From an uncultured Lachnospiraceae bacterium (GTDB lineage: Bacteria; Bacillota; Clostridia; Lachnospirales; Lachnospiraceae), in assembly GCA_946566685.1 (NCBI GenBank), contig CAMNXA010000011.1, positions 1 through 64,000 on the forward strand: a stretch of 64,000 nucleotides of DNA, in the 5' to 3' direction. The position numbers were made by a program, and so were the translations under genes. The notes beneath the pieces are model-generated. The model saw only the letters and a list, made by a program, of their open reading frames with translations. It was not told where the DNA came from and did not search any database. Shown piece by piece: positions 1 to 64,000 of the stretch. Position 1 is the first letter of the stretch. Each line of letters starts with the position of its first letter.

Positions 1-2
1 GA

Positions 3-1847
3 ACGGTAAAGCCTGACGGCGTGACGGTCGAGGTTGACGAGGACGGCACAATCCGGGTTCCCGGTGCGGCATCCGGAAATTCCGGTATCAAGCTGGCGAA
101 TCCGTCAAACGTGACTATCAGTAATTTTGACCAGTCCGCACGGATCACATGGACTGACCCTGAAAACGTTGTTTACGAGGGCGCAAGACTGGCAACCTGG
201 CAGGGCACGGTCGTTGTCCGGAAAGAGGGCGGCACTCCGCAAAACTGGATGGACGGGGAGCTTGTGGCGAGAGTGACCGAAAAGAACAGGTACCAGACGG
301 AGGCGCTGCTGGATGAAAACCTGGAAAACGGAAAGGAATACTGTTACGGTATCTTCCCTTATTCCGATCAGTTGGTCTATAACTATGACTTTACACAGTC
401 TTTCGTTCCCGAAGAGATAACCCTGTCCGCCCCTGGAATCACCAGTGCCAGCGGAAAAGACGGGCGGGTGATTCTGGATATCGTGAACAATACCGAAGAT
501 GCGCTTGTGAAGATAGTGTATAAGGCAGGTTCCGCACCTACCAGCGGCACGGACGGAATGATTGTGGAGGGCCTGACCAGCGGAAAGGTTGAGATAACCG
601 GCCTCACCAATAAGACGGAGTATTTCTTTGTTGCGTATGCTTACAGCAATATGAAAACCTCTTCCGCCTCGGCTCCTGTAGCCGCCACTCCCAGGCAGTA
701 TACGCTCCTGGGATTCCGGATGAAGAAAGCAGAAAGTGATCCCGCAACAAAGATTGAGTACACAGAAGAGGCGGTGGGGCTCACACCGGCAAAGGTAAAT
801 CTTTCCACCGGCGAATTTGATTACGGCTCATTCAAAAATTTCTGGTTCGTCCGGGATAACGTGCCTGTCATGCTCAACAATGACGGAACGGAGGCATACG
901 AGCTCAACCCCAACGATTACACAAAGAAAGCTGACGGATCGCCGTCTGATGTGGCGAACAGTTCCTTTGCCGGAAACGCCATGAGCCGCATCCCCAAAGT
1001 GTATATGAAGATGTGGGAGGCGAACGGTTACGAATACTGCAATATCTGTGATATTAAGCTGGACGATTCCTACCACGCATACGCACATACCAGGGCGGAC
1101 GGCTCCGAAATGGACTATCTGTATCTGTCTATGTTCGAGGGCTCCCTGGTAAGTAATAAGGTGCGCTCCATTAAGGGGCTGAATCCCATGGTAAGCAAGA
1201 CGGGAACCGAAGAGCTGACTGCGGCAAAGGCGAACGGTTCCCGTTGGAGTACCCGGTCATGGTCACAGCGTAACCTTATCAACATGCTTTTGATCCTCAT
1301 GGGAAAGACCACCGACACGCAAAAGGCTTTCGGATATGGATATTATACTGGCGGTTCCTCTTCCGCTCCGAATTATCTTACCTCCGGCGGCGCATCCAAC
1401 AAAGGCCAGTTCTACGGCACCAACAAGACCAGGGATTACGTCAAAGTATTCCATATCGAAAACTGGTGGGGGAATGTCTGGGAGCGTATCGAGGGTTGCG
1501 TGACGAATGGCAGCACCCGTATCCTGGTAAAATCGGTGCCCCCGTACAATACGGCCGGAACCGGCTATGTGGATACAGGAGTCACGCCCGGAGGAACCTC
1601 TGGCGGATATATCAGCGCCTGCAAGATGATAGAACACGGGCTTATCCCCATGACCGCATCCGGGAGCGAGACAACACAGTACCCGGACGGCCTGTGGTTT
1701 GCGGCGAACTGTTATGCGCTGGTCGGCGGCGCCTGCAACGATGGTCTGCCTGTCGGTGCGCTCGCCTTGAGTGTGGACGCTGCGCTGTCTTATGCGTACT
1801 GGGCCTTCGGCTCGGCCCTTTCTTGCGAACAGCCTTTAGCGGCGTAG
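3..1847 (+). CDS. DGR variable protein, phage tail/receptor type (5' truncated by window)
   Basis: The reading frame is open to the left edge, so the N-terminus lies outside the window. Numbering here counts the GTG at 21 as residue 1, though that is unlikely to be the real start. Residues about 25-225 look like two fibronectin type III-like beta domains. The C-terminal half resembles the C-type-lectin/formylglycine-generating-enzyme fold used by DGR target proteins, with a WWGNVWE motif near residue 490. The last 40 residues contain the variable repeat (residues about 565-599), rich in small and aromatic residues at varied positions (A, D, P, S, Y, F). In known DGR phages such proteins are receptor-binding tips, and tail genes, holin and endolysin downstream support a tail location. 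Fold assignment is from motif reading only; the DGR-target role is strongly supported by the adjacent template. Confidence 0.9.
   Translation, partial: TVKPDGVTVEVDEDGTIRVPGAASGNSGIKLANPSNVTISNFDQSARITWTDPENVVYEGARLATWQGTVVVRKEGGTPQNWMDGELVARVTEKNRYQTEALLDENLENGKEYCYGIFPYSDQLVYNYDFTQSFVPEEITLSAPGITSASGKDGRVILDIVNNTEDALVKIVYKAGSAPTSGTDGMIVEGLTSGKVEITGLTNKTEYFFVAYAYSNMKTSSASAPVAATPRQYTLLGFRMKKAESDPATKIEYTEEAVGLTPAKVNLSTGEFDYGSFKNFWFVRDNVPVMLNNDGTEAYELNPNDYTKKADGSPSDVANSSFAGNAMSRIPKVYMKMWEANGYEYCNICDIKLDDSYHAYAHTRADGSEMDYLYLSMFEGSLVSNKVRSIKGLNPMVSKTGTEELTAAKANGSRWSTRSWSQRNLINMLLILMGKTTDTQKAFGYGYYTGGSSSAPNYLTSGGASNKGQFYGTNKTRDYVKVFHIENWWGNVWERIEGCVTNGSTRILVKSVPPYNTAGTGYVDTGVTPGGTSGGYISACKMIEHGLIPMTASGSETTQYPDGLWFAANCYALVGGACNDGLPVGALALSVDAALSYAYWAFGSALSCEQPLAA
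1715..1817 (+). repeat. DGR variable repeat (VR)
   Basis: This 103-bp repeat is colinear with the template at 1981-2083 (offset 266, no gaps). There are 13 mismatches, each at a position where the template has A: VR positions 1731, 1732, 1740, 1750, 1771, 1776, 1779, 1780, 1791, 1797, 1803, 1804 and 1806. No G, C or T of the template is changed. The last 11 bases (1807-1817) are identical in both copies and GC-rich, as expected for the initiation-of-mutagenic-homing end. Ten amino acids of the host protein are altered, nine of them Asn or His codons in the template. Confidence 0.97.
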
Positions 1848-1879
1848 CCGCATAGGGGGACCGGGGGATACTCCCCCGG
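1839..1879 (+). other. Inverted repeats just 3' of the VR (DGR cruciform candidate)
   Basis: Two hairpins follow the VR. The first is GCGGC-gta-GCCGC (1839-1851), spanning the stop codon of the target gene. The second is a perfect 8-bp stem, CCGGGGGA (1861-1868) and TCCCCCGG (1872-1879), with a 3-nt loop. No T-run follows the second, so it is a poor terminator. In the Bordetella phage DGR a short-loop hairpin just downstream of the VR promotes target recognition, and this element has the right position and shape. The role is inferred by analogy. Confidence 0.65.
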
Positions 1880-1912
1880 AGAGCTTTCAAAATGAGAATA
1901 TGTAAATTTTTA

Positions 1913-1946
1913 TCAGGAATCGTGAACGGCGGTTCCTGAATTTTTA
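1913..1946 (+). terminator. Probable terminator between target gene and template repeat
   Basis: A 7-bp stem, TCAGGAA (1913-1919) with TTCCTGA (1933-1939), is followed by a T-rich tract. It lies between the target gene and the TR, so the template RNA may need its own promoter or depend on read-through. Confidence 0.5.
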
Positions 1947-1980
1947 TAGGGGAAATGGTGTACGCCCTGGGCCTGTTCCG

Positions 1981-2083
1981 TGCGCTGGTCGGCGGCAACT
2001 GCAACAATGGTCTGCATGTCGGTGCGCTCGCCTTGAATGTGAACAATGCGCTGTCTAATGCGAACTGGAACATCGGCTCGGCC
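1981..2083 (+). repeat. DGR template repeat (TR)
   Basis: This is the 103-bp invariant donor of the DGR, lying outside any protein-coding frame I would accept. It holds 20 adenines, 13 of which differ in the VR. Nine sites are AAC or AAT codons when read in the VR frame, the usual DGR arrangement because mutating the first two bases samples many residues without creating stop codons. It sits 156 bp upstream of the reverse transcriptase. Confidence 0.97.
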
Positions 2084-2239
2084 TAATTCTTATTGAAATG
2101 GAGTATCAACTAAGGACACCATTTTCCTACACCGCAGGCGGTTGAAATACCGCTAACCAGTGGAAATTACGCCGATAAAAGGCATGGTCTAGTAAGCGCA
2201 CGCCCACCGACCATGAGGCAATAAGAAAGAAGAGGGAAT
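2084..2239 (+). promoter_or_regulatory. Structured TR-to-RT spacer
   Basis: This non-coding spacer carries a small hairpin, GCGGT with ACCGC (about 2132-2147), and a longer-range perfect 7-bp stem, CATGGTC (2183-2189) with GACCATG (2209-2215), just ahead of the RT ribosome binding site. In characterised DGRs the RNA between TR and RT is folded and needed for template-primed cDNA synthesis. Position and structure fit that role here; it is not proven. Confidence 0.45.
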
Positions 2240-3658
2240 ATGAAGAGTTTCCGAATCAACCAGAATGAAATGCTGTCACATGACAGCATAGAGAAATCGT
2301 TCCTGGTACCCTCCCGTGGAAAAAGAAGCAGGCCGGACGTGAAAGAGACGCTGGATAATCTGGAAAATGAAATACAGTACGTCTTTGAAATGCTCATGAA
2401 CGGTCAATTTGAGCCTACCGACCATAAGGCGGTAAAAATCAATGAAAGGAATTATCAGAAAGTCCGTACAATCGTAAAGCCTGATTATAAGTATGAGCAG
2501 GTGGTTCATCATGTGGTAGTACAGGCAATCCGTCCTGGGATTGAAAGCGGGATGTATGAATACGTCCTCGGCTCCATTCCGGGAAGAGGCCAGCACATGG
2601 GAGCTAAGATAATTTCAAAATGGATTCAGGAGGACCCGGAGAATACGAAGTACGTCCTGAAAATGGATATACGTCATTTCTTCGAGAGCGTGGATCATGA
2701 AATCCTGAAAGCCTGGATAACCAAAAAATTCCGGGATGAATTTGTCCGGGAATTGCTTTTCCTGATAATAGACGCCATTGAAACGGGATTGCCGCTGGGC
2801 TTTTATACCAGCCAGTGGTTCGCTAATTTTCTTTTACAGCCTTTAGACCATTACATCAAAGAAACGCTCCATGTCAAATATGGCACACGGTACATGGACG
2901 ATATTGTATGTTTCGGCCGAAACAAGAAAGAAATTCACAAAGTCCGGATAGCAATCAATGAGTATCTGAACAGTGAGCTCAATCTAACCATGAAAGATAA
3001 TTGGCAAGTATTCCGGTTTGAGTACGAAGTGGAAGAATACGCCATAGAGTGCCAGACCATGAGGGAGCTTAAAGCTCTGGGGAACGAGCTGGGGAAAATA
3101 AGAATTAGGCACAAGCTGAAAACTCACAAGAAGCGCTGGAAGATTTTTATTAAGGTTGCGAGCGTGAGGAATAAGCAAGATAAATTGGAGCGCCTGCTGG
3201 TGATGTACCATGGCCATAGCGAAAAAGTGACCATGACATACGGCAGGCCGCTTGACTATATGGGTTTTGAATTTCACAGAAACCGCACAATCATACGGAA
3301 AGGCATCATGATACGCCTAACCAGAAAAGCGGGGCAGGTATCCAGACAGGAGAAAATCAATCCGAAGGACGCCGCCTCGCTCTTATCTTCTATGGGTTGG
3401 GTGAAGCATACCGACACCTACGGGATGTATGAGGAACGGATCAAGCCGATTGTCAGCATTAAAAAGCTGAAAAAGGTTGTCAGCAAAAACCAGAAGCGGA
3501 TAAACCGGAAAGAAAAGGAGGCCAGAAAGAAAAATGAAAATCGTATGGGAAACAGTGACGGGCTCACAGGAGAGCCGCCCGGAGGTCATAGACAAGACTT
3601 CCAGCGGGAAGTATGTGTACCTGCGCCGGAACTTCCAGCGGATAACCAGGACGAATGA
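2240..3658 (+). CDS. DGR reverse transcriptase
   Basis: This RNA-directed DNA polymerase copies the TR with errors at adenines, and the cDNA then replaces the VR. Visible motifs: KMDIRHFFES (residues 141-150, catalytic Asp), LPLGFYTSQ (184-192, the DGR-type motif 4 with Gly and Ser-Gln), YMDD (218-221), NWQVFRF (254-260) and DYMGFEF (339-345). The start ATG follows AAGAAGAGGGAAT. There are about 70 extra residues (261-333, Lys/Arg-rich) between NWQVFRF and DYMGFEF, where I expect a short loop. The tail after about residue 432 is Pro/Gly/Asn-rich and overlaps the next gene by 125 bp. No group II intron maturase or HNH domain is present, and no Avd-like accessory gene is visible in the window. 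Confidence 0.95.
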   Translation: MKSFRINQNEMLSHDSIEKSFLVPSRGKRSRPDVKETLDNLENEIQYVFEMLMNGQFEPTDHKAVKINERNYQKVRTIVKPDYKYEQVVHHVVVQAIRPGIESGMYEYVLGSIPGRGQHMGAKIISKWIQEDPENTKYVLKMDIRHFFESVDHEILKAWITKKFRDEFVRELLFLIIDAIETGLPLGFYTSQWFANFLLQPLDHYIKETLHVKYGTRYMDDIVCFGRNKKEIHKVRIAINEYLNSELNLTMKDNWQVFRFEYEVEEYAIECQTMRELKALGNELGKIRIRHKLKTHKKRWKIFIKVASVRNKQDKLERLLVMYHGHSEKVTMTYGRPLDYMGFEFHRNRTIIRKGIMIRLTRKAGQVSRQEKINPKDAASLLSSMGWVKHTDTYGMYEERIKPIVSIKKLKKVVSKNQKRINRKEKEARKKNENRMGNSDGLTGEPPGGHRQDFQREVCVPAPELPADNQDE

Positions 3659-3860
3659 AAATTCCGGAACGGTTGTCCTCTGGCAGTATGAAGAGGCAAA
3701 GGTCACACAGGAGGAATATGCACAGTATGACACGGTTGTCATGGAGATTGTGCAGGCGGAGCTTGACAGCATGGCGTCAGAACAGGCAGAGCATAACGCC
3801 GCCATGCTTGCCAACATTGAGTATATCGCTATGATGGCGGACATTGATTTGGAGGGATAA
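3534..3860 (+). CDS. Small phage tail-associated protein (unknown)
   Basis: A 108-residue acidic protein whose start lies inside the 3' end of the RT gene in another frame. AAGGAGG is at 3515-3521. The N-terminal half looks like a small beta domain (KIVWETVTGS, KYVYLRR) and the C-terminal half is helical and rich in Ala and Glu. It sits directly upstream of xkdX, a position often held by an uncharacterised protein of this size in Firmicutes prophages. I do not recognise a functional domain. Confidence 0.75.
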   Translation: MKIVWETVTGSQESRPEVIDKTSSGKYVYLRRNFQRITRTNENSGTVVLWQYEEAKVTQEEYAQYDTVVMEIVQAELDSMASEQAEHNAAMLANIEYIAMMADIDLEG

Positions 3861-3863
3861 CCT

Positions 3864-4019
3864 ATGGAACACAGCAAGAATTTTGAAAAGGTAAAGAAGT
3901 TTTTCGACAAGGGCCTTTGGAGTAAGCAGCGGGTGTATAACGCTGTCAGCAATCCTATATCCGGCCCCTGGATCACCGAGGCGGAGTACCAGGAAATCAC
4001 GGGTGAAGCCTATGAGTAA
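3864..4019 (+). CDS. xkdX: XkdX family phage protein
   Basis: A 51-residue protein with the family hallmarks: an N-terminal F-x-x-V-K-x-F-F-x-x-G-L-W segment, then ITEAEYQEITGE at the C-terminus. XkdX is encoded between tail and lysis genes in PBSX-like and many clostridial prophages; its function is unknown. The start follows GGAGGGATAACCT. The stop overlaps the next gene's ATG region, so the two are translationally coupled. Confidence 0.85.
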   Translation: MEHSKNFEKVKKFFDKGLWSKQRVYNAVSNPISGPWITEAEYQEITGEAYE

Positions 4020-4200
4020 AAGCGGTTATGACTGCGGCTCCACGTTGGAGCTCCAGAATAACATCATAGAGGGCCAGCGGCACATCATAGGCGAGCTGGT
4101 GAAGCTCTACTGCACGGAGCCGGTGTTCGATCTGCCGGAGGAACTGCAGAAGAACATCAGGGAGACAAACGAGATGTACCGTGAGCTGACCACACCATGA
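4012..4200 (+). CDS. Hypothetical phage protein
   Basis: A 62-residue protein starting at an ATG that overlaps the end of xkdX; a GTG at 4003 in the same frame is an alternative. It is mostly helical (ELQNNIIEGQRHIIGELVKLY, then a Glu-rich helix). Its position between xkdX and the holin suggests a lysis or tail-completion accessory. No recognised domain. Confidence 0.65.
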   Translation: MSKSGYDCGSTLELQNNIIEGQRHIIGELVKLYCTEPVFDLPEELQKNIRETNEMYRELTTP

Positions 4201-4209
4201 GGAAAGGGG

Positions 4210-4539
4210 GTGAAGAGATTGGATATCACGGCTCTTGTAGTGGCAATGAGTATCCCGTCCGCAATTACCGGATTCTGTTTCTGGCTTTTAGAACGGAAAA
4301 TGGAAAAGCGGGAGAAGAAACGGGAGAAGAAAGAAGCTGTCCGGGAGAAACAGGAATTTCTCATGGTTAAGAGTATCGGAGCGGCCCTCTCTCTGGGGGA
4401 GGCCACCGCCGAGGCAGTAGCCAGAATCCCGGACGCTCATTGTAACGGCGACATGCACGCCGCCCTGGAATATGCCAGGCAGATAAAGCATGAGCAGAAA
4501 GATTTTCTGACGCAACAGGGAATCGAGGCGATATTCTGA
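4210..4539 (+). CDS. Small membrane-anchored phage protein
   Basis: A 109-residue protein with one N-terminal membrane segment (ALVVAMSIPSAITGFCFWLL), then a highly charged Lys/Glu coiled coil (residues about 28-50) and a helical C-terminus. GTG at 4210 lies close after AAAGGGGG; TTG at 4219 is the alternative and has better spacing. One membrane segment plus a charged coil between tail and holin genes resembles haemolysin XhlA-like or holin-accessory proteins, but I cannot assign a family. Confidence 0.65.
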   Translation: MKRLDITALVVAMSIPSAITGFCFWLLERKMEKREKKREKKEAVREKQEFLMVKSIGAALSLGEATAEAVARIPDAHCNGDMHAALEYARQIKHEQKDFLTQQGIEAIF

Positions 4540-4673
4540 AACGTTCAGATTTTGGCCTGAAAAGGGGTACAGCCCTTTGTGTGGATATTTCTATATCTAA
4601 GCACATAAAAACGCTCCATGAGCCCATAACGGCTTTAGAGGCATATCACAAAAAGGACAGGAGGACAAGAAAG

Positions 4674-4916
4674 ATGATGAAAGAAATCAACTGGAAAAGG
4701 AAACTGACAAGCAGAAAGTTATGGACGGCCGTAGCCTCTTTTGCATCCATGATGATCGTGGCAACGGGCGGCGCAGAGAACACGGCTACCCAGGTGACGG
4801 CGCTTATCATGGCCGGTGCGTCCGTGGTGGCGTACATTATCGGCGAGGGCCTGACGGATTCGGCCAATGTCGATACTTCCGTGGAAACCTCTGTAGAGGT
4901 CGAGGGCGAACAGTAA
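4674..4916 (+). CDS. Phage holin
   Basis: An 80-residue protein starting at the ATG after AGGAGGACAAGA. It has a basic N-terminus (KRKLTSRKLW), two hydrophobic segments (about 18-34 and 42-58) and an acidic tail. Size, two-TM topology and place directly before the endolysin match small holins, which permeabilise the membrane so the endolysin can reach the wall. An in-frame extension back to 4581 lacks a ribosome binding site and was not used. Confidence 0.85.
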   Translation: MMKEINWKRKLTSRKLWTAVASFASMMIVATGGAENTATQVTALIMAGASVVAYIIGEGLTDSANVDTSVETSVEVEGEQ

Positions 4917-4941
4917 TAACAGATCAGATCGTGAGAGAAGA

Positions 4942-4975
4942 GCCCAGGGGTAACAGCCTGGGCCTTTTCTTTTTC
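4942..4975 (+). terminator. Terminator or attenuator between holin and endolysin
   Basis: GCCCAGG (4942-4948) pairs with CCTGGGC (4957-4963), followed by a pyrimidine-rich CTTTTCTTTTTCC tract. It lies in the 75-bp gap before the endolysin and may set the holin-to-endolysin transcript ratio. Confidence 0.65.
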
Positions 4976-4991
4976 CAGAAAGGAGTAGGAA

Positions 4992-6545
4992 ATGAACGAA
5001 CAGAGAATATTTGACTTTTTCGCCGGTAAAGGTTTTACCGCTGCGGGCATTTTCGGTATGCTGGGAAACATCAGGGATGAAAGCGGCGGCAATCCCCGGA
5101 ACCTCCAGAACAGCTACGAGAAAAAGCTGGGGTACACAGATGATTCCTACACGGAGGCCGTTGACGCTGGCACCTATAAAAATTTCGTCCATGATGCCGC
5201 AGGTTACGGCCTGGCACAGTGGACGTACTCCACCAGGAAAGAAAATCTCCTGAAATTCGCAAGGAACCAGGGGGATTCAATCGGTGACTTCGATATGCAG
5301 CTTGCTTTCATGTATCAGGAATTGCGGGGATATAAAACCCTGTTTGCAATCCTGACCACAACCGATTCTATCCGGGAGGCGTCAGACGCCTTTATGACGC
5401 AGTACGAGAGACCGGCAGACCAGAGCGAAAAGGCGAAGAGGCGGCGGGCGTCATACGGTGAAGAGATATGCGCCATGCTGACCGGAGTGGAGAATCCCGA
5501 TTCCATGGTACAGATCACCGAGGCGGAGGCAAGGCAGAGGGTGATATCTATTGCCGTGTCCTGGTATGGCAAAAAAGAGGCAGACGGTTCCCACCGGTCG
5601 ATCATTGACCTTTACAATGGCCACACCCCGCTTGCCAGGGGATACAAGGTCAGGTATACGGATGCCTGGTGTGCTACCTATGGTTCGGCGGTGGCGATAG
5701 CGGCAGGGTATACAGATATTATCCCTACAGAGTGCGGATGCGGGCAGATGATAGCCGCTTTCCAGGCCATGGACCGGTGGGTGGAGAATGACGCCTACAT
5801 CCCGTCTCCTGGAGACTACATCTTCTACGATTGGGATGATACCGGAGCCGGTGACTGCACAGGCTGGCCGGAGCATGTCGGAATCGTCATTTCTGTTTCC
5901 GGTGATGTGATAAAGGTTATCGAGGGCAACAAGGATGATGCGGTCGGATACCGTGAGATCAAAGTGAATGGCCGGTATATCCGTGGGTATGGAGTTCCGG
6001 ACTACGGGGCAAAAACCGTTATCAAAAAGCCGGAAAGCGTTACCGGAAAGCCGGAAAACGTTACCGACAGCACCGGAAACGGCTCTCTTTGCATGACGCC
6101 TAAGTGGGTGGGCGTTGTCACCGGCGATATACTGAACGTCCGGGCGTGGGCCGGTGAAGAATATCCCAATATCAAGAGCTGGCCCAAACTGGCAGAGGGA
6201 AACATGGTGGAAGTCTGCGACAGTATCAAGGCGGCGGACGGCTCCACCTGGTATTACATCCGGATAGACGGCAGAATTTACGGCTTTTCCCATTCCGATT
6301 ACATCCGGGAGGCGTCCGGATCGGCGGCACCTGCAGAAGTCAGAAAAGGGGATGTGGTACAGTTCACGGGCAGTAAGCATTACACAAGCTCCTATGCAAA
6401 GGCCACCGGGAAAGCCTGCAAGCCTGGCAGGGCAAAGGTCACGGCGGTCAATCCTGGGAGCACACATCCGTATCATCTGGTGGCAGTCTCCGGTGGCGGC
6501 TCCACGGTCTACGGTTGGACGGATGCTGGGGATGTGAAAATCTGA
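4992..6545 (+). CDS. Modular endolysin (lysozyme-like, CHAP amidase/peptidase, SH3)
   Basis: A 517-residue peptidoglycan hydrolase. Residues about 5-160 resemble the phage tail lysozyme domain (GMLGNIRDESGGNP with the probable catalytic Glu, then YGLAQWT). Residues about 170-340 are a CHAP domain with Cys near 226 (AWCATYGSA) and a C-terminal His (WPEHVGIV). About 373-440 and 448-517 are SH3-like wall-binding domains. No signal peptide is seen, so export depends on the holin. The start follows AAAGGAGTAGGAA. Two catalytic domains in one lysin are common in clostridial phages. Confidence 0.93.
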   Translation: MNEQRIFDFFAGKGFTAAGIFGMLGNIRDESGGNPRNLQNSYEKKLGYTDDSYTEAVDAGTYKNFVHDAAGYGLAQWTYSTRKENLLKFARNQGDSIGDFDMQLAFMYQELRGYKTLFAILTTTDSIREASDAFMTQYERPADQSEKAKRRRASYGEEICAMLTGVENPDSMVQITEAEARQRVISIAVSWYGKKEADGSHRSIIDLYNGHTPLARGYKVRYTDAWCATYGSAVAIAAGYTDIIPTECGCGQMIAAFQAMDRWVENDAYIPSPGDYIFYDWDDTGAGDCTGWPEHVGIVISVSGDVIKVIEGNKDDAVGYREIKVNGRYIRGYGVPDYGAKTVIKKPESVTGKPENVTDSTGNGSLCMTPKWVGVVTGDILNVRAWAGEEYPNIKSWPKLAEGNMVEVCDSIKAADGSTWYYIRIDGRIYGFSHSDYIREASGSAAPAEVRKGDVVQFTGSKHYTSSYAKATGKACKPGRAKVTAVNPGSTHPYHLVAVSGGGSTVYGWTDAGDVKI

Positions 6546-6568
6546 CGCCAGAAAGGAGGGAAAGGTTT

Positions 6569-6682
6569 ATGGTTTTCCTCAAAATATGTTCGGTCGTTGC
6601 GGCAGTTGGCGGTTTCCTTATCCTGGTATCTATGGCGGGAGCCGTCCTCATAGCAGCGGCCATTAACTCTGCGCTGGATTGA
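6569..6682 (+). CDS. Small single-pass membrane peptide
   Basis: A 37-residue peptide, almost entirely hydrophobic after residue 4, starting at ATG after AAAGGAGGGAAAGGTTT. Its place immediately after the endolysin suggests a lysis accessory or superinfection function; this is inference. Confidence 0.6.
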   Translation: MVFLKICSVVAAVGGFLILVSMAGAVLIAAAINSALD

Positions 6683-6697
6683 GTGCGGAGGCCGGAC

Positions 6698-7012
6698 GGG
6701 TGCTATAGCATTTGTTATGACATTTGCTATAGCATTTTGGCTGGCAGATGATGTATAACTAGTTAGGTAACGTTATCTATAATGTTACTGATAACATATC
6801 TATTCTATTTTTTCTTTTATCAGAAATCCCGAACTGCTCCAAACACATATTCGTCAAAAAAATTTTTCTTCCTATTTATAAGTAATCGCTAAAAATGTTA
6901 TAAATAACATTACAGATAACGTTATAAAAAGCGTTACAATAAACAAAACAAAATAGTATTTATCTATATATATACCCTCGCACAAATAACGATAGCGGTA
7001 ACGTTATACTGT
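6698..7012. repeat. Array of short palindromic sites upstream of the accessory operon
   Basis: This non-coding AT-rich stretch holds two identical palindromes TGCTATAGCA (6701-6710 and 6725-6734, 24 bp apart). They are followed by a family of ATAACGTTAT-like sites: GTAACGTTAT at 6767, AATGTTACTGATAACAT from 6781, ATGTTATAAATAACATTAC from about 6895, GATAACGTTAT about 6916, GCGTTAC about 6931, and GGTAACGTTATAC about 6998. The regular palindromes look like a repressor or partition-protein array, or origin iterons. The element encodes a ParB-like protein (17601-18983) and an HTH protein (12481-12804) that could bind here. Confidence 0.55.
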
Positions 7013-7023
7013 GCGTTATTTTT

Positions 7024-7120
7024 TATTCAAATTGCAAATATAATACTTGCAAAACGCAGAATAATGTGTTATGATATATATAGAAACGCAGAATACTAAA
7101 CTCAACACAGGAGGATGCAC
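7024..7120 (+). promoter_or_regulatory. 97-bp duplicated promoter, copy 1
   Basis: Identical over 97 bp to 12863-12959. It contains a strong sigma-A-type promoter, TTGCAA (7047-7052), 17-bp spacer and TATGAT (7070-7075), and ends with an AGGAGG ribosome binding site (7109-7114). The sequence AACGCAGAATA occurs twice, once in the promoter spacer and once downstream of the -10, like an operator pair. The next gene therefore starts at ATG 7121, not at the ATG at 7115, which abuts the binding site. Confidence 0.85.
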
Positions 7121-7321
7121 ATGGTAAATCTTGAAAAAATGACCACCGAAAAGCTCTGTGAGTTGTTCGAGCTGACGGGAACTATGAGTGATGAAAATAT
7201 ACCAACTGTCAGAGGTTGGCTCATGGATGAAATCATGAAGAGAAATCCGGAGGGCTTTGATAAGTGGCTGGATTCTGATTATCCAGCAGATAGCGAGCTG
7301 AGAAAATTTGTTCTTGTATAG
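7121..7321 (+). CDS. Hypothetical protein, first gene of accessory operon
   Basis: A 66-residue protein driven by promoter copy 1. The sequence is helical and acidic, with no motif I can name. It starts six bases after AGGAGG, matching the arrangement at the second promoter copy. Confidence 0.7.
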   Translation: MVNLEKMTTEKLCELFELTGTMSDENIPTVRGWLMDEIMKRNPEGFDKWLDSDYPADSELRKFVLV

Positions 7322-7331
7322 GAGACGGATC

Positions 7332-7574
7332 ATGGAAATAGTGAAAATCGGCAACGTAGAGCTGACACGGGAAGAGGCAGAACGGTATTACTCGGAGGAA
7401 AAGTACATAGTCACATACGGATGTATCTACCAGCTTTTCTACAGTACGGCACAAAGAACCGTCTACGGAAAGGGAATCTATAAACAGGCGGGAATGACCA
7501 AGCGGGGGCGATTCTTCGCAATGGACGCTAAGACGGTCAATCACCTGGTCGGATTCAAACTTGTGAACGAATAG
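7332..7574 (+). CDS. Hypothetical protein
   Basis: An 80-residue protein starting at ATG after AGGAGACGGATC. It has a repeated 'ELTREEAERYYSEEKY' helix and a basic C-terminal half (GMTKRGRFFAMD). An upstream in-frame start at 7308 overlaps the preceding gene and lacks a binding site. No family recognised. Confidence 0.7.
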   Translation: MEIVKIGNVELTREEAERYYSEEKYIVTYGCIYQLFYSTAQRTVYGKGIYKQAGMTKRGRFFAMDAKTVNHLVGFKLVNE

Positions 7575-7589
7575 GAGGGATAAGACAGT

Positions 7590-8120
7590 ATGAGCATGGC
7601 ACAGATTATAGAATTTCCGAGACAGGCACAGAGAATGAGCAATGCCTATCATAATTTGACAAGGCTGATTGACGCTGCCGAGAGCGAAGCTACATTGGAG
7701 TTTTACATAGAGGCGTTGGTTGTCAGCCACGAAGAGGGGGAGCTGTATCCGGGAGAAGCGGAAAAGCTATCCGCACAGATCAGGCAGAAAGGCCGTGACC
7801 TGGCAAAGCCGGAAAAGAAAATGGTAATGGTACAGGAAGTTACTGGCCCCGGACTGTATATCTGGTGCCCTGAAATGGGAGAGGGCCAGCCGGAGTGCCA
7901 GATAAGGGCGAGAATCGGACACTATGGTACACATTATTACCTGGATACCCCGCTCGATCTGAAAGGCAGGGGAATCACATTCATGGAAAAACATGAGGCA
8001 AAGAACCTGACGGCGAGCGGCCAGTTCATGGCGGGGTGGAACCGGTATAAAGCCACGGAGCGGGCTTTCAAAAAGCTCCAGGAACAATACAGCATATCCA
8101 TGGAAAGTAACTTTGATTAA
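7590..8120 (+). CDS. Hypothetical protein
   Basis: A 176-residue protein starting after AGGAGGGATAAGAC. The first 75 residues are helical; residues about 90-140 look like a beta-rich domain (GLYIWCPEMGEGQPECQIRA, GHYGTHYYLDTPL), followed by a helical tail. No family recognised. It is one of the larger unknown proteins of the accessory operon. Confidence 0.7.
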   Translation: MSMAQIIEFPRQAQRMSNAYHNLTRLIDAAESEATLEFYIEALVVSHEEGELYPGEAEKLSAQIRQKGRDLAKPEKKMVMVQEVTGPGLYIWCPEMGEGQPECQIRARIGHYGTHYYLDTPLDLKGRGITFMEKHEAKNLTASGQFMAGWNRYKATERAFKKLQEQYSISMESNFD

Positions 8121-8165
8121 AAGCACACCGGCCGGAGGCGGTTTCCTCCGGAGAAAGAGGCAGGC

Positions 8166-8414
8166 ATGGAAATAAAATGGAATATTACAAAATGGTGCAA
8201 GGCAATTACTGATTCTGGGAAAGACGAATATACGCACAGGGATGTATCGGGATTTGAACATAGCTTCAGACTTTTAGATGATGACGGGGAAGTTTACGCA
8301 TATGGAAAATCCAATGCAATTTCGTTCGCCCCTTTGATTCAATATAGGAATGACTATGGATGTACTGAAATACAGTACAAAAACAAGGAAACCGGCAAAT
8401 ACGAAACACTGTAG
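8166..8414 (+). CDS. Hypothetical protein
   Basis: An 82-residue protein with a Trp-rich N-terminus, a beta-rich middle (SFRLLDDDGEVYAYGKS) and a polar C-terminus. The start follows GGAGAAAGAGGCAGGC. No family recognised. It is more AT-rich than its neighbours, as judged by eye. Confidence 0.65.
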   Translation: MEIKWNITKWCKAITDSGKDEYTHRDVSGFEHSFRLLDDDGEVYAYGKSNAISFAPLIQYRNDYGCTEIQYKNKETGKYETL

Positions 8415-8423
8415 GAGGATAAT

Positions 8424-8624
8424 ATGCTGAAAAACGAAAAATTCTACGAGAAATCGGACATAGAGGATATGCTGCCGGAGGCAGAGGTCACGGAGCCTGG
8501 CAAGTATTGGGCAATCGGAGATAATGGCAGAGCCTACAGCGCAACATACACACTGAAATACGGTGGAGTTTTCTTTTTCTGTATCCCGGCCGCCGTAAAA
8601 ATCCTGGGGTATGTACCGGCGTGA
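8424..8624 (+). CDS. Hypothetical protein
   Basis: A 66-residue protein after AGGAGGATAAT. The C-terminus is hydrophobic (VFFFCIPAAVKILGYV) and may contact the membrane. It is the last gene before the structured element at 8681-8934, so it may share a transcript with that RNA. Confidence 0.65.
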   Translation: MLKNEKFYEKSDIEDMLPEAEVTEPGKYWAIGDNGRAYSATYTLKYGGVFFFCIPAAVKILGYVPA

Positions 8625-8680
8625 GCCGGTGCCTCTAATGCGGGAATCAGGTCACAACCCCTGGGGAAGTCGCAGAGTGG

Positions 8681-8934
8681 AGGCAGCTCTTTTATAAGCA
8701 TTGTCTATTTGGTTTTGGTCAACAAGTTTTCAGTCCGGTTTTTAATGAGAAAACGGGGCGGCGGTTCGAGCAGACAACGCCTGAAAATGCTCATACTGGT
8801 CAGCAAGTTTTCAGGCTTTAGTGCGAAACCTGATAAGGGAGGTTCCCCCTGACATTCGAGAGAACAGGCGGAAAGTATGAAAGCCGCTCAATAAATTCAT
8901 ACCCAAATAGACAATTTTTATAAAAGGGCTGTCT
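8681..8934 (+). ncRNA. Candidate structured RNA closed by a 32-bp terminal helix
   Basis: Bases 8681-8712 pair with 8903-8934 over 32 positions with one mismatch (8699/8916) and a few G-U pairs; the inner 13 bp (ATTGTCTATTTGG with CCAAATAGACAAT) are perfect. Inside are further hairpins: CCG(g)TTTT with AAAACGG (8735-8756); GCCTGAAAA-TGCT with AGCA-ag-TTTTCAGGC (8779-8816); CAGG(c)TTT with AAACCTG (8812-8832), exclusive of the previous one; and GCGG with CCGC (8868-8887). An 18-nt sequence, TGGTCAACAAGTTTTCAG, recurs with one change about 85 nt later. There is no open frame of note. The strand follows the flanking genes. A small mobile or invertible DNA element is the alternative. Confidence 0.6.
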
Positions 8935-8963
8935 GCCTAAAAATAAGCCGAAAGGAGAATAAA

Positions 8964-9122
8964 GTGTCAGAAAAGGGAAAGAACATATTGCTGCGCCTGC
9001 ACCAGACAGGAGGATGCGGGGCAACGGACGAATATTCCAAAGGCTGGGATGATGCCATAACAGAGGCAATCCGGATAGTGGAAGAGGAAATGGGAATAAG
9101 CATAGTGGAAGTATTGGACTAA
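8964..9122 (+). CDS. Hypothetical small protein
   Basis: A 52-residue protein with a GTG start after GAAAGGAGAATAAA. The sequence is helical and acidic at the C-terminus (AIRIVEEEMGISIVEVLD). Start signal and fit between neighbours support it as a real gene. Function unknown. Confidence 0.6.
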   Translation: MSEKGKNILLRLHQTGGCGATDEYSKGWDDAITEAIRIVEEEMGISIVEVLD

Positions 9123-9139
9123 AACAGGAGGGAAAATCT

Positions 9140-9745
9140 ATGAAGTATTACAGCACACAGCGGCCGATCACGCCTGGGAGTTATCCGAAGTCACCGTTTA
9201 ATGAGGTTCTGCAGGTGTTCAACTTTGACGCCAGAACCTATTGCGAAGAGATAGGACGTGATGCCTGGGGATATATTGAGTACAAATATCCTCTGCATCC
9301 GGATGATGTGGCAGATTATGAGCTTTCAGTTATCCCGTCCAAAATTAAGGAGGTCGTATTTGTCGGGCTGGATGATTTTGGATGCCGTACATACAAGGAC
9401 AAGGACGGTAGGATTTGGAAATATCCGGAGCCTGGGGAAATGCCGGAAGAGCGACACGACAGGTTACACGCCGCATCCAGTAACGCCATGGACGGAGAAT
9501 CGGACGGCCCTATGGACTTAGATATGGACTACCGGATAAAAGAGGATTTCACTAAAAAATACTGGTGCGTGACAACCTCTGTCAACAATAAAGGACGTGT
9601 GGTGGCAAACATAACAAATGTAATTGAAGCGGCCCAGAAACCGGAGAACTCGTTCACCAGCACGAGCCGGAGGGATGTTTACAATGACTGGTTTGAGAGC
9701 CAGGAGGAGGCAGAAAAATTTGTAGAGGAGGCTAAGAACGCATGA
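9140..9745 (+). CDS. Hypothetical protein
   Basis: A 201-residue protein after CAGGAGGGAAAATCT. It has many aromatic residues in the first half (YYSTQRPITPGSYPKSPF) and a C-terminal helix ending FESQEEAEKFVEEAKNA. Residues 75-100 hold a 'GLDDFGCRTYKDKDGRIWKY' beta segment. No function assigned. Its last bases overlap the next gene by ATGA, showing translational coupling. Confidence 0.75.
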   Translation: MKYYSTQRPITPGSYPKSPFNEVLQVFNFDARTYCEEIGRDAWGYIEYKYPLHPDDVADYELSVIPSKIKEVVFVGLDDFGCRTYKDKDGRIWKYPEPGEMPEERHDRLHAASSNAMDGESDGPMDLDMDYRIKEDFTKKYWCVTTSVNNKGRVVANITNVIEAAQKPENSFTSTSRRDVYNDWFESQEEAEKFVEEAKNA

Positions 9746-10029
9746 GATTCAAGCATACAGAACAGACGGCAAAAGTCTACAATTCCATGATTAAGGAATA
9801 TCGGGAAATATCGTGTGATAGCGACCTGGAACGTGTGGGGCTTTCCTATGACGATTACCACAGTTCCGATTTTGGTCTTTTCCTGGATATGCTGCGGTAT
9901 GACGGTATAGGCCATACATCATCAAATGATGTGGCAGAGTGGGCGAAGCGCCACGGGTGCTTTGTCACCGAAGAGGAAAACAACTGGACGGTCAGATTAC
10001 AGGAGGCAGAGGATGAAACTGGAAATTGA
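9742..10029 (+). CDS. Hypothetical protein
   Basis: A 95-residue protein overlapping the previous gene at ATGA. It is acidic and mostly helical, with a short C-terminal strand (NNWTVRLQEAEDE). No family recognised. Confidence 0.7.
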   Translation: MRFKHTEQTAKVYNSMIKEYREISCDSDLERVGLSYDDYHSSDFGLFLDMLRYDGIGHTSSNDVAEWAKRHGCFVTEEENNWTVRLQEAEDETGN

Positions 10030-10546
10030 AGTAAAGAGGATCAGGGGGAGTGTCACCCAGGGAGAAGCGGCCGTATATGTGAACGGTGAAAAGGTGATAC
10101 AGTTCGGAGACAGGATAGAGATTATCAAAGAGGGCCAGCCGTACTACAGTGAGAAGATAGGCGGCTGGGCCAGCGTAAAGCCGGATGCGGATTTCATCAA
10201 GGGCCTGTTGTGGCATCCGTTTGATGATATGTATCATTACAGCGATAAGGTGAAAGAAATCCTGGATGCAGACACGGAAAGGATGAAAGGTATGGATTGG
10301 AACATTGAAAAGACAGAGGGCATCCTGGAGGAAATAAGGGTGCGTGAGGGATTCAAAGAATTTCTGGCCATGGCCGTTCTGCGGTTCATGACAAAAGACT
10401 GGGGAGTGGTTGAGCCGGAGGACGCCGCCCATAATAACAAGAATCCGCAGGCGGCTATCGGCGCCTATATGTACCAGGATGAAATAAAGGTATACATCAA
10501 AGCAGAGGGCGCACACCTGCGGGTGTTTCTCCCGGAAGAATGTTAG
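10013..10546 (+). CDS. Hypothetical protein
   Basis: A 177-residue protein. The ATG at 10013 was chosen because AGGAGGCAGAGG sits directly upstream; it overlaps the preceding gene by 17 bp. The N-terminal 60 residues look beta-rich, followed by a helical middle (FKEFLAMAVLRFMTKDWGVV) and a beta-rich end (DEIKVYIKAEGAHLRVFLPEE). No family assigned. Confidence 0.7.
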   Translation: MKLEIEVKRIRGSVTQGEAAVYVNGEKVIQFGDRIEIIKEGQPYYSEKIGGWASVKPDADFIKGLLWHPFDDMYHYSDKVKEILDADTERMKGMDWNIEKTEGILEEIRVREGFKEFLAMAVLRFMTKDWGVVEPEDAAHNNKNPQAAIGAYMYQDEIKVYIKAEGAHLRVFLPEEC

Positions 10547-10556
10547 GAGGCAAGGA

Positions 10557-10748
10557 ATGTTAGAACTTTTGAAATTTGTATTGAGTGATTTTTGGATTTT
10601 CTGCGGAACCGTAGTTTTGATTTATGTTTCCGGGGAATCGGTGGCAATGGTCATTTCTGCAGCACTTGGACGCAATGTGAGTTTTTCTTTGATAAATATG
10701 CCTGGAAAGAAAAAAGAGGATAAAGGGGGAAATAACGGTGCTGTATAA
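10557..10748 (+). CDS. Small membrane protein
   Basis: A 63-residue protein after TAGGAGGCAAGGA. One or two hydrophobic stretches cover residues 3-38, followed by a Lys/Gly-rich tail. Its end overlaps the next start (GTG at 10738). Function unknown. Confidence 0.65.
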   Translation: MLELLKFVLSDFWIFCGTVVLIYVSGESVAMVISAALGRNVSFSLINMPGKKKEDKGGNNGAV

Positions 10749-11055
10749 GCTGTTTTATCAGAGATACCGGAGGAAATATCAGAAAGCGAAACGTGCCGCC
10801 GACCGGCTCCGGGGTGTCAAGACGGCTTACAAGAAAGAAGTGGCAGCGCTCCGGAGGCGTGTAGCTCTTCTGGAGGACGGTTATGTGGTGGAGTGGTGCT
10901 CAAACTGCGATACCCAGATCACCATGCTTTGGAATGTAAAAGAGGACGGATGCCGGGCGTGTTGCCCGCATTGCGGGGAAGTGATGATGCTCTGCGATTC
11001 ATGCCAGGGCGAATGTGATTACAATTACGGGAATGATACCTGTAAGGAAATGTAG
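10738..11055 (+). CDS. Zinc-ribbon-like protein with basic coiled N-terminus
   Basis: A 105-residue protein. The first 45 residues are a strongly basic helix (RYRRKYQKAKRAADRLRG). The second half has three Cys pairs, CSNC, CCPHC and CDSC, then CQGEC, which would form one or two zinc ribbons. Nucleic-acid binding is a reasonable inference. The GTG start overlaps the preceding gene and follows AAAGGGGGAAATAAC. Confidence 0.7.
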   Translation: MLYKLFYQRYRRKYQKAKRAADRLRGVKTAYKKEVAALRRRVALLEDGYVVEWCSNCDTQITMLWNVKEDGCRACCPHCGEVMMLCDSCQGECDYNYGNDTCKEM

Positions 11056-11062
11056 GTGAAAG

Positions 11063-12415
11063 ATGAAAGGACAGTTGAGCTTGTTTGATTCCGGATTCAT
11101 AAAGGATGCAGACTGTACCAAAGATACTCCTGTAGTTTATGGAGTTCCGGACAAACCTGTATACGGAACCGGGCATATGATAAAGCCCAGGATTCCAGGC
11201 AGAACAGATACGGATCACATGAAGAGGATATTTTTACCTGAACTTTTCCCGCTGGAAGAATATGACCTTGTAGCCGTATTGCTGTCTGGCGGGAAAGACA
11301 GTATCGCTTGCTATTATAAGTTGCTGGAGCTGGGAGTGCCGAAAGATAAAATAGAGTTCTGGCACCATGACATTGACGGAGGGCACCCGTGCCGCCGCAT
11401 GGACTGGCGCTGTACCCATAATTATGTAAAATCCTTTGCGGCGGTAGAAAATGTACCGCTGCGGTTATCCTGGCGGGTAAATGGTTTCTTCGGAGAGCTC
11501 TACAGAGTCGGAGCCAGTGAACCGGTGGAATGGATGGAACCGGACACAGGGGAAGTCATGCAGTGTAAATTATCCGCAAATTACCTAAAGTGCAAAAAGC
11601 TGAAAGAGCAGAGTGCGGACGAAATGGAGGAACTTTTAAAGCAGTATGGTTATCGCATGAAGTTCCCGGCAAAAACAGGGGATTTGAGCCGCAGGTGGTG
11701 TAGCGCTTATCTGAAAATAATGGTTGCCGACACTGTTATGAGCAATCTAAGCAGCCTGGGAAAACTGGAAGAGATCGGAGGGAAAAGAGGAAAATTCCCG
11801 GCAAAAGGAGGAACGCATCAGGGGCGTTGGTGTAGCGGGAACCTGAAAGCGGCCGTCCAGGACAGCGTAACATCTAACCTGGATAAAACCAGGCAAAACG
11901 TAAAAGTCCTCGTTGTATCTGGGGAACGCCGCGGGGAATCTGCCGGACGGTCAAAATACAATGAAATGGAGATACATAGAACAAATGCAGAGGCAAAGGC
12001 GCATAGGACGGTACACCAGTGGAGGCCGGTCATTGATTACTCTGAAAAGGATGTATGGGAAGTATTAAAAAGACACCGGGTAAATCCGCACCCTTGCTAC
12101 CGGTGTGGCTGGAACCGTTGCTCATGTGCCATGTGTATATTTTCAACGCCCACGCTCTTTGCTGGCATAAAGGAATTGTACCCGGAAGATTATGCACTTT
12201 TGAGACAGGATGAACAGATTTTAGGCTTTACCCTGGATAATAAGTGTGACCTGGATAGCTTTGTGGGAGACGCCAGATCATGTGTATACCATGGAGACGC
12301 CAGGGCCTTGCATTGCCTCCTGACCGGAGAGTACACCGTGGATGATGTTTTCGTATCCGGGAAATGGCTATATCCGGCAGGCGCTTTCCATGGGGCAGAG
12401 GGCGGACCGTGTTAG
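11063..12415 (+). CDS. PAPS-reductase-like PP-loop protein with internal duplication
   Basis: A 450-residue member of the adenine-nucleotide alpha-hydrolase superfamily. The PP-loop is SGGKDS (residues 75-80). Residues about 200-229 and 243-272 are an imperfect duplication: both carry KFPAK, then RWCS, then a 'DTVMSNL/DSVTSNL' helix. In single-copy relatives this Cys segment contacts the substrate. Residues 285-325 hold GERRGES and a WRPVIDYSEKDVW motif typical of the family. A C-terminal Cys cluster (C345, C348, C353, C355, C358) suggests a metal site or Fe-S cluster. Phage and defence relatives include DndC-type sulfur-transfer proteins. The substrate is unknown; no sulfate assimilation or complete dnd genes are nearby. 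Confidence 0.85.
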   Translation: MKGQLSLFDSGFIKDADCTKDTPVVYGVPDKPVYGTGHMIKPRIPGRTDTDHMKRIFLPELFPLEEYDLVAVLLSGGKDSIACYYKLLELGVPKDKIEFWHHDIDGGHPCRRMDWRCTHNYVKSFAAVENVPLRLSWRVNGFFGELYRVGASEPVEWMEPDTGEVMQCKLSANYLKCKKLKEQSADEMEELLKQYGYRMKFPAKTGDLSRRWCSAYLKIMVADTVMSNLSSLGKLEEIGGKRGKFPAKGGTHQGRWCSGNLKAAVQDSVTSNLDKTRQNVKVLVVSGERRGESAGRSKYNEMEIHRTNAEAKAHRTVHQWRPVIDYSEKDVWEVLKRHRVNPHPCYRCGWNRCSCAMCIFSTPTLFAGIKELYPEDYALLRQDEQILGFTLDNKCDLDSFVGDARSCVYHGDARALHCLLTGEYTVDDVFVSGKWLYPAGAFHGAEGGPC

Positions 12416-12480
12416 CGGGATATTGACACGGAGCCAGAAAATAGTTAAAGTTAAAGGAGAAATACAAGGAGGCGTTCACT

Positions 12481-12804
12481 ATGAGAGCGGTTGATTCTAT
12501 CGTAAAGTATATCGAGGGGCAGGGTATGACACAGGAAGAGGCGGCCGCAGTGGTCGGATGTAGCCGTCAGGCTTTGTGGGATAAGTTGAATAAGGGCAGT
12601 TCGAGATTCCACAAGATGTTGCCTATCTTTTCTGCCTTTGGCTTTGATTTGAATATCGTCCATGAGGACGGTAGCCCTGCTGAATTTGATATAGAAAAAT
12701 TTACAGCGGCGGCATCCGGGGCCAGGAACATGTATTTTGATGATCTGGAAAACGTGATTGCTGCCATGGGATATAGATTCGAGCTGGTGAAAAAAGCTGA
12801 ATAG
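12481..12804 (+). CDS. Small helix-turn-helix DNA-binding protein
   Basis: A 107-residue protein after AAGGAGGCGTTCACT. Residues about 15-45 form a helix-turn-helix of the Cro/C1 type (GMTQEEAAAVVGCSRQALWDKL). The C-terminal 50 residues hold a second helical unit (FDDLENVIAAMGYRFELV). It lies directly upstream of a terminator and the second copy of the 97-bp promoter, so it may be the repressor of both promoter copies; this is inference. Confidence 0.8.
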   Translation: MRAVDSIVKYIEGQGMTQEEAAAVVGCSRQALWDKLNKGSSRFHKMLPIFSAFGFDLNIVHEDGSPAEFDIEKFTAAASGARNMYFDDLENVIAAMGYRFELVKKAE

Positions 12805-12825
12805 ATGTATCTTACGGTCGGAGAG

Positions 12826-12852
12826 GCACCCTGAAAATGGGTGCTTTTTTGT
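12826..12852 (+). terminator. Rho-independent terminator after HTH gene
   Basis: GCACCC (12826-12831) pairs with GGGTGC (12839-12844), then a run of six T. It ends the first accessory transcript just before promoter copy 2. Confidence 0.9.
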
Positions 12853-12862
12853 TGTAAAAAAA

Positions 12863-12959
12863 TATTCAAATTGCAAATATAATACTTGCAAAACGCAGAA
12901 TAATGTGTTATGATATATATAGAAACGCAGAATACTAAACTCAACACAGGAGGATGCAC
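12863..12959 (+). promoter_or_regulatory. 97-bp duplicated promoter, copy 2
   Basis: Identical at every base to 7024-7120. The -35 is TTGCAA, the spacer is 17 bp and the -10 is TATGAT, with the same AACGCAGAATA pair and AGGAGG. It drives the second accessory transcript starting at ATG 12961. Perfect identity in non-coding DNA 5.8 kb apart implies recent duplication, gene conversion or strong selection. Confidence 0.9.
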
Positions 12960-12960
12960 C

Positions 12961-13164
12961 ATGATAGGAACATACGAAATTACAGGGGAATGGTTCGGGA
13001 GACTTGAAGAAGTAGTTGACTATATCGAAGAAGAGGGATACGAAGTCCTTGAAAGCAACAGAGAATATATTTCCTTTGTAGACCCTGATGATGATTCGGA
13101 ATATGTTGCTTATCTGGGCGGAACTGCAAGAACAATTTATATCAGCGAAATAAAGGAGGCGTAG
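12961..13164 (+). CDS. Hypothetical acidic protein
   Basis: A 67-residue protein directly after promoter copy 2. It is very acidic (EYVLESNREYISFVDPDDDSEYVAYL region), small, and the first gene of its transcript, a profile seen in many phage inhibitor proteins and DNA mimics. Function unknown. Confidence 0.7.
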   Translation: MIGTYEITGEWFGRLEEVVDYIEEEGYEVLESNREYISFVDPDDDSEYVAYLGGTARTIYISEIKEA

Positions 13165-13166
13165 TA

Positions 13167-13517
13167 ATGAAAATCAATTACCAGATCATGAGTGAGAGCC
13201 AGAAAAACAGACACGGGAAGTATATTCCGGATTTTGAGAAACTGATTGCGGGAGCCACATGCGAGGATGAAATTTCCTACATCCGCAAGGTTCAGGAACG
13301 ATCTGAAAAGTGGCTGGATAAGCCTGGATGCGAAAGTTATGCCGGATTTGCTTTCAACATGGTTTATGTTACCAGGCAGAAATGCGGACACTTTGAAATC
13401 TTCCAGACGCCTTGCAATGAGTGTCACAGCTTAGAAGAGAATCTGAAAGTTGCGGAAGAACATGCCGGGGAAATGAAATGTTCCCGGTGCATTTCAGGAA
13501 TAGGAGGCAGGTCATGA
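13167..13517 (+). CDS. Hypothetical protein with cysteine pairs
   Basis: A 116-residue protein after AAGGAGGCGTAGTA. It has a helical N-terminal half, then C-x2-H (QKCGHFEIF), TPCNEC and KCSRC, a likely zinc site. No named family. Confidence 0.7.
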   Translation: MKINYQIMSESQKNRHGKYIPDFEKLIAGATCEDEISYIRKVQERSEKWLDKPGCESYAGFAFNMVYVTRQKCGHFEIFQTPCNECHSLEENLKVAEEHAGEMKCSRCISGIGGRS

Positions 13518-13765
13518 AGAGAAACGAATATTTTAAGAGAGCGGCCGATCTGTACGGTAGCGGCCAGGTGAGCGGAGAAGTCTATGACGCTATGATTATG
13601 AACGCTGACATTTTCTGTGATGATGAAGAAGAGGACGAGGACGGATACCAGGGCGGTCTCCCGGATACATATGCAGAGGTTGAGTATTCAGACTTTGACA
13701 ATCCGGAGGCGGTTGACGGTGCCAGGTTTGATGATATGAATTATCTCCGGTACACGGAGAGGTAA
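13514..13765 (+). CDS. Hypothetical acidic protein
   Basis: An 83-residue protein. The start ATG at 13514 follows AGGAGGCAGGTC and overlaps the previous stop. Residues about 35-50 are a run of Asp and Glu (DDEEEDEDG). It is strongly acidic overall. Function unknown. Confidence 0.65.
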   Translation: MKRNEYFKRAADLYGSGQVSGEVYDAMIMNADIFCDDEEEDEDGYQGGLPDTYAEVEYSDFDNPEAVDGARFDDMNYLRYTER

Positions 13766-13777
13766 AGGAGGCGCAAG

Positions 13778-13969
13778 ATGAAAGTAAAACAGGGATACAT
13801 AGTAAAGATTGCGGATATCGGTACTCTGGGAACCGTGGTCAGGGTTGGGGAGAATGGCAGGGCGGCAGTTGTCGAATTTGACTTCCCTGAGGGCAGAGTG
13901 GAGAGCACGCTGCCGGTATCTATCATAAGCAGTATTATTTCCAGGGGGAAAACCTATGTACCGGCTTGA
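13778..13969 (+). CDS. Small beta-barrel-like hypothetical protein
   Basis: A 63-residue protein after AAAGGAGGCGCAAG. The pattern VKQGYIVKIADIGTLGTVVRV then AAVVEFDFPEG resembles a small SH3/KOW-like barrel. Overlaps the next gene by 14 bp. Function unknown. Confidence 0.65.
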   Translation: MKVKQGYIVKIADIGTLGTVVRVGENGRAAVVEFDFPEGRVESTLPVSIISSIISRGKTYVPA

Positions 13970-14261
13970 ATTTGAACATGCTGCCGGTCGGCAGGTAACA
14001 GATGAAGAGTACCGGAAAATAGAGCTGGTCTACATGAATACGGACGCAATCACCGGAACGGACCAGATAGCAGGGATTTATAAGAAGCTGGGAATGGAGG
14101 GGATTAACATTCTCTATTCCCTGGTCGTGGAGAGAGGCAGGCTGATTGAAACAGTGGGAGAGCTCCGGTCGGAGCTTTCCTCTGTGAAAAAGGAAGTCCG
14201 GCACCTGAAAGGGTTCCGGGACGCAATCATAAAAGAGGCCGGGAGAATCGGCACAGAATAA
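13956..14261 (+). CDS. Hypothetical helical protein
   Basis: A 101-residue, mostly helical protein with a probable C-terminal coiled coil (ELRSELSSVKKEVRHLKGF). Start ATG at 13956 overlaps the preceding gene. No family recognised. Confidence 0.65.
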   Translation: MYRLEFEHAAGRQVTDEEYRKIELVYMNTDAITGTDQIAGIYKKLGMEGINILYSLVVERGRLIETVGELRSELSSVKKEVRHLKGFRDAIIKEAGRIGTE

Positions 14262-14272
14262 GGAGGATAAAG

Positions 14273-14605
14273 ATGTTAAAACAGGAAGTTATCGCACAGG
14301 GAGAGGAATTTAAGGAGCTGGCAAAAGACATTCTTCCACTGGTAAACCAGATTGAAGATGTCCTGAAAAAGCACGGAGTCACCACCATGGCGAGCATGAC
14401 GGCAGATGTGACAACGGGATACCTCACTTTTAACACACATGCGAACAACTGGAAAATGATAAGGGTAAACAATGAATATCCGGTCAATATCCAGTATGAG
14501 TATTCGGAGGTATTTGCCCTGGAGGAAAAGACAGAGCCGGAAAAGCTGGCGGGAGAACAGACAAAAGCAACGAGAGCATATCTCGATTATGCAAAGGAGG
14601 CATAG
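14273..14605 (+). CDS. Hypothetical protein
   Basis: A 110-residue protein after AAGGAGGATAAAG. It has an N-terminal helix pair (EFKELAKDILPLVNQIEDVLKKHG), a central beta segment (GYLTFNTHANNWKMIRV) and a charged tail. No family recognised. Confidence 0.65.
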   Translation: MLKQEVIAQGEEFKELAKDILPLVNQIEDVLKKHGVTTMASMTADVTTGYLTFNTHANNWKMIRVNNEYPVNIQYEYSEVFALEEKTEPEKLAGEQTKATRAYLDYAKEA

Positions 14606-14610
14606 GAGCT

Positions 14611-15219
14611 ATGGTAAAAACAGTGAAGATTACAACTGATAACGAGATATCCATATTGGAACTTCCAGAGTGGAATCTCTCTACCATGGAGGCGGCAATC
14701 GAGGCAGATTGTACCGAGGCTGTAAAGACGCAGCGCATGGTTGACTTATTCCAGGATTCTATCGTGATGATCGTGGACGAAAGCGGACATAGAAAGAACA
14801 AGCCGGATAACCTAGTAGCGTCAATTCTTTATGGGGTAGATATACATGGGTGCCCGATTGCCGGTGATGTAATTTTTGCAGTCAGGAGGGGGCTGGACGA
14901 TTTGCCACCGGAAAATCCGGAGCTTTTGAAGTATTTCTTGAAAGCATTGCTATCCGAATGGAGCGGGGTAAAAATAAAACCAGAACCAGCCGGCCGGGAA
15001 AAATTCTGTATCGAAGTAAAAGAAGTGCTTTGTAGGAATATTGTTCTGGAGGCAGACAACTTGGAAGAGGCAGAAAGAATTGTATCCGCCGCCTATGAAA
15101 AGGGGTATATCGCCCTGGGAGCCCAGGATTGCCAGGATAGCACTGTTAAGGAATCGGTCTATGTCACCGGAAAAGAATTGGAAGATATGCCGCTTACGGA
15201 TATAAGGGAATGGAGGTGA
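14611..15219 (+). CDS. DUF3846-like protein fused to a DpnD/PcfM-like C-terminus
   Basis: A 202-residue protein. The first 110 residues match my recollection of DUF3846 proteins of mobile elements (VASILYGVDIHGCPIAGDVIF). Residues about 130-175 have the pattern of DpnD/PcfM C-terminal domains (FCIEVKEVL-x-VLEADNLEEAERIV, then GYIALGAQD). DpnD is associated with the DpnII system and PcfM with a conjugative plasmid; biochemical roles are unclear. It is placed in the second accessory transcript. Confidence 0.65.
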   Translation: MVKTVKITTDNEISILELPEWNLSTMEAAIEADCTEAVKTQRMVDLFQDSIVMIVDESGHRKNKPDNLVASILYGVDIHGCPIAGDVIFAVRRGLDDLPPENPELLKYFLKALLSEWSGVKIKPEPAGREKFCIEVKEVLCRNIVLEADNLEEAERIVSAAYEKGYIALGAQDCQDSTVKESVYVTGKELEDMPLTDIREWR

Positions 15220-15227
15220 CAGGAATC

Positions 15228-15482
15228 ATGATGAAGAATACCCTGGGAGACCTGAATAATCTCTTGTTTGCCCAACTGGAAAAGCTGGGGGATGATGATT
15301 TGAACGGTGAGGAAATGGATGCGGAAATCCGCAGGGCAGAGGCCATGGCCAAAGTCGGAGAGCAGATCATAAAGACCGGAGAATTGCAATTAAAGGCAAT
15401 GATGCACATGGATGAATATGGTTACGACAGAAAGAAAGCCGTCCCGGAAATGCTGGAAGTCCGTGGGGGGGGGGTGAACTAA
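15228..15482 (+). CDS. Hypothetical helical protein ending in a poly-G tract
   Basis: An 84-residue protein. The ATG at 15228 is preferred because GGAGGTG at 15212-15218 precedes it; an ATG at 15210 overlaps the previous gene. It is mostly helical and acidic. The last codons run through ten consecutive G (15465-15474) to give RGGGVN and TAA, and the next gene's GTG abuts that stop in the same frame. Confidence 0.65.
   Translation: MMKNTLGDLNNLLFAQLEKLGDDDLNGEEMDAEIRRAEAMAKVGEQIIKTGELQLKAMMHMDEYGYDRKKAVPEMLEVRGGGVN
15465..15474 (+). repeat. G10 homopolymer at gene end
   Basis: Ten G in a row at the 3' end of the upstream gene, eight bases before the GTG of the HNH gene. Loss of one G would end the protein one codon after the tract; gain of one would extend it past the downstream start. 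Such tracts can slip in replication or be sequencing artefacts. Confidence 0.9.
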
Positions 15483-16352
15483 GTGTGGAAGTGGCCACAG
15501 GAGGTAGTTGACTGGTTGGGTACGAATGTACCAGGCCGGACCACAAAGGAAGTGACGGAGCTAATCAACCAGCAGGGCTTTGATGAAAAATACGGAATGG
15601 TTTTCACGGAGGATATAGTCAAAGGCGCAAAGAGCCGGTACGGTTTCAAAAGCGGTACGCCTATGGGAAATCCCAAAGGGTATTCCTCTAAATACCCGGA
15701 GGGAATGGCGGAGTATGTTGCCAGTATCGCCCATGGAAAAAGCACTGCAGAACTGGTAGAGGCGGTGAACCGGAAATATGGAGCCGGAACAATCGGAATC
15801 CGGCAGATGAAAGCCTATAAGAAAAACCATGGAATCAATACCGGACTGACAGGGCAGTTTGAACCGGGCAGCACTCCGGCCAATAAGGGAAAGAAAATGT
15901 CTCCCGAAGCATACGAGAAATGCGCTCCGACAATGTTCCGCAAAGGGCAGACGCCAGTAAACCATAAACCGGTAGGCACCGAGAGCGTCAGGCGGAATTA
16001 TAAAAGAAACCAGATGTTTGTCTATGTAAAAGTGGCGGAGCCAAACATCTGGCGCATGAAACATATCCTGGAATGGGAAAAGCACAACGGGCCTGTACCG
16101 AAAGGGAAAGCGATTATCTTCGCAGACGGCAATCCCCAGAATACGGACATAGATAATCTGGTAATGGTGAGCCGTTCACAGCTTGCGGTCATGAACCGCT
16201 GGGGAATCCATGGATATGACAAACAGACTGCGGAAGTAGCCGCAAATGTGGCATCCCTGAAAATCGTTGTATCAGAAAGAAAGAGAGGAAAAAAGCATGG
16301 CAACAGTAAAAGAACTGAACCGGGAACTGATAAGCAGAGCGAACTCGAATAG
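15483..16352 (+). CDS. HNH endonuclease family protein
   Basis: A 289-residue protein. Residues 1-120 contain two similar units (TTKEVTELINQQGF and STAELVEAVNRKYG), each followed by an RYGFKSGTP/GIRQMKAYKK-type helix, which look like repeated DNA-binding helices. Residues about 190-240 hold the HNH-type core (ILEWEKHNGPVPKG, IIFADGNPQNTDIDNLV). The GTG start directly follows the stop of the preceding gene. Phage HNH proteins act in packaging, homing or host-DNA cleavage; no terminase is in view to decide. Confidence 0.85.
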   Translation: MWKWPQEVVDWLGTNVPGRTTKEVTELINQQGFDEKYGMVFTEDIVKGAKSRYGFKSGTPMGNPKGYSSKYPEGMAEYVASIAHGKSTAELVEAVNRKYGAGTIGIRQMKAYKKNHGINTGLTGQFEPGSTPANKGKKMSPEAYEKCAPTMFRKGQTPVNHKPVGTESVRRNYKRNQMFVYVKVAEPNIWRMKHILEWEKHNGPVPKGKAIIFADGNPQNTDIDNLVMVSRSQLAVMNRWGIHGYDKQTAEVAANVASLKIVVSERKRGKKHGNSKRTEPGTDKQSELE

Positions 16353-17082
16353 CTTTGGTGGAAAGCGGGGGGATATCTCCGAGCATGAATATAATGTGTA
16401 TGCAGAAAAAATTATCTCCTGGCCCATATCCGAAGCGAAAAAGCAGAACATACTGGATAAGTTGTACCAGAAATGGAGCGAAATACTGAAATATGAGGCA
16501 CAGCATGTAAGCGTCATGGTGGCCGGTCCGGCCAGGTATAACGCTAAAAAACTGGATAAGTCAGACCGTATCCTGTCGTTGAGGCGTGATTTGTTTGAAT
16601 GGCTTAAGGAACTGGAAGAGCAGGTGGCACGGGGGCAGGTGAAAAACGATAAGGCCAAAAGACTTATAGAGACGATAGAGTTTTGCAGAAAATCAGACAA
16701 TCCGTGCAATCCGACAGATCACCTGGCAGAGCTGGCCCTGTATGATAACCAGACGTTCATCCGGCTGTATGAGGAAATGTACCCGGAATACAAGTGGAGG
16801 AAAAACAGCACCATAGCGAAGCTGTACCAGAAATCCATAACGGGTGAGCTGAAAGAAATCCGGAAAGAGATTTTCTTTGAGGATGATAATTTCACCGCCT
16901 ACACGGAGGGAGACCGGGCATACATCAAATTCGTAATGAGGCCGAAAAGACAGCTCCATGTTGCCCTGAAAAGCCGTGGGTGGTGGTGGAATAGTTACCA
17001 GAGCGCCTACAGCACCTATCTTGACCGTGTGGATAAAGAGTGGATCGCCACAATCAGCACCAGGTACGAACAGTACATTTAA
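16297..17082 (+). CDS. Hypothetical protein
   Basis: A 261-residue protein. ATG at 16297 was chosen after AGAGAGGAAAAAA; it overlaps the HNH gene by 56 bp. It is mostly helical and basic, with VMVAGPARYNAKKLDK near residue 72 and an aromatic C-terminal segment (GWWWNSYQSAYSTYLDR). The N-terminal pattern resembles proteins that accompany DNA-processing genes on mobile elements, but I cannot name a family. Confidence 0.7.
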   Translation: MATVKELNRELISRANSNSFGGKRGDISEHEYNVYAEKIISWPISEAKKQNILDKLYQKWSEILKYEAQHVSVMVAGPARYNAKKLDKSDRILSLRRDLFEWLKELEEQVARGQVKNDKAKRLIETIEFCRKSDNPCNPTDHLAELALYDNQTFIRLYEEMYPEYKWRKNSTIAKLYQKSITGELKEIRKEIFFEDDNFTAYTEGDRAYIKFVMRPKRQLHVALKSRGWWWNSYQSAYSTYLDRVDKEWIATISTRYEQYI

Positions 17083-17093
17083 GGAGGTAAGGG

Positions 17094-17357
17094 ATGAATT
17101 ATATCTGCGAAAAACGAGGGAAAATAGACCGGCTTTGGGGCGTGTTTATCAAGCATTTATTACAGATACAGGCGGCGGGTATTGAGGTAGAGTACGTGAA
17201 GAAAGGCGAAATTATCCTGAATGGGAATAGATACTCTCCACTGTATTTTGAAAATACCATGCGGTATGAACCTATCGGAAAAGGCGGCGTGAATGTTGTG
17301 CTGACCGGCCATGATATCCAGCCCCTCATTGATAAGTTAAGGAGATACACATTCTAA
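17094..17357 (+). CDS. Hypothetical protein
   Basis: An 87-residue basic protein after AAGGAGGTAAGGG, with alternating strands (VEYVKKGEIILNGNRY, GGVNVVLTGHD). No family recognised. Confidence 0.65.
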   Translation: MNYICEKRGKIDRLWGVFIKHLLQIQAAGIEVEYVKKGEIILNGNRYSPLYFENTMRYEPIGKGGVNVVLTGHDIQPLIDKLRRYTF

Positions 17358-17367
17358 GGAGGCACAC

Positions 17368-17586
17368 ATGATTCAGATCGAAGATATGACAGGAAAAAGC
17401 GGAGCCTTGTGCGAGGGCGCAAGGTTCAACGCAGAGGATAAGCTGGGGAATAAGTACCAGTACCGGTATGAGGGAACCGAGAAAACCGTCAATGGAATGG
17501 ATATACATTTGCACAACCTGACGGACGGAACGGAAACGTATGTGGAAAAGAAGTGGTTCGGCCAGAGAAAAATCAAAATCATGTAA
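17368..17586 (+). CDS. Hypothetical protein
   Basis: A 72-residue protein after AAGGAGGCACAC; likely a small beta domain ending in a basic tail (FGQRKIKIM). No family recognised. Confidence 0.6.
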   Translation: MIQIEDMTGKSGALCEGARFNAEDKLGNKYQYRYEGTEKTVNGMDIHLHNLTDGTETYVEKKWFGQRKIKIM

Positions 17587-17600
17587 AGGAGAAAATGAGT

Positions 17601-18983
17601 ATGGAAAACGGAAAAAGTAACGTTATTGTAAGCATCAGCGCACAGGATATCTACCAACATCCGGACAATCCCAGGAAAGACCTGGGAGACCTGTCCGAGT
17701 TGTCGGATTCTATCGCCAAAAAGGGAATCATGCAAAACCTGACTGTCATTCCCGGACATTGGGATGAAGATAGAAACTGGTATGAGGACGGCTATACCCT
17801 GATTATTGGTCACAGGAGATTTGCGGCGGCAAAGCAGGCTGGCATCCAGGAGCTCCCCTGCCGGGTGGTGGAGGACATGGATAAAAAAGACCAGGTATCT
17901 ACCATGCTGGAAGAGAACATGCAGCGCACCGATCTGACTATCTGGGAACAGGCAAGCGGTTTTCAGATGATGCTTGACCTGGGGGAGACCGAAGAGCAGA
18001 TAGCGGAGAAGTCCGGGTTCAGCAGAACCACAGTTCGCCGCCGCCTGAATATCGCCAAACTCGATCAGAACATCCTCCGGGAAAAAGAGGCAAGCGATAG
18101 TTTCCAGTTGTCGCTCAAAGACCTGTATGAGTTGGAAAAAGTGGAGGATATCGCCACCAGAAACAAGATTTTGGCAGACGCAAGCTCTTCCAGGGATATT
18201 GTCTGGAAAGCCCAGAATGCCGTATCCGAGGCCGCAAGGAAAAAGCGGGAGGCGGCAATCGTGAAACTTCTGGAAGATGCAGGTATCGAAAAGGCGGCAA
18301 AGTATGAACAGGAGAGATATTCGGGGAAATGGGATATTGTCAAGGAATATTCTCTTGACAAGGACGCCCCTAAGAGCCTGGGGATTCCGAAAAAGGAAAA
18401 AGGCAAGCTGTATTATGGGAGGTACTACAGCAGTATCCATGTAGTCAAAGCGGCCGAAAAGAAGAAAGAGACAGCGGAGGAACGTGCCCGCAAGGAAATT
18501 GACGCCAGAAAAAAACAGATCAAAGCGGTCATGAAAGAAATGAATAACCGCAAACATGAGTTTATCAGTAATATCCTCTCCGGAAAGATTGCGCCGATAA
18601 AAGACACTGCAGAAGTGCGGGAGGAAATCTGGTTTGCCATGGTGAAAATGGGTTCCTACATGTCAATGTCCGGCATGAGGAGATTTTTCACCGGAAAGGA
18701 CGAATACCAGTGTAGCCAGGAGGAAAAGGAAGAGGCCGCAAATAAAGTGGCCGGGTTGAGCATGGAACATCAGATGTTGCTTGTCATGAGCAGCGGCCTT
18801 GACAATGAGGGTGATGTATACGATTACTATTTGCACCATAACGCAGAGCGGTGCGAGGGCATCAAGGCCGCATATGCCGTACTGGAAAAATACGGTTGGT
18901 CATTCACGGAAGAGGAAAGCCAGATATTGAACGGTACGCATGAATTTTATGTGCCGGAAGAGAAGAAAGAGGGGGAGAAATAA
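17601..18983 (+). CDS. ParB/Spo0J-like partition or nucleoid protein
   Basis: A 460-residue protein. ATG at 17601 sits nine bases after AAAGGAG; the ATG at 17595 is too close. The N-terminal ParB (CTPase-type) domain shows HPDNPRKDLGDLSELSDSI, GHRRFAAAKQAG and ENMQRTDLTIWEQ. An HTH follows (EEQIAEKSGFSRTTVRRRL, residues about 125-145). The C-terminal half is a long helical, Lys/Glu-rich extension with no counterpart in chromosomal ParB. No ParA is nearby. It may segregate an extrachromosomal form of the element or regulate genes by binding the palindrome array at 6.7-7.0 kb; both are inference. Confidence 0.88.
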   Translation: MENGKSNVIVSISAQDIYQHPDNPRKDLGDLSELSDSIAKKGIMQNLTVIPGHWDEDRNWYEDGYTLIIGHRRFAAAKQAGIQELPCRVVEDMDKKDQVSTMLEENMQRTDLTIWEQASGFQMMLDLGETEEQIAEKSGFSRTTVRRRLNIAKLDQNILREKEASDSFQLSLKDLYELEKVEDIATRNKILADASSSRDIVWKAQNAVSEAARKKREAAIVKLLEDAGIEKAAKYEQERYSGKWDIVKEYSLDKDAPKSLGIPKKEKGKLYYGRYYSSIHVVKAAEKKKETAEERARKEIDARKKQIKAVMKEMNNRKHEFISNILSGKIAPIKDTAEVREEIWFAMVKMGSYMSMSGMRRFFTGKDEYQCSQEEKEEAANKVAGLSMEHQMLLVMSSGLDNEGDVYDYYLHHNAERCEGIKAAYAVLEKYGWSFTEEESQILNGTHEFYVPEEKKEGEK

Positions 18984-19270
18984 TGAAACAGGGTACGTTG
19001 AACAGAAAGCAGTATGATAAAATCCGTAAAATGGATCACGGGCAGATGCAGGACTACTTCGGGGGAGTGTACGCACTCGGATACGAGGCCGGAGTCAAGG
19101 CGGCGTCTGAAAAGCGGGAAGTGCCGGAGCTGGTCGGCCTGGAAGATGAATTGCTCTCAATCCGTGGGATAGGGAGCGCAAAGGCACGGCTTATCTGCGA
19201 AAAGGTCAGAGAATTTTTAGAGAGAAAGGCGGGGCATGATGAAACCGGTGTTGAAATATCCGGGGAGTAA
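18983..19270 (+). CDS. Helix-hairpin-helix protein
   Basis: A 95-residue protein overlapping the ParB stop by one base. The C-terminal half contains a helix-hairpin-helix (ELLSIRGIGSAKARLICEKV), a non-specific DNA-binding motif. Likely works with the flanking ParB-like and methylase genes. Confidence 0.7.
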   Translation: MKQGTLNRKQYDKIRKMDHGQMQDYFGGVYALGYEAGVKAASEKREVPELVGLEDELLSIRGIGSAKARLICEKVREFLERKAGHDETGVEISGE

Positions 19271-20054
19271 ATGGAGGATAGCAGACCAGATAGTCCGGAT
19301 GATTCCTGAACACCGTACATACTGCGAGCCGTTCTTCGGCAGCGGAGCCGTTTTCTTCCGGAAACCGCCGAGTGATATCGAGCTTATAAATGACCTGGAT
19401 AATGACGTACCGAATCTGTTTAAGTGCATACGGGATTCCCCGGAAAAGTTGGCCGCCATGGTTGCGGCCACTCCCTATAGCAGATATGAATATGAGCGGG
19501 CATTTTACGCCAGTGATGAAAAGGACCAGTACCAGAGGGCGGCGGACTTCCTAACAAGATGTTGGCAGAGCCACGGGTTCCGTGTGAACGGATACCGGGT
19601 AGGCTGGAAAAGTGACGTACACGGGCGGGAAAGCATGTATGCTCTCCGGGATTGGTACAATCTTCCAGACTGCATACTGGAAACCGCCGAACGTCTCCGG
19701 TGCGTCCAGATAGATAACCGGCCGGCCGTTGAAATTATAAAGCGGTTTGATTTCCCGGATGTTTTTATGTATATTGATCCGCCGTATCTCCTGGGAGTGA
19801 GAACGGCAAAGCAATACCGGCATGAAATGACGGATGCGGATCACGGGGAACTTCTGGAGCTCCTGGTCGCCCTGGATGCAAAGGTGATGATAAGCGGCTA
19901 TGAATCGGAGCTATACAATGACATGCTGCGGGGCTGGCATAAGGAATATTTTAAGTCAAATGCCGAACATGGAGGCTCCCGGACAGAGGTAGTCTGGATG
20001 AACTACGATAGACAGATCACTATGCAAGAGTACCAGCAACAGAAATTATTTTAA
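19236..20054 (+). CDS. Dam-type DNA adenine methyltransferase
   Basis: A 272-residue D12-class N6-adenine methyltransferase. Visible motifs are YPGSKW near residue 8, FFGSGAVFF (motif I, AdoMet binding), and DPPY (catalytic motif IV) near residue 180. It overlaps the HhH gene by 35 bp. No restriction partner lies next to it, so it is probably an orphan phage methylase that protects the element's DNA from host restriction or alters host gene control. The recognition site cannot be read; the family often methylates GATC. Confidence 0.92.
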   Translation: MMKPVLKYPGSKWRIADQIVRMIPEHRTYCEPFFGSGAVFFRKPPSDIELINDLDNDVPNLFKCIRDSPEKLAAMVAATPYSRYEYERAFYASDEKDQYQRAADFLTRCWQSHGFRVNGYRVGWKSDVHGRESMYALRDWYNLPDCILETAERLRCVQIDNRPAVEIIKRFDFPDVFMYIDPPYLLGVRTAKQYRHEMTDADHGELLELLVALDAKVMISGYESELYNDMLRGWHKEYFKSNAEHGGSRTEVVWMNYDRQITMQEYQQQKLF

Positions 20055-20067
20055 TTTCGGAGGAAAA

Positions 20068-20307
20068 ATGGAAAATTTCATAACAGTAAAATATATGTTA
20101 GAGATATGCCAAAAGCTCATTGAAAACGGGTATGGAGATACCAGAATAAAATGTATGGATTCCTTTGTGCATGAGGATGAAGTTTGTATATATCCAGGTG
20201 AATTTATACAATTCAGAGGAACCATTTTCAATGAACCGGTAACTGAAAAGATATTTAGACTAAAAAAAGAACTGGATGAGATAATAAGCGGGTTTTGCCA
20301 ACAATAG
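20068..20307 (+). CDS. Hypothetical protein
   Basis: A 79-residue protein after GGAGGAAAA. It has an N-terminal helix and a beta-rich middle (DEVCIYPGEFIQFRGTIF). No family recognised. Confidence 0.65.
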   Translation: MENFITVKYMLEICQKLIENGYGDTRIKCMDSFVHEDEVCIYPGEFIQFRGTIFNEPVTEKIFRLKKELDEIISGFCQQ

Positions 20308-20324
20308 AAAGGAAGTATGAAGAT

Positions 20325-20759
20325 ATGAAAACAGGTTTATTTGATAAAAACGGAACACCTATAAAACCGGGAGACCGCACAAGGCTTGTGCTGGAAAGCG
20401 GGGAAGTCCGGGAGTTTGATGTATGTTTTAAGACAGTCAAGCGTACTAAGATAAAGACTTTGCAGGGATTTGAACCAGAAACGATAGATGTATCAATTAC
20501 GGGCATATTCTTCTGCTGGGAGGGAAACGATTTACTTCCTTGCGTTGATGAAAATGGGATCTCTGATGTTGAGAAAATGGAAGTGATAAAGGAATCTGAA
20601 TCAGGAATAATCGGAAGAATCAATGCCTGCACGACCAGGAGGGAACTTGACGAATTGCGGCTTACCGTTATTCAGGAATGTAATGCCGGAAACTGCGACT
20701 TTGACGCAGCGCAAAAAGCATTTGTCAGAAAAAAGAACAGTTTGCAGGGGAGGGGATGA
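20325..20759 (+). CDS. YopX-like hypothetical protein
   Basis: A 144-residue protein; the ATG at 20325 follows AAAGGAAG. It starts LFDKNGTPIKPGDRTRLVLESGE, resembling the small beta domain of YopX and related phage proteins ('DKNG-x-x-I-x-x-GD'). The second half is helical with several Cys. Function unknown. Confidence 0.6.
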   Translation: MKTGLFDKNGTPIKPGDRTRLVLESGEVREFDVCFKTVKRTKIKTLQGFEPETIDVSITGIFFCWEGNDLLPCVDENGISDVEKMEVIKESESGIIGRINACTTRRELDELRLTVIQECNAGNCDFDAAQKAFVRKKNSLQGRG

Positions 20760-20763
20760 TATA

Positions 20764-21360
20764 ATGGATTTATACAGAGGAAAATCAGTGGGAACCGGAG
20801 ACTGGATAATAGGCGCCGCCGTGTGCATTGGTGACAAAGCGCATATCCTGGGCTCCGAAAGTCTTTTCCCGGAGCGGCCGGCGTATCATGGCATGGCCAT
20901 AGGAGCCGGTCTTGAGGATTCCTGTATCACCGACCGGTACGAGGCGGCGGCTTACGGCTGGACGGAGGCGCTGGACCGGTACGAAGAGAATTTCCCGGAA
21001 TGGATTGAAGTTGTACCGGAGACAGTCACAAGATGCACAGACAAGCATGATATTCCGGGAAACGTTCTTTTTGAGGGTGATGTATACCGGAATCCGGACA
21101 ATCTGCTGTTTGAAGTCTGCTACGGGAAGTACCAGGCATATTGTCCGGCCGATAAGTGCTATATGGAAAATGTGGGGTTCTTTGCCATTTCCAAAGACAC
21201 AAAAGAAATTTACGGAATTGACGCCCCTATGCCTTTGGGAAGTACAGAGGACTACGCATACCTGGTAGGGAATATCTTTGACAGTCCGGAGTTGAGACAG
21301 GATGCCGGGCAGAGCGCCGGACAGTGGGCAGATCAGCCGACATTAAGACCGGCCACATAA
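20764..21360 (+). CDS. YopX family phage protein
   Basis: A 198-residue protein. The start ATG lies after GGGGAGGGGATGATATA, overlapping nothing. YopX hallmarks are LYRGKSVGTGDWIIGA at the N-terminus and VVPETVTRCTDKHDIPG-x-x-LFEGDVY in the middle. YopX-like proteins are widespread in Firmicutes and Bacteroidetes phages, with no known biochemical role. Confidence 0.8.
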   Translation: MDLYRGKSVGTGDWIIGAAVCIGDKAHILGSESLFPERPAYHGMAIGAGLEDSCITDRYEAAAYGWTEALDRYEENFPEWIEVVPETVTRCTDKHDIPGNVLFEGDVYRNPDNLLFEVCYGKYQAYCPADKCYMENVGFFAISKDTKEIYGIDAPMPLGSTEDYAYLVGNIFDSPELRQDAGQSAGQWADQPTLRPAT

Positions 21361-21365
21361 TCTGT

Positions 21366-21404
21366 AATTTTGATAATGCAAAAATAGTACCGGCATGGTA
21401 TAAT
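21366..21404 (+). promoter_or_regulatory. Extended -10 promoter for the lipoprotein gene
   Basis: TGGTATAAT (TG at 21396-21397, TATAAT at 21399-21404) forms an extended -10 about 25 bp before the lipoprotein start. The best -35 match is weak. This suggests the lipoprotein is transcribed separately from the accessory operon, as for a lysogenic-conversion gene. Confidence 0.55.
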
Positions 21405-21428
21405 ATGGACTTACAGGAGGAAAAACAG

Positions 21429-22151
21429 ATGAAAAAAATAGTTGTTATGTTACTTGTAACGTTCGCCATGCTCTCCCTGGTGGCGTGCGGTGACAGCTTT
21501 GAACAGGGGATGAAAGACGCCATGAATGATACTTCCCAGGCAGACAGGGAAACAGAGGAAGAATCCCAGGAACCGGAGACAGAATCCACGGAGCCGGAGG
21601 AACCTGCAGAACAGGAGCCGGAGACAGCCGCCGATCAGGAGAGCCAGGAGGAACCTGCGGCGGTAGAATATGACAATTTGCAGGCGGTATTCCTTGCACT
21701 GAACGAAAATACCACACCGGATGAACTGGAAAAGCTCATTTCTGAATCTGAATTGTTTTACACGGCAGAGGAATACAATTCCTCGTCTGGGAAAACTGTC
21801 AGCTACAATATAGCCTATACCGAGGGGGCGGCGGCTCAAAAGTACGCAGAGGCAGGGGATCACCTGACGGTAGATTTTGGCGGTGACGGCAAGGACGAAT
21901 TTATGTATGCACAGTACGTCAATGAAAAGGACGTATCATATTCCGCTTTGCTGTATGACCATGGAACCTGGTACGATTTCCGAGACGCCAACGCAGAGGA
22001 CTACGGCGGATATTATGCCGTTGACAGCATTTCCGGGAAAGGCGGGATCACGGTCAAATATTCCAACGGGAATGAGACGGAAACAGGGTATATTCCCTGC
22101 ACATCCGGGGAAGAGGCCATACAGAAAATCATGGAGAGGATTTCAGAGTAA
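21429..22151 (+). CDS. Lipoprotein, candidate lysogenic-conversion gene
   Basis: A 240-residue secreted lipoprotein after ACAGGAGGAAAAACAG. Signal peptide residues 1-20 end in lipobox LVAC-G. Residues about 35-78 are a low-complexity Glu/Pro/Thr linker. The C-terminal domain (about 80-240) is acidic and resembles small surface domains of unknown function. It is the last gene before the host-like kinase gene, at the probable end of the prophage, a common place for morons expressed in the lysogen. Confidence 0.8.
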   Translation: MKKIVVMLLVTFAMLSLVACGDSFEQGMKDAMNDTSQADRETEEESQEPETESTEPEEPAEQEPETAADQESQEEPAAVEYDNLQAVFLALNENTTPDELEKLISESELFYTAEEYNSSSGKTVSYNIAYTEGAAAQKYAEAGDHLTVDFGGDGKDEFMYAQYVNEKDVSYSALLYDHGTWYDFRDANAEDYGGYYAVDSISGKGGITVKYSNGNETETGYIPCTSGEEAIQKIMERISE

Positions 22152-22214
22152 GGAACGGAGGATTTAACAAAAGTACAATTTTGGTCACTTTTCGTTAATA
22201 TCCGGGATTCAAAA

Positions 22215-23177
22215 GTGAAAAAATATGACGTAACTGCACTTGGAGAACTGTTAATTGATTTTACGGAAAACGGAGTCAGTGGGCAGGGAAATCCAATCTA
22301 CGAAGCCAATCCCGGCGGCGCGCCCTGTAATGTGCTGGCCATGCTTGCAAAACTGGAAAGAAAGACAGCGTTTATTGGCAAAGTCGGACAGGATATTTTT
22401 GGAAACCGTCTGAAAGAGATATTGGCAGAGACAGGGATTGATATTTCCAATCTGGTGATGGATGAAGAGGTCAGGACGACCCTGGCGTTTGTGGAGACTT
22501 TTCCGGATGGGGACAGGGATTTTTCCTTTTACAGAAATCCCGGTGCGGATATGATGCTACGGGAAGAAGAGGTGCAGGAGAACTTATTACAGAATACGGA
22601 AGTTTTTCATTTTGGAACCCTGTCGATGACACATGAAGAAGTCAGGCGCGCTACGAAAAAGGCGGTGGAGACAGCGAAAACGGCTGGGGCAGTCATTTCC
22701 TTTGATCCTAATCTGAGGGAGCCTTTGTGGAAATCCTTAGAGGAGGCCAGGCAGCAGGTTGCCTATGGTCTGTCCAAATGTGATTTCCTGAAAATTTCCG
22801 ATAATGAGATTCAGTGGTTTACCGAGGAAGAAGACTTTGATGCCGGGATTCATAAACTGAAAGAAGAGTATAATATTCCGTTAATCGTGTTGTCTATGGG
22901 AAAAGACGGGAGCCGCGCTTATTATAAAGATATACGTGTGGAATCGGCACCGTTTTTGCAGGAACATACGATAGAGACCACAGGGGCAGGAGATACTTTT
23001 GGGGCGTGCTGCCTGCATTATATTTTGCAGTACGGACTGGATGGGCTGGATGAAGAGAAACTGCGCGAGATGTTGACTTTTGCGAACGCGGCAGCATCTA
23101 TTATCACTACCCGTAAGGGGGCGCTTCGTGTAATGCCCAATGTGAATGAGATACGGGCACTTATAGAGAAAGGTTAA
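22215..23177 (+). CDS. PfkB-family fructokinase-like sugar kinase
   Basis: A 320-residue ribokinase/PfkB-family kinase. It shows the N-terminal substrate loop GELLIDF and NPGGAPCNV, and the C-terminal ATP/anion-hole motif TTGAGDTFGA with the catalytic Asp. Fructose is the most likely substrate from overall similarity to ScrK-type fructokinases. The start is GTG with a weak binding site; it lies 63 bp after the last prophage-like gene, so the original leader may have been changed by integration. No sugar transporter adjoins it. Confidence 0.88.
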   Translation: MKKYDVTALGELLIDFTENGVSGQGNPIYEANPGGAPCNVLAMLAKLERKTAFIGKVGQDIFGNRLKEILAETGIDISNLVMDEEVRTTLAFVETFPDGDRDFSFYRNPGADMMLREEEVQENLLQNTEVFHFGTLSMTHEEVRRATKKAVETAKTAGAVISFDPNLREPLWKSLEEARQQVAYGLSKCDFLKISDNEIQWFTEEEDFDAGIHKLKEEYNIPLIVLSMGKDGSRAYYKDIRVESAPFLQEHTIETTGAGDTFGACCLHYILQYGLDGLDEEKLREMLTFANAAASIITTRKGALRVMPNVNEIRALIEKG

Positions 23178-23204
23178 TGAATGTATTGGAAAGAGCGCTA
23201 GGGA

Positions 23205-23235
23205 AGGGCCGGCTGTGCAGCCGGCCCTGTTTCAA
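23205..23235 (+). terminator. Terminator after sugar kinase
   Basis: GGGCCGGCTG (23206-23215) pairs with CAGCCGGCCC (23218-23227), followed by TGTTT. It is a strong GC stem shared by the convergent genes. Confidence 0.85.
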
Positions 23236-23257
23236 TTTGGAATCATCAATATCTCAT

Positions 23258-23677
23258 TTAATCATAATCATAATTATCATCATCATCTTCATCAACTTCT
23301 TCCTGTCGAGCCTGTGCCTCTTCTTCCCATTGGGCAATCTGCTGTTTTGCCTTTTCGTATTCCTCCACGGAGATTTCCAGTCCCTTGCAGGCTTCTGGCA
23401 GATCCATATGGAAATTTTTCATACTTAACTCTACATATTTAACCAGAGTTCTCAGACTGCCTTCTTCAATGCCCAGTTCTTTTCCGCGTTCCACACCAGT
23501 TTCAAAGATGTTCATTTCCACAGCCTCCCATTCTTCCGATTGTTTTACTTCCCGCACAAATCTGTCTAAATCCAGAATGCGTGCATCTTTCACTGTAATA
23601 TTACTATTCTCTAAAGTGGTATATTTCATATATTGCAGCAGACTGATCAATTCAGGCCGCCCGTTTTTGCTGGTCAT
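23258..23677 (-). pseudogene. Rpn-type recombination-promoting nuclease, C-terminal remnant
   Basis: Only the C-terminal third of an Rpn/YhgA-like protein is present (139 residues): LLQYMKYTTLENSNI, LDRFVREVKQSEEWEAVEMN and a GKELGIEEG helix. The catalytic PD-(D/E)xK N-terminal domain expected ahead of it is absent, and no matching frame lies upstream. The C-terminus ends in an Asp tract. It is probably a decayed or recombined copy, as is frequent for this family in clostridia. Confidence 0.7.
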
Positions 23678-23856
23678 AATACTAGCACATTATTTCTTTG
23701 ATGACAAGATACAAACGTATATTCGTATTCAAACAAATTCAGGACAATTGTTTTCAACAACAGCTTTTACATAGTGATTTACATGACAAATAGTTTTGTT
23801 CGTTGTATGATAGTAATATGGACAATAAAAATTAAAAACGGGGTACGCATACAGAA

Positions 23857-24198
23857 ATGGAAGATGGAAAAGTAATATTAAAAAAGAAAGTCATCAGGGA
23901 AAGCGATGAATTGATAAGTGGTAAAAGAGATGTGCCTTCGCAGTCCCAGATTCCGGAAGATGTCAATATGCTGGTGACGGGTTTGCTGCATAAAGACGGC
24001 AGATCCTTTGTGCGGGTATCTTTTCTACGAGGAAAGGATTGGGCAGAAGGTATTGTGCCGGATGCAAAGATTGAGAAATCAGAGGGATTTAGCGAAGAGG
24101 AAGTCGGCAGGCTTGCGGCTTATCTTCTGGAACAGAAAGCCATGATTCTGGAACAGGCGAAAGGGGTTAATCCGCTCAGGAATATGTTTGGGATGTAG
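23857..24198 (+). CDS. Conserved hypothetical protein
   Basis: A 113-residue protein with 'VNMLVTGLLHKDGRSFVRVSFLRG' in the middle (probable beta strands) and a C-terminal helix ending NPLRNMFGM. No clear ribosome binding site. Expressed in the same direction as the MgtC gene 52 bp downstream. Function unknown. Confidence 0.7.
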   Translation: MEDGKVILKKKVIRESDELISGKRDVPSQSQIPEDVNMLVTGLLHKDGRSFVRVSFLRGKDWAEGIVPDAKIEKSEGFSEEEVGRLAAYLLEQKAMILEQAKGVNPLRNMFGM

Positions 24199-24252
24199 TA
24201 TAACCAGCCGAATGAAATAACAGCTGGCGAAAAAGTACAGGGGGACAAAGTG

Positions 24253-24927
24253 ATGATCGGTAACTTTTCAGAATGGACAATGCAGAATCTCATCATACGA
24301 ATTGTAGTATCCATGTTTCTTGGCGGTATTATCGGTCTGGACCGGGGGATGAAACACCGCGGCGCGGGTACGAAGACTATGACGGTAGTCTGTCTGGCGG
24401 CCACATTAGTCATGCTGACGGAGCAGTATATTCAGATTCATTTTCCGGGACTTGCCAATATGAACCGGCTGGCGGCACAGGTGATCAGCGGAGTTGGTTT
24501 TCTGGGCGTGGGAACGATCATCATATCCAATCATCGCGTAAGGGGACTGACGACTGCCGCAACACTTTGGGCCAGTGCCGCGATTGGCCTGGCGGTGGGA
24601 ATCGGATTTGTTGAGGGCGGTGTGCTGATCACGCTGGTGATGCTTATTTCCCTGCATGTTCTTCCCTATGTGGAGCGTTTTGCCACCAGAAATTCCCGGT
24701 ATTGTAATGTGATTATTGATCTGGAGGAGAGTCGGTATCTGCATGTGATCATTCAGGATTTGAAAGCCGCCGGCATTACAGTGGATTCTATGGAAATCAG
24801 TACATCCAGGATTGGCGACAGTATTTCGGCATATCTGATTCTCCATACCGGCAAGGGTATGGAGAATACGGATATTTATGAGATTATAACCAAGTCGGAT
24901 AAGGTGGAATCCGTAGATTTTCTTTGA
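24253..24927 (+). CDS. MgtC/SapB family membrane protein
   Basis: A 224-residue protein. ATG at 24253 lies seven bases after GGGGGA; the GTG at 24250 is an alternative. It has four to five transmembrane segments with the family motif GGIIGLDRG and RGLTTAATLWASAAIG, then an ACT-like cytoplasmic tail from residue about 150. MgtC proteins act in magnesium or phosphate stress and inhibit F-type ATPase in Salmonella. No regulator adjoins it here. Confidence 0.9.
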   Translation: MIGNFSEWTMQNLIIRIVVSMFLGGIIGLDRGMKHRGAGTKTMTVVCLAATLVMLTEQYIQIHFPGLANMNRLAAQVISGVGFLGVGTIIISNHRVRGLTTAATLWASAAIGLAVGIGFVEGGVLITLVMLISLHVLPYVERFATRNSRYCNVIIDLEESRYLHVIIQDLKAAGITVDSMEISTSRIGDSISAYLILHTGKGMENTDIYEIITKSDKVESVDFL

Positions 24928-24932
24928 TGGCT

Positions 24933-25685
24933 TTAACGTAATAGTAATCCTACCGGACAGTGGTCGGAACCCAGGATGTCTTTGTAGATGACAGCGTCTT
25001 CCAGCCGGTCTTTCAGGGAAGCCGATGTGATAAAGTAATCAATACGCCACCCCGCGTTCTTTGCACGGGCGCTGAAGCGGTAAGACCACCAGGAATAGAT
25101 ACCTTCCAGATCCGGATAGAAATAACGGAAGGTATCGATAAAGCCAGCCTCCATTAAAGCCGTAAATTTCCCCCGTTCTTCGTCTGTAAAGCCGGCATTT
25201 TTATGATTGGATTTAGGGTTCTTTAAGTCAATTTCCTTATGTGCTACATTCAGATCGCCGCAGAAAATGACAGGTTTGGTCTCTTCCAGTTTTTTCAGAT
25301 AAGCGAGGAAATCCTCTTCCCATTTCATACGATAGTCCAGACGGGCCAGTTCGTTCTGGGAATTGGGGGTGTAGACTGTGATGAAATAGAAATCGGGGTA
25401 TTCCAATGTGATCACGCGGCCTTCATGGTCATGTTCTTCCACGCCGATTCCATAAGAAACGTTTAAAGGTTCCTCTTTGGTAAAAACAGCAGTACCGGAA
25501 TAGCCCTTTTTTTCTGCATAATTCCAGTATTGATGGTAACCCGGCAGATCTAAGTCTATCTGTCCGGCCTGTAATTTGGTCTCCTGCAGGCAGAAGATAT
25601 CAGCGTCTGCTTCTTTAAAAAAGTCCAAAAATCCTTTGCCCACGCAGGCTCGTAATCCATTCACATTCCAAGAAATAAATTTCAT
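24933..25685 (-). CDS. exoA: Exodeoxyribonuclease III
   Basis: A 250-residue AP endonuclease/3'-5' exonuclease of base excision repair. Motifs are WNVNGLRA at the N-terminus, LQETKLQ (metal Glu), [20 protein letters not shown] and SDHCPVGL (catalytic His) at the C-terminus. Length fits the family. It ends five bases from the convergent MgtC gene. Confidence 0.95.
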
Positions 25686-25826
25686 GACAGTTTCCCTTCT
25701 TTTGTTTATAATGCTTTCGATGATTGACTTTATTATACGGTATTGAGTATCAGCTTATCAACCGGTTTTTTAAAGCTTTATCGATTCCTGTACATTATTT
25801 CATCTTACGCATATCAGGAAATGCCT

Positions 25827-26720
25827 CTAACAATAATTGAATACAGGAAGTCCCTGTGCTTCTAATTTTTCCTGGAAAATTTGTGAGGTCTGTTTATCCA
25901 TTTGAGCAAATATCTCTGCACTTCTACCCACCATTTTATATTTGCTCTCTCCATAAGAATGATAAGGGATCAACTCAATTCGCTGGATGTTTTCTGCATG
26001 TTGTAAATACCTGCAATAAGCATCCATTTCCTTTTTGGAATCATTAACATTCTTAATGCATGGAATACGGATCCATATGGGAGAAATTTTCTTTAATTTA
26101 ATTAAATTATTTAGTATCCTATCATTATCCACACCTGTAAACTTTTGATGCAAATTACAATCCATACTCTTCAAATCATATAAAAATAAATCTGTGTATG
26201 GTAAGATTCTCTGAAAATATTCCCATGGGATATTACCTGCGGTATCTACAGCAGTATGGATTCCCAGAGCTTTACATTCCTTTAATACTTCTTCTAAAAA
26301 ATCAATTTGCAGCATGGCTTCACCGCCTGAAAATGTAATGCCGCCTCCGGAATTATTATATAAATGGATATCCTTCATCACTTCTTCCATAATATCCTCG
26401 ACTGTACATTCCTGCCCTATGATTTCTAATGCCTTTGTATAACATATCTCTGCACATTTTCCACAATCTGTACAGGTTTCATGCAAATGCGTCAACCGGC
26501 CATTTACAATCTGGCGGGCTTTGGTTTCACATGCGTCAACACATGCAGCACATCCGATACACTTTTTTGCATGAAACATTAATTCAGGAGTAGCGTTCTG
26601 CGATTCCGGGTTATGGCACCATGCACATTTTAAATTACATCCCTTAAAAAATACCGTTGTACGTATTCCCGGGCCGTCATGAACAGAAAAATGTTGAATG
26701 TTAAATATTGTTCCCTTCAT
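25827..26720 (-). CDS. Glycyl radical enzyme activase (radical SAM)
   Basis: A 297-residue radical SAM protein with CNLKCAWC (residues about 29-36) for the catalytic [4Fe-4S] cluster, followed by two ferredoxin-type Cys clusters (CIGCAACVDAC and CTDCGKCAEIC). This layout is that of activases for non-formate glycyl radical enzymes. It installs the Gly radical on the enzyme encoded 48 bp upstream and is the last gene of the operon that starts at the binding protein. Confidence 0.93.
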   Translation of the reverse strand: MKGTIFNIQHFSVHDGPGIRTTVFFKGCNLKCAWCHNPESQNATPELMFHAKKCIGCAACVDACETKARQIVNGRLTHLHETCTDCGKCAEICYTKALEIIGQECTVEDIMEEVMKDIHLYNNSGGGITFSGGEAMLQIDFLEEVLKECKALGIHTAVDTAGNIPWEYFQRILPYTDLFLYDLKSMDCNLHQKFTGVDNDRILNNLIKLKKISPIWIRIPCIKNVNDSKKEMDAYCRYLQHAENIQRIELIPYHSYGESKYKMVGRSAEIFAQMDKQTSQIFQEKLEAQGLPVFNYC

Positions 26721-26768
26721 CCACTGTATCTCATACTTTCCTTTTTTTACAAAAACCGGTTCTTATCT

Positions 26769-29003
26769 TTAGTGCGCACGGTTTCTGTTAATCATTTCAT
26801 TTTGAAGTTCTTCATCCAATGACGTAAAGTATGCACTGAATCCCCACACTCTGACAATTAGATTTTTGTATCTTTCTGGATTTTTTTGTGCTTCTTCAAG
26901 AACAGTTGCGTCTGTGAGATTGAAGTCAACCACATTGCCTCCCACATCCAAAAAGCTGCGAATAACCGCAGAAAAGATGGTGCTGTCCATATTATTGGGT
27001 GAAAATGGGAAATCCAGATATAATACCGCCGATGCAGGATAGTTTTCCATGCGCAGTTTAGCTAATCCTTCCATAATCCGGCTGATATTCGTCTGACCGA
27101 CTGCTTCACTGGGTCCCATCCCTCGGGATAATATTTCGCCTTGTTTTCTTCCATCCGGAGTAGCTTCCGTATCACGCAAAGAAACATACCCGGTATTGGT
27201 AAATAGAGAGCTTTCGAACCACCCGCCACGTGAATTTGGAATGCCTGAAAGTATCTGGGATAAATCCTCAGATATTTCTGAAGCCAGCTGGTTAATTTCT
27301 CCGCTGTCTCTCCCCCATTTATCTACTCTGTGAACCAAAAAGGCCCTTGTTCTTTCACAGTCAGAAAAATTACTGTTTAAGCATTTTATCATCTCCTCCA
27401 AAGTCATATTCTTATCATCAAACACTGCTTTTTTGATTGCAAATAGAGAATCGACCAAAGTGCCAAATCCCACAGGCGAAAAACTGGATGTATTATACTT
27501 TGCCCCGCCCTGTGTCATATCCCTTGCGTTTTCAATGCACCCGGTTATGGTAGCTGAGTATAACGGGCAGGGATTATACGTATACCACATTTTTTCATAT
27601 CGGTTAAAATACTTTGCCACCTGGTACATAATTTGCCTGACTTTTCCAACAAAGCAGGCATAGAATTCAGCATAACTCAAACAAGTATGTATATCCGGTC
27701 GTTCAATGCTTTCGTGTATCCAAAAATCTCTGTCTCCGACACCTAAAATGAGTAATAAAAGTTTCGGCAGGCTTACATAGATATACGCCCGGCAATTTAT
27801 TTCGGTTTCGCTTAAAAGCGGTTCCTGACACCCTCCTGCAACATATAATCTGACATCCGCCAGTTCCTTTCCCTGTCGTACATTTGCCGGGATCAGTATT
27901 TCGTCATTAAAAATGGAGAGAACATTCTTGCCCTTTGCAATAATTTTTCCTAATTTTTCAAAATATGCAATTGGATGTCGGTGACTGATTCTTGCCTGAA
28001 GCTTTGGGTTTACCAATTCCTGCTCTTCAAATATTTCCAATATCATCTGCGTCACTTCATTATAGACAAGCTTTCCATTTTTGTCGCATCCTCCGATTGT
28101 CATGGCAGTGTTGGCGCCGCCATCCGGCGGATGATTCCTCAAATCCCATTTTGCATCCGTCAAATTAAGGGCAAAAGACAAAAGATCCTTTGCTTCCCTT
28201 CTTGTTAATCTGCCTTCTTCTACGTCCTTTTTGTAGTAGGGATATAACAACCTGTCAAAGTGGCCTATGATTGCAATGCCGATTCCCTCCATCCCCATGA
28301 CAATTTCGCGCATGAACCATATTGTATTCAACGCTTCATAAAATGTCTGCGGAGGCATTGCGGGAATTCGCCCTGCCGTTTCGGCAATGGTCAACAAATT
28401 TTCTCTTATTTCATCGTCCCTTTCGCAGTCTGCCAATCTGGAGGCTTCGGCTGAAAAACTTTGTGCAATCTCTTTCAATACACTGCATCCATAGATTGCG
28501 CTTTCCAAAAAAGCCCTTCCATCTGCATCCTCTATTTGTTCTCTTTTTTTCTGCGCCTGTGCAATGATCCCGTCTAAACCGTAATTGAGAACTTTTTCAT
28601 ATCCGATACAGTGATGTGCAAAATCCGTAAAAAAGAATGAAATAAAAACGTTGAGATCCTTATAATAATCTCGAAATGCAAAAAATTCACGCTCTATTTC
28701 TCTGTTTTCCCGCATCATCTCCCCGCCAATGCCGGGCTCCGGCGGAAAGGAAGCCGTTAAACCGTTTCTTGCCCTTCCGGTACACAGTTCAAAGTAAAAA
28801 GGGAAATTTCTGAAAACATGCACCTTGCACCGACTTGCTAATCCGTAAACTTTCATTTTTTCTTTACATGGATTTTTTTCTCTCGTTTCTTGATCCAGTG
28901 TTCCGGTTTCCTTTTCGACATCAACCGGATATGTTGAATAGTATTCGTCAAATTCTGCATAAAATTGTTCTCTATACTTTTCATACGATAATACATTTCC
29001 CAT
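26769..29003 (-). CDS. Glycyl radical enzyme, putative dehydratase/lyase of unknown substrate
   Basis: A 744-residue protein of the pyruvate formate-lyase superfamily. The active-site loop is AGGCQEP with Cys392 and Glu394, the C-x-E arrangement of dehydratase and C-S/C-N lyase members rather than the CC of PFL. The radical loop is RVWGFSAYF with Gly721. It is shorter than most members (about 790-850 residues). The start follows AAGGAGAATTGACCG. Context is an ABC sugar-type importer, a zinc dehydrogenase and an activase, so the substrate is probably an imported polyol, sugar or small hydroxy compound. It could be near glycerol or propanediol dehydratases, HypD or 1,5-anhydroglucitol-type lyases, but residues needed to tell are not decisive by eye. 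Confidence 0.93.
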   Translation of the reverse strand: MGNVLSYEKYREQFYAEFDEYYSTYPVDVEKETGTLDQETREKNPCKEKMKVYGLASRCKVHVFRNFPFYFELCTGRARNGLTASFPPEPGIGGEMMRENREIEREFFAFRDYYKDLNVFISFFFTDFAHHCIGYEKVLNYGLDGIIAQAQKKREQIEDADGRAFLESAIYGCSVLKEIAQSFSAEASRLADCERDDEIRENLLTIAETAGRIPAMPPQTFYEALNTIWFMREIVMGMEGIGIAIIGHFDRLLYPYYKKDVEEGRLTRREAKDLLSFALNLTDAKWDLRNHPPDGGANTAMTIGGCDKNGKLVYNEVTQMILEIFEEQELVNPKLQARISHRHPIAYFEKLGKIIAKGKNVLSIFNDEILIPANVRQGKELADVRLYVAGGCQEPLLSETEINCRAYIYVSLPKLLLLILGVGDRDFWIHESIERPDIHTCLSYAEFYACFVGKVRQIMYQVAKYFNRYEKMWYTYNPCPLYSATITGCIENARDMTQGGAKYNTSSFSPVGFGTLVDSLFAIKKAVFDDKNMTLEEMIKCLNSNFSDCERTRAFLVHRVDKWGRDSGEINQLASEISEDLSQILSGIPNSRGGWFESSLFTNTGYVSLRDTEATPDGRKQGEILSRGMGPSEAVGQTNISRIMEGLAKLRMENYPASAVLYLDFPFSPNNMDSTIFSAVIRSFLDVGGNVVDFNLTDATVLEEAQKNPERYKNLIVRVWGFSAYFTSLDEELQNEMINRNRAH

Positions 29004-29016
29004 CGGTCAATTCTCC

Positions 29017-30039
29017 TTAGAATGTCAAAACTATTTTTAAGCCCTGCCGTTTTCTTATTAATGCAAAACCATCTTCATAATGCTCTATGGGAATTTTATG
29101 TGTCACATAATCAGACAGATTTACTTTTCCCTCTTTTACATAATTCAAAACTTCATTTTGGATGGTAACCAAATGACCATAATCAGGCCATTGAACGGAT
29201 TGGATTTTCCAGCTATAATCCGAATGCTCCCAATCAATCATCTGATTATTCTTTAAGCCTATCCCATAAATCCCAATCGTGCCGCCCGGCTTAATACATC
29301 TGAGGCCCTGACTAAGAGTGCCGCCATTCCCAACCGCATCTATAAACAAATCTGCTGCGCCCATGTACTTTCGCACTTTTTCAACAATATCTTCATTATG
29401 TGTATTGACCACAACATCAGCTCCCACCTCTAAAGCTTTGGACATCCTGGCTTCATGATGACCGCCCAATATTATGGATCTTGCACCTAATAATTTGCAA
29501 AAATTGGCCATCGCTATGCCCACCGGGCCACAGCCCATGATCACTATACGCATGCCTTCACATACTGCAAGACGCTTTGCTGCACTATATACCTCTTCCA
29601 AAGTAATGAGCATAGATGCCTCAACTTCATCTATAAAGGGGGGAACAACGATTCTGGATTTTAAACTGACATCATCTATGGTTATTCCATCTTCTTCCAT
29701 AGACATACAATCAGCAACCGTTGTAAATTCAGAAAAACCACCCCACAACGAATAGTATTTATCGTTATCACAAAGTCCGGGACGCAAAACCAAATCTCCC
29801 ACTTTGTAGTATTTTACCTTTTTTCCTGTTTCGATGACCCTTCCGACCGCTTCATGCCCCAGTACAGCTGGATAAGTGGAAAACCCTTTTAGATGGCCAT
29901 CCATGATTTTTAACTCTGTACCATTGCATATTCCACAACCAACCGTCTGCACCAATGCATCATAATCTCCTATGTCCGGCCTGGGGAGATCTTCTCTTAA
30001 CGAAACATTTCCTTTTCCATCCGTTATTAAGCCTTTCAT
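29017..30039 (-). CDS. Zinc-dependent alcohol dehydrogenase (MDR family)
   Basis: A 340-residue medium-chain dehydrogenase. Catalytic zinc ligands are Cys35 in GCGICNGTE and His62-Glu63 in LGHE; the Rossmann motif is GCGPVGIA. The four-Cys structural zinc loop seen in many members is absent (only one Cys in that stretch). It probably oxidises or reduces an alcohol or polyol linked to the glycyl radical enzyme encoded 13 bp downstream, using NAD(P). The exact substrate is unknown. Confidence 0.88.
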   Translation of the reverse strand: MKGLITDGKGNVSLREDLPRPDIGDYDALVQTVGCGICNGTELKIMDGHLKGFSTYPAVLGHEAVGRVIETGKKVKYYKVGDLVLRPGLCDNDKYYSLWGGFSEFTTVADCMSMEEDGITIDDVSLKSRIVVPPFIDEVEASMLITLEEVYSAAKRLAVCEGMRIVIMGCGPVGIAMANFCKLLGARSIILGGHHEARMSKALEVGADVVVNTHNEDIVEKVRKYMGAADLFIDAVGNGGTLSQGLRCIKPGGTIGIYGIGLKNNQMIDWEHSDYSWKIQSVQWPDYGHLVTIQNEVLNYVKEGKVNLSDYVTHKIPIEHYEDGFALIRKRQGLKIVLTF

Positions 30040-30083
30040 CTATCCATTCATCCTTTCCGAAATTTTATTCTTTATCTTAAGCC

Positions 30084-30938
30084 CTATCCTTTCACAGCAC
30101 CTGCGGTCAAACCCTTTTCCATTTTTTCCTGAAGCAGTATGTACATGATGATTGGCGGAATGATACTTACGCCAATGGCAGCCATTACCGCACCGTAGTC
30201 CGATGTATATGCCCCGAAAAATGACAGCAGACCGATAGAGATGGTTTTCATACTGTCTTTGCTGATAAATACCAACGGAAACAAAAGATTATTCCAGGCG
30301 GAAACAAAATTAAAAATGGATGCACTCACAAGGGAAGGCATTGATAAAGGCAGTATAATTCTAAAGAAAATAATTACCGGGTCTGCGCCGTCCATAACGG
30401 CAGCTTCTTCTAATTCGTCTGGTAATCCTTTCATATATCCGGTAACAATAAAAACCGTCATCGAAAGACAAAATGCTGAATACAACAAAACTAACACCGG
30501 GAAATTATTGACAATTCCCAACTTTCCAAAAGTGACAGCAAGTGGTATGATAACTGTTTGTATCGGAACCATCATCCCTGCTATAAATAATAAATACACA
30601 AAGCCTTTTCCTTTAAATTTAAATTTCGCCAGGATGTAACTTGCCAAAGATCCAATAAGGGCACTGACAAATAAGGTCGCTGTTGTCAAGACAATGCTGT
30701 TTTTGAAATAAACTCCCATCTTTCCGATTGTCCATGCCCTGACGTAATTTTCCCATTGAGGAGTCCCTGGCAGCGAAAATGGAGCTGCAAAAATATCTGT
30801 ATTATCTTTTAAAGAAGAGTTGAGTGTAAAAAAAACTGGATACAAGCAGATAACAGCAAAAACGCTTAAAATGGCATATAATAGTATTTGACAGATTCGC
30901 TTTTTTCTTTTGGCTTTCCTATTTAAACTTGTCTCCAA
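30084..30938 (-). CDS. ABC sugar permease, MalG/AraQ type
   Basis: A 284-residue inner-membrane permease with six predicted segments and the EAA loop ELEEAAVMDGADPVIIFFRIILP. The start is TTG at 30938 after GAGGAGGACGTAAGGT and overlaps the preceding permease by 16 bp, giving coupling. It partners with the next permease and the binding lipoprotein. No ATPase gene is in the operon, so a shared MsmK-type ATPase encoded elsewhere would be required, as is usual in Firmicutes carbohydrate importers. Confidence 0.9.
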   Translation of the reverse strand: METSLNRKAKRKKRICQILLYAILSVFAVICLYPVFFTLNSSLKDNTDIFAAPFSLPGTPQWENYVRAWTIGKMGVYFKNSIVLTTATLFVSALIGSLASYILAKFKFKGKGFVYLLFIAGMMVPIQTVIIPLAVTFGKLGIVNNFPVLVLLYSAFCLSMTVFIVTGYMKGLPDELEEAAVMDGADPVIIFFRIILPLSMPSLVSASIFNFVSAWNNLLFPLVFISKDSMKTISIGLLSFFGAYTSDYGAVMAAIGVSIIPPIIMYILLQEKMEKGLTAGAVKG

Positions 30939-31855
30939 ACCTTACGTCCTCCTCTCTCTTTAGTGGCACTCTTTTTGTCCTCCTTATTCATGATTTTTAA
31001 AGAGACGATAGTAATAACAAGACTTATCATAAACATAATAGTTGATATTGCACTGCCAATCCCATAATGGTTATACTTAAATGCCTGGCTATACAACAGT
31101 GTTGCCGGTACATGTGTTAATCCGTTCGGTCCACCTTCTGTCATAACAAAAACCATATCAAACACCTTCAATACACCTGTTATAATCATTACCACTGATA
31201 TTTTTATGGATTCCCAGATCATGGGTACCATGATATGTATTACTCTTTTCCAGGTATTTGCACCATCTATTGTAGCTGATTCAAGAATTTCATCTGGGAT
31301 GGAATTCATGGCAGCCAGCCCGATCACAATGTAATATGCAGCACTGGCCCAGGTCGTAACTAAAATGATACACATCATTGCAGTTTTAGAATTCACTAAC
31401 CATCCGGTACAAAGATTTTCCAGCCCCAGCTTACTTAAAAGATTGTTAAGAACGCCCGTTTCGTTAGGTTTTAAAATAAACTGCCATAACAATCCTGTTG
31501 CTGTAACAGGCAAGATCATCGGTATAAAATAAACAGCTTTAAAAAATTTCTGACCATGTTTGGTATAATACAAAAGTATGGCAAAGAAAAACCCGATTGG
31601 AAGCTGTGTCAAAATTCCGATCAAAACAAAAAGAAGAATATTCGCGATTGCTCTATGAAACTGTGCATCATTTATAAGCGCCTTAAAATTATCCAGGCCC
31701 ACATATGCAAGCGGAACGCCCTGTATTCCGGGCCATTCAAAAAAAGAAAAATAAAATGATTGCAACACAGGAATACACTCAAAAATGATATAAACCAAAA
31801 GAGCCGGGAGCAAAAACAGAAATATAATTTTTTTATTGCGATGGTATTGTTCCAT
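30923..31855 (-). CDS. ABC sugar permease, MalF/UgpA type
   Basis: A 310-residue permease with six membrane segments and the EAA motif (ILESATIDGANTWKRVIHIMVP). The ATG at 31855 was chosen because AGAGGTGATAAG precedes it; an upstream in-frame start at 31891 lacks a binding site. Third from last of the importer genes in transcription order, directly after the binding protein. Confidence 0.9.
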   Translation of the reverse strand: MEQYHRNKKIIFLFLLPALLVYIIFECIPVLQSFYFSFFEWPGIQGVPLAYVGLDNFKALINDAQFHRAIANILLFVLIGILTQLPIGFFFAILLYYTKHGQKFFKAVYFIPMILPVTATGLLWQFILKPNETGVLNNLLSKLGLENLCTGWLVNSKTAMMCIILVTTWASAAYYIVIGLAAMNSIPDEILESATIDGANTWKRVIHIMVPMIWESIKISVVMIITGVLKVFDMVFVMTEGGPNGLTHVPATLLYSQAFKYNHYGIGSAISTIMFMISLVITIVSLKIMNKEDKKSATKERGGRKVWRQV

Positions 31856-31940
31856 TCTTATCACCTCTGATACGGATGTATAACCACCCAATGAAATAGC
31901 GTGAACAGCAGTCCATTGGGCGGTAACATCTTCTGCATTC

Positions 31941-33308
31941 TTACTGATTATTATCTATTTCAGCCTGGATCGACCTGGCAGTGTCCTCCGGTGATGTTCC
32001 AAGCATCATTCCCACTAATGAATTTCTTATAACATCCTGCATTGAAGTTATTTCATCATATTCAAATACATCGCCGCCGTATGTTGTCAGCTCATTATTA
32101 AGTACAAGTGCTTTTTCCATGAGGGGACTCATTTCATAACCATCTGTATTGATGTCAGATCTGCCTGGTAATTGATTGCAGACTTTCAGTCGTACTTCTT
32201 CTGAATATGCACTATGTGTAAATTTGGCCCATTCGAGAGTGATCTCCTTTTCGTATCCCTCTAACTTTCCGTTATATACATGTGCATCTGTATAAACCGC
32301 AGAGTTGTCTTTGTACTCTATGGCATCTTCAAAGTACGGAATCTGGAAAAAGTCCAGGGAATCTGCAATTTCTGAAGCCTCCGCAGTCGGTATGAACCAA
32401 AGGGGGACACAGATCATGGCATATTTTCCACTCAGGAAATTGGCATTCTCTGTACTCCAATCAATTCCTTCAAAATTTTCCTCAAAGGCGCCCCTGTCTT
32501 TAAAGCTCTTCAAAATTTCAAGCGTTTCCACTATATTTTCATCCGTCCATTTCGCTTCTCTTGATCCGATTTTCTTAATATTTTCAACGCCTGCTTTTTT
32601 GTATACAATGCAATTATAAAAATGCCCCAATCTCCAGGTATCCTTTGCGCCCATTCCCATAGGTGTAATACCTGCGGCATTTAATTTATCAAATGCGGCG
32701 ATCAGATCCTCCATCGTTTCGGGTACTTTGTCTATTCCTGCCTGGGCAAATAGATCCTTATTATAAAAAATTACTTCCGGCTGCATCGCAAACGGCAGCG
32801 CATAAATGCCATCCACTCCATAATTTGACAGGTTATATGAAGATAATGTTGGATCTGCCAGCCCCAAAGTAAATTCAGTATCTTCCAGCAAAGAGGACAA
32901 ATCCATAGCCAAACCGTTTTTAGCATATTCCACTAAAGAGGCGGCCCCGTATTGCATCCACATATTTGGTAAATTTCCAGTTGCAATCGCAGTTTTTAAT
33001 TTGTTATTGTATGCTGCTTCGTCAGCAACGGAATCATCCTGGAAAGTTACATTAGGGTGTAATTCAGAAAACTTCTCCATCATTGTCTGGAGCCACTGTG
33101 CCTGTACATCACTTCCGGCATATCTTGTCAGTACAGTAATTGTCACCTCAGGTTCTTTGGCCGCAGAAGTATCAGCTGTCTCGGTAGTGGCAGAAGGTTC
33201 TGACTTCACTTGTGAATCATCGGTTTCGGAAGCATTATTTCCGCAGCCTGCCAGCAGGCCAATTGATAAACACGCAGTGAGTAATACAGCAATTATTTTT
33301 CTTTTCAT
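31941..33308 (-). CDS. Sugar-type ABC substrate-binding lipoprotein
   Basis: A 455-residue lipoprotein after AGAGAGGGAAACC. The signal peptide (first 22 residues) ends at lipobox LLAGC. The mature part has the family-1 extracellular sugar-binding pattern (WLQTMMEKFSELHPNVTF, NLPNMWMQYGAASLVEYA, YALPFAMQPEVIFYNKDLF). It is the first gene of the operon, so its upstream 250 bp should hold the regulated promoter. Confidence 0.9.
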   Translation of the reverse strand: MKRKIIAVLLTACLSIGLLAGCGNNASETDDSQVKSEPSATTETADTSAAKEPEVTITVLTRYAGSDVQAQWLQTMMEKFSELHPNVTFQDDSVADEAAYNNKLKTAIATGNLPNMWMQYGAASLVEYAKNGLAMDLSSLLEDTEFTLGLADPTLSSYNLSNYGVDGIYALPFAMQPEVIFYNKDLFAQAGIDKVPETMEDLIAAFDKLNAAGITPMGMGAKDTWRLGHFYNCIVYKKAGVENIKKIGSREAKWTDENIVETLEILKSFKDRGAFEENFEGIDWSTENANFLSGKYAMICVPLWFIPTAEASEIADSLDFFQIPYFEDAIEYKDNSAVYTDAHVYNGKLEGYEKEITLEWAKFTHSAYSEEVRLKVCNQLPGRSDINTDGYEMSPLMEKALVLNNELTTYGGDVFEYDEITSMQDVIRNSLVGMMLGTSPEDTARSIQAEIDNNQ

Positions 33309-33508
33309 GGTTTCCCTCTCTTTCTTTTTCTTTAAATAATTCGAATTATCTGGTGACATTATTACAGCATATCCTGTTACCTGCCTCAATGAATTATTTT
33401 AATGGAATTCAAAAATTTTTTGTTCATTCTATATTTTTCTGTACCTTAGGGCAAAATATTTTTGGATTTAAAAAAATTTTTAGATTTCTGAATGTTATCT
33501 CTATAGAT

Positions 33509-33537
33509 AAAAAAAGAGACCAACCTTCGTCAGTCCC
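33509..33537 (-). terminator. Terminator after araC-type gene
   Basis: On the minus strand GGGACTGAC pairs with GTTGGTCTC (nine pairs including wobble) around a GAAG loop (plus-strand 33516-33537), then a run of seven T. It separates the regulator from the importer operon. Confidence 0.85.
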
Positions 33538-33560
33538 TTTTGTATCATCTATTCAGCTGT

Positions 33561-34367
33561 TTACTTGTTATCTGCCAGATATTGCCGCTGGCAGTCTTTC
33601 GGAGTCATCCCATAAATTTTCTTAAATACTTTTAAGAAATAGAAATAATCTTCATATCCACATAAAATTGCTGCATTAGAGATTTTTTCTCCCAGGATCA
33701 ATAAATGAAGTGCATGCTGCATCTTTTTTTCTAATACACATTGATGGATCGTAACGTCATATCTGCCTTTAAAAATAGAATTCAGTCTTCGATAACTCAT
33801 GCCAAACCGGGTTTCCAATTCCAATGCATTATGCTTTTTTTCTATATTATCCACAATATATTGTAAAAGCTGTTCTGCAATTATGTTATTCCGGTTTTGG
33901 CTATACTGCTTCTTCATGGAAGCGGCACTTAGACTATAGAGAATAGATGCCAAATGTGCTTTTAATGCATCGTCACTTAAATACTGCAATTTAAAATCCC
34001 GGTGCAAAGCCATAACTAATGATAGTATATCTATATCAACAGGAAGTTTACCGCATAATGGGATCCACATTTTTCCTCTTTGACATTTTTCTATTTTATC
34101 TACCTTCCGACAGTCCATATGGAAATGAAAATAATACACATCATGCCATTCTTCTTCAATACCACGCTGCCAGACCCCGGGTGGAAGTAAAAAATATTCC
34201 CCTTTCTTTACAAAAATCCGGGTATCCTGTACTTCTATGCTCCGGCTTCCCTTCACTACAATCCCTAAAGTCCACAAACTCATTGTCCTGTCAGGATGAC
34301 GGTTTTGGGTAGTTATTCTATCAAATTCATCTATTGCTATCAGTGATTTTATTTCATACCATAACAT
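33561..34367 (-). CDS. AraC family transcriptional regulator
   Basis: A 268-residue regulator. The ATG at 34367 follows GGAGAGG; a longer start at 34409 has no binding site. The N-terminal cupin-like sensor domain (GEYFLLPPGVWQRG) is followed by two C-terminal HTHs (LETRFGMSYRRLNSIFKGRY and ISNAAILCGYEDYFYFLKVFKKIYGMTPKDCQ). Located immediately upstream of the importer-GRE operon and divergent from the Gfo/Idh/MocA gene, it is the likely local activator of both. Confidence 0.9.
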   Translation of the reverse strand: MLWYEIKSLIAIDEFDRITTQNRHPDRTMSLWTLGIVVKGSRSIEVQDTRIFVKKGEYFLLPPGVWQRGIEEEWHDVYYFHFHMDCRKVDKIEKCQRGKMWIPLCGKLPVDIDILSLVMALHRDFKLQYLSDDALKAHLASILYSLSAASMKKQYSQNRNNIIAEQLLQYIVDNIEKKHNALELETRFGMSYRRLNSIFKGRYDVTIHQCVLEKKMQHALHLLILGEKISNAAILCGYEDYFYFLKVFKKIYGMTPKDCQRQYLADNK

Positions 34368-34520
34368 CTCGTAAATTCCTCTCCATCCTTCCAGGCCATC
34401 TATCCCCATTTAAATTTCCGTTTTTTCCATATTTTCTTTTTCTTCCATTGTTTTGAAAAAACTCTCCTGCTAAAGTTTTCACATATAAAACACTATACTT
34501 TAACGAAAGGAATTTTGTCT

Positions 34521-35702
34521 ATGAAAAAATTAAATGTTGCGATCGTAGGATTAAGTTTTGGTCTTGAATTTGTTCCCATCTATTTGGAACATCCTGATGT
34601 GGAATCCCTTACTCTTGTAGAAACCAATGTAAATTTATTAAAAACGGCACAAGAACGTTATGGCATTCCCGATGAGAATTGTTGCACCGATCTTCAGCAA
34701 GTATTAGATAATCCTGATATTGATGCCGTACATTTAGTTACACCGCCATCAACCCATGCCCCTTTATCCATAAAGGTTTTGGAAGCAGGTAAACATTGCG
34801 GCTGTACCATTCCAATGGGCATGAGCATTGAGGAACTTCATCAGGTGATAGCGGCCAGAAAAAAATCCGGTAAAAATTACATGTTTTTAGAGACTACGGT
34901 ATTTCAGAGAGAATACTTCTATGTTCAGGAACTAATGGAAAAGGGTGATTTTGGAAAGGTTCAGTATATGTCCTGTGCGCATTACCAGGATATGGAAGGA
35001 TGGCCATCCTACTGGAATGGTTTTCCGCCGCTTATGCATCCGACTCATGCCATCGGGCCATGCCTTATGCTCTCAGGCTCATATCCGGAAAAGGTTTATG
35101 CGAAAGGTTCAGGCAAAATACGCCCTGAATTAGAAGCAAACTATCAAAGTCCTTTTGCCTTTGAATCTGCATTGGTATCGCTTAAGGATTGTGATGTGAC
35201 GATTGAATTGGAACGATTTCTTTATGGTGTTGCCAGAAGTTATGCCGAATGTTTCAGGGTTTATGGTGAAAAACGTAGTTTCGAATGGCAGCAGCTTGAT
35301 GATGAGGATCCTGTGGTTTTTACACGCACAGGGCAATTAGAGTATAATGAAATGTATGATATAGACGGAAACGTTGAACAGTACAGCCGTGGAAGTGAGA
35401 TCACGAAAGCCCGCATTCGCGTTCCTGATTATGCGCACCTGCTTCCACCAGAAATATCAAAATTTACGAAGGAAACCGTCTACAACGCTAAAAACAGCCA
35501 TCTTTCCTTTACACAGGGGGGCGGGCATGGTGGGTCGCATCCGCACATGGTGCATGAGTTTGTAAGATCGATCATCGAGAATCGCAAACCGATCCCTGAT
35601 GATATCCTTGGTGCATATTGGACAGGTGTTGGTATTTGTGCTCATCGTTCCGCCATGGAAAATGGAAAAGAAATCCGGATTCCGCAGTTCCATCTGGACT
35701 AG
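34521..35702 (+). CDS. Gfo/Idh/MocA family oxidoreductase lacking the EKP motif
   Basis: A 393-residue NAD(P)-dependent sugar oxidoreductase-fold protein after GAAAGGAATTTTGTCT. The N-terminal Rossmann segment (NVAIVGLSFGLEFVPIYL) and the HLVTPPSTHAPL strand are typical. The usual catalytic Glu-Lys-Pro is replaced by CTIPMG near residue 95, so the Lys proton relay is absent. A His-rich GGGHGGSHPHMVHEF motif near residue 337 is shared with one subgroup of the family. It may be an isomerase, lyase or binding protein rather than a simple dehydrogenase. Divergent from the AraC gene. Confidence 0.87.
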   Translation: MKKLNVAIVGLSFGLEFVPIYLEHPDVESLTLVETNVNLLKTAQERYGIPDENCCTDLQQVLDNPDIDAVHLVTPPSTHAPLSIKVLEAGKHCGCTIPMGMSIEELHQVIAARKKSGKNYMFLETTVFQREYFYVQELMEKGDFGKVQYMSCAHYQDMEGWPSYWNGFPPLMHPTHAIGPCLMLSGSYPEKVYAKGSGKIRPELEANYQSPFAFESALVSLKDCDVTIELERFLYGVARSYAECFRVYGEKRSFEWQQLDDEDPVVFTRTGQLEYNEMYDIDGNVEQYSRGSEITKARIRVPDYAHLLPPEISKFTKETVYNAKNSHLSFTQGGGHGGSHPHMVHEFVRSIIENRKPIPDDILGAYWTGVGICAHRSAMENGKEIRIPQFHLD

Positions 35703-35805
35703 TTTCCTGGAACTTTACAGGGTTTTCTTCATAATAAACATAAGTTTTAAGAAGCTATCTGAAAAATACCGTTTTCGCTGATAAGTGCAATATATAATGC
35801 CACGC

Positions 35806-37383
35806 TTATCTGTGTTCAACATATTTTTTGGGAGATATTCCATATAGCTTCTTAAAACATTTGTTAAAATAATATTCGTCTTTATATCCAACCATGCCCG
35901 CTATTGATGATAATGAATATTGCGCCTGGTTATCATCTAACAGCTGTTTTGCTTTGTTTAATCTTACTCGAGTCAAATAATCGCTGAGATTACTTCCGGT
36001 TTCCTGTTTAAACAAATGACTGAGATAAGATGAATTTATAAATAAAGCATTTGCTATTTTGGACAGAGAAAGAGTATTGTCCGTATAATTCTGCTCTATA
36101 TATCGTTTGGTATCATTTACAATACTATTTTGCTTTGATTCGGAAAAGGCAGAAAGCAATTCTTCAGCTTCCAAAAAACAATTTAAAACGTAATGCCTTA
36201 GGTCGACCCCAAGTTCAAAAGATAATAACTCATTTAGCATTTTATCTAACTTAAACCCCGGTTCCTGTATTTGCCTTTCTTTCAGACATTGTTCCAAATC
36301 AGACAAAATCCGTATTGCCTGAAAGATCATTTCCTCCCGTGTCCGTTGATAAGAGAGCAAAAGTTCTACCTGATTATAAGCGTTTTCATAATTACCAGCA
36401 CGCAATTCGTGCAGAAGATTACCAGAAACTGTATGGTGCAGTGGGAGATCATCCAATAACGTGGGGACTTCCTCTTGAAAGATACAGCGGGCATTACCTG
36501 ATAAAAACCGGTACTCCAATGCCCGTATCGATTCATGATACGCATCTGACATCATGCGTAGTCCCTGAAATGGATTGGAAATTCCGAGTGTCACGGTGAA
36601 GTTCAACGTTTTCTGAACAGCATGGCAAATATGGTGGCAGGAAGTTGCAAACAATTTGGCTGAATCAGGGTTGTCCAGGGCGACAAGAGCAACAATATAG
36701 TTATTATAATCCTGAAACAGAAAACTTGTAAAAGAGGTTTCCAAAATTTCCTGAGCGATATTTGAAACAGCAAATTTCCAGAGTTCCTTTTCTGAGTAAG
36801 AAGCGAAAAGTTCATCCAGACGGTCGATAAGAATGGTTACTAATTGAAACATACCGGTGTCAGGATGGATGCCCGTTTGCGTTAAAGGATATAATTCCAG
36901 GGAATTGCAGTTTTCGGAACACTCTATAAGCTTTAACAGTAATGTTTCTTTGTCATAACATAATTTTTTGTTCTGATAATTAGATATCGTTTTCTGAATC
37001 TGGTTTTGGTTCAATAATACATCTTTTGCCTTGTTAAGCGCCTTGGTAAATTCGCTGCTATTTAGAGGCTTAAGTAAATAATCAAGTACGCCTGCTTCGA
37101 TCGCGCCTTTGGCATAATCAAATTGGGAGTATCCTGTCAAAATGATGATCTGTATTTCAGGATATTTCTTATTGACACTTTGAGCCAGAGTAATTCCATT
37201 GATAATCGGAATATTAATATCCAATAACAGCAAATTCGGACGAAGTGATTCTATCATTTCCATGGCTTGCCGGCCATCTTTTGCTTCTCCCACTATTTCA
37301 AATCCAAGAGCATGAAAATCAACACTCTTTTTGATCAGTTCTCTTATTAATATTTCATCATCGATAATTAATATTTTATACAT
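35806..37383 (-). CDS. YesN-type response regulator with AraC output
   Basis: A 525-residue response regulator. The receiver domain (1-120) has DDE near residue 10, phospho-acceptor in LLLLDINIPIING (Asp about 55) and LLKPL. A long middle region of unknown fold is followed by a C-terminal double HTH (LSKIANALFINSSYLSHLFKQETG and the matching second unit). It pairs with the kinase encoded 75 bp upstream. Such pairs commonly sense extracellular sugars and activate adjacent importer genes. Confidence 0.93.
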   Translation of the reverse strand: MYKILIIDDEILIRELIKKSVDFHALGFEIVGEAKDGRQAMEMIESLRPNLLLLDINIPIINGITLAQSVNKKYPEIQIIILTGYSQFDYAKGAIEAGVLDYLLKPLNSSEFTKALNKAKDVLLNQNQIQKTISNYQNKKLCYDKETLLLKLIECSENCNSLELYPLTQTGIHPDTGMFQLVTILIDRLDELFASYSEKELWKFAVSNIAQEILETSFTSFLFQDYNNYIVALVALDNPDSAKLFATSCHHICHAVQKTLNFTVTLGISNPFQGLRMMSDAYHESIRALEYRFLSGNARCIFQEEVPTLLDDLPLHHTVSGNLLHELRAGNYENAYNQVELLLSYQRTREEMIFQAIRILSDLEQCLKERQIQEPGFKLDKMLNELLSFELGVDLRHYVLNCFLEAEELLSAFSESKQNSIVNDTKRYIEQNYTDNTLSLSKIANALFINSSYLSHLFKQETGSNLSDYLTRVRLNKAKQLLDDNQAQYSLSSIAGMVGYKDEYYFNKCFKKLYGISPKKYVEHR

Positions 37384-37458
37384 CCATTTTTCTCACGTTC
37401 GTTTAGAATTTTGTTATGCATTTAGCATGTCAATTACATAAAATACTGCCTGTTAATC

Positions 37459-39246
37459 TTATCTATAGTTGGATGGAAGGATGATTCTGATCTCTGTACC
37501 GGTGCCGGGTGTACTAAGAATATCGAGGCCGTATTCTGCCCCAAAGTGCAGTTTAATTCTGTCATTTACGCTGCTTATACCAAATCCTGCCCGTAAACAA
37601 TGGTTTTTTAAAGAGTCATTTAACTCAGCCAGCTGCTCTTCACCGATACCCGTGCCATTGTCTTTAACAGAGACAAAAATATTGTCGCCGGCATACCCTC
37701 CTTTAATGCAAATAATGCCCGGCTTTCCGTTTGGCTTTATGCCATGATAGATTGCGTTTTCCACAAGTGGCTGTAAAGAAAGCTTAATTATGGGACAATC
37801 CAGAATGTGCTCATCTATCTCATAAGCAAAAGTCAGGTCATCAGCATAACGGACTTTTTGAATCGCAATATATTGTTTGGTGATTTCCAACTCTTTACGG
37901 AGAGGTAAAACAATTTCCTTTTTGCCTAATACTGCCCGATAAAAATTCGCCAGATTTTTTATCATATCACAGGCATCTTTACTACGCTCAAGCATCAATA
38001 AAGAACAAATGCTTTCCAGGGTATTATATAGAAAATGAGGATTGATCTGAGCCTGAAGTGCCTGCATTTCATATTCTCTTTTCTTTTTTTCAGCAAAGAA
38101 AGTCTGATTTAACAGAGCTTTCATCTTTAGAACCATATTGTTGAAATTCATGGTTAAGTGTCCCACTTCATCCATTCCATAGGGAACTAAATATGTGTTC
38201 AGATTACCATTTGCCACTTCATCAACGGTCTGAGAAAGCCTGCGGAGCGGGAGGGTAATGGCTTTAGACTGGTAAGAGACAAATAAAAATGCGATTGTCA
38301 TCAGAATGCCTCCCAGCGCAAGAGAAATTTCGGCCGCTAATTTGCTGTCCCTTAATAGAATATTCAGCGGATGCAGACTGATCAGGTACCAATCAAAGCG
38401 TTCTAAGTAGCAAACATTTATAAGATAATTTTGGCCGTTATAGGAAAAACGATGACTGCCTGTTTTATTTTCCCGAATCCATTTGAAATATTCTTCCTTT
38501 TGGATACCGGCTTGATTTGACACTTCGTTGGAAGCCGAAATAATATTCCCGTCAGAATCTAAAACCATCATCTGCATACCGTCATCAGTAGATAAGTTCA
38601 TATAGAGGTCAGAAAATACTTTCTCATTAACGTTAAGAACGGCAAACCCAATAATGCTGCCATTGTTACTGGAAATAATGTTTCTTCTCAGAGAAACACC
38701 TCTGCTTAGATTTTGTGAGTCTGATTCATAATTTAAGTCATGAATATTGTCCCAAATGAGTTTATTCCAGACACCGTCCATAGTAGGAGCATAGGCAGCA
38801 TATTCCGATTGAAGGGAAGCATCTGAAGAAGTTACATTGCTGGAGGCAATGGTATAGCCGTCATTGCAATATATAACAATCGAACTCATGTAAGACTGAG
38901 ATATGGTCATTTGGTCAAGAATACTCCGGATAAGGGGCTCATATTGATAGCGTGTATAGAAATTCGAAGTATTTAAAGCCTTTTGAATGTAATAATTTGA
39001 AACCACAATACCGGAATTCGTTTCTGTATTGTCAAAGAGGTCATTCATCCTCAGCCTGATTAATTCCAGATTCCGATTTGCTGATTCGGAATTGTTGGAT
39101 ATAAGCATTTTGGAAAAAATAGCCGTGATCAGTCCTGTGGCAGTACACAAAAAGAGCGCAAGAATAAATATGGTAGTAGTAGCCATCTTTTTGGCAATGG
39201 GGAGATTTTTATAAAATTGACTGAACTTCTGCAAGGCTTTTTTCAT
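37459..39246 (-). CDS. YesM-type sensor histidine kinase
   Basis: A 595-residue kinase. ATG at 39246 follows GGGAGCCTCATA. The first membrane segment is at about residues 18-40, then an extracellular dCache-like sensor (about 45-280), a second membrane segment (about 285-308), HAMP, and a His_kinase domain with QINPHFLYNTLESI (phosphorylated His) and an ATPase domain with NAIYHGIKPNG and DNGTGIGE. It phosphorylates the YesN-type regulator downstream. The sensed ligand is presumably the substrate of the ABC importer. Confidence 0.93.
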   Translation of the reverse strand: MKKALQKFSQFYKNLPIAKKMATTTIFILALFLCTATGLITAIFSKMLISNNSESANRNLELIRLRMNDLFDNTETNSGIVVSNYYIQKALNTSNFYTRYQYEPLIRSILDQMTISQSYMSSIVIYCNDGYTIASSNVTSSDASLQSEYAAYAPTMDGVWNKLIWDNIHDLNYESDSQNLSRGVSLRRNIISSNNGSIIGFAVLNVNEKVFSDLYMNLSTDDGMQMMVLDSDGNIISASNEVSNQAGIQKEEYFKWIRENKTGSHRFSYNGQNYLINVCYLERFDWYLISLHPLNILLRDSKLAAEISLALGGILMTIAFLFVSYQSKAITLPLRRLSQTVDEVANGNLNTYLVPYGMDEVGHLTMNFNNMVLKMKALLNQTFFAEKKKREYEMQALQAQINPHFLYNTLESICSLLMLERSKDACDMIKNLANFYRAVLGKKEIVLPLRKELEITKQYIAIQKVRYADDLTFAYEIDEHILDCPIIKLSLQPLVENAIYHGIKPNGKPGIICIKGGYAGDNIFVSVKDNGTGIGEEQLAELNDSLKNHCLRAGFGISSVNDRIKLHFGAEYGLDILSTPGTGTEIRIILPSNYR

Positions 39247-39322
39247 TATGAGGCTCCCAAAATTACATAACAGGTAATTTTGAACTTTGTCCACGATTGT
39301 GTTTTGTGCGTTTTCAGTTATC

Positions 39323-40372
39323 TTAGTTGTAATACCTTAAAATCTCAGTCTGCACAATCTCTTCTGACAAAGCATACATCCCATCCAGACGTTCTTCATA
39401 ATTATCCAGGGTAAGCTGTTCTTCCCCGTTTGCCAGTTTTTCATAGACCTGTTGGTTGATATCTTTGGAAAAATGTATCATGTCCATGTAATTGTCCAGA
39501 TTGGTGATGGTCTCTTTGTCATCCTGATAAAAATATACTTCTACATTGTCATAGGCAAGCAATGTCCTGACAGCCTGTTTTTCATTATAGATCACGGCAT
39601 CCCGCTCGCCGGTCCGGTAGGCGTTATCCCACCAGAGCATGGAATAGGGGGAAAAGAAAAATTTAAAAGTAGTCTCCGGATGCGCCTCTATCTGCGCAGT
39701 GAGGAGCGCAAGGTTACCCGCAAGAGCTTCAGCGTTAGCGGTTTCGGGCTGCATTTCCTTAATAACAGGCAGACGGCCGTAAAGCCCTGTAGCCAGATCG
39801 GCGCCAAAATATTTCCACTGTGCCCAGTTGTAGGAATTGCCCTCATCGTAATCGCCGATAAAGGAGTAGGCCAGCATATAGGGGAGTTTTTCCATCAGGA
39901 CATCTTTATTCAATACGTAGTGATAGTCATTTAGCGGGTTTGTGTCATACAGGTACATGGGACATCCGGTGGACTCATAAGTGGGTGTGGTATCTGCGGA
40001 CAGGGAGGAAGGGTCTATATTATAAAAAATATAGTCCAGATCATGATTTTCGTATGCCACATCCAGCAGATAGCAGAGATCGGCCGTAGCGCCATAAGAG
40101 CGGATCGCCTTGATAGTTGTACAGTCAAAGCCCTGATCAAACCAGCCATTGTTATAATTTTCACAGACGGAGGAACCTACGATGAGTGCGTTATAATCAA
40201 AATTGCGCAGGGTGCCCACACATTGGTATTCCTTGTCGGTCAGCACGGCTTTGAGCCCGGGCAGGGGTTTGTGATAGTGGTAGAAAGGGTCAAAAAGAAC
40301 CACTGCCGCGATGACTGCTGCCAGGAGGAGGATGGTTCTTATGAAAAAGGATTGGATGAATTTTTGTTCCAT
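39323..40372 (-). CDS. AlgJ/DltD-like partner of MBOAT acyltransferase
   Basis: A 349-residue protein. The ATG at 40372 was chosen; longer frames run into repetitive intergenic DNA. It has one N-terminal membrane segment (TILLLAAVIAAVVLF) and an extracellular domain with ALIVGSSVCENYNNGWFD, the GSS block of SGNH hydrolases, and a C-terminal DMIHFSKDINQQVY with candidate Asp/His. Proteins of this kind act with membrane-bound O-acyltransferases to move acyl groups onto surface glycans or teichoic acids. The MBOAT gene lies just upstream. Confidence 0.8.
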   Translation of the reverse strand: MEQKFIQSFFIRTILLLAAVIAAVVLFDPFYHYHKPLPGLKAVLTDKEYQCVGTLRNFDYNALIVGSSVCENYNNGWFDQGFDCTTIKAIRSYGATADLCYLLDVAYENHDLDYIFYNIDPSSLSADTTPTYESTGCPMYLYDTNPLNDYHYVLNKDVLMEKLPYMLAYSFIGDYDEGNSYNWAQWKYFGADLATGLYGRLPVIKEMQPETANAEALAGNLALLTAQIEAHPETTFKFFFSPYSMLWWDNAYRTGERDAVIYNEKQAVRTLLAYDNVEVYFYQDDKETITNLDNYMDMIHFSKDINQQVYEKLANGEEQLTLDNYEERLDGMYALSEEIVQTEILRYYN

Positions 40373-40464
40373 GGGGTTTTTTGCCTTTCCGTAGTAGGAT
40401 TGTAACCAGTAGTGCAACTGTAACCCGCAGTGCAAGCTCGAAAACCTTTGGTTTCCTCGCTTTC

Positions 40465-40551
40465 GGGCGTTCGCCCTATTAAAACTGTCATGGACAAAAT
40501 CGTCTGCAAGCAGCCGTTTTGTCCCCGCCAGTTTTAGCACTGCTCAGTGCT
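40465..40551. repeat. Hairpin-rich intergenic element between MBOAT and its partner gene
   Basis: This stretch holds three nested or adjacent inverted repeats: GGGCG-tt-CGCCC (40465-40476); AAAACTG...GGACAAAA with TTTTGTCC...CAGTTTT (40481-40535); and AGCACT-gctc-AGTGCT (40536-40551). The 180-bp gap is unusual for a co-transcribed pair. It may attenuate the downstream gene or be an extragenic repeat. Confidence 0.6.
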
Positions 40552-40552
40552 A

Positions 40553-42106
40553 TCAAAAGTTAAAGTATAAAAATGTGCTTACTTGTGATAGGGAGATCAC
40601 GCACCATAGGAAGAGGATGCAGATTCCCCAGCACCTTGTGGAGGTGAGTTCGTTATTGGTTGCCCGGTCATAGGCGTTTCTTCGAAAGATCAGGAAGAAG
40701 GCCAGGGCGAATAATATAAACATAAAGATCAGATATATATGGTTTACCATGCCTGGAACAGCGATGTCCAGGGCCTGTTTGAAGATATAAATCTCGGAGA
40801 TATCCAGCTGTGCTGCGACCTCGTATATTTTGCCGGTATAGCTGCCTGAGAACAGGTTTTTAAACAGCTGCATTGCGCCCAGCATACTCTCGCTTCGGAA
40901 AAAGAAAAGGGAGAGGTTAAAGAGCGCAAAGGTAAAGATCCAGCCGAGCCATGGGGGAATATGGAAGCGGGAAGGCCGTTTTTCTTCCCGTCCCTGGATG
41001 CCGATGATCCCCAGATTATCCCAGACCACCAGAAGCCCCTGCATGGCACCCCAGGCTACGTAAGTCCAGGCAGCGCCGTGCCACAGACCGCTTAGCAGGA
41101 AAATAAGAAAGGTATTTATCAGCATGCGGGTCTTCCCTTTTCTGCTTCCGCCCAGCGGAATATAGACGTAAGTGACAAAAAAGCGGGACAGTGTGATATG
41201 CCAGCGCTGCCAGAATTCCTTGATACTGCAAGAACGGTAGGGCGAATTAAAGTTGACGGGCAGCTCAATATGGAACATTCTGCCCAGGCCGATCGCCATA
41301 TCGGAGTAACCGCTGAAATCAAAATATAACTCAAAAGAATAAGCCAGGATCACAAATATGGTGGAGACGCTGTCCAGGGAAAAGGTCTGTGCAAATCCAT
41401 AATTGGCCATCAGACCAAAGGTGTCTGCCAGCAATACCTTTTTGGCAAGACCTAATACAAACAGATAAATGCCTCTGGCGAAGAAGGAAGCGTCAAAACA
41501 GCGTTTAGATCGGTCTTCAAACTGGGGGATCATCTCCTTATAGAGTACGATCGGGCCGGCGATCAGCTGCGGGAAAAAGGTGACGAAGGTCAGGTAATTG
41601 AGGAAGCTGTAATGTTCGCACCTGCCCAGGGCCCGGTCTATGATAAAGGACAGCTGCTGGAAGGTAAAGAAGCTGATACCCAAAGGCAGCAGGATATGTT
41701 TCAGGTTAAAGTCCGTATGGAAAGCCAGATTTATATTTTCAATGAAGAAATCATAGTATTTAAAATAAAATAAAATGCCCAGATTTAAAAGGATACCGGA
41801 TATCAGACCAAGACGGTTTAAGAGAGAAAGGCCTGTCCGGGCATTCGCGGATGGGCTTTCTTCGCATTCTTTTATGTGTCTTTGGGCCGGAATTTTGTTG
41901 AGAAGATAACTCAGGGCATAGTTCATGCCAATACTGCAAAGGATGATGGCCAGATAACTGACATTAAAATAGCCGTAAAACCATAAAGACATACCGGCCA
42001 GAAAAAGGCTGGCCAGTTTATAACGTCCGTATCGATTGAACCCATACCATCCGATCAGCGCGATGGGCAGAAAGATGAAGATAAAAATATAAGAGTTAAA
42101 TAACAT
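40553..42106 (-). CDS. Membrane-bound O-acyltransferase (MBOAT, AlgI/DltB type)
   Basis: A 517-residue multi-pass acyltransferase. The ATG at 42106 follows GGAAGGAATTCCGG. Diagnostic segments are GISFFTFQQLSFIID, FPQLIAGPIVLY, DFSGYSDMAIGLGRM, NFNSPYRSCSIKEFWQRWHITLSRF and the catalytic His in LSGLWHGAAWTYVAWG. It O-acylates extracytoplasmic glycans together with the partner protein encoded downstream. The target may be the glycan made by the neighbouring cluster. Confidence 0.93.
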   Translation of the reverse strand: MLFNSYIFIFIFLPIALIGWYGFNRYGRYKLASLFLAGMSLWFYGYFNVSYLAIILCSIGMNYALSYLLNKIPAQRHIKECEESPSANARTGLSLLNRLGLISGILLNLGILFYFKYYDFFIENINLAFHTDFNLKHILLPLGISFFTFQQLSFIIDRALGRCEHYSFLNYLTFVTFFPQLIAGPIVLYKEMIPQFEDRSKRCFDASFFARGIYLFVLGLAKKVLLADTFGLMANYGFAQTFSLDSVSTIFVILAYSFELYFDFSGYSDMAIGLGRMFHIELPVNFNSPYRSCSIKEFWQRWHITLSRFFVTYVYIPLGGSRKGKTRMLINTFLIFLLSGLWHGAAWTYVAWGAMQGLLVVWDNLGIIGIQGREEKRPSRFHIPPWLGWIFTFALFNLSLFFFRSESMLGAMQLFKNLFSGSYTGKIYEVAAQLDISEIYIFKQALDIAVPGMVNHIYLIFMFILFALAFFLIFRRNAYDRATNNELTSTRCWGICILFLWCVISLSQVSTFLYFNF

Positions 42107-42353
42107 AAAATACCGGAATTCCTTCCTGCATACATATTTTTCTAATATAGGTAAAAAATAATAGTGACGAACCATTACAGTTTGCTCTAGTATAGCAAAT
42201 CCAGTCAAAGCTTACAAGTCAAATACCCATGCAGGATTAAAGCTGTGGGATAAGACGGTAGAAGGTATGGTTGGATAAAATCAATAATGTATAATGCCCC
42301 GTTTTCCGAATTAAGATACGGATTTAACCAAAATGGGCAGAAACGGAGAAGAT

Positions 42354-42986
42354 ATGAGAAAAAAAGCGATATGGACAGGAATGGTGATTATGCTTTTGTT
42401 TACTGGGTGTGGCGACAGCATGCCGGAGGATGAATTGGTGCATAACGGCCGGGCCTATGAGACAGAGGGGGATGATGATCTGCAAGCCAGCAGTTTTCCT
42501 TTTCTTTCCCTGGAAAGTTATCAGGGCGGAAAGGAGTTCTATACATTGCCGGAATTAAAAGATAAAGTGGAAGAATTGTTGGGGGATCATTATTGGCCGG
42601 AGGATAATCTGTCCAAAGAAGAATTGGAGAGGCTGACCGGTATATCGGAAGATATGTATGTGGATTTTCTGGGAGAGAAACAGTCGATGGATTCCCATAT
42701 TGACACCATGATCATCGTGCATGCGAAGGAAGGCTGCGTGGGGGCGGTGGAACAGGCGCTCGAAGAATACCGCAGCAAAGTTATCGAAGAGAACCGCAAT
42801 TATCCGCAGAATTTTGGCAAAGCCAAGGCCTCCCGGATGGAGACGATCAATGATTATGTCTGTTTTGTACAGCTGGGAGCAGACACGACAGTGGTGGCGG
42901 ATAAAGGGTCTGATGCGGTGACGGCTTACTGCCTGGAGGAGAATGAAAGAGCGCTTTATGTGTTGGAAAAGGCGATTCTTGAATAA
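42354..42986 (+). CDS. DUF4358-like lipoprotein
   Basis: A 210-residue lipoprotein; ATG at 42354 follows CGGAGAAGAT. Lipobox LLFTGC follows a short signal peptide. The C-terminal domain (about 70-195: LTGISEDMYVDFLGEKQSMDSHIDTMIIVHAKEGCVGAVEQAL) matches my memory of DUF4358 lipoproteins of Lachnospiraceae. Function unknown. Confidence 0.75.
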   Translation: MRKKAIWTGMVIMLLFTGCGDSMPEDELVHNGRAYETEGDDDLQASSFPFLSLESYQGGKEFYTLPELKDKVEELLGDHYWPEDNLSKEELERLTGISEDMYVDFLGEKQSMDSHIDTMIIVHAKEGCVGAVEQALEEYRSKVIEENRNYPQNFGKAKASRMETINDYVCFVQLGADTTVVADKGSDAVTAYCLEENERALYVLEKAILE

Positions 42987-43115
42987 TAACAAAAAATGTG
43001 CATTATTTAACGTAGTAATAAGTCCAAAGTTATGATAGAATGATATGGGTGATATATCATTTTAGCAGAATTCACGATACGTTAACTAAGCAGGATGAAA
43101 AGTAGGAGAATGGTG

Positions 43116-44174
43116 ATGAATGGACTTATTCAGATTTCGAAGTATGCAGGTATGAGGAATGATCTGGCACAGGCAGGAGGCGGCAATACATCTGTCAAGC
43201 TGGATAATCAGGTTATGCTGGTCAAAAGTTCGGGCTGCCAGCTGGCTGACGTAAGAGCAGATTATGGTTATATGAAAGTAAATTACCGTGTGATCCAGGA
43301 TTATTTTGAGAATCATGCAGAGAGTGCAATGACAGAAGAAGATGGTAAAAAACTGCTTGTGCAGGCACAGATGGAGGAAGGACATGCTTCCATCGAGACC
43401 TTTTTACATGCAATGACGGGAAAATATACATTACATTCTCATCCCATGCTTGTAAATATACTGGCGGCCAGGGAAGGCGGCCAGAAGGAGCTTCAGGAAC
43501 TTTTTCCGGAGGCTGTCTGGGTGTCTTATCATAAACCGGGGGCGGTGTTAGCGCAGGCTTGTTACAGGGCATGTAAGGAACAGCCGGCGCCGAATGGCGA
43601 TAGTGAAGTTATCTTTTTGGAAAATCACGGCCTTGTGGTCAGTGCAAATACGCCGGAACGGGTGATAGAGAAAACGGAAGAGATTCTCAGAAAGATTGCC
43701 GGTTATCTGCGTGCTTCCTATCGGATCTATTCTTCAGCCACCAGGATATGGGATATGTTTCTACGGATCCCTCAGTTACAGGATATGATCGTATATACCA
43801 CGCAGAGCCAGTATCTGTCATGGGAGTACATAGGAGATGCCCTGATAGGGTCGGGACGGTGGAACCATGCTTTTTGCCCGGACTGCGTGGTCTATGGGGC
43901 CAAGAAGGTATTATGCCTTTGTGATGATTTCAGCCGCAAGGATATTGTGGATTTTATGGATGCACATGGCAGGCCGGTAATGATCTGTTACCGAAGACAT
44001 ATCTATATTGTGGCGGAAAGTGTGAAAAAGGCGCAGGAAATTGAGAATGTGATGAGTTTCGCCGCGCAGGTTCAGACAGCGAATCTGAAGAAAAAGATGA
44101 ATTACCTGAATGAGGATCAGCAGGATGAACTGTTAAACTGGGATAGTGAGAAATACCGCAGGATGTTGAAATAG
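43116..44174 (+). CDS. Class II aldolase/adducin family protein
   Basis: A 352-residue protein; ATG at 43116 lies seven bases after TAGGAG. The metal-binding region shows HSHPML near residue 110 and LENHGLVVS near 170, and the N-terminal GGGNTSVKL matches the family phosphate loop. It is about 100 residues longer than simple rhamnulose- or fuculose-phosphate aldolases. The gene lies 14 bp before a sugar nucleotidyltransferase gene, so it probably makes or cleaves a phosphorylated precursor for the glycan pathway rather than serving catabolism. Confidence 0.82.
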   Translation: MNGLIQISKYAGMRNDLAQAGGGNTSVKLDNQVMLVKSSGCQLADVRADYGYMKVNYRVIQDYFENHAESAMTEEDGKKLLVQAQMEEGHASIETFLHAMTGKYTLHSHPMLVNILAAREGGQKELQELFPEAVWVSYHKPGAVLAQACYRACKEQPAPNGDSEVIFLENHGLVVSANTPERVIEKTEEILRKIAGYLRASYRIYSSATRIWDMFLRIPQLQDMIVYTTQSQYLSWEYIGDALIGSGRWNHAFCPDCVVYGAKKVLCLCDDFSRKDIVDFMDAHGRPVMICYRRHIYIVAESVKKAQEIENVMSFAAQVQTANLKKKMNYLNEDQQDELLNWDSEKYRRMLK

Positions 44175-44188
44175 TAGGAGGGATGGCC

Positions 44189-45832
44189 ATGTATGTAATG
44201 ATTCCGATGACAGGCTATGGCTCCCGGTTTGTGGCGGCCGGCTATAAGGAGTTAAAGCCTTTTATACCGATTATGGAGATGCCGATCATAGAGTGGATCG
44301 TTAAGAGAATGTATCCGGCCGATACGGATTTCATATTTGTGTGCCGGGGAGAGCACTTTGCCAACGACCCGGCCATGAAAGAGCGTCTTATGGCGCTAGC
44401 CCCACAGGCGCAGATTGTGGCGATCGAGAACTGGGTTAAGAAAGGCCCTGTCTATGATGTACTGCGGGCTTATCGGGAATTAAAAGAGGCGCACCGGATT
44501 GATGTGAAAGTTCCCTGTATCATCAATTACTGTGATTTTTACATGACCTGGGACTTTCAGGCTTTTGCGGCTATGGCGAAGGAAAGGGACTGTGATGGAA
44601 GTGTGCCCTGCTATACAGGATTTCATCCCAATTTGCTGCCGCAGAAGAATTATTATGCGTCCTGTCTGACGGACGAAGAGGATAACCTGATCGAGATTCG
44701 GGAAAAGTATTCCTTCGAGGAAGATAAGACGAAAGCCAGACATTCACCGGGCCTGTATTATTTTAAAAGCGGCGATATCATGGAAAAATATTGTCAGATT
44801 CTGACAGAACACGAGGAGTGTGCTATCAATGGCGAATATTATGCCAGCCTGCCCTATAACTTTATGGTGCAGGACGGCCTGAAAGTGTGGGTGCCGGCAA
44901 ATGTGGATTATTTCTGCCAGTGGGGCACGCCGGAGGATATGCAGGAATTTGTATATTGGACGGAGTTGATCCGGCAGGCTCGAAGCGGCAGTCCGGCAGC
45001 GCATCGGACAGAAGATACGTCATCTGCCGGCAAAGTATTGATACCGATGGCAGGCGCCGGGCAGCGGTTTGCGGAAGCGGGATATAAAGAACATAAACCT
45101 GCCATTATGACCATAGACCGCTGGGACGGGCAGGAAAAGCCCATGGTGGTCTGTGCCACGAAGGATTTGCCGGGTGTCAGGGAGGACGGCAGTAATGTGA
45201 TCTATGTGGATCGGACATTCCACAGGGAAGATGGTGTGGAGGATATTGTCAAACAGTATTATCCGAAAGCGCAGTTTATCACCATTGACCATTTGACAGA
45301 GGGGCAGGCCTGTACCTGTATGCTGGCCAAAGCTTATCTTGATCCCAGGGAACCGCTTTTGATTGCGGGATGTGATAACGGAATGGATATTGACACGGAG
45401 GCATTTCAGCGTCTGACACAGAACTGTGACTGTATTGTGTTTACCTATCGGCACAATGAGGCGGTTTTGGCCAATCCCAATGCTTATGGCTGGATGATTA
45501 CGGACGATCAGGGGAATATTACGGGTACTTCTATCAAAAAGGCAATTTCCGATACGCCGATGGAAGACCCGGCGGTGGTTGCCACTTTCTGGTTCCGGGA
45601 GGCCAGGATTTTCCTGGAAGCTACGGCCAAAATGATTGAGGAGAATGACAGGATCAACGGGGAATTTTATGTGGATCAGACAGTGAAACATGTGCTGGAT
45701 CTGGGGTATCGGGCGAAGATCTTTGATATCGACCGTTATGTAGGCTGGGGTACACCGGCGGATTATGAGGGATATCAACACACATATAAATATTTTGAGG
45801 ATTTCCTTAAGAGAGAAAGTCTGGTAAGATAG
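44189..45832 (+). CDS. Tandem two-domain nucleotidyltransferase
   Basis: A 547-residue protein with two GT-A-like NTP transferase domains. Each starts with the same signature: IPMTGYGSRFVAAGYKELKP at residue 4, and IPMAGAGQRFAEAGYKEHKP at about 280. Both keep the glycine-rich Arg/Lys loop that binds NTP. The second half is close to proteins that transfer nucleotides onto sugar phosphates (CDNGMDIDTEAF as a metal Asp region). Two full domains in one chain suggest a bifunctional enzyme or an inactive regulatory half. ATG 44189 was used with TAGGAGGG upstream. Substrate unknown. Confidence 0.82.
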   Translation: MYVMIPMTGYGSRFVAAGYKELKPFIPIMEMPIIEWIVKRMYPADTDFIFVCRGEHFANDPAMKERLMALAPQAQIVAIENWVKKGPVYDVLRAYRELKEAHRIDVKVPCIINYCDFYMTWDFQAFAAMAKERDCDGSVPCYTGFHPNLLPQKNYYASCLTDEEDNLIEIREKYSFEEDKTKARHSPGLYYFKSGDIMEKYCQILTEHEECAINGEYYASLPYNFMVQDGLKVWVPANVDYFCQWGTPEDMQEFVYWTELIRQARSGSPAAHRTEDTSSAGKVLIPMAGAGQRFAEAGYKEHKPAIMTIDRWDGQEKPMVVCATKDLPGVREDGSNVIYVDRTFHREDGVEDIVKQYYPKAQFITIDHLTEGQACTCMLAKAYLDPREPLLIAGCDNGMDIDTEAFQRLTQNCDCIVFTYRHNEAVLANPNAYGWMITDDQGNITGTSIKKAISDTPMEDPAVVATFWFREARIFLEATAKMIEENDRINGEFYVDQTVKHVLDLGYRAKIFDIDRYVGWGTPADYEGYQHTYKYFEDFLKRESLVR

Positions 45833-45867
45833 AAGATAGACACGAGAGAAAGGCATTGGTCTGTCAG

Positions 45868-47976
45868 ATGTTACAAAAATTACCTGCACTTGACATGGAG
45901 AAGAATTATCAAAAATATTTAAAGACTGCCATTATTGTGGGAGTCTTATTCAAGTTATGCCTGATGGGATTGTTTTCTTCCGATTATCAGGATCTGATGT
46001 TTATTCCCTTTGTGAAGTGTTTTTTAAGCGGGGAGAATCCTTATCAGTTCTATTATGACCATCAGCTGCTCTCGTCTTTTCCCTATCCACCGGTGATGTT
46101 ATTGATAGAGTGTATTGGCGGCGTTTTTGTTACGCTCTTTGCGGGAATGCCTATCTTTGTCCAGAATCTGGTCTTTAAACTGCCGATTCTTTTGCTGGAT
46201 CTGCTCGGGCTGTATTTCCTGATGCAGATTTTCAAGGAGAAGAGAAAATATATTTTGGTACTGTATTTTCTGTCTCCGATTATTTTATATGCCTCTTATA
46301 TGCATGGACAGCTGGATATCATTCCCACTGTTTTTCTGGTGGGAGCGGTTTATTTTCTGGCGGAGACGAATACCCTGACAGAGAAGCATTTGTCCAATGA
46401 GTGGAAGTTTATGGCTTTTCTTGCGCTTGCACTTTCGTCCAAGTTCCATATCGCGGCAGTGCTTCCTCTGTTTTTTCTTTATATTTATAAAAGAAAAGGA
46501 CGCCGGAAAGCCATTGTCATGATGGGACTGCCGGTCCTGGCCACGGTGGCTGTTGTGCTGCCGTTCTGGGGCAGCGGATTTGTCAATATGGTATTGTTTA
46601 ATAAAGAGCAGCAGACCATCTACAGTGTCTATCTGGATTATGGCAATGCACATTTGCTGCTTTCCGTGCTGGTGCTGCTCTTCATCTATTTCCAGGCTTT
46701 TCAGATCAATCAGATGAACCGGGATCTGCTGATCAGTATGACGGGACTGCTCTTCTCGGTCTTTCTTGCGTTTGTGCCCGCGATGCAGGCATGGTTTATC
46801 TGGATTGTACCGTTTGTTATGTTATATCTGGCGGGGCTTTCCGAGAACCGGGGCAAGATGGTTCTGGTTTATGGCGTGTTTAACCTGCTGTATCTGCTGT
46901 ATTATGTGTGTTTTCATAAGACGCAGTTTGTGGATCTATATTTCCTCGGCAGGGATTTAAGTTTCTTGAAGCTGTCGGATTCTGCGTTGAAGGATATCGT
47001 ATTTACGCTGATGGTAGGGGTTTTCCTGATTTTGGTAGTCTGCATGTATTTGTATGGTGTCAACAGCAATTCCTATTATCGCCGTAGAAACCGTCCTTTT
47101 ACGATTGGAATCGCGGGCGACAGCGGTGCGGGTAAGAGCAGGCTGCTCACGATGTTAAAAGAACTTCTGTCGGAGGATCATATCCTGTGCGTGGAAGGGG
47201 ATGGTGACCATAAGTGGGAGCGCGGCAATGATAATTGGAAAGAGATGACGCATCTGAATCCCCAGGCGAATTACCTCTATCGTCAGGCGGAGGATTTGCA
47301 GGTGCTGCGCGGTAACAATGCGGTCAGACGGGCTGATTATGATCATGAAACCGGGACTTTTACCAACAAGAAGCGGGTAGCACCCAAGCCCTATATCGTC
47401 ATGTGCGGGCTGCATTCCCTTTATTTACCGCAGATGCGGCAGGCTTTGGATATGAAGATTTATCTGGATACGGACGAGGATCTCAGATGCTATTGGAAGC
47501 TGGAAAGGGATCAGGGCAGCAGAGGGCATGACAGGACTGCTGTCATGGAGCAGATCAAGGCCCGCCGGGAGGATGCCAGACGTTATATTCATCCGCAGAA
47601 GCAGTACGCTGATCTGGTAATTCGCTATTTTGATCCCCTGCTGTCAGTGGAGAAAAATCCTCCGGAAGGTTATGAAGCATCTTTGAGCGTGGAATTCCTG
47701 ATAGATATAGAAGTCAATGCGGAACCGATGCTGGCAATCTTACGGGAGCAGGGGATATCCGGCGCTTTAACGTACGATGACCTGCTGCATCAGAAAATTG
47801 TGTTCCGGAGTGAGGAACTTAAAGTAGATAAAGAGTTCTGGGCATCTGCGGCGTGCAGTGCCATACCGCAGATTGAAGATCTGACAGGCGGTCATATGGT
47901 CTGGGAAGACGGGGTAAACGGCGCCGTGCAGTTAATGCTTCTGCTGGTGATCGGCGAGATTATGAAAAAGGATTAG
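45868..47976 (+). CDS. Membrane glycosyltransferase (GT-C-like) fused to a uridine-kinase-like domain
   Basis: A 702-residue protein from ATG 45868 (TTG at 45856 also possible). Residues about 20-405 contain roughly ten membrane segments with an early extracytoplasmic loop (SSDYQDLMFIPFVKCFLSGENPY), like polyprenyl-phosphate-dependent mannosyltransferases. Residues about 411-700 form a P-loop kinase with Walker A GDSGAGKS at about 417-424 and the pattern of uridine kinase/phosphoribulokinase enzymes. I know no standard enzyme with this pairing. It could couple activation of a sugar or polyol to its transfer. Both parts lie in one uninterrupted frame. Confidence 0.82.
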   Translation: MLQKLPALDMEKNYQKYLKTAIIVGVLFKLCLMGLFSSDYQDLMFIPFVKCFLSGENPYQFYYDHQLLSSFPYPPVMLLIECIGGVFVTLFAGMPIFVQNLVFKLPILLLDLLGLYFLMQIFKEKRKYILVLYFLSPIILYASYMHGQLDIIPTVFLVGAVYFLAETNTLTEKHLSNEWKFMAFLALALSSKFHIAAVLPLFFLYIYKRKGRRKAIVMMGLPVLATVAVVLPFWGSGFVNMVLFNKEQQTIYSVYLDYGNAHLLLSVLVLLFIYFQAFQINQMNRDLLISMTGLLFSVFLAFVPAMQAWFIWIVPFVMLYLAGLSENRGKMVLVYGVFNLLYLLYYVCFHKTQFVDLYFLGRDLSFLKLSDSALKDIVFTLMVGVFLILVVCMYLYGVNSNSYYRRRNRPFTIGIAGDSGAGKSRLLTMLKELLSEDHILCVEGDGDHKWERGNDNWKEMTHLNPQANYLYRQAEDLQVLRGNNAVRRADYDHETGTFTNKKRVAPKPYIVMCGLHSLYLPQMRQALDMKIYLDTDEDLRCYWKLERDQGSRGHDRTAVMEQIKARREDARRYIHPQKQYADLVIRYFDPLLSVEKNPPEGYEASLSVEFLIDIEVNAEPMLAILREQGISGALTYDDLLHQKIVFRSEELKVDKEFWASAACSAIPQIEDLTGGHMVWEDGVNGAVQLMLLLVIGEIMKKD

Positions 47977-48006
47977 GTAATTGTGGAACTTCTTCATGAC
48001 TGTTGG

Positions 48007-48140
48007 AATTGTACAAATAGTATAACCAACACAGACACGCTTTCGCTCCGTTCAAACGCAGCAGTACTAGGCTCGAAAAGACCTCGCCAAGTACTGGCGT
48101 TTTGCAAGGGTCTGCTTATGGTTATACTATTTGCACAATT
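48007..48140. repeat. Intergenic cruciform-like inverted repeat element
   Basis: A 22-bp arm, AATTGTACAAATAGTATAACCA (48007-48028), pairs with 48119-48140 with one mismatch. The inside pairs further: CAGAC (about 48031-48036) with GTCTG (48110-48114), and AACGC...CAGTACT with AGTACTG-GCGTT. It stands alone in a 247-bp gap and has no coding frame. It looks like an extragenic palindromic or MITE-like element, or a structured RNA. Confidence 0.65.
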
Positions 48141-48223
48141 ATTACTGCATTGAAGAGCGTTTCTCAATTACCTGAAAAAAGGATTGAAGAAGGGAGATAC
48201 AACAAATTGTTGTATGGTATAAA

Positions 48224-48946
48224 ATGATAAAGGCAGTGATCTTTGATCTGGATGATACATTATATGACTATAAAGCCCTGGACCGGGAGGCTGGAGACAG
48301 GGTGAAAATGCTTGCCTGCGAGCGCCTGAAGGTCAGTGAGGAAAGATACGAAGAGGCTTTTAAGCGTGGACGCAAGGCGACCAAAGACAGCCTGGGCAAT
48401 ACCGGAGCATCGCACAACAGAATGTTGTATTTTCAAAAAGCACTGGAATATTTGGACTGTAAGCCCCTGTCTTTGTCTTTGCAGATGTATGAGACCTACT
48501 GGGGCACTTTTCTTACGCAGATGCGGCTGCGCCCGGGGGTTCGGGAGTTGTTGGACGGACTGCATGATAAAGGGATCAAGGTGGGAATCTGTACGGATCT
48601 GACAGCGCATATCCAGCACCGTAAACTGGAGGCTTTGGGACTTGTCGATGATGTGGATTGTCTGGTGACCAGTGAGGAGGCCGGGCTGGAGAAGCCTGCA
48701 CCGGAAATTTTTGCTCTGTGTCTGGAGAAACTGGGGATGCAGCCGGCGGAAGTCTGCTTTATCGGTGATGATTACAAAAAGGATGTGATGGGGGCCGTGG
48801 CCGCAGGAATGCATGCAGTTTGGTTCTGCCCGGAAGAAAAGCCTGGAAGTATGGATAGCGGCATGGATTATCATATTGTGAAGGATTACGGACAGCTGGA
48901 AGAGATGTTAAATAAGGAGTATCAAAAAAGATGGGAAAAAATATGA
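48224..48946 (+). CDS. HAD superfamily phosphatase
   Basis: A 240-residue HAD hydrolase with motif I DLDDTLYDY, motif III Lys in GLEKPAPEIF and motif IV GDDYKKD. The cap type is C1. It probably dephosphorylates a sugar or polyol phosphate within the glycan cluster. It overlaps the next gene by 16 bp, so the two are coupled. Confidence 0.9.
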   Translation: MIKAVIFDLDDTLYDYKALDREAGDRVKMLACERLKVSEERYEEAFKRGRKATKDSLGNTGASHNRMLYFQKALEYLDCKPLSLSLQMYETYWGTFLTQMRLRPGVRELLDGLHDKGIKVGICTDLTAHIQHRKLEALGLVDDVDCLVTSEEAGLEKPAPEIFALCLEKLGMQPAEVCFIGDDYKKDVMGAVAAGMHAVWFCPEEKPGSMDSGMDYHIVKDYGQLEEMLNKEYQKRWEKI

Positions 48947-49641
48947 AACTTTCAATCGTAGTACCGTGTTATAATGAGGAAGAGAACATACCGCTTATTT
49001 TAGAGCGGTTTCAGGAAGTGATAGAACGGGAAGACATGGAGGTCATCTTGGTAAACAACGGTTCTACGGACAACAGTGCGCAGGTATTGGAGGAGTTACT
49101 GCCCAAGTATCCTTTTGCCAGGACGACACTGGTGGAGGTGAACCAGGGATACGGATACGGTATCCTGCAGGGACTTCACATGTGCCAGGGCGAGTATATC
49201 GGCTGGACCCATGCGGACATGCAGACGGATCCGGCGGATATCATCAAAGCGCTGGATATTATTGAGCGGGAGAGAGGGCTTGTATTTGTAAAAGGTAATC
49301 GAAAGGGACGGCCATTATTTGACGTATTCTTTACGGTTGGCATGAGTTTTTTTGAGACCTGCTATCTACATAAGAAGTTGTATGATATCAATGCGCAGCC
49401 CAATATTTTTCCCAAAGTCTTCTTTGATGGCTGGGTGGAGCCGCCTCATGATTTTTCACTGGATCTGTATGCCTTGTATATGGCCCGCAAGAAAGGACTT
49501 AAAGTAGTCCGTTTCCCGGTACTTTTCCCGGAAAGGATCCATGGGGAATCCAAGTGGAATACCGGGCTTAAAGCAAAGTGGAAATTCATTAAGAGGACCA
49601 TTGACTTCAGTGTGAAATTGAAGAAGAGCGGGAAACTGTAA
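48931..49641 (+). CDS. Glycosyltransferase family 2
   Basis: A 236-residue GT-A glycosyltransferase. N-terminal SIVVPCYNEEENIPLIL, the nucleotide-binding NNGSTDNS, and HADMQTDP (DxD-like metal site) resemble dolichyl-phosphate mannose synthase-like enzymes. It has no membrane segments. A soluble polyprenyl-phosphate hexose synthase could feed the membrane glycosyltransferases encoded at 45.9 and 50.3 kb. The donor sugar is unknown. Confidence 0.88.
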   Translation: MGKNMKLSIVVPCYNEEENIPLILERFQEVIEREDMEVILVNNGSTDNSAQVLEELLPKYPFARTTLVEVNQGYGYGILQGLHMCQGEYIGWTHADMQTDPADIIKALDIIERERGLVFVKGNRKGRPLFDVFFTVGMSFFETCYLHKKLYDINAQPNIFPKVFFDGWVEPPHDFSLDLYALYMARKKGLKVVRFPVLFPERIHGESKWNTGLKAKWKFIKRTIDFSVKLKKSGKL

Positions 49642-49748
49642 ATGGGAATATAGTATATAGAGAAAACTGAAGGTAAGTGCGCGCGAGCGAATCAGGTAAA
49701 AATATTATATGTCAGAGGTCTGGTAATGAATACCTTGAAGGAGGAAAT

Positions 49749-50345
49749 ATGGAATACATAGCACACAGAATAAATACCGTAGAGGAACTTCGGAACCTGC
49801 CGACAGAATACGGCGTGGAACTGGATTTGAGAGATGATTTAAACGGCAGAATTTATATTTCCCACAATCCGTTTGAAGCGGGGGAGGACTTTGAGGATTA
49901 CTGTAAAGAATATCATCATGGCACCATGATCCTGAACATTAAGAGCGAGCGGATCGAGCATAAAGTGCTGGAGTATATGGAGCAGTATCATATTGAGAAA
50001 TATTTCTTTCTGGATTCCTCGTTTCCGATGATCAAATTGCTGACAGACATGGGGGTTCATCAGGTTGCGCTGCGGTTCAGTGAATTAGAGGGGCTTGATA
50101 CCATCCGCAATATGGCGGGCAGGGCCGATTGGGTGTGGGTGGACTGCTTTACGAAAGTGCCGATTGACCGGGAAAGCTTTCAAGAATTAAAAAAGCTTGG
50201 CTATCAGTTATGTTTTGTGTCCCCCGAACTGGAGGCGCAGGAGGAAAAACTGTCCCAATATAAGCAATACATCAAAGAGCAGGGTATTGTGTTCGATGCA
50301 ATCTGTACCAAGAGCTATCATATTAAGGATTGGATGGAATCATGA
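49749..50345 (+). CDS. Glycerophosphodiester phosphodiesterase-like protein
   Basis: A 198-residue protein; ATG at 49749 follows GGAGGAAAT. It starts YIAHRINTVEELRNLPTEYGVELDLRDD, matching the GDPD barrel (AHR...E-x-D), and continues with ISHNPFEAGEDF (His). It is shorter than full GDPD enzymes (about 240-250), and some ligands look changed. In context it may act on a glycerol-phosphate-containing glycan or be a divergent relative. Overlaps the next gene by four bases. Confidence 0.72.
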   Translation: MEYIAHRINTVEELRNLPTEYGVELDLRDDLNGRIYISHNPFEAGEDFEDYCKEYHHGTMILNIKSERIEHKVLEYMEQYHIEKYFFLDSSFPMIKLLTDMGVHQVALRFSELEGLDTIRNMAGRADWVWVDCFTKVPIDRESFQELKKLGYQLCFVSPELEAQEEKLSQYKQYIKEQGIVFDAICTKSYHIKDWMES

Positions 50346-51982
50346 ACAGGAAGACAAAAGAAAAGGCCGGAATGGCGGCAGTCATTGTAAGTACGCTGAT
50401 TGCGGGGATGTTTCTATTTTACAGACACTGGCAGTTTGAACTGCCGCTGTATCCCAATGTGGATGAAATGCTGTCATTGGAGAATATTTTTGATCTGTTG
50501 GAGCAGCATCTTTATACAGGGGATATCTATGTGCTGGATTTTTTCCGTTATCCCCATCTGACCTTTTACTATGCGGCGGTGGGAGTCAGGATTTTAGGGA
50601 AATTCCTGACCGGGGTGGACACCGTAGTGCTTCTTCGCTATGTGGTCTGCGGCACAGCGCTTCTTTCCAATCTATGTATATATTTTACCATCAAAATTAT
50701 GACGGGAAGCCGAAAATGGGGTTATCTGGGATTTCTGCTGTCGGTCTTTTCCCTGTACGGTTATGCATATCTCTATTATACGGGGCCGGATACACTTATG
50801 TATGCGGTGGCTAATGTGTTGCTTTTGCTCGGGTGTATTATTTACCAGGATCAGGATGAGGAACGGGTGGTGTATTTATGGTACCCGCTGATGGCAGTCT
50901 GTATCGGCCTGGCAATGGCGGCCAAATATCATGGCATTGTGTTTGGTATCTTCTGGCTGGCATTACATATCCGGAAGAAGTATTGGAAGAGCCATCGAAA
51001 TAATTACCTGTTCTTTATTGACTGCATTGTGCTGGCGCTGGTATTCTGCCTGTGCAATTACTCTCTGTTCTTTCATTTTAAGACCTTTATCGGGGACAAT
51101 CTGTATAATCTGAATCACTACGCCTGGGGGCATCCGGGGATTGAACATAATCTGCCGTTTCTGGGATATCTGGAGGCATTCGGGTTTACGAACTATGGCG
51201 CGGTGGGTGGAATATTACTCTTTATCGGGGCTGCGCATCTGATTCGGAAAAAGGACTGGGGACAGTTGGTGGTATTTTTGCTGATGCCCGTCTGCATCCT
51301 TGTTTTGCTATCCAAGTATCAGATTGTGCTGGGTAGGAATATGTCCTTGGTACTTCCCTTTGCTTTTCTCTTTATGACCTATGGATTGATGGAAGTGGAG
51401 CAGATCCTGGATGTGCATCTTTTTCATAAAGAAGATGGAGAGAACGGCAGGGATAACAAAAAGTTAAGGAAAATGTTTACGGCAACAGGCGTTGTAACAG
51501 GTATCACAGCGCTGATGATCATATGTAATATTGTAGTTGTATGTAACAATTACCGATATGGCCTGACTTATACGCAGGCGTCCGCAGATATTGCAGAGTT
51601 GATCCCGGAAGGGGCAAAAGTCTACTGCACTTCCTATGCACCGGTGATGGACGCAGATAAGTATGACATTGTTGCTGTCGGGGAAGACATTTCCCTGCTG
51701 CCGGATCGGCTTGTATCGGGAGAATATTATATCGATGTACAATATGCTACCGGTTATTTCTCTCAGCGCAAAGACTATCTGATCTGTCAGGGAAAAGATA
51801 TGTATCCGGATAAAAAGGCGGCATACGAAGAGAAGATTGGCGGCTATGTGGCGGTTAAGAATTATCCGGGCATTTCTTACGGCGGAGAGTGGAAGTATCG
51901 CATTGGCTATCTGGATATTTTCCGGTATGCGCCGGAGGAATATTATGTAGGGCCAAGTATTGTGATTTATACAGGAAAGTAG
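50342..51982 (+). CDS. Membrane glycosyltransferase (GT-C, PMT/ArnT-like)
   Basis: A 546-residue protein with about ten to twelve membrane segments and an early acidic loop YPNVDEMLSLENIFDLLEQ like the catalytic Asp/Glu of GT-C enzymes. It uses lipid-linked sugar donors on the outer face of the membrane. The C-terminal 120 residues are an extracytoplasmic soluble domain. Coupled to the GDPD-like gene by an ATGA overlap. It likely adds a side sugar to the glycan made by this cluster. Confidence 0.85.
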   Translation: MNRKTKEKAGMAAVIVSTLIAGMFLFYRHWQFELPLYPNVDEMLSLENIFDLLEQHLYTGDIYVLDFFRYPHLTFYYAAVGVRILGKFLTGVDTVVLLRYVVCGTALLSNLCIYFTIKIMTGSRKWGYLGFLLSVFSLYGYAYLYYTGPDTLMYAVANVLLLLGCIIYQDQDEERVVYLWYPLMAVCIGLAMAAKYHGIVFGIFWLALHIRKKYWKSHRNNYLFFIDCIVLALVFCLCNYSLFFHFKTFIGDNLYNLNHYAWGHPGIEHNLPFLGYLEAFGFTNYGAVGGILLFIGAAHLIRKKDWGQLVVFLLMPVCILVLLSKYQIVLGRNMSLVLPFAFLFMTYGLMEVEQILDVHLFHKEDGENGRDNKKLRKMFTATGVVTGITALMIICNIVVVCNNYRYGLTYTQASADIAELIPEGAKVYCTSYAPVMDADKYDIVAVGEDISLLPDRLVSGEYYIDVQYATGYFSQRKDYLICQGKDMYPDKKAAYEEKIGGYVAVKNYPGISYGGEWKYRIGYLDIFRYAPEEYYVGPSIVIYTGK

Positions 51983-52119
51983 ATTCCGAATAGTAAGGAT
52001 ATTATACAGAGCGGTGTTTCTCCATTTTAGAGATGGTATAAAAATTTCACTTACGAAAAATTTTGTACAATGATAGAATGATAAGGGAAAAGATTGTTTG
52101 GAATGGGTGGAAGATCGCT

Positions 52120-52341
52120 ATGCGTTGGATACCTTTACAGGATATAAAAAACAGGCAGTGGAAACTGTGTGTTTTACATGATGACTGTATGTCGTATGAA
52201 GTTACAAACATAGAATCAGAACATGTGGAGAGGATTTTGTCCTATGCGGCGTATATGAATCATGGAAGCACGGAGGGTATTGACTCCGCTGCACTTGTGC
52301 GATTGTCAGAATTAAAAAATAGATACCAACAGCAGACATGA
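52120..52341 (+). CDS. Hypothetical protein
   Basis: A 73-residue protein. ATG at 52120 follows GGTGGAAGATCGCT; a longer frame begins at 52063. It starts with a Trp-rich strand (RWIPLQDIKNRQWKLCVL). Function unknown. Confidence 0.5.
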   Translation: MRWIPLQDIKNRQWKLCVLHDDCMSYEVTNIESEHVERILSYAAYMNHGSTEGIDSAALVRLSELKNRYQQQT

Positions 52342-52350
52342 CATAAAGCG

Positions 52351-53061
52351 TCATGTCAGAAATTCTTTTAACAAAAGTTCCAGTTCCTCGGCTTCCGATG
52401 AGGTGAAGGCCGGGGAATTTTCCATGTCTTGTTCGTCTTTCTCGGTATGTTTTGGCAGGGAAATATCGGCAAAATTTACGGCTTTCTTTTCAGGTTCCTT
52501 TTCTGCGGATGATTCAGGCTGGATGATCCGCATATCCAGCTTTGTCTGTTCCAGCCGGCTGGAAAGATGGTTTTCCAGATAGTCAATCAAATTTGTCCGC
52601 AGAATCTTTATTTTGCCGGGAATGTCTACCAGAGAAGATACTGCGAAGTAACAGTATAATCCCAGAAAACTGATCAGATAAAAGGGTGCGATCTGAAAGA
52701 AATTTTCATTATGGATAATGCCCATGCAGGCGCCGATGCCGGCGACAAGTACCGCCAGGAGGGTGAGCTGCCCGGATACGTGTTTTAAGAAAGACAAAGG
52801 CAGGCGTCCCACCCTGATCTGGTTTATAAACTTGTCCACAAATACCGGTACATTGGGGACAGTCTCATGAAGCTGGCGGCAGCTTGAGAATTTCAATTTC
52901 AGTTTCTGTAAGTTTCTGTTTGTAGTGGTGGACATATTTTCTGTCTCCCAGATCAGTTTATGATATATCACTCCCATCACAATCTGGCATATGATACTAA
53001 GTAAGAGAAGCATCAGGATGGCGATCATATAATTTTTGTGTCGGAAAAAGAGTGTAAACAT
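52351..53061 (-). CDS. Hypothetical membrane protein
   Basis: A 236-residue protein (TTG at 53070 is an alternative start). It has one membrane segment near residues 10-31 and two more about 95-135, then an acidic, Ser/Glu-rich cytoplasmic tail. A central basic helix (NLQKLKLKFSSCRQL) precedes the second segment. No family recognised. It is convergent with the small gene at 52120. Confidence 0.65.
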   Translation of the reverse strand: MFTLFFRHKNYMIAILMLLLLSIICQIVMGVIYHKLIWETENMSTTTNRNLQKLKLKFSSCRQLHETVPNVPVFVDKFINQIRVGRLPLSFLKHVSGQLTLLAVLVAGIGACMGIIHNENFFQIAPFYLISFLGLYCYFAVSSLVDIPGKIKILRTNLIDYLENHLSSRLEQTKLDMRIIQPESSAEKEPEKKAVNFADISLPKHTEKDEQDMENSPAFTSSEAEELELLLKEFLT

Positions 53062-53306
53062 ATTGGACAATACCCCTCATCATCATTAAAATATAGTGCA
53101 TACTTATATTATATTGGAATATACGCAGGGAAAAAGACGTAAGGCATCGACAGATTCCGCGCGGTTTTGATGATTGTGTAAACGGGTTTGTCAAAGGCAT
53201 CAATAAGAGTACTGGAAAGTCACAAAAAACTGTGGTATAGTAAAAACGTTAGGAAGACAGGAATTTATCCTGAAAATTTGGAGAGCATGAATAGGAGGGA
53301 GCAGAT

Positions 53307-53549
53307 ATGATTTATCGACCAAAGGGAGTCTGTTCTAACACGATAGACGTGCAGGTAGAGGATGGAGTGATTAAATCTGTCGAATTTACGGGAGGATGTA
53401 ACGGAAATACGCAGGGTATTTCGCGTCTGGTTGCCGGGATGAAGGTAGAGGACGCGATTGACAGGCTTAAGGGCATTAAATGTGGATTTAAAAGTACTTC
53501 CTGTCCGGATCAGCTGGCCTGCGCATTACAGGAAATGATAGGTGACTAG
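53307..53549 (+). CDS. TSCPD domain protein (TIGR03905-like)
   Basis: An 80-residue protein after AATAGGAGGGAGCAGAT. The N-terminal RPKGVCSNTIDVQVEDGVIKSVEFTGGCNGN and C-terminal KSTSCPDQLACAL are diagnostic of the TSCPD family. The same domain is found at the C-terminus of some vitamin B12-dependent ribonucleotide reductases; the stand-alone form has no proven function. Four Cys could bind metal. It lies 14 bp before murG. Confidence 0.9.
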   Translation: MIYRPKGVCSNTIDVQVEDGVIKSVEFTGGCNGNTQGISRLVAGMKVEDAIDRLKGIKCGFKSTSCPDQLACALQEMIGD

Positions 53550-53563
53550 GAGGGTTCTTTCTT

Positions 53564-54640
53564 ATGAGCAGTAAGAAGATTGTACTTACCGGCGGCGGTA
53601 CCGCAGGACATGTAACTCCGAATATGGCACTGATACCCAGACTGAAAGAACTGGATTATGAGATCGTATATATAGGGTCATATGATGGGATTGAGAAAAA
53701 ACTAATCGAGGATTTTGATATTCCCTATTATGGAATTGCAACCGGCAAATTCAGAAGATATTTTGATCCTAAGAATTTTTCAGATCCATTCCGTGTGATC
53801 AAGGGAATGAGTGAAGCAAGAAAATATTTAAAGGAGATCAAACCGGATGTCCTTTTCTCCAAAGGTGGATTTGTCAGTGTCCCTGTAGTGCGGGCCGCAC
53901 ATACACTGGGTATCCCGTGTATCATCCATGAGTCGGATATGACACCGGGGCTGGCCAATAAGCTGTGTATTCCGGTGGCGAAGAAGGTATGCTGCAATTT
54001 CCCTGAGACATTCAAACTCCTGCCGGCCGCCAAAGCGGTGCTGACAGGGTCTCCAATCCGTAAGGAACTGGCCACAGGAAGTAAAGAGGCCGCATATGAA
54101 CTGTGCGGGTTTGATGCCTCCAAACCGGTTATCATGGTGGTGGGCGGAAGCCTAGGGTCTGCTGCGATCAATCAGGCTGTGAGGGATGTACTGCCGGAAC
54201 TTTTGAAAGATTTCCAGGTTGTGCATCTGTGCGGCAAGGAAAAGGTGGATAACCTGCTTCTCACCACCCAGGGTTATAAGCAGTTTGAGTATGTAAAATC
54301 AGAGATGAAAGATATCTTTGCGATGGCGGATATTGTGATTTCCCGCGCCGGCGCCAACGCGATCAGTGAGATTCTTGCGCTTAAGAAGCCGAATATCCTG
54401 ATCCCGCTTCCGGCGGGCAGCAGCAGGGGCGATCAGATCCTGAATGCAAATTCCTTTGAATCCCAGGGATTCAGTATTGTGATCGATGAGGATGATCTGA
54501 CGAATAAGCTGTTCCTTGAGAAGATACAGGAACTGTACTTCAACAGATTTACTTATATTGACGCCATGAGCAAGAGCAGCCAGAGAGATGCCATCGGAAC
54601 GATCATCGGGCTGATCGAGGACGAAGCGAATGCGAAATAA
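53564..54640 (+). CDS. murG: UDP-GlcNAc:lipid I GlcNAc transferase
   Basis: A 358-residue GT28 enzyme of peptidoglycan synthesis that makes lipid II on the inner membrane face. Motifs are GGGTAGHVTPNMAL at the N-terminus, GGSLGSAAINQAVRD, and SRAGANAISEILALKKPNILIPLP with the acceptor/nucleotide site. Length matches the family. It follows the TSCPD gene, away from the usual mur-fts cluster, which is common in Lachnospiraceae. The start follows AGGAGGGTTCTTTCTT. Confidence 0.95.
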   Translation: MSSKKIVLTGGGTAGHVTPNMALIPRLKELDYEIVYIGSYDGIEKKLIEDFDIPYYGIATGKFRRYFDPKNFSDPFRVIKGMSEARKYLKEIKPDVLFSKGGFVSVPVVRAAHTLGIPCIIHESDMTPGLANKLCIPVAKKVCCNFPETFKLLPAAKAVLTGSPIRKELATGSKEAAYELCGFDASKPVIMVVGGSLGSAAINQAVRDVLPELLKDFQVVHLCGKEKVDNLLLTTQGYKQFEYVKSEMKDIFAMADIVISRAGANAISEILALKKPNILIPLPAGSSRGDQILNANSFESQGFSIVIDEDDLTNKLFLEKIQELYFNRFTYIDAMSKSSQRDAIGTIIGLIEDEANAK

Positions 54641-54646
54641 ACTATG

Positions 54647-54673
54647 AAAGCCAGGCCACAGCCTGGCTTTTGA
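54647..54673 (+). terminator. Terminator after murG
   Basis: AAAGCCAGGC (54647-54656) pairs with GCCTGGCTTT (54661-54670) around a CACA loop, followed by TTG. It is a strong stem. Confidence 0.85.
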
Positions 54674-54688
54674 TGTAGGGGAAGAAAA

Positions 54689-55240
54689 ATGAAACGATAT
54701 AGAATTATAATAACTTTTGTCATAAGTTGTATCTTAATATCATTTCCGTGTAAGCCGGTAAAGGCGATGGAAGAGACAGTAACCGGATATTCGGAAAGTT
54801 TTCTGTCTGACCTTCGGTGGGAATTCCTGGAGATATACAGACAGAAAAAAGAGGCTGTAAAGTATCGGGACATCGCAGAGGGGGATTGGCCGTTGGTGGA
54901 TTCCGTGCAGATGATCTATAACAAGCATTATCGTGACAACCCTAACAGCCTGTCTGCGCCTTACTGTACCTATAATGCAAAGGGCAATTTCTATGCGGAA
55001 GTGTTGAATAAGGATCATTCAAGGCTTCTGCTGGTGTATGACGGCATGTCGGAGAATGGCAAATGTTATCTGTTTGTGGCGGAAGAAGAACATTATGACG
55101 TGGACGGAACGAAGCTTGACAACACCAGCCTGCGGGAATTTTATGCCGTGAATCTGGATGAGGGCAGAGTCTATGAGGCCCATAAGACCAGTTGGGGCGG
55201 TGCAGAGTCGGAGGAATATCGGGAGGCAACCAGGGAATGA
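54689..55240 (+). CDS. Secreted hypothetical protein
   Basis: A 183-residue protein after GGGGAAGAAAA. The signal peptide is residues 1-26 with a likely type I site after PVKA. The mature part is acidic and beta-rich with no cysteine framework I recognise. It lies 40 bp upstream of the C39-like peptidase gene and the two could be co-expressed. Function unknown. Confidence 0.65.
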   Translation: MKRYRIIITFVISCILISFPCKPVKAMEETVTGYSESFLSDLRWEFLEIYRQKKEAVKYRDIAEGDWPLVDSVQMIYNKHYRDNPNSLSAPYCTYNAKGNFYAEVLNKDHSRLLLVYDGMSENGKCYLFVAEEEHYDVDGTKLDNTSLREFYAVNLDEGRVYEAHKTSWGGAESEEYREATRE

Positions 55241-55280
55241 CATATTCTCTATAAAACCACAATATTGAGGGATTCTTATC

Positions 55281-55988
55281 ATGTTTTTAGCTTCATTCAT
55301 ACCACAACATATCAGCAATAAAACTGTTATCAGAGTCTATCGGATCCTGGCATGGATTAAAGTGCCGCAGTCTGTCAGAGAAAAGAATTATGAACACAAT
55401 CTGCAATATCTGAAAAATATGAACCCGAAACTCTGGCAGGATCCTCTGGCCTGCATTGAGAATCAGGCACAATGGGGGGAAGTCAGGTTTGGCGCCGGGA
55501 AGCATCACAATATGGGGTATTCCGGCTGTGAGATCATGGCGGCATATAATGCGCAGAAAGCATTGAGAGGCGCAGGAACGGCGGAAGAAATGACGGAGAT
55601 GATCCGCCTTTTTGAAGCAAATGGGGCGGCGTTATGGGGCGCGTTTGGGACGTCCCCCTGGGCGGTGGTACAATACTTTAAGAAACAGGGGCTTGATGTT
55701 TTGCTGTCGTATGGAGAGGATGATATCATAAACGTGATCGAGCAAAAGAGCCAGGTCATGATTGCCACGGTATATAATGACAGATATGATATCACCAGAC
55801 AGATACATACCGTATGCATCACACGCGGCCAGACCGGCGGCTTTGTAGTACATAATGCCTATTTTAAGGATAGAGACGGAACATATATAGCGAGTCCTTC
55901 CTATAGAACCCTTCGGGAGGCGATTGCACATATATCAAATTATCAGACGAAATTGATCTGCCTGATGGGGATTTCGGTGAATGCCTGA
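55281..55988 (+). CDS. C39-like cysteine peptidase
   Basis: A 235-residue protein. The catalytic Cys is in NMGYSGCEIMAAYNA (residue about 83), the His in QIHTVCITR (about 178) and Asn in VVHNAYFKD (about 191), the order of papain-like C39 and related peptidases. No signal peptide or ABC domain is seen, so it is not a bacteriocin-exporting C39 protein. It may process a peptide or act as a toxin-like hydrolase. The neighbouring giant flagellin is convergent. Confidence 0.7.
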   Translation: MFLASFIPQHISNKTVIRVYRILAWIKVPQSVREKNYEHNLQYLKNMNPKLWQDPLACIENQAQWGEVRFGAGKHHNMGYSGCEIMAAYNAQKALRGAGTAEEMTEMIRLFEANGAALWGAFGTSPWAVVQYFKKQGLDVLLSYGEDDIINVIEQKSQVMIATVYNDRYDITRQIHTVCITRGQTGGFVVHNAYFKDRDGTYIASPSYRTLREAIAHISNYQTKLICLMGISVNA

Positions 55989-56001
55989 CATATTTTGAAT
56001 A

Positions 56002-56060
56002 AAAGGGCGGTTACTTGCAGACGATTTATTCCGTCTGTTTTGCAACCGCCCTTTATTTTT
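56002..56060. terminator. Bidirectional terminator between C39-like peptidase and flagellin
   Basis: AAAGGGCGGTT (56002-56012) pairs with AACCGCCCTTT (56044-56054). An inner stem CAGACG with CGTCTG and a T-rich flank on both sides let it serve both convergent genes. Confidence 0.8.
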
Positions 56061-56105
56061 ACGGGAAAACTTTTCCGCCGAGTCCGCGAAGTAAATTTAC
56101 TTTTT

Positions 56106-59100
56106 TTATTCGAGTATGTTTAAAAGGCTTTTAATTCTGTTGTTTGAGTGCGTAATCATTTTGCTGCCGGCCTGAAGCAGTAAGTTCAGATTGGAATATC
56201 TGATCAGTTCTGCGGACATATCTGTGTCACGGATGCGGGATTCGCCTGCCTGAACCTGTTCCGTCACATTATCATTGTTATTGATCGTGTGCTCCAGACG
56301 ATTCTGCATAGCGCCATAGGTACTTCTCCTGTCGCTCAGTGCCTTGATCGCGTCTTTAATATGCTCAACTGCTTTTTCCGCATACTTGGCCTGGCTGATC
56401 GTAATGGAATTGATGGACAGCGAAGCAGAGTCTACGCGCAGCCTTGGCAATTCTATGGTACTCCTCTGTTCTGCGCCGACTTGCAGGATCAGGGGATCGC
56501 GGGAATCTCGCCCTTCCTCTTCAAAGAAGATTGTGCTCCTTGCGCTTCCGCCAATATCGGTGATGGTATTCGCGCCGATCGTTTTGTGCCAGATCTTGAC
56601 GGCACCGTCTTCCAGGGTTGCCCGCAAGGGGGCCTGGTTGCCGTTGTCATCTCCTTCATTAAATTTCCTGTTCAGTTCAGCGATAAATTCATCTGCGTTA
56701 TAGTATTTATTTTCCTCAAATGTATATTGGTAAGGGATGGAATTGGCGGAAAGAGTAAGCACATTCTTTCCGGGTTCAAAAGTGATTCCCCCACTGATAT
56801 CCTTGGTGCCAACAATGTAAGTTGCCTTTGGCAGAGTGGCTGTTTTGTAGAAGACAAAGCAGGATGCATTTCCACGGACGCCATCGATGATGTATTCTCC
56901 TTCTCCCGGTTCCTTGCCGGTTTTGGGACTTACCGTAATCTGCAAGGCAAGGGGATCGATATTGCCGGCAACATCGGTCTCATATCCGCCGACCGAAAAT
57001 GAAAGATTGAAATCACCGTCAACGCCAAAGATATTATGGTCACTGGAATCGCCGTCTTTGCCAAACTGCTCTTTAACGGCCGCGTTCAGAACCCGGACAA
57101 GTTCCTGTCCATTCTGATACACGCCTTCGGGAATCGTAACATTTATGGTTTCGGCGAAGCTGTCATAAAAATCCTCTGTACTATCCTTATCTTTGTTATA
57201 AGTAAGGTCAAAAGTGAGCGTATCGTTAAAACCTGCAACGATTTCAATGGGGCCTGTTGTCATATCCCTGCGGCCTATGATAAGGGTGTTATCATAATCA
57301 CAGGTACCCTGCGCCCTGTGGGAGTAAGGTGCCCCGGTTACGCCTTTACAGATGACCTCATCATAAAAGGTGCCGCTGAGATTCAAAGTTTGGCCCGTTG
57401 CCGTCAGGCAGAGGCTGCCATATTCGAGGCTGGCCTCAACAATACCATTAAAAGGAGAATTCGCAAGTGCGTTTTGCAATGCAGTAAGGACATCTGTTCT
57501 GCTATTACAGGTTCCATTAATTGTAATGGTATGGGTAATGCCTCCTGCTGTTATGGTCAATTCGTTATTGCTGCTGAATTGATCCAGTGTTATGTTATAA
57601 GGAATAGAATAGCGGGATGTTATCTTAGGGGCCCCGGCATATTGGACGTAAGGTCCTGATGTACTCTGGACTGTTTCAAAAATACCATTATCCCAGGCAG
57701 AGGTATGGGAAAGGGAAATATCCCACCAGCCGTCCGGTATGCTTTCATCATCTTTAGGCGGTTCAAACGTAAATTTGAGCGTGTTACCGGCATAGGATGC
57801 CTTTACAAAGTCTGCGTATCCGCCGCTCAGTTTGGAATTTATCTGTTTTGCCAGATCATCCATGGTGTTATAGGTGCCTGGATCCAGATAAAGATTAATC
57901 GTGCCGAAAGTGGTTCCGGAGAGCGAATCATCGGTGGAACGTCTTAAAGTTATAGCTATATGATTATTGCTTCCGTCAATGGTAACAGGTACCTTACAGG
58001 GGCTCGCATTAATGGACGCGTTTTGAATCTTAATATCCGAGGTATCTCCCTGTCCTTGCAGTTTGTGTCCCCGGACACTGCCGGAGAAATAGCCGTTCGG
58101 TCTGGAATAGGTACTTGTAAAAAGCTTGCGGTAAGTTTCATTTGCATCCGCAATCGTTATACTGCTCACATCGTCAGATGCCGAGTTTATGACAAGCCTG
58201 CCGCCAGAAGCCGCAAACTCAATTCTGCCATTTAAGTCGGGCGTATTTGCCACAAAGTCATTCAGCTTACTGACCAGACTGTTCAGGTCTGCATGATCTC
58301 CGCCGATGATATCTTTTCCTACGGTATATGTTATGCCATTGACTGCAAAAGATAAAGTCGCATCCGGATCAAGCTCAATCTTGCCGTTTAAATAGGCAGA
58401 CCCCGTGAGGGACGCGGGCTGCCCGGTCTTACTGGGATAACCGCTTACACTGAGGAATAAAGTTTCATATGTTTTATTATAAATTTTAGCATCGGCAGGA
58501 TCTACAGCCGGGTCAACAGTAAAGTTAAGCTTGCTGTGCGTTCCCTTCTTCTTACTCGCAAATTCCATGCGGGAACCCGTAAAGATGGCTTCCACTTTGT
58601 CGTCAAGGCCTGCATTTTTAAGTGCATCATTTACCACATCAGTAAGTTCACTGACCGTATATTCGCCGGCAGGCAGGGTAATTGTCTTGACATCCGTATC
58701 CTCATCCAGTTTAAAATACAGTATATTATTTTGATTGGCAGTATTTCCGTATATTTTAATTTTAAAAGTCTGATCGTGGCCGGTAAACTGGGCGCTTTCT
58801 TTGTCGCAGGATCCATAAACCGCATTGTCATAAAATACGGAAGTATATTTGGGATAGCCGGGTTCATATTTAAACATGTTACCTTTCAGACCTGTGATAT
58901 TGACGGTATCACCACCCGTAATCTGAATATAGTAATCGCCATATGGTTTGGCAACGATGCCATCGGCGCCATCCACATTTTGCAGTTTCTTATTAATTTC
59001 GTTGATCATTTGCTCCCGGGTATATTTTTGCTCCCCATTTACCGGAGCGTCAATGGTTATGTGTATTTCCTTAATACCCTCAGCACTTTCGGCAAAAAAG

Positions 59101-59960
59101 ATAAGTTCATCATTTTCTCCATAGTGAATGAGCAGTTCTCCGGGGTCACCATTTGGCTTGGGTTTAAACGCAGAGGTTCCCAACAGACTGGCAGGCGAGC
59201 CGCCGGACTGAAAATCATAGATCAGATATGAAAGGGAGCCATCGACCATTGCGATATTAGTGGGTTTACCCTCGGCGCTCTCAAAATTCAGGTTACAATA
59301 GCCGTCACTTGTGTATTCAAAGACGAATCCCGGATTCGGGGGATCCATTTTGCTCAGGGCGGTGTCTATCTCATCGATCAGTTCCTGTGTAGTATATGTA
59401 CCGGCAGGAACGGTAATGGTGTAGTCTTTCGGGTCATACCCGTCAGGAAGATGGATATTCAGCTCATTTTCTGAGGAGGAAATCGTATGAAGCTGATTAT
59501 CTTTCCATTGTCTGTTTCCGCAGATTTGATAATAAGATTCCTCGTGTTTGTCAAATACCGGCATGGTATTAAACGTGGTAGTATCATTGATTCGGTCGAT
59601 TTCCGTGCGAAGCTGGTCAAATTCGGCATTTAATGCAGCACGGTCTTCCGCAGTACAAAGTCCGTTCAGCGCTTTCAAAGATAATTCATTCATCCGTTGC
59701 AGCATGGTGTGGATCTCATCCATGGCGCCGTCAGCAATCTGTACAAAAGCAACGCCGTCTTTGGTATTGTTGATTCCCTGCATAAGTCCCCTGAGTTGCT
59801 TTCGCATAGTCTCAGAGATGGCAAGGCCGGCCGGATTGTCAGACGCACGATTTATTCTGTAGCCGGAAGAGACTTTGCTCGTAGATTTTGCGTGTTCAGC
59901 AATATTGGCGTTCACAATCCTGTTTGTATTCATTGCCTGTAAGTTATGGGTAATAATCAT
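56106..59960 (-). CDS. Giant flagellin with hypervariable repetitive insert
   Basis: A 1,284-residue flagellin, versus about 270-500 for ordinary ones. The N-terminal D0/D1 (about 1-145: THNLQAMNTNRIVNANIAEHAKSTSKVSSGYRINRASDNPAGLAISE) and C-terminal D1/D0 (about 1175-1284: MQNRLEHTINNNDNVTEQ, SNLNLLLQAG) are intact. Between them lie about 1,000 residues with about eight repeated modules of the form strand, then ITVPAG-YT, then ELIDEINxxL helix, like flagellin hook-IN insertions. The protein has ten cysteines, unusual for flagellin. ATG at 59960 follows GGGAGAAAAAC. No other flagellar gene lies in the window. Confidence 0.92.
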   Translation of the reverse strand: MIITHNLQAMNTNRIVNANIAEHAKSTSKVSSGYRINRASDNPAGLAISETMRKQLRGLMQGINNTKDGVAFVQIADGAMDEIHTMLQRMNELSLKALNGLCTAEDRAALNAEFDQLRTEIDRINDTTTFNTMPVFDKHEESYYQICGNRQWKDNQLHTISSSENELNIHLPDGYDPKDYTITVPAGTYTTQELIDEIDTALSKMDPPNPGFVFEYTSDGYCNLNFESAEGKPTNIAMVDGSLSYLIYDFQSGGSPASLLGTSAFKPKPNGDPGELLIHYGENDELIFFAESAEGIKEIHITIDAPVNGEQKYTREQMINEINKKLQNVDGADGIVAKPYGDYYIQITGGDTVNITGLKGNMFKYEPGYPKYTSVFYDNAVYGSCDKESAQFTGHDQTFKIKIYGNTANQNNILYFKLDEDTDVKTITLPAGEYTVSELTDVVNDALKNAGLDDKVEAIFTGSRMEFASKKKGTHSKLNFTVDPAVDPADAKIYNKTYETLFLSVSGYPSKTGQPASLTGSAYLNGKIELDPDATLSFAVNGITYTVGKDIIGGDHADLNSLVSKLNDFVANTPDLNGRIEFAASGGRLVINSASDDVSSITIADANETYRKLFTSTYSRPNGYFSGSVRGHKLQGQGDTSDIKIQNASINASPCKVPVTIDGSNNHIAITLRRSTDDSLSGTTFGTINLYLDPGTYNTMDDLAKQINSKLSGGYADFVKASYAGNTLKFTFEPPKDDESIPDGWWDISLSHTSAWDNGIFETVQSTSGPYVQYAGAPKITSRYSIPYNITLDQFSSNNELTITAGGITHTITINGTCNSRTDVLTALQNALANSPFNGIVEASLEYGSLCLTATGQTLNLSGTFYDEVICKGVTGAPYSHRAQGTCDYDNTLIIGRRDMTTGPIEIVAGFNDTLTFDLTYNKDKDSTEDFYDSFAETINVTIPEGVYQNGQELVRVLNAAVKEQFGKDGDSSDHNIFGVDGDFNLSFSVGGYETDVAGNIDPLALQITVSPKTGKEPGEGEYIIDGVRGNASCFVFYKTATLPKATYIVGTKDISGGITFEPGKNVLTLSANSIPYQYTFEENKYYNADEFIAELNRKFNEGDDNGNQAPLRATLEDGAVKIWHKTIGANTITDIGGSARSTIFFEEEGRDSRDPLILQVGAEQRSTIELPRLRVDSASLSINSITISQAKYAEKAVEHIKDAIKALSDRRSTYGAMQNRLEHTINNNDNVTEQVQAGESRIRDTDMSAELIRYSNLNLLLQAGSKMITHSNNRIKSLLNILE

Positions 59961-60049
59961 GTTTTTCTCCCTGTCTTTATTATGCAAAAAGTTTATTGGT
60001 ACTGAAGCTGCGTAGTACTATTGTTTTTGTGGATATGATATCATACATT

Positions 60050-60078
60050 GTATCGGATGTTCCTGTGGAAAAGTTTAG
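60050..60078 (-). promoter_or_regulatory. Sigma-D (sigma-28)-like flagellin promoter
   Basis: On the minus strand CTAAA, then 16 bases, then TCCGATAC. This closely matches the motility consensus TAAA-N15/16-GCCGATAT. It lies about 90 bp upstream of the flagellin start, within the 250-bp gap divergent from pgi. Confidence 0.8.
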
Positions 60079-60218
60079 ATTTTCGTAAGGCGCATACCCC
60101 TTGAAAAACCCGGTCGTCAATGCTACACTTAATAAGAAAAAACGACCCTTGTGCAGTAATGCCCATAGTGCATTCCGGGCAGACGGCACAGTCAGAAATG
60201 AAAAAGGAGAAGGCGAAG

Positions 60219-61565
60219 ATGAACAAAGTTACATTTGATTATTCTAAGGCGGCATCGTTTATTGGGGACAACGAAGTGGAGTCCATGAAGAAACTTGCGC
60301 TGGATGCCAAAGAATTGTTGGTGAGCAAGACTGGCGCGGGCAATGACTTCCTGGGATGGATCGATCTGCCGGTGGACTATGACAAGGAAGAGTTTGACAG
60401 GATTAAAAAGGCGGCGGCTAAGATCCAGGGTGATTCCGAGGTTCTTCTGGTGATCGGTATCGGCGGTTCTTATCTGGGGGCAAGAGCGGCGATCGAATTC
60501 TTGCGTCACAGCTTTTATAATGTGGTAGACAAGTCTGTGAGAAAAACGCCGGAGATCTATTTCGTGGGTAATTCCATCAGTTCCACCTATATTAAGCATC
60601 TGATCGATGTTATTGGTGACAGAGATTTCTCCATCAACATGATTTCCAAGTCCGGGACGACCACGGAGCCTGCGATTGCTTTCCGTGTGTTTAAGGAGAT
60701 GGCGGAGAAGAAATATGGTAAAGAGGGTGCGGCTAAGAGGATTTATGCCACCACGGATAAGGCACGGGGATCTTTGAAGAATCTTGCCACGGAAGAAGGG
60801 TATGAATCCTTTGTTGTTCCGGATGATGTGGGAGGGCGTTTCTCTGTCCTTACGGCTGTGGGCTTACTGCCGATCGCAGTATCCGGCGCTGATATCGATA
60901 AGCTGATGGAAGGTGCGGCAGAAGGCAGAAAAATGGCGCTGGAAGCTCCTTTTGAGGAAAATGATGCGGTGAAATATGCGGCGCTTCGCAATATTTTACT
61001 GAGAAAAGGCAAGGCGATCGAGATTCTGGCAAACTATGAGCCCAGTGTACATTATGTGTCTGAGTGGTGGAAACAGCTTTATGGCGAGTCTGAAGGAAAG
61101 GACCAGAAGGGTATCTTCCCGGCAAGCGTGGATCTGACCACAGACTTACATTCTATGGGGCAGTTTATTCAGGATGGTTCCAGAAATATGTTTGAGACAG
61201 TCATTAATATTGAGACCAGCAGGGAAGAGATTCTGATCGGTGAGGAGCCGGTGGATCTGGATGGGCTTAATTATCTGGCAGGAAAGAGTGTGGACTTCGT
61301 CAATAAGAGCGCTATGAACGGTACGATCCTTGCACATACGGATGGCCAGGTGCCGAATTTCATGGTTACGATTCCTGAAGTGAATGAATTTTATCTGGGC
61401 GAACTGTTCTATTTCTTTGAGTTTGCCTGCGGCGTCAGTGGTTATCTGCTGGGTGTGAATCCTTTTAACCAGCCGGGTGTGGAGAGCTATAAGAAGAATA
61501 TGTTTGCCCTGCTTGGCAAGCCGGGATATGAGGCACAGAGGGAAGAACTTTTGAAGAGATTATAA
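60219..61565 (+). CDS. pgi: Glucose-6-phosphate isomerase
   Basis: A 448-residue enzyme interconverting glucose-6-phosphate and fructose-6-phosphate. Signature residues are [34 protein letters not shown] and [19 protein letters not shown]. Length and sequence fit the short Firmicutes type. ATG at 60219 follows AAAGGAGAAGG; an in-frame extension to 60120 lacks a binding site. Divergent from the flagellin gene; not part of an operon with the receiver gene downstream, given the strong terminator. Confidence 0.95.
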
Positions 61566-61578
61566 TAGTTAAGAATCT

Positions 61579-61622
61579 AAAACGGTGGTTTCGTTCCATG
61601 GGAGCGGAGCCGCTGTTTTGTT
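61579..61622 (+). terminator. Terminator after pgi
   Basis: A 19-bp stem (61579-61597 with 61601-61619, wobbles included) ends in TTTT. Its loop is only ATG by direct folding, so the closing pairs will open. Confidence 0.8.
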
Positions 61623-61733
61623 GTGGGACAATGTCTGTAAATAAATAGGAAATTCCGATACTTTTCTGTGGAAATGGCTGCTGTTAGGTGATACAATAAA
61701 ATAAAATAGGATTTGTAGGTTGAGAGAAAGGTA

Positions 61734-62150
61734 GTGTTGATCATTATGAGGGAATCAGATTTAATTTTGGAACCGGCCGATGACAGAGCTGACCGCAAAC
61801 ATGTATTGATCATTGACGATGATGTGTCAGTCTTAAAGACGCTGCGCTACCACTTGCAGGATACTTACAGGGTGTCTGTAGTCAATTCCGGAGAAGTGGC
61901 ACTGGATTTCTTACAGAAGCATAAGCCAGATTTGATTTTGCTGGATTACCTGATGCCTGCGTGTAACGGAGCCGATGTCTTGAAGACGATTCAGAGCAGG
62001 GAAGATACGAAGGATATCCCCGTCCTTTTTCTGACAGGCCAGTCTGACATGTCAACGGTGACAGAGTGCCTTGCGTTAAATCCGGCAGGATATATTGTGA
62101 AGCCGATATCCAAGGAAGCTCTGCTTGGAAAATTGGAAAGTGTTCTGTAA
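61734..62150 (+). CDS. Stand-alone response regulator
   Basis: A 138-residue receiver-only protein: LIIDDDVSVLKTL, phospho-acceptor in LILLDYLMPACNGADVL, and Lys in YIVKPIS. Start codon is uncertain: GTG 61734, TTG 61737 or ATG 61746. No output domain. The next gene starts three bases after its stop, so the two are coupled and probably exchange phosphate. Confidence 0.88.
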   Translation: MLIIMRESDLILEPADDRADRKHVLIIDDDVSVLKTLRYHLQDTYRVSVVNSGEVALDFLQKHKPDLILLDYLMPACNGADVLKTIQSREDTKDIPVLFLTGQSDMSTVTECLALNPAGYIVKPISKEALLGKLESVL

Positions 62151-62153
62151 CGT

Positions 62154-63248
62154 ATGGGACGGGAAGAAAACAGGGGAAACAAAGGACAGGTTGTCACATT
62201 TACAGCACCGTCTGTCAGGATTTTGGTCGTGGATGACAATCGGGTGAGTCTGAAAGTGGCAGTGGGACTGCTCAGGCCCTATCAAATGCAGGTAGAGACA
62301 GCGGACAGCGGGGCGTGCGCTGTGGAGATGGTGCGGGAACATACCTATGATCTGGTCCTGATGGATTATATGATGCCAGACATGAATGGCGCTGACGTGG
62401 CAAAGAACATTCGTGGTATGGAAGGAGATTCATATAAGAAGCTGGTAATCGTAGCATTGACAGGCAATGCAGACCAGGAGACCCAGGAACTGTTTTTGGC
62501 AGCCGGTATCAATGATTTCATAACGAAGCCGGTTGAAATGGGCAGTTTGGACAAGGTTTTATCCAAATGGATTCCGGAAGAGAAGATGGTTTTTGAGCAG
62601 GAAGAGATCGGGGAAGGACAGATGAATACAGGACAGGCGGTTTTGACTGATTGGCAGATGGAAGGAATTAATGTAGAAACCGGTATGTCCTATTCCGGTA
62701 ATGACCGGACATTATACCTGGAAGTGCTGACGGACTTTGCGGACAGTATCGAAGAGCGGGCGGCACAGATAGAGCAGGCAGTGGAAGAGAGGGATCTTGA
62801 TGTGTATATCATGGGAGTTCACTCTCTGAAAAGTTCGGCCAGATATCTGGGCGCTGTGGCTGTGGCTGATATGGCACAGGCGTTGGAAGCTGATGCCAAA
62901 CGAGAAGACTGGCGGGCGGTTGAACTGGGTACGCCGGAACTGCTCTCTTCGTACAGGAGTTTATATCAAAGCATCGCGCCCTATCGGCTTGACAGATCTT
63001 ATACCGGCAAGAGAAAGCGTTTTAACCGGGAAGAGGTGTATGCACTTTTGCAGCAGCTGGAGAAGTGTATGGAGGAATACGATATAGACCGCGGTGAGGA
63101 GATTGTGGGAACTTTGCAGGAGTATGATCTGGGAAAAGCATGGTCAGGACGCAGGGACAGGATCATGAAAGCGGTTGACCAGTTTGATTATCATGCCTGT
63201 AAAAAGGAGGCATGCTCCTGGAGACTGGCACTGGAAAAGGAGTCGTGA
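62154..63248 (+). CDS. Receiver-Hpt phosphorelay protein
   Basis: A 364-residue protein. Residues about 20-145 form a receiver domain (LVVDDNRVSL, LVLMDYMMPDMNGADV, TKPVE). Residues about 175-280 carry an Hpt domain with HSLKSSARYLGA (phospho-His about residue 224). A C-terminal helical region follows. It has no histidine kinase domain and looks like a detached part of a hybrid kinase. The receiver gene lies directly upstream and an AraC gene three bases downstream. Confidence 0.88.
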   Translation: MGREENRGNKGQVVTFTAPSVRILVVDDNRVSLKVAVGLLRPYQMQVETADSGACAVEMVREHTYDLVLMDYMMPDMNGADVAKNIRGMEGDSYKKLVIVALTGNADQETQELFLAAGINDFITKPVEMGSLDKVLSKWIPEEKMVFEQEEIGEGQMNTGQAVLTDWQMEGINVETGMSYSGNDRTLYLEVLTDFADSIEERAAQIEQAVEERDLDVYIMGVHSLKSSARYLGAVAVADMAQALEADAKREDWRAVELGTPELLSSYRSLYQSIAPYRLDRSYTGKRKRFNREEVYALLQQLEKCMEEYDIDRGEEIVGTLQEYDLGKAWSGRRDRIMKAVDQFDYHACKKEACSWRLALEKES

Positions 63249-63251
63249 GGA

Positions 63252-64000
63252 ATGGAGAAAGCCTACAAGCTGGAGTTTGCCGGGGAACAGACAGGGAGTC
63301 TGTATTTGAATTGCTGCGGGCTGTCCAGGACGGAATCCATGCACAGTTTTGGGCCGGCGTTAAAACCTCACTATCTGATTCACTATATTTTGAGCGGCAG
63401 AGGGAGATTCTCCACAGGCGGCAAGGAGTATCCGCTGGAGGCGGGGTACGGATTTTTGATCACGCCGGATGAGCTGGCTTTTTATCAGGCGGATGAAAAG
63501 GAACCCTGGACTTATGTATGGGTGGGATTCAGCGGTACACAGGCGGCGGAATATGTCAAAAATATTGGGTTGTCGGTGAGACAGCCTGTTTTCCGGTCGG
63601 ATGCTTCCGAGGAACTTTATCGAATTGTGAAAGATATGATGGAACATAATACCTTTGGCTTGTCCAATGATCTCAGGCGAAATGGACAGCTGGGGGTATT
63701 TTTGTCCGTTATTGCAGAGGGCAGCAGGATAGAGAAGACCAGTGAAGCTGATCGGGCAAATGTCTATGTGCGCAAGGCGGTATCTTTTATCCAGAGCAAT
63801 TATTGTAATCCCATCAAGGTGACGGATGTGGCGGAATATGTGTGTATCAACAGGAGTTATCTTTATACATTATTCCAGAATTCCATGGGGATGTCTCCCC
63901 AGCAGTTTCTGACGACTTTCAGGATCACGAAGGCAACAGAACTTTTGCAGCTCACTTCCATTCCGATTGAGAGTATCGCCCTGTCGTGCGGGTATCGTGA
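63252..64000 (+). CDS. AraC family transcriptional regulator (3' truncated by window)
   Basis: At least 249 residues, running off the right edge. A cupin sensor domain (PHYLIHYILSGRGRFSTGGKEYPLEAGYGFLITPDE) is followed by the first HTH (KVTDVAEYVCINRSYLYTLFQNSMGMSPQQFL) and the start of the second (IESIALSCGYR). ATG at 63252 overlaps nothing and lies three bases after the receiver-Hpt stop; GAGGA precedes it closely. Its target, perhaps a sugar or glycan locus, lies beyond the window. Confidence 0.9.
   Translation, partial: MEKAYKLEFAGEQTGSLYLNCCGLSRTESMHSFGPALKPHYLIHYILSGRGRFSTGGKEYPLEAGYGFLITPDELAFYQADEKEPWTYVWVGFSGTQAAEYVKNIGLSVRQPVFRSDASEELYRIVKDMMEHNTFGLSNDLRRNGQLGVFLSVIAEGSRIEKTSEADRANVYVRKAVSFIQSNYCNPIKVTDVAEYVCINRSYLYTLFQNSMGMSPQQFLTTFRITKATELLQLTSIPIESIALSCGYR

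Follow-up and report, generated by a model that had tools for sequence, protein, structure and literature searches.

We identified what is almost certainly a recently active phage diversity-generating retroelement (DGR), as judged from sequence and structural models, in a 64,000-nt stretch of an uncultured Lachnospiraceae genome (contig CAMNXA010000011.1, positions 1 to 64,000; hereafter the window), and by profile search it belongs to a lineage without detectable Avd. On the + strand the cassette comprises, in order, the target gene, variable repeat (VR), two post-VR hairpins, template repeat (TR), structured spacer RNA and reverse transcriptase (RT); an XkdX-type gene, a holin and an endolysin lie downstream of the RT, placing the cassette within a tail and lysis module. 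The VR (1715..1817, +) and TR (1981..2083, +), defined by their mutual alignment and by comparison with relatives, align without gaps over 103 nt, and homology in this register ends abruptly on either side. Thirteen of 20 TR adenines are altered in the VR (6 A>G, 4 A>C, 3 A>T) compared with 0 of the 83 other TR bases, a distribution with P = 7e-12 for 13 randomly placed differences all falling on A. These counts match an earlier sequence-only reading to the base, and our recount agrees that nine of the ten altered residues have AAC, AAT or CAT template codons, the tenth having ATC; confinement of 13 of 13 changes to adenine, together with the VRs of relatives, supports its attribution of the pair to adenine-specific mutagenic retrohoming. 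The last TR adenine lies opposite position 1806, and the adenine-free 3′ end common to VR and TR (1807..1817, +) is a candidate IMH position. Across six natural VR variants 11 codons vary, every residue is attainable from the TR codon by A changes alone, and a stop codon is unreachable from any TR codon by this route. Over 12 TR/VR pairs compared in the fixed 103-nt register, which share ancestry and hence are not independent, 144 of 250 adenines were altered versus 4 of 986 other bases, the four non-A changes falling in L039 (1), L014 (2) and L019 (1). An adenine-biased TR/VR pair was absent at 18 of 117 loci, several of which are contig fragments, and a search of the own genome (3.9 Mb in 115 contigs, 94.8% complete) at E up to 0.01 yielded no third VR/TR copy. 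Sorting the changes by AAC or AAT context gave no clear match to the error profile reported for BPP-1 bRT (PMC12875486), and because natural VRs are under selection we drew no conclusion from it.

Near-identical prophages in three other genome contigs, L038 (JAETRI010000002), L039 (BLLU01000280) and L040 (CAJSZV010000006), allowed the age of the VR changes to be compared with that of the surrounding module. As the sequence-only reading had predicted, relatives carry the same TR with different VRs: all three TRs equal the window TR at 103 of 103 bases, and the three VRs differ from the window VR and from one another. A four-genome alignment of 6,864 columns contains 115 variable positions. Nineteen fall in the VR, 18 of them at template adenines; of the other 96, 58 lie at 6746 or beyond, nearly all of these due to L039. 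Pairwise substitutions inside and outside the VR were 11 and 16 for window–L038, 18 and 81 for window–L039, 15 and 15 for window–L040, 11 and 85 for L038–L039, 11 and 84 for L039–L040, and 14 and 1 for L038–L040 over the 6.86 kb aligned. The last pair indicates that homing occurred later than nearly all other divergence of the stretch, and an identical template with differing VRs in near-identical phages argues that the cassette worked recently. Along the L038 and L040 prophages, 14 of 23 differences in one-kb bins 115-135 fall in the VR-containing bin, these 21 kb having been selected for low divergence; outside them we counted 223 differences in bins 103-114 and 8 in partial bin 136. Recency had earlier been read from the absence of drift between VR and TR, an argument that a single pair carries poorly since every homing event rewrites the VR, and it is the L038/L040 comparison that supports recent diversification. 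Non-adenine VR differences in related strains, which the same reading had named as counting against it, do occur: the L039 VR has a synonymous G opposite a TR T at position 1790, set against the 4 of 986 versus 144 of 250 tally above. The equivalent base in nine other TRs is G in seven (L041, L021, L012, L016, L042, L015 and L017, some near-identical to each other), T in L014 and A in L019, so the L039 change may either descend from an older VR or be an ordinary mutation.

Two further VRs came from P0121 and P0143, which keep the window backbone with 0 differences over 571 and 332 pre-VR residues. A masked 103-nt pattern (N at TR adenines, at most 3 mismatches) matched 1 of 397 family genomes, the own one only; a shorter exact masked pattern matched 0 viral contigs, megablast against 50,697 phage records returned no match to the 6-kb module, and RT matches in the own genus (E up to 1e-20; 9 of 77 genomes) included none above 80% identity except the own. 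The four-genome comparison therefore rests on the L038, L039 and L040 contigs. Identity of rpoB among these three genomes is 73.0-80.2% (no rpoB match in the own genome), identity of recA with the own genome included is 73.2-78.9% (the L041 genome gave no recA alignment, a single strand having been searched), and the G471 and G473 stretches are dissimilar past the left end of the prophage. From these divergences and unlike flanks we found that near-identical phages occupy genomes that are plainly distinct, and that the VR differs in each, as far as the assembled sequences represent single hosts: the title of the L038 record names a MAG and L040 may be another, so binning could mislead on hosts, and tetranucleotide profiles of the G471 and G473 contigs gave no decision either way on correct binning. 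Record titles assign L038 and L039 to Lachnospiraceae and L040 to Clostridiaceae. We place the probable end of the prophage at about 22.2 kb in the window, where similarity to the G471 copy stops (22,208) and beyond which come genes for PfkB- and MgtC-domain proteins; beside the left end of the common stretch, G471 carries a 580-aa ORF that by eye resembles a large serine recombinase.

The diversified gene (1..1847, +; open frame 3..1847) is truncated at its 5′ end by the edge of the contig and encodes a protein matching the PHROG 5302 tail protein (E 4.6e-88). Near-identical copies (L040, P0121) are 673 aa long, and comparison with P0121 shows that the window opens at residue 60, leaving 614 residues. 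Two fibronectin-III-like domains (residues 28-233; 84..701, +) precede a C-type-lectin-like variable domain (residues 284-610; 852..1832, +), and the VR lies inside the coding sequence of this protein, whose C-type-lectin-like character, usual among DGR targets, is predicted from its model. TaqVP, the Thermus aquaticus DGR variable protein (5vf4), and Mtd have the C-type-lectin fold; TaqVP is 15% identical to the target protein, which differs from it in being a phage tail protein with two fibronectin-III-like domains ahead of the variable domain. The fold name draws in part on PMC6328139. Beyond the VR, the first hairpin (1839..1851, +; 5-bp stem) overlaps the stop codon and is not visible in the L021 sequence, and the second (1861..1879, +), a candidate target-recognition hairpin, begins 43 nt past the VR with an 8-bp GC-rich stem and a 3-nt loop. 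All 14 loci that we examined, a few of them near-identical, have a post-VR hairpin of 6-10 bp at 22-69 nt, and the same script recovered the BPP-1 hairpin; stems of at least 7 bp occur in 54 of 1000 random window stretches, and 6-bp stems, seen at six of the 14 loci, are commoner than this counted background. The BPP-1 hairpin is reported as required for efficient homing, and the hairpins of the phage DGRs presented there as having a 7-10 bp GC-rich stem, a 4-nt GRNA loop and a distance of 4-34 bp from the VR (PMC3240598); the second window hairpin fits in its stem and departs in its loop, which lacks GRNA, and in its distance.

The RT (2240..3658, +; 472 aa) is an open frame with YMDD at residue 218 and LGFYTSQ at residue 186, the latter fitting the [ILV]GxxxSQ motif that we take as a mark of DGR RTs, and its model adopts the fold of the Bordetella DGR RT. 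An inserted domain between RT motif 6 and motif 7 (residues 262-334; 3023..3241, +) is predicted to fold as beta-alpha-beta-beta-alpha-beta. Profile searches with the insert yielded no Pfam family (best FHIPEP, E 0.034), no PDB relative (best MutL, E 0.42) and no stand-alone relative among 144 candidates; a structure search with the whole RT model listed RT hits throughout, and our literature search found no description of the insert. Searches for an accessory gene gave no match to PF22296 (bAvd) in the own genome up to E 10, a limit that a very divergent accessory might escape, although the same profile matched BPP-1 Avd at E 7.3e-36. No bAvd-like protein was found beside the TR and RT, the ORFs at 3534-3860 and 4003-4200 matched no accessory family above cut-off, and 50 related records, some of them fragments, gave one weak match below cut-off (L026, E 8e-6). 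The initial description of a complete, apparently active DGR is thus borne out for TR, VR, RT and recent activity, while "complete" needs qualifying by the lack of a bAvd-type accessory gene in the own genome. Avd is reported to be essential for cDNA synthesis in BPP-1 (PMC6642488), and one survey of complete genomes reports an Avd-like neighbour beside 62% of DGR RTs (PMC8934634), by which measure lack of Avd is not rare.

One explanation for this lack is that the insert replaces Avd, an accessory factor having been fused into the enzyme. Of 115 related loci, on contigs some of which recur, 28 have an insert of 70-75 residues; that of the window RT is modelled with high confidence (pLDDT 92-95 for each block of ten residues) and contains 17 K or R versus 9 D or E, and a bAvd match is absent from the own genome and from 13 of 13 insert-bearing records. 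Records lacking the insert, though often fragments, equally lack bAvd, with no match in 36 of 37 and a weak one in the 37th, so absence of Avd is not tied to the insert; its predicted fold is also unlike the Avd fold, which we take to be a helical bundle. The insert as a substitute for Avd is consequently not backed by these data, and we consider it improbable.

The spacer between TR and RT contains an RT-4-type structured RNA (2128..2226, +), which matches RF03025 over its full length at 68.3 bits (E 3e-10), below the gathering score of 73.5. Relatives L015 (74.5), L014 (77.4) and L019 (77.6) exceed that score, and RT-4 matches (E up to 0.01) were present in 28 of 50 related records, five above the gathering score, including 13 of 13 insert-bearing records. 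The match ends 4-19 nt upstream of the estimated RT start in 27 of the 28, and in the last (L144) it overlaps a merely extrapolated RT start by 16 nt; RT-18 and RT-17 occupy the same place in L018, L028 and L006. By minimum free energy, TR plus spacer did not outperform shuffled sequences (z -0.65), so the case for a structured RNA rests on covariation. With the RT-4 model structure as placed on the window, and with rows that are mostly family hits and biased that way, 19 pairs in 20 sequences showed double changes in 13 of 19 pairs, 96.1% of cells paired against 31-39% in slid controls, and 82 double-change cells against 25.0 in shuffles, in support of the RF03025 family structure; one of five measures, the number of pair types, was not above shuffles (26 versus 24.0; 122 of 500). 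When 17 spacers, some of them distant, were folded jointly with RNAalifold, the consensus retained two short helices only. We have taken RT-4, RT-17 and RT-18 as DGR spacer RNAs; a literature search found no assignment of the RT-4 RNA to DGRs, which the original RT-n RNA paper may contain.

These features bear on whether the cassette still works. A DGR once active and now silent, its VRs diversified earlier and every lineage since frozen, would agree with the missing Avd-type accessory in the own genome, and lysogeny could fix one VR per clone; we nevertheless judge this very unlikely given the single base separating L038 from L040 over 6.86 kb outside VRs that differ at 14 sites, an RT frame that is open with both motifs in place, and a TR identical in four genomes. 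Divergence of a duplicated segment by ordinary mutation and selection, or phage recombination, without retrohoming is scarcely credible: the one non-A change in L039 and the mosaic makeup of the prophages, with segments 95.6 to 99.8% identical, are outweighed by the adenine confinement in the window pair, its recurrence over 12 pairs and an adjacent RT modelled as a DGR enzyme.

Comparison with known systems further distinguishes the recently active DGR proposed here. Bordetella phage BPP-1 (NC_005357) encodes mtd, avd, TR and brt; in contrast to the window it has a bAvd match, its spacer is RF03022 (Phage_DGR) where the window spacer is nearest RF03025, its RT differs from the insert-bearing window RT, and its hairpin has another loop than the one 43 nt past the window VR. 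In the Hankyphage DGR, one prophage is reported in several Bacteroides host species, as in the window case, with substitution-free TRs and VRs bearing adenine-specific changes in asparagine codons (PMC6199706); the cross-host VR pattern is accordingly not new in kind, although the phage is a different one and the records here are titled Lachnospiraceae or Clostridiaceae. By RT the nearest named phages are Butyrivibrio phages Closwp03, Arawn and Idris (PQ069210, MN882550, MN882554), with 38.6% identity over 85% of the query. Arawn has an RT-4 match right before its RT (49.1 bits, below gathering score) and no annotated gene between the RT and the gene preceding it; its RT is 381 aa compared with 472 aa in the window, and the phage collection gave no megablast match to the 6-kb module.

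In the mechanism we propose, an RNA comprising the TR and the RT-4-type spacer fold would serve as RT template, the RT would misincorporate at template adenines, and the cDNA would overwrite the 3′-terminal VR of the tail-protein gene, with the adenine-free 3′ end and perhaps the post-VR hairpin as guides. Some ten residues of the C-type-lectin-like domain would be rewritten on a constant scaffold, with receptor binding and host choice the presumed outcome. According to Roux et al. (PMC8144416), the proteins that phage DGRs diversify seem to be those of host attachment, and by analogy tropism switching is a likely use of the cassette. A more tentative proposal, to which we give somewhat less than even weight, is that a Bacillota phage lineage of DGRs retrohomes without Avd, and that positioning of template and RT, Avd's task in BPP-1, falls to the RT-4-type spacer RNA, joined in one branch by the inserted RT domain. 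If so, the Rfam families RT-4, RT-17 and RT-18 would be spacer RNAs of Avd-less DGRs. The window and its relatives, copies from different bacterial genomes, are a clean example from nature of a phage tail module whose recent changes are almost all at template adenines. They also yield variants of the tail protein that share a fixed backbone, so that their binding could be compared directly. The lineage brings the mechanism of Avd-less mutagenic homing within reach and proposes a function for RT-4, RT-17 and RT-18.

The variable repeat (VR) of the diversity-generating retroelement (DGR), at the 3′ end of the tail-protein target gene, is followed in the window by two consecutive hairpins, of which the first and shorter (1839–1851) overlaps the target-gene stop codon and the second occupies 1861–1879. 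Inspection of sequences by eye at related DGR loci revealed 5-bp stems resembling the 1839–1851 hairpin at L041, L012, L014, L015 and L018, and no such stem at L021. One copy of a 26-nt direct repeat (2202–2227) falls at the spacer RNA's 3′ arm and the other (2413–2438), 81% alike, within the reverse transcriptase (RT) gene; the resemblance is possibly a product of chance.

At the protein level, clustering at 90% places 456 member sequences in the target-protein cluster (P0121, which has the window's backbone before the VR and a different VR) versus 83 in that of the RT (P0001), with "member" an undefined counting unit, and the larger target-protein cluster would fit VR hypervariation.

Elsewhere in the prophage, positions 8632–8683 (+ strand) weakly match the twister-P1 ribozyme (32.9 bits against a gathering threshold of 67.2). 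The window also encodes a 1,293-aa flagellin (56106–59987, − strand) with Pfam domains at its N- and C-terminal ends and a very long middle.

Near-identical prophages occur in three other genomes, among them G471 (locus L038) and G473 (locus L040). The 115–135 kb bins of G471 differ from G473 at 9 positions in 21 kb, VR bin excluded, despite 73% rpoB identity between the two carrier genomes, and the adjoining bins diverge by up to 5 percent. This pattern may reflect either mosaicism together with recent cross-host spread of the prophage, or else misbinning.
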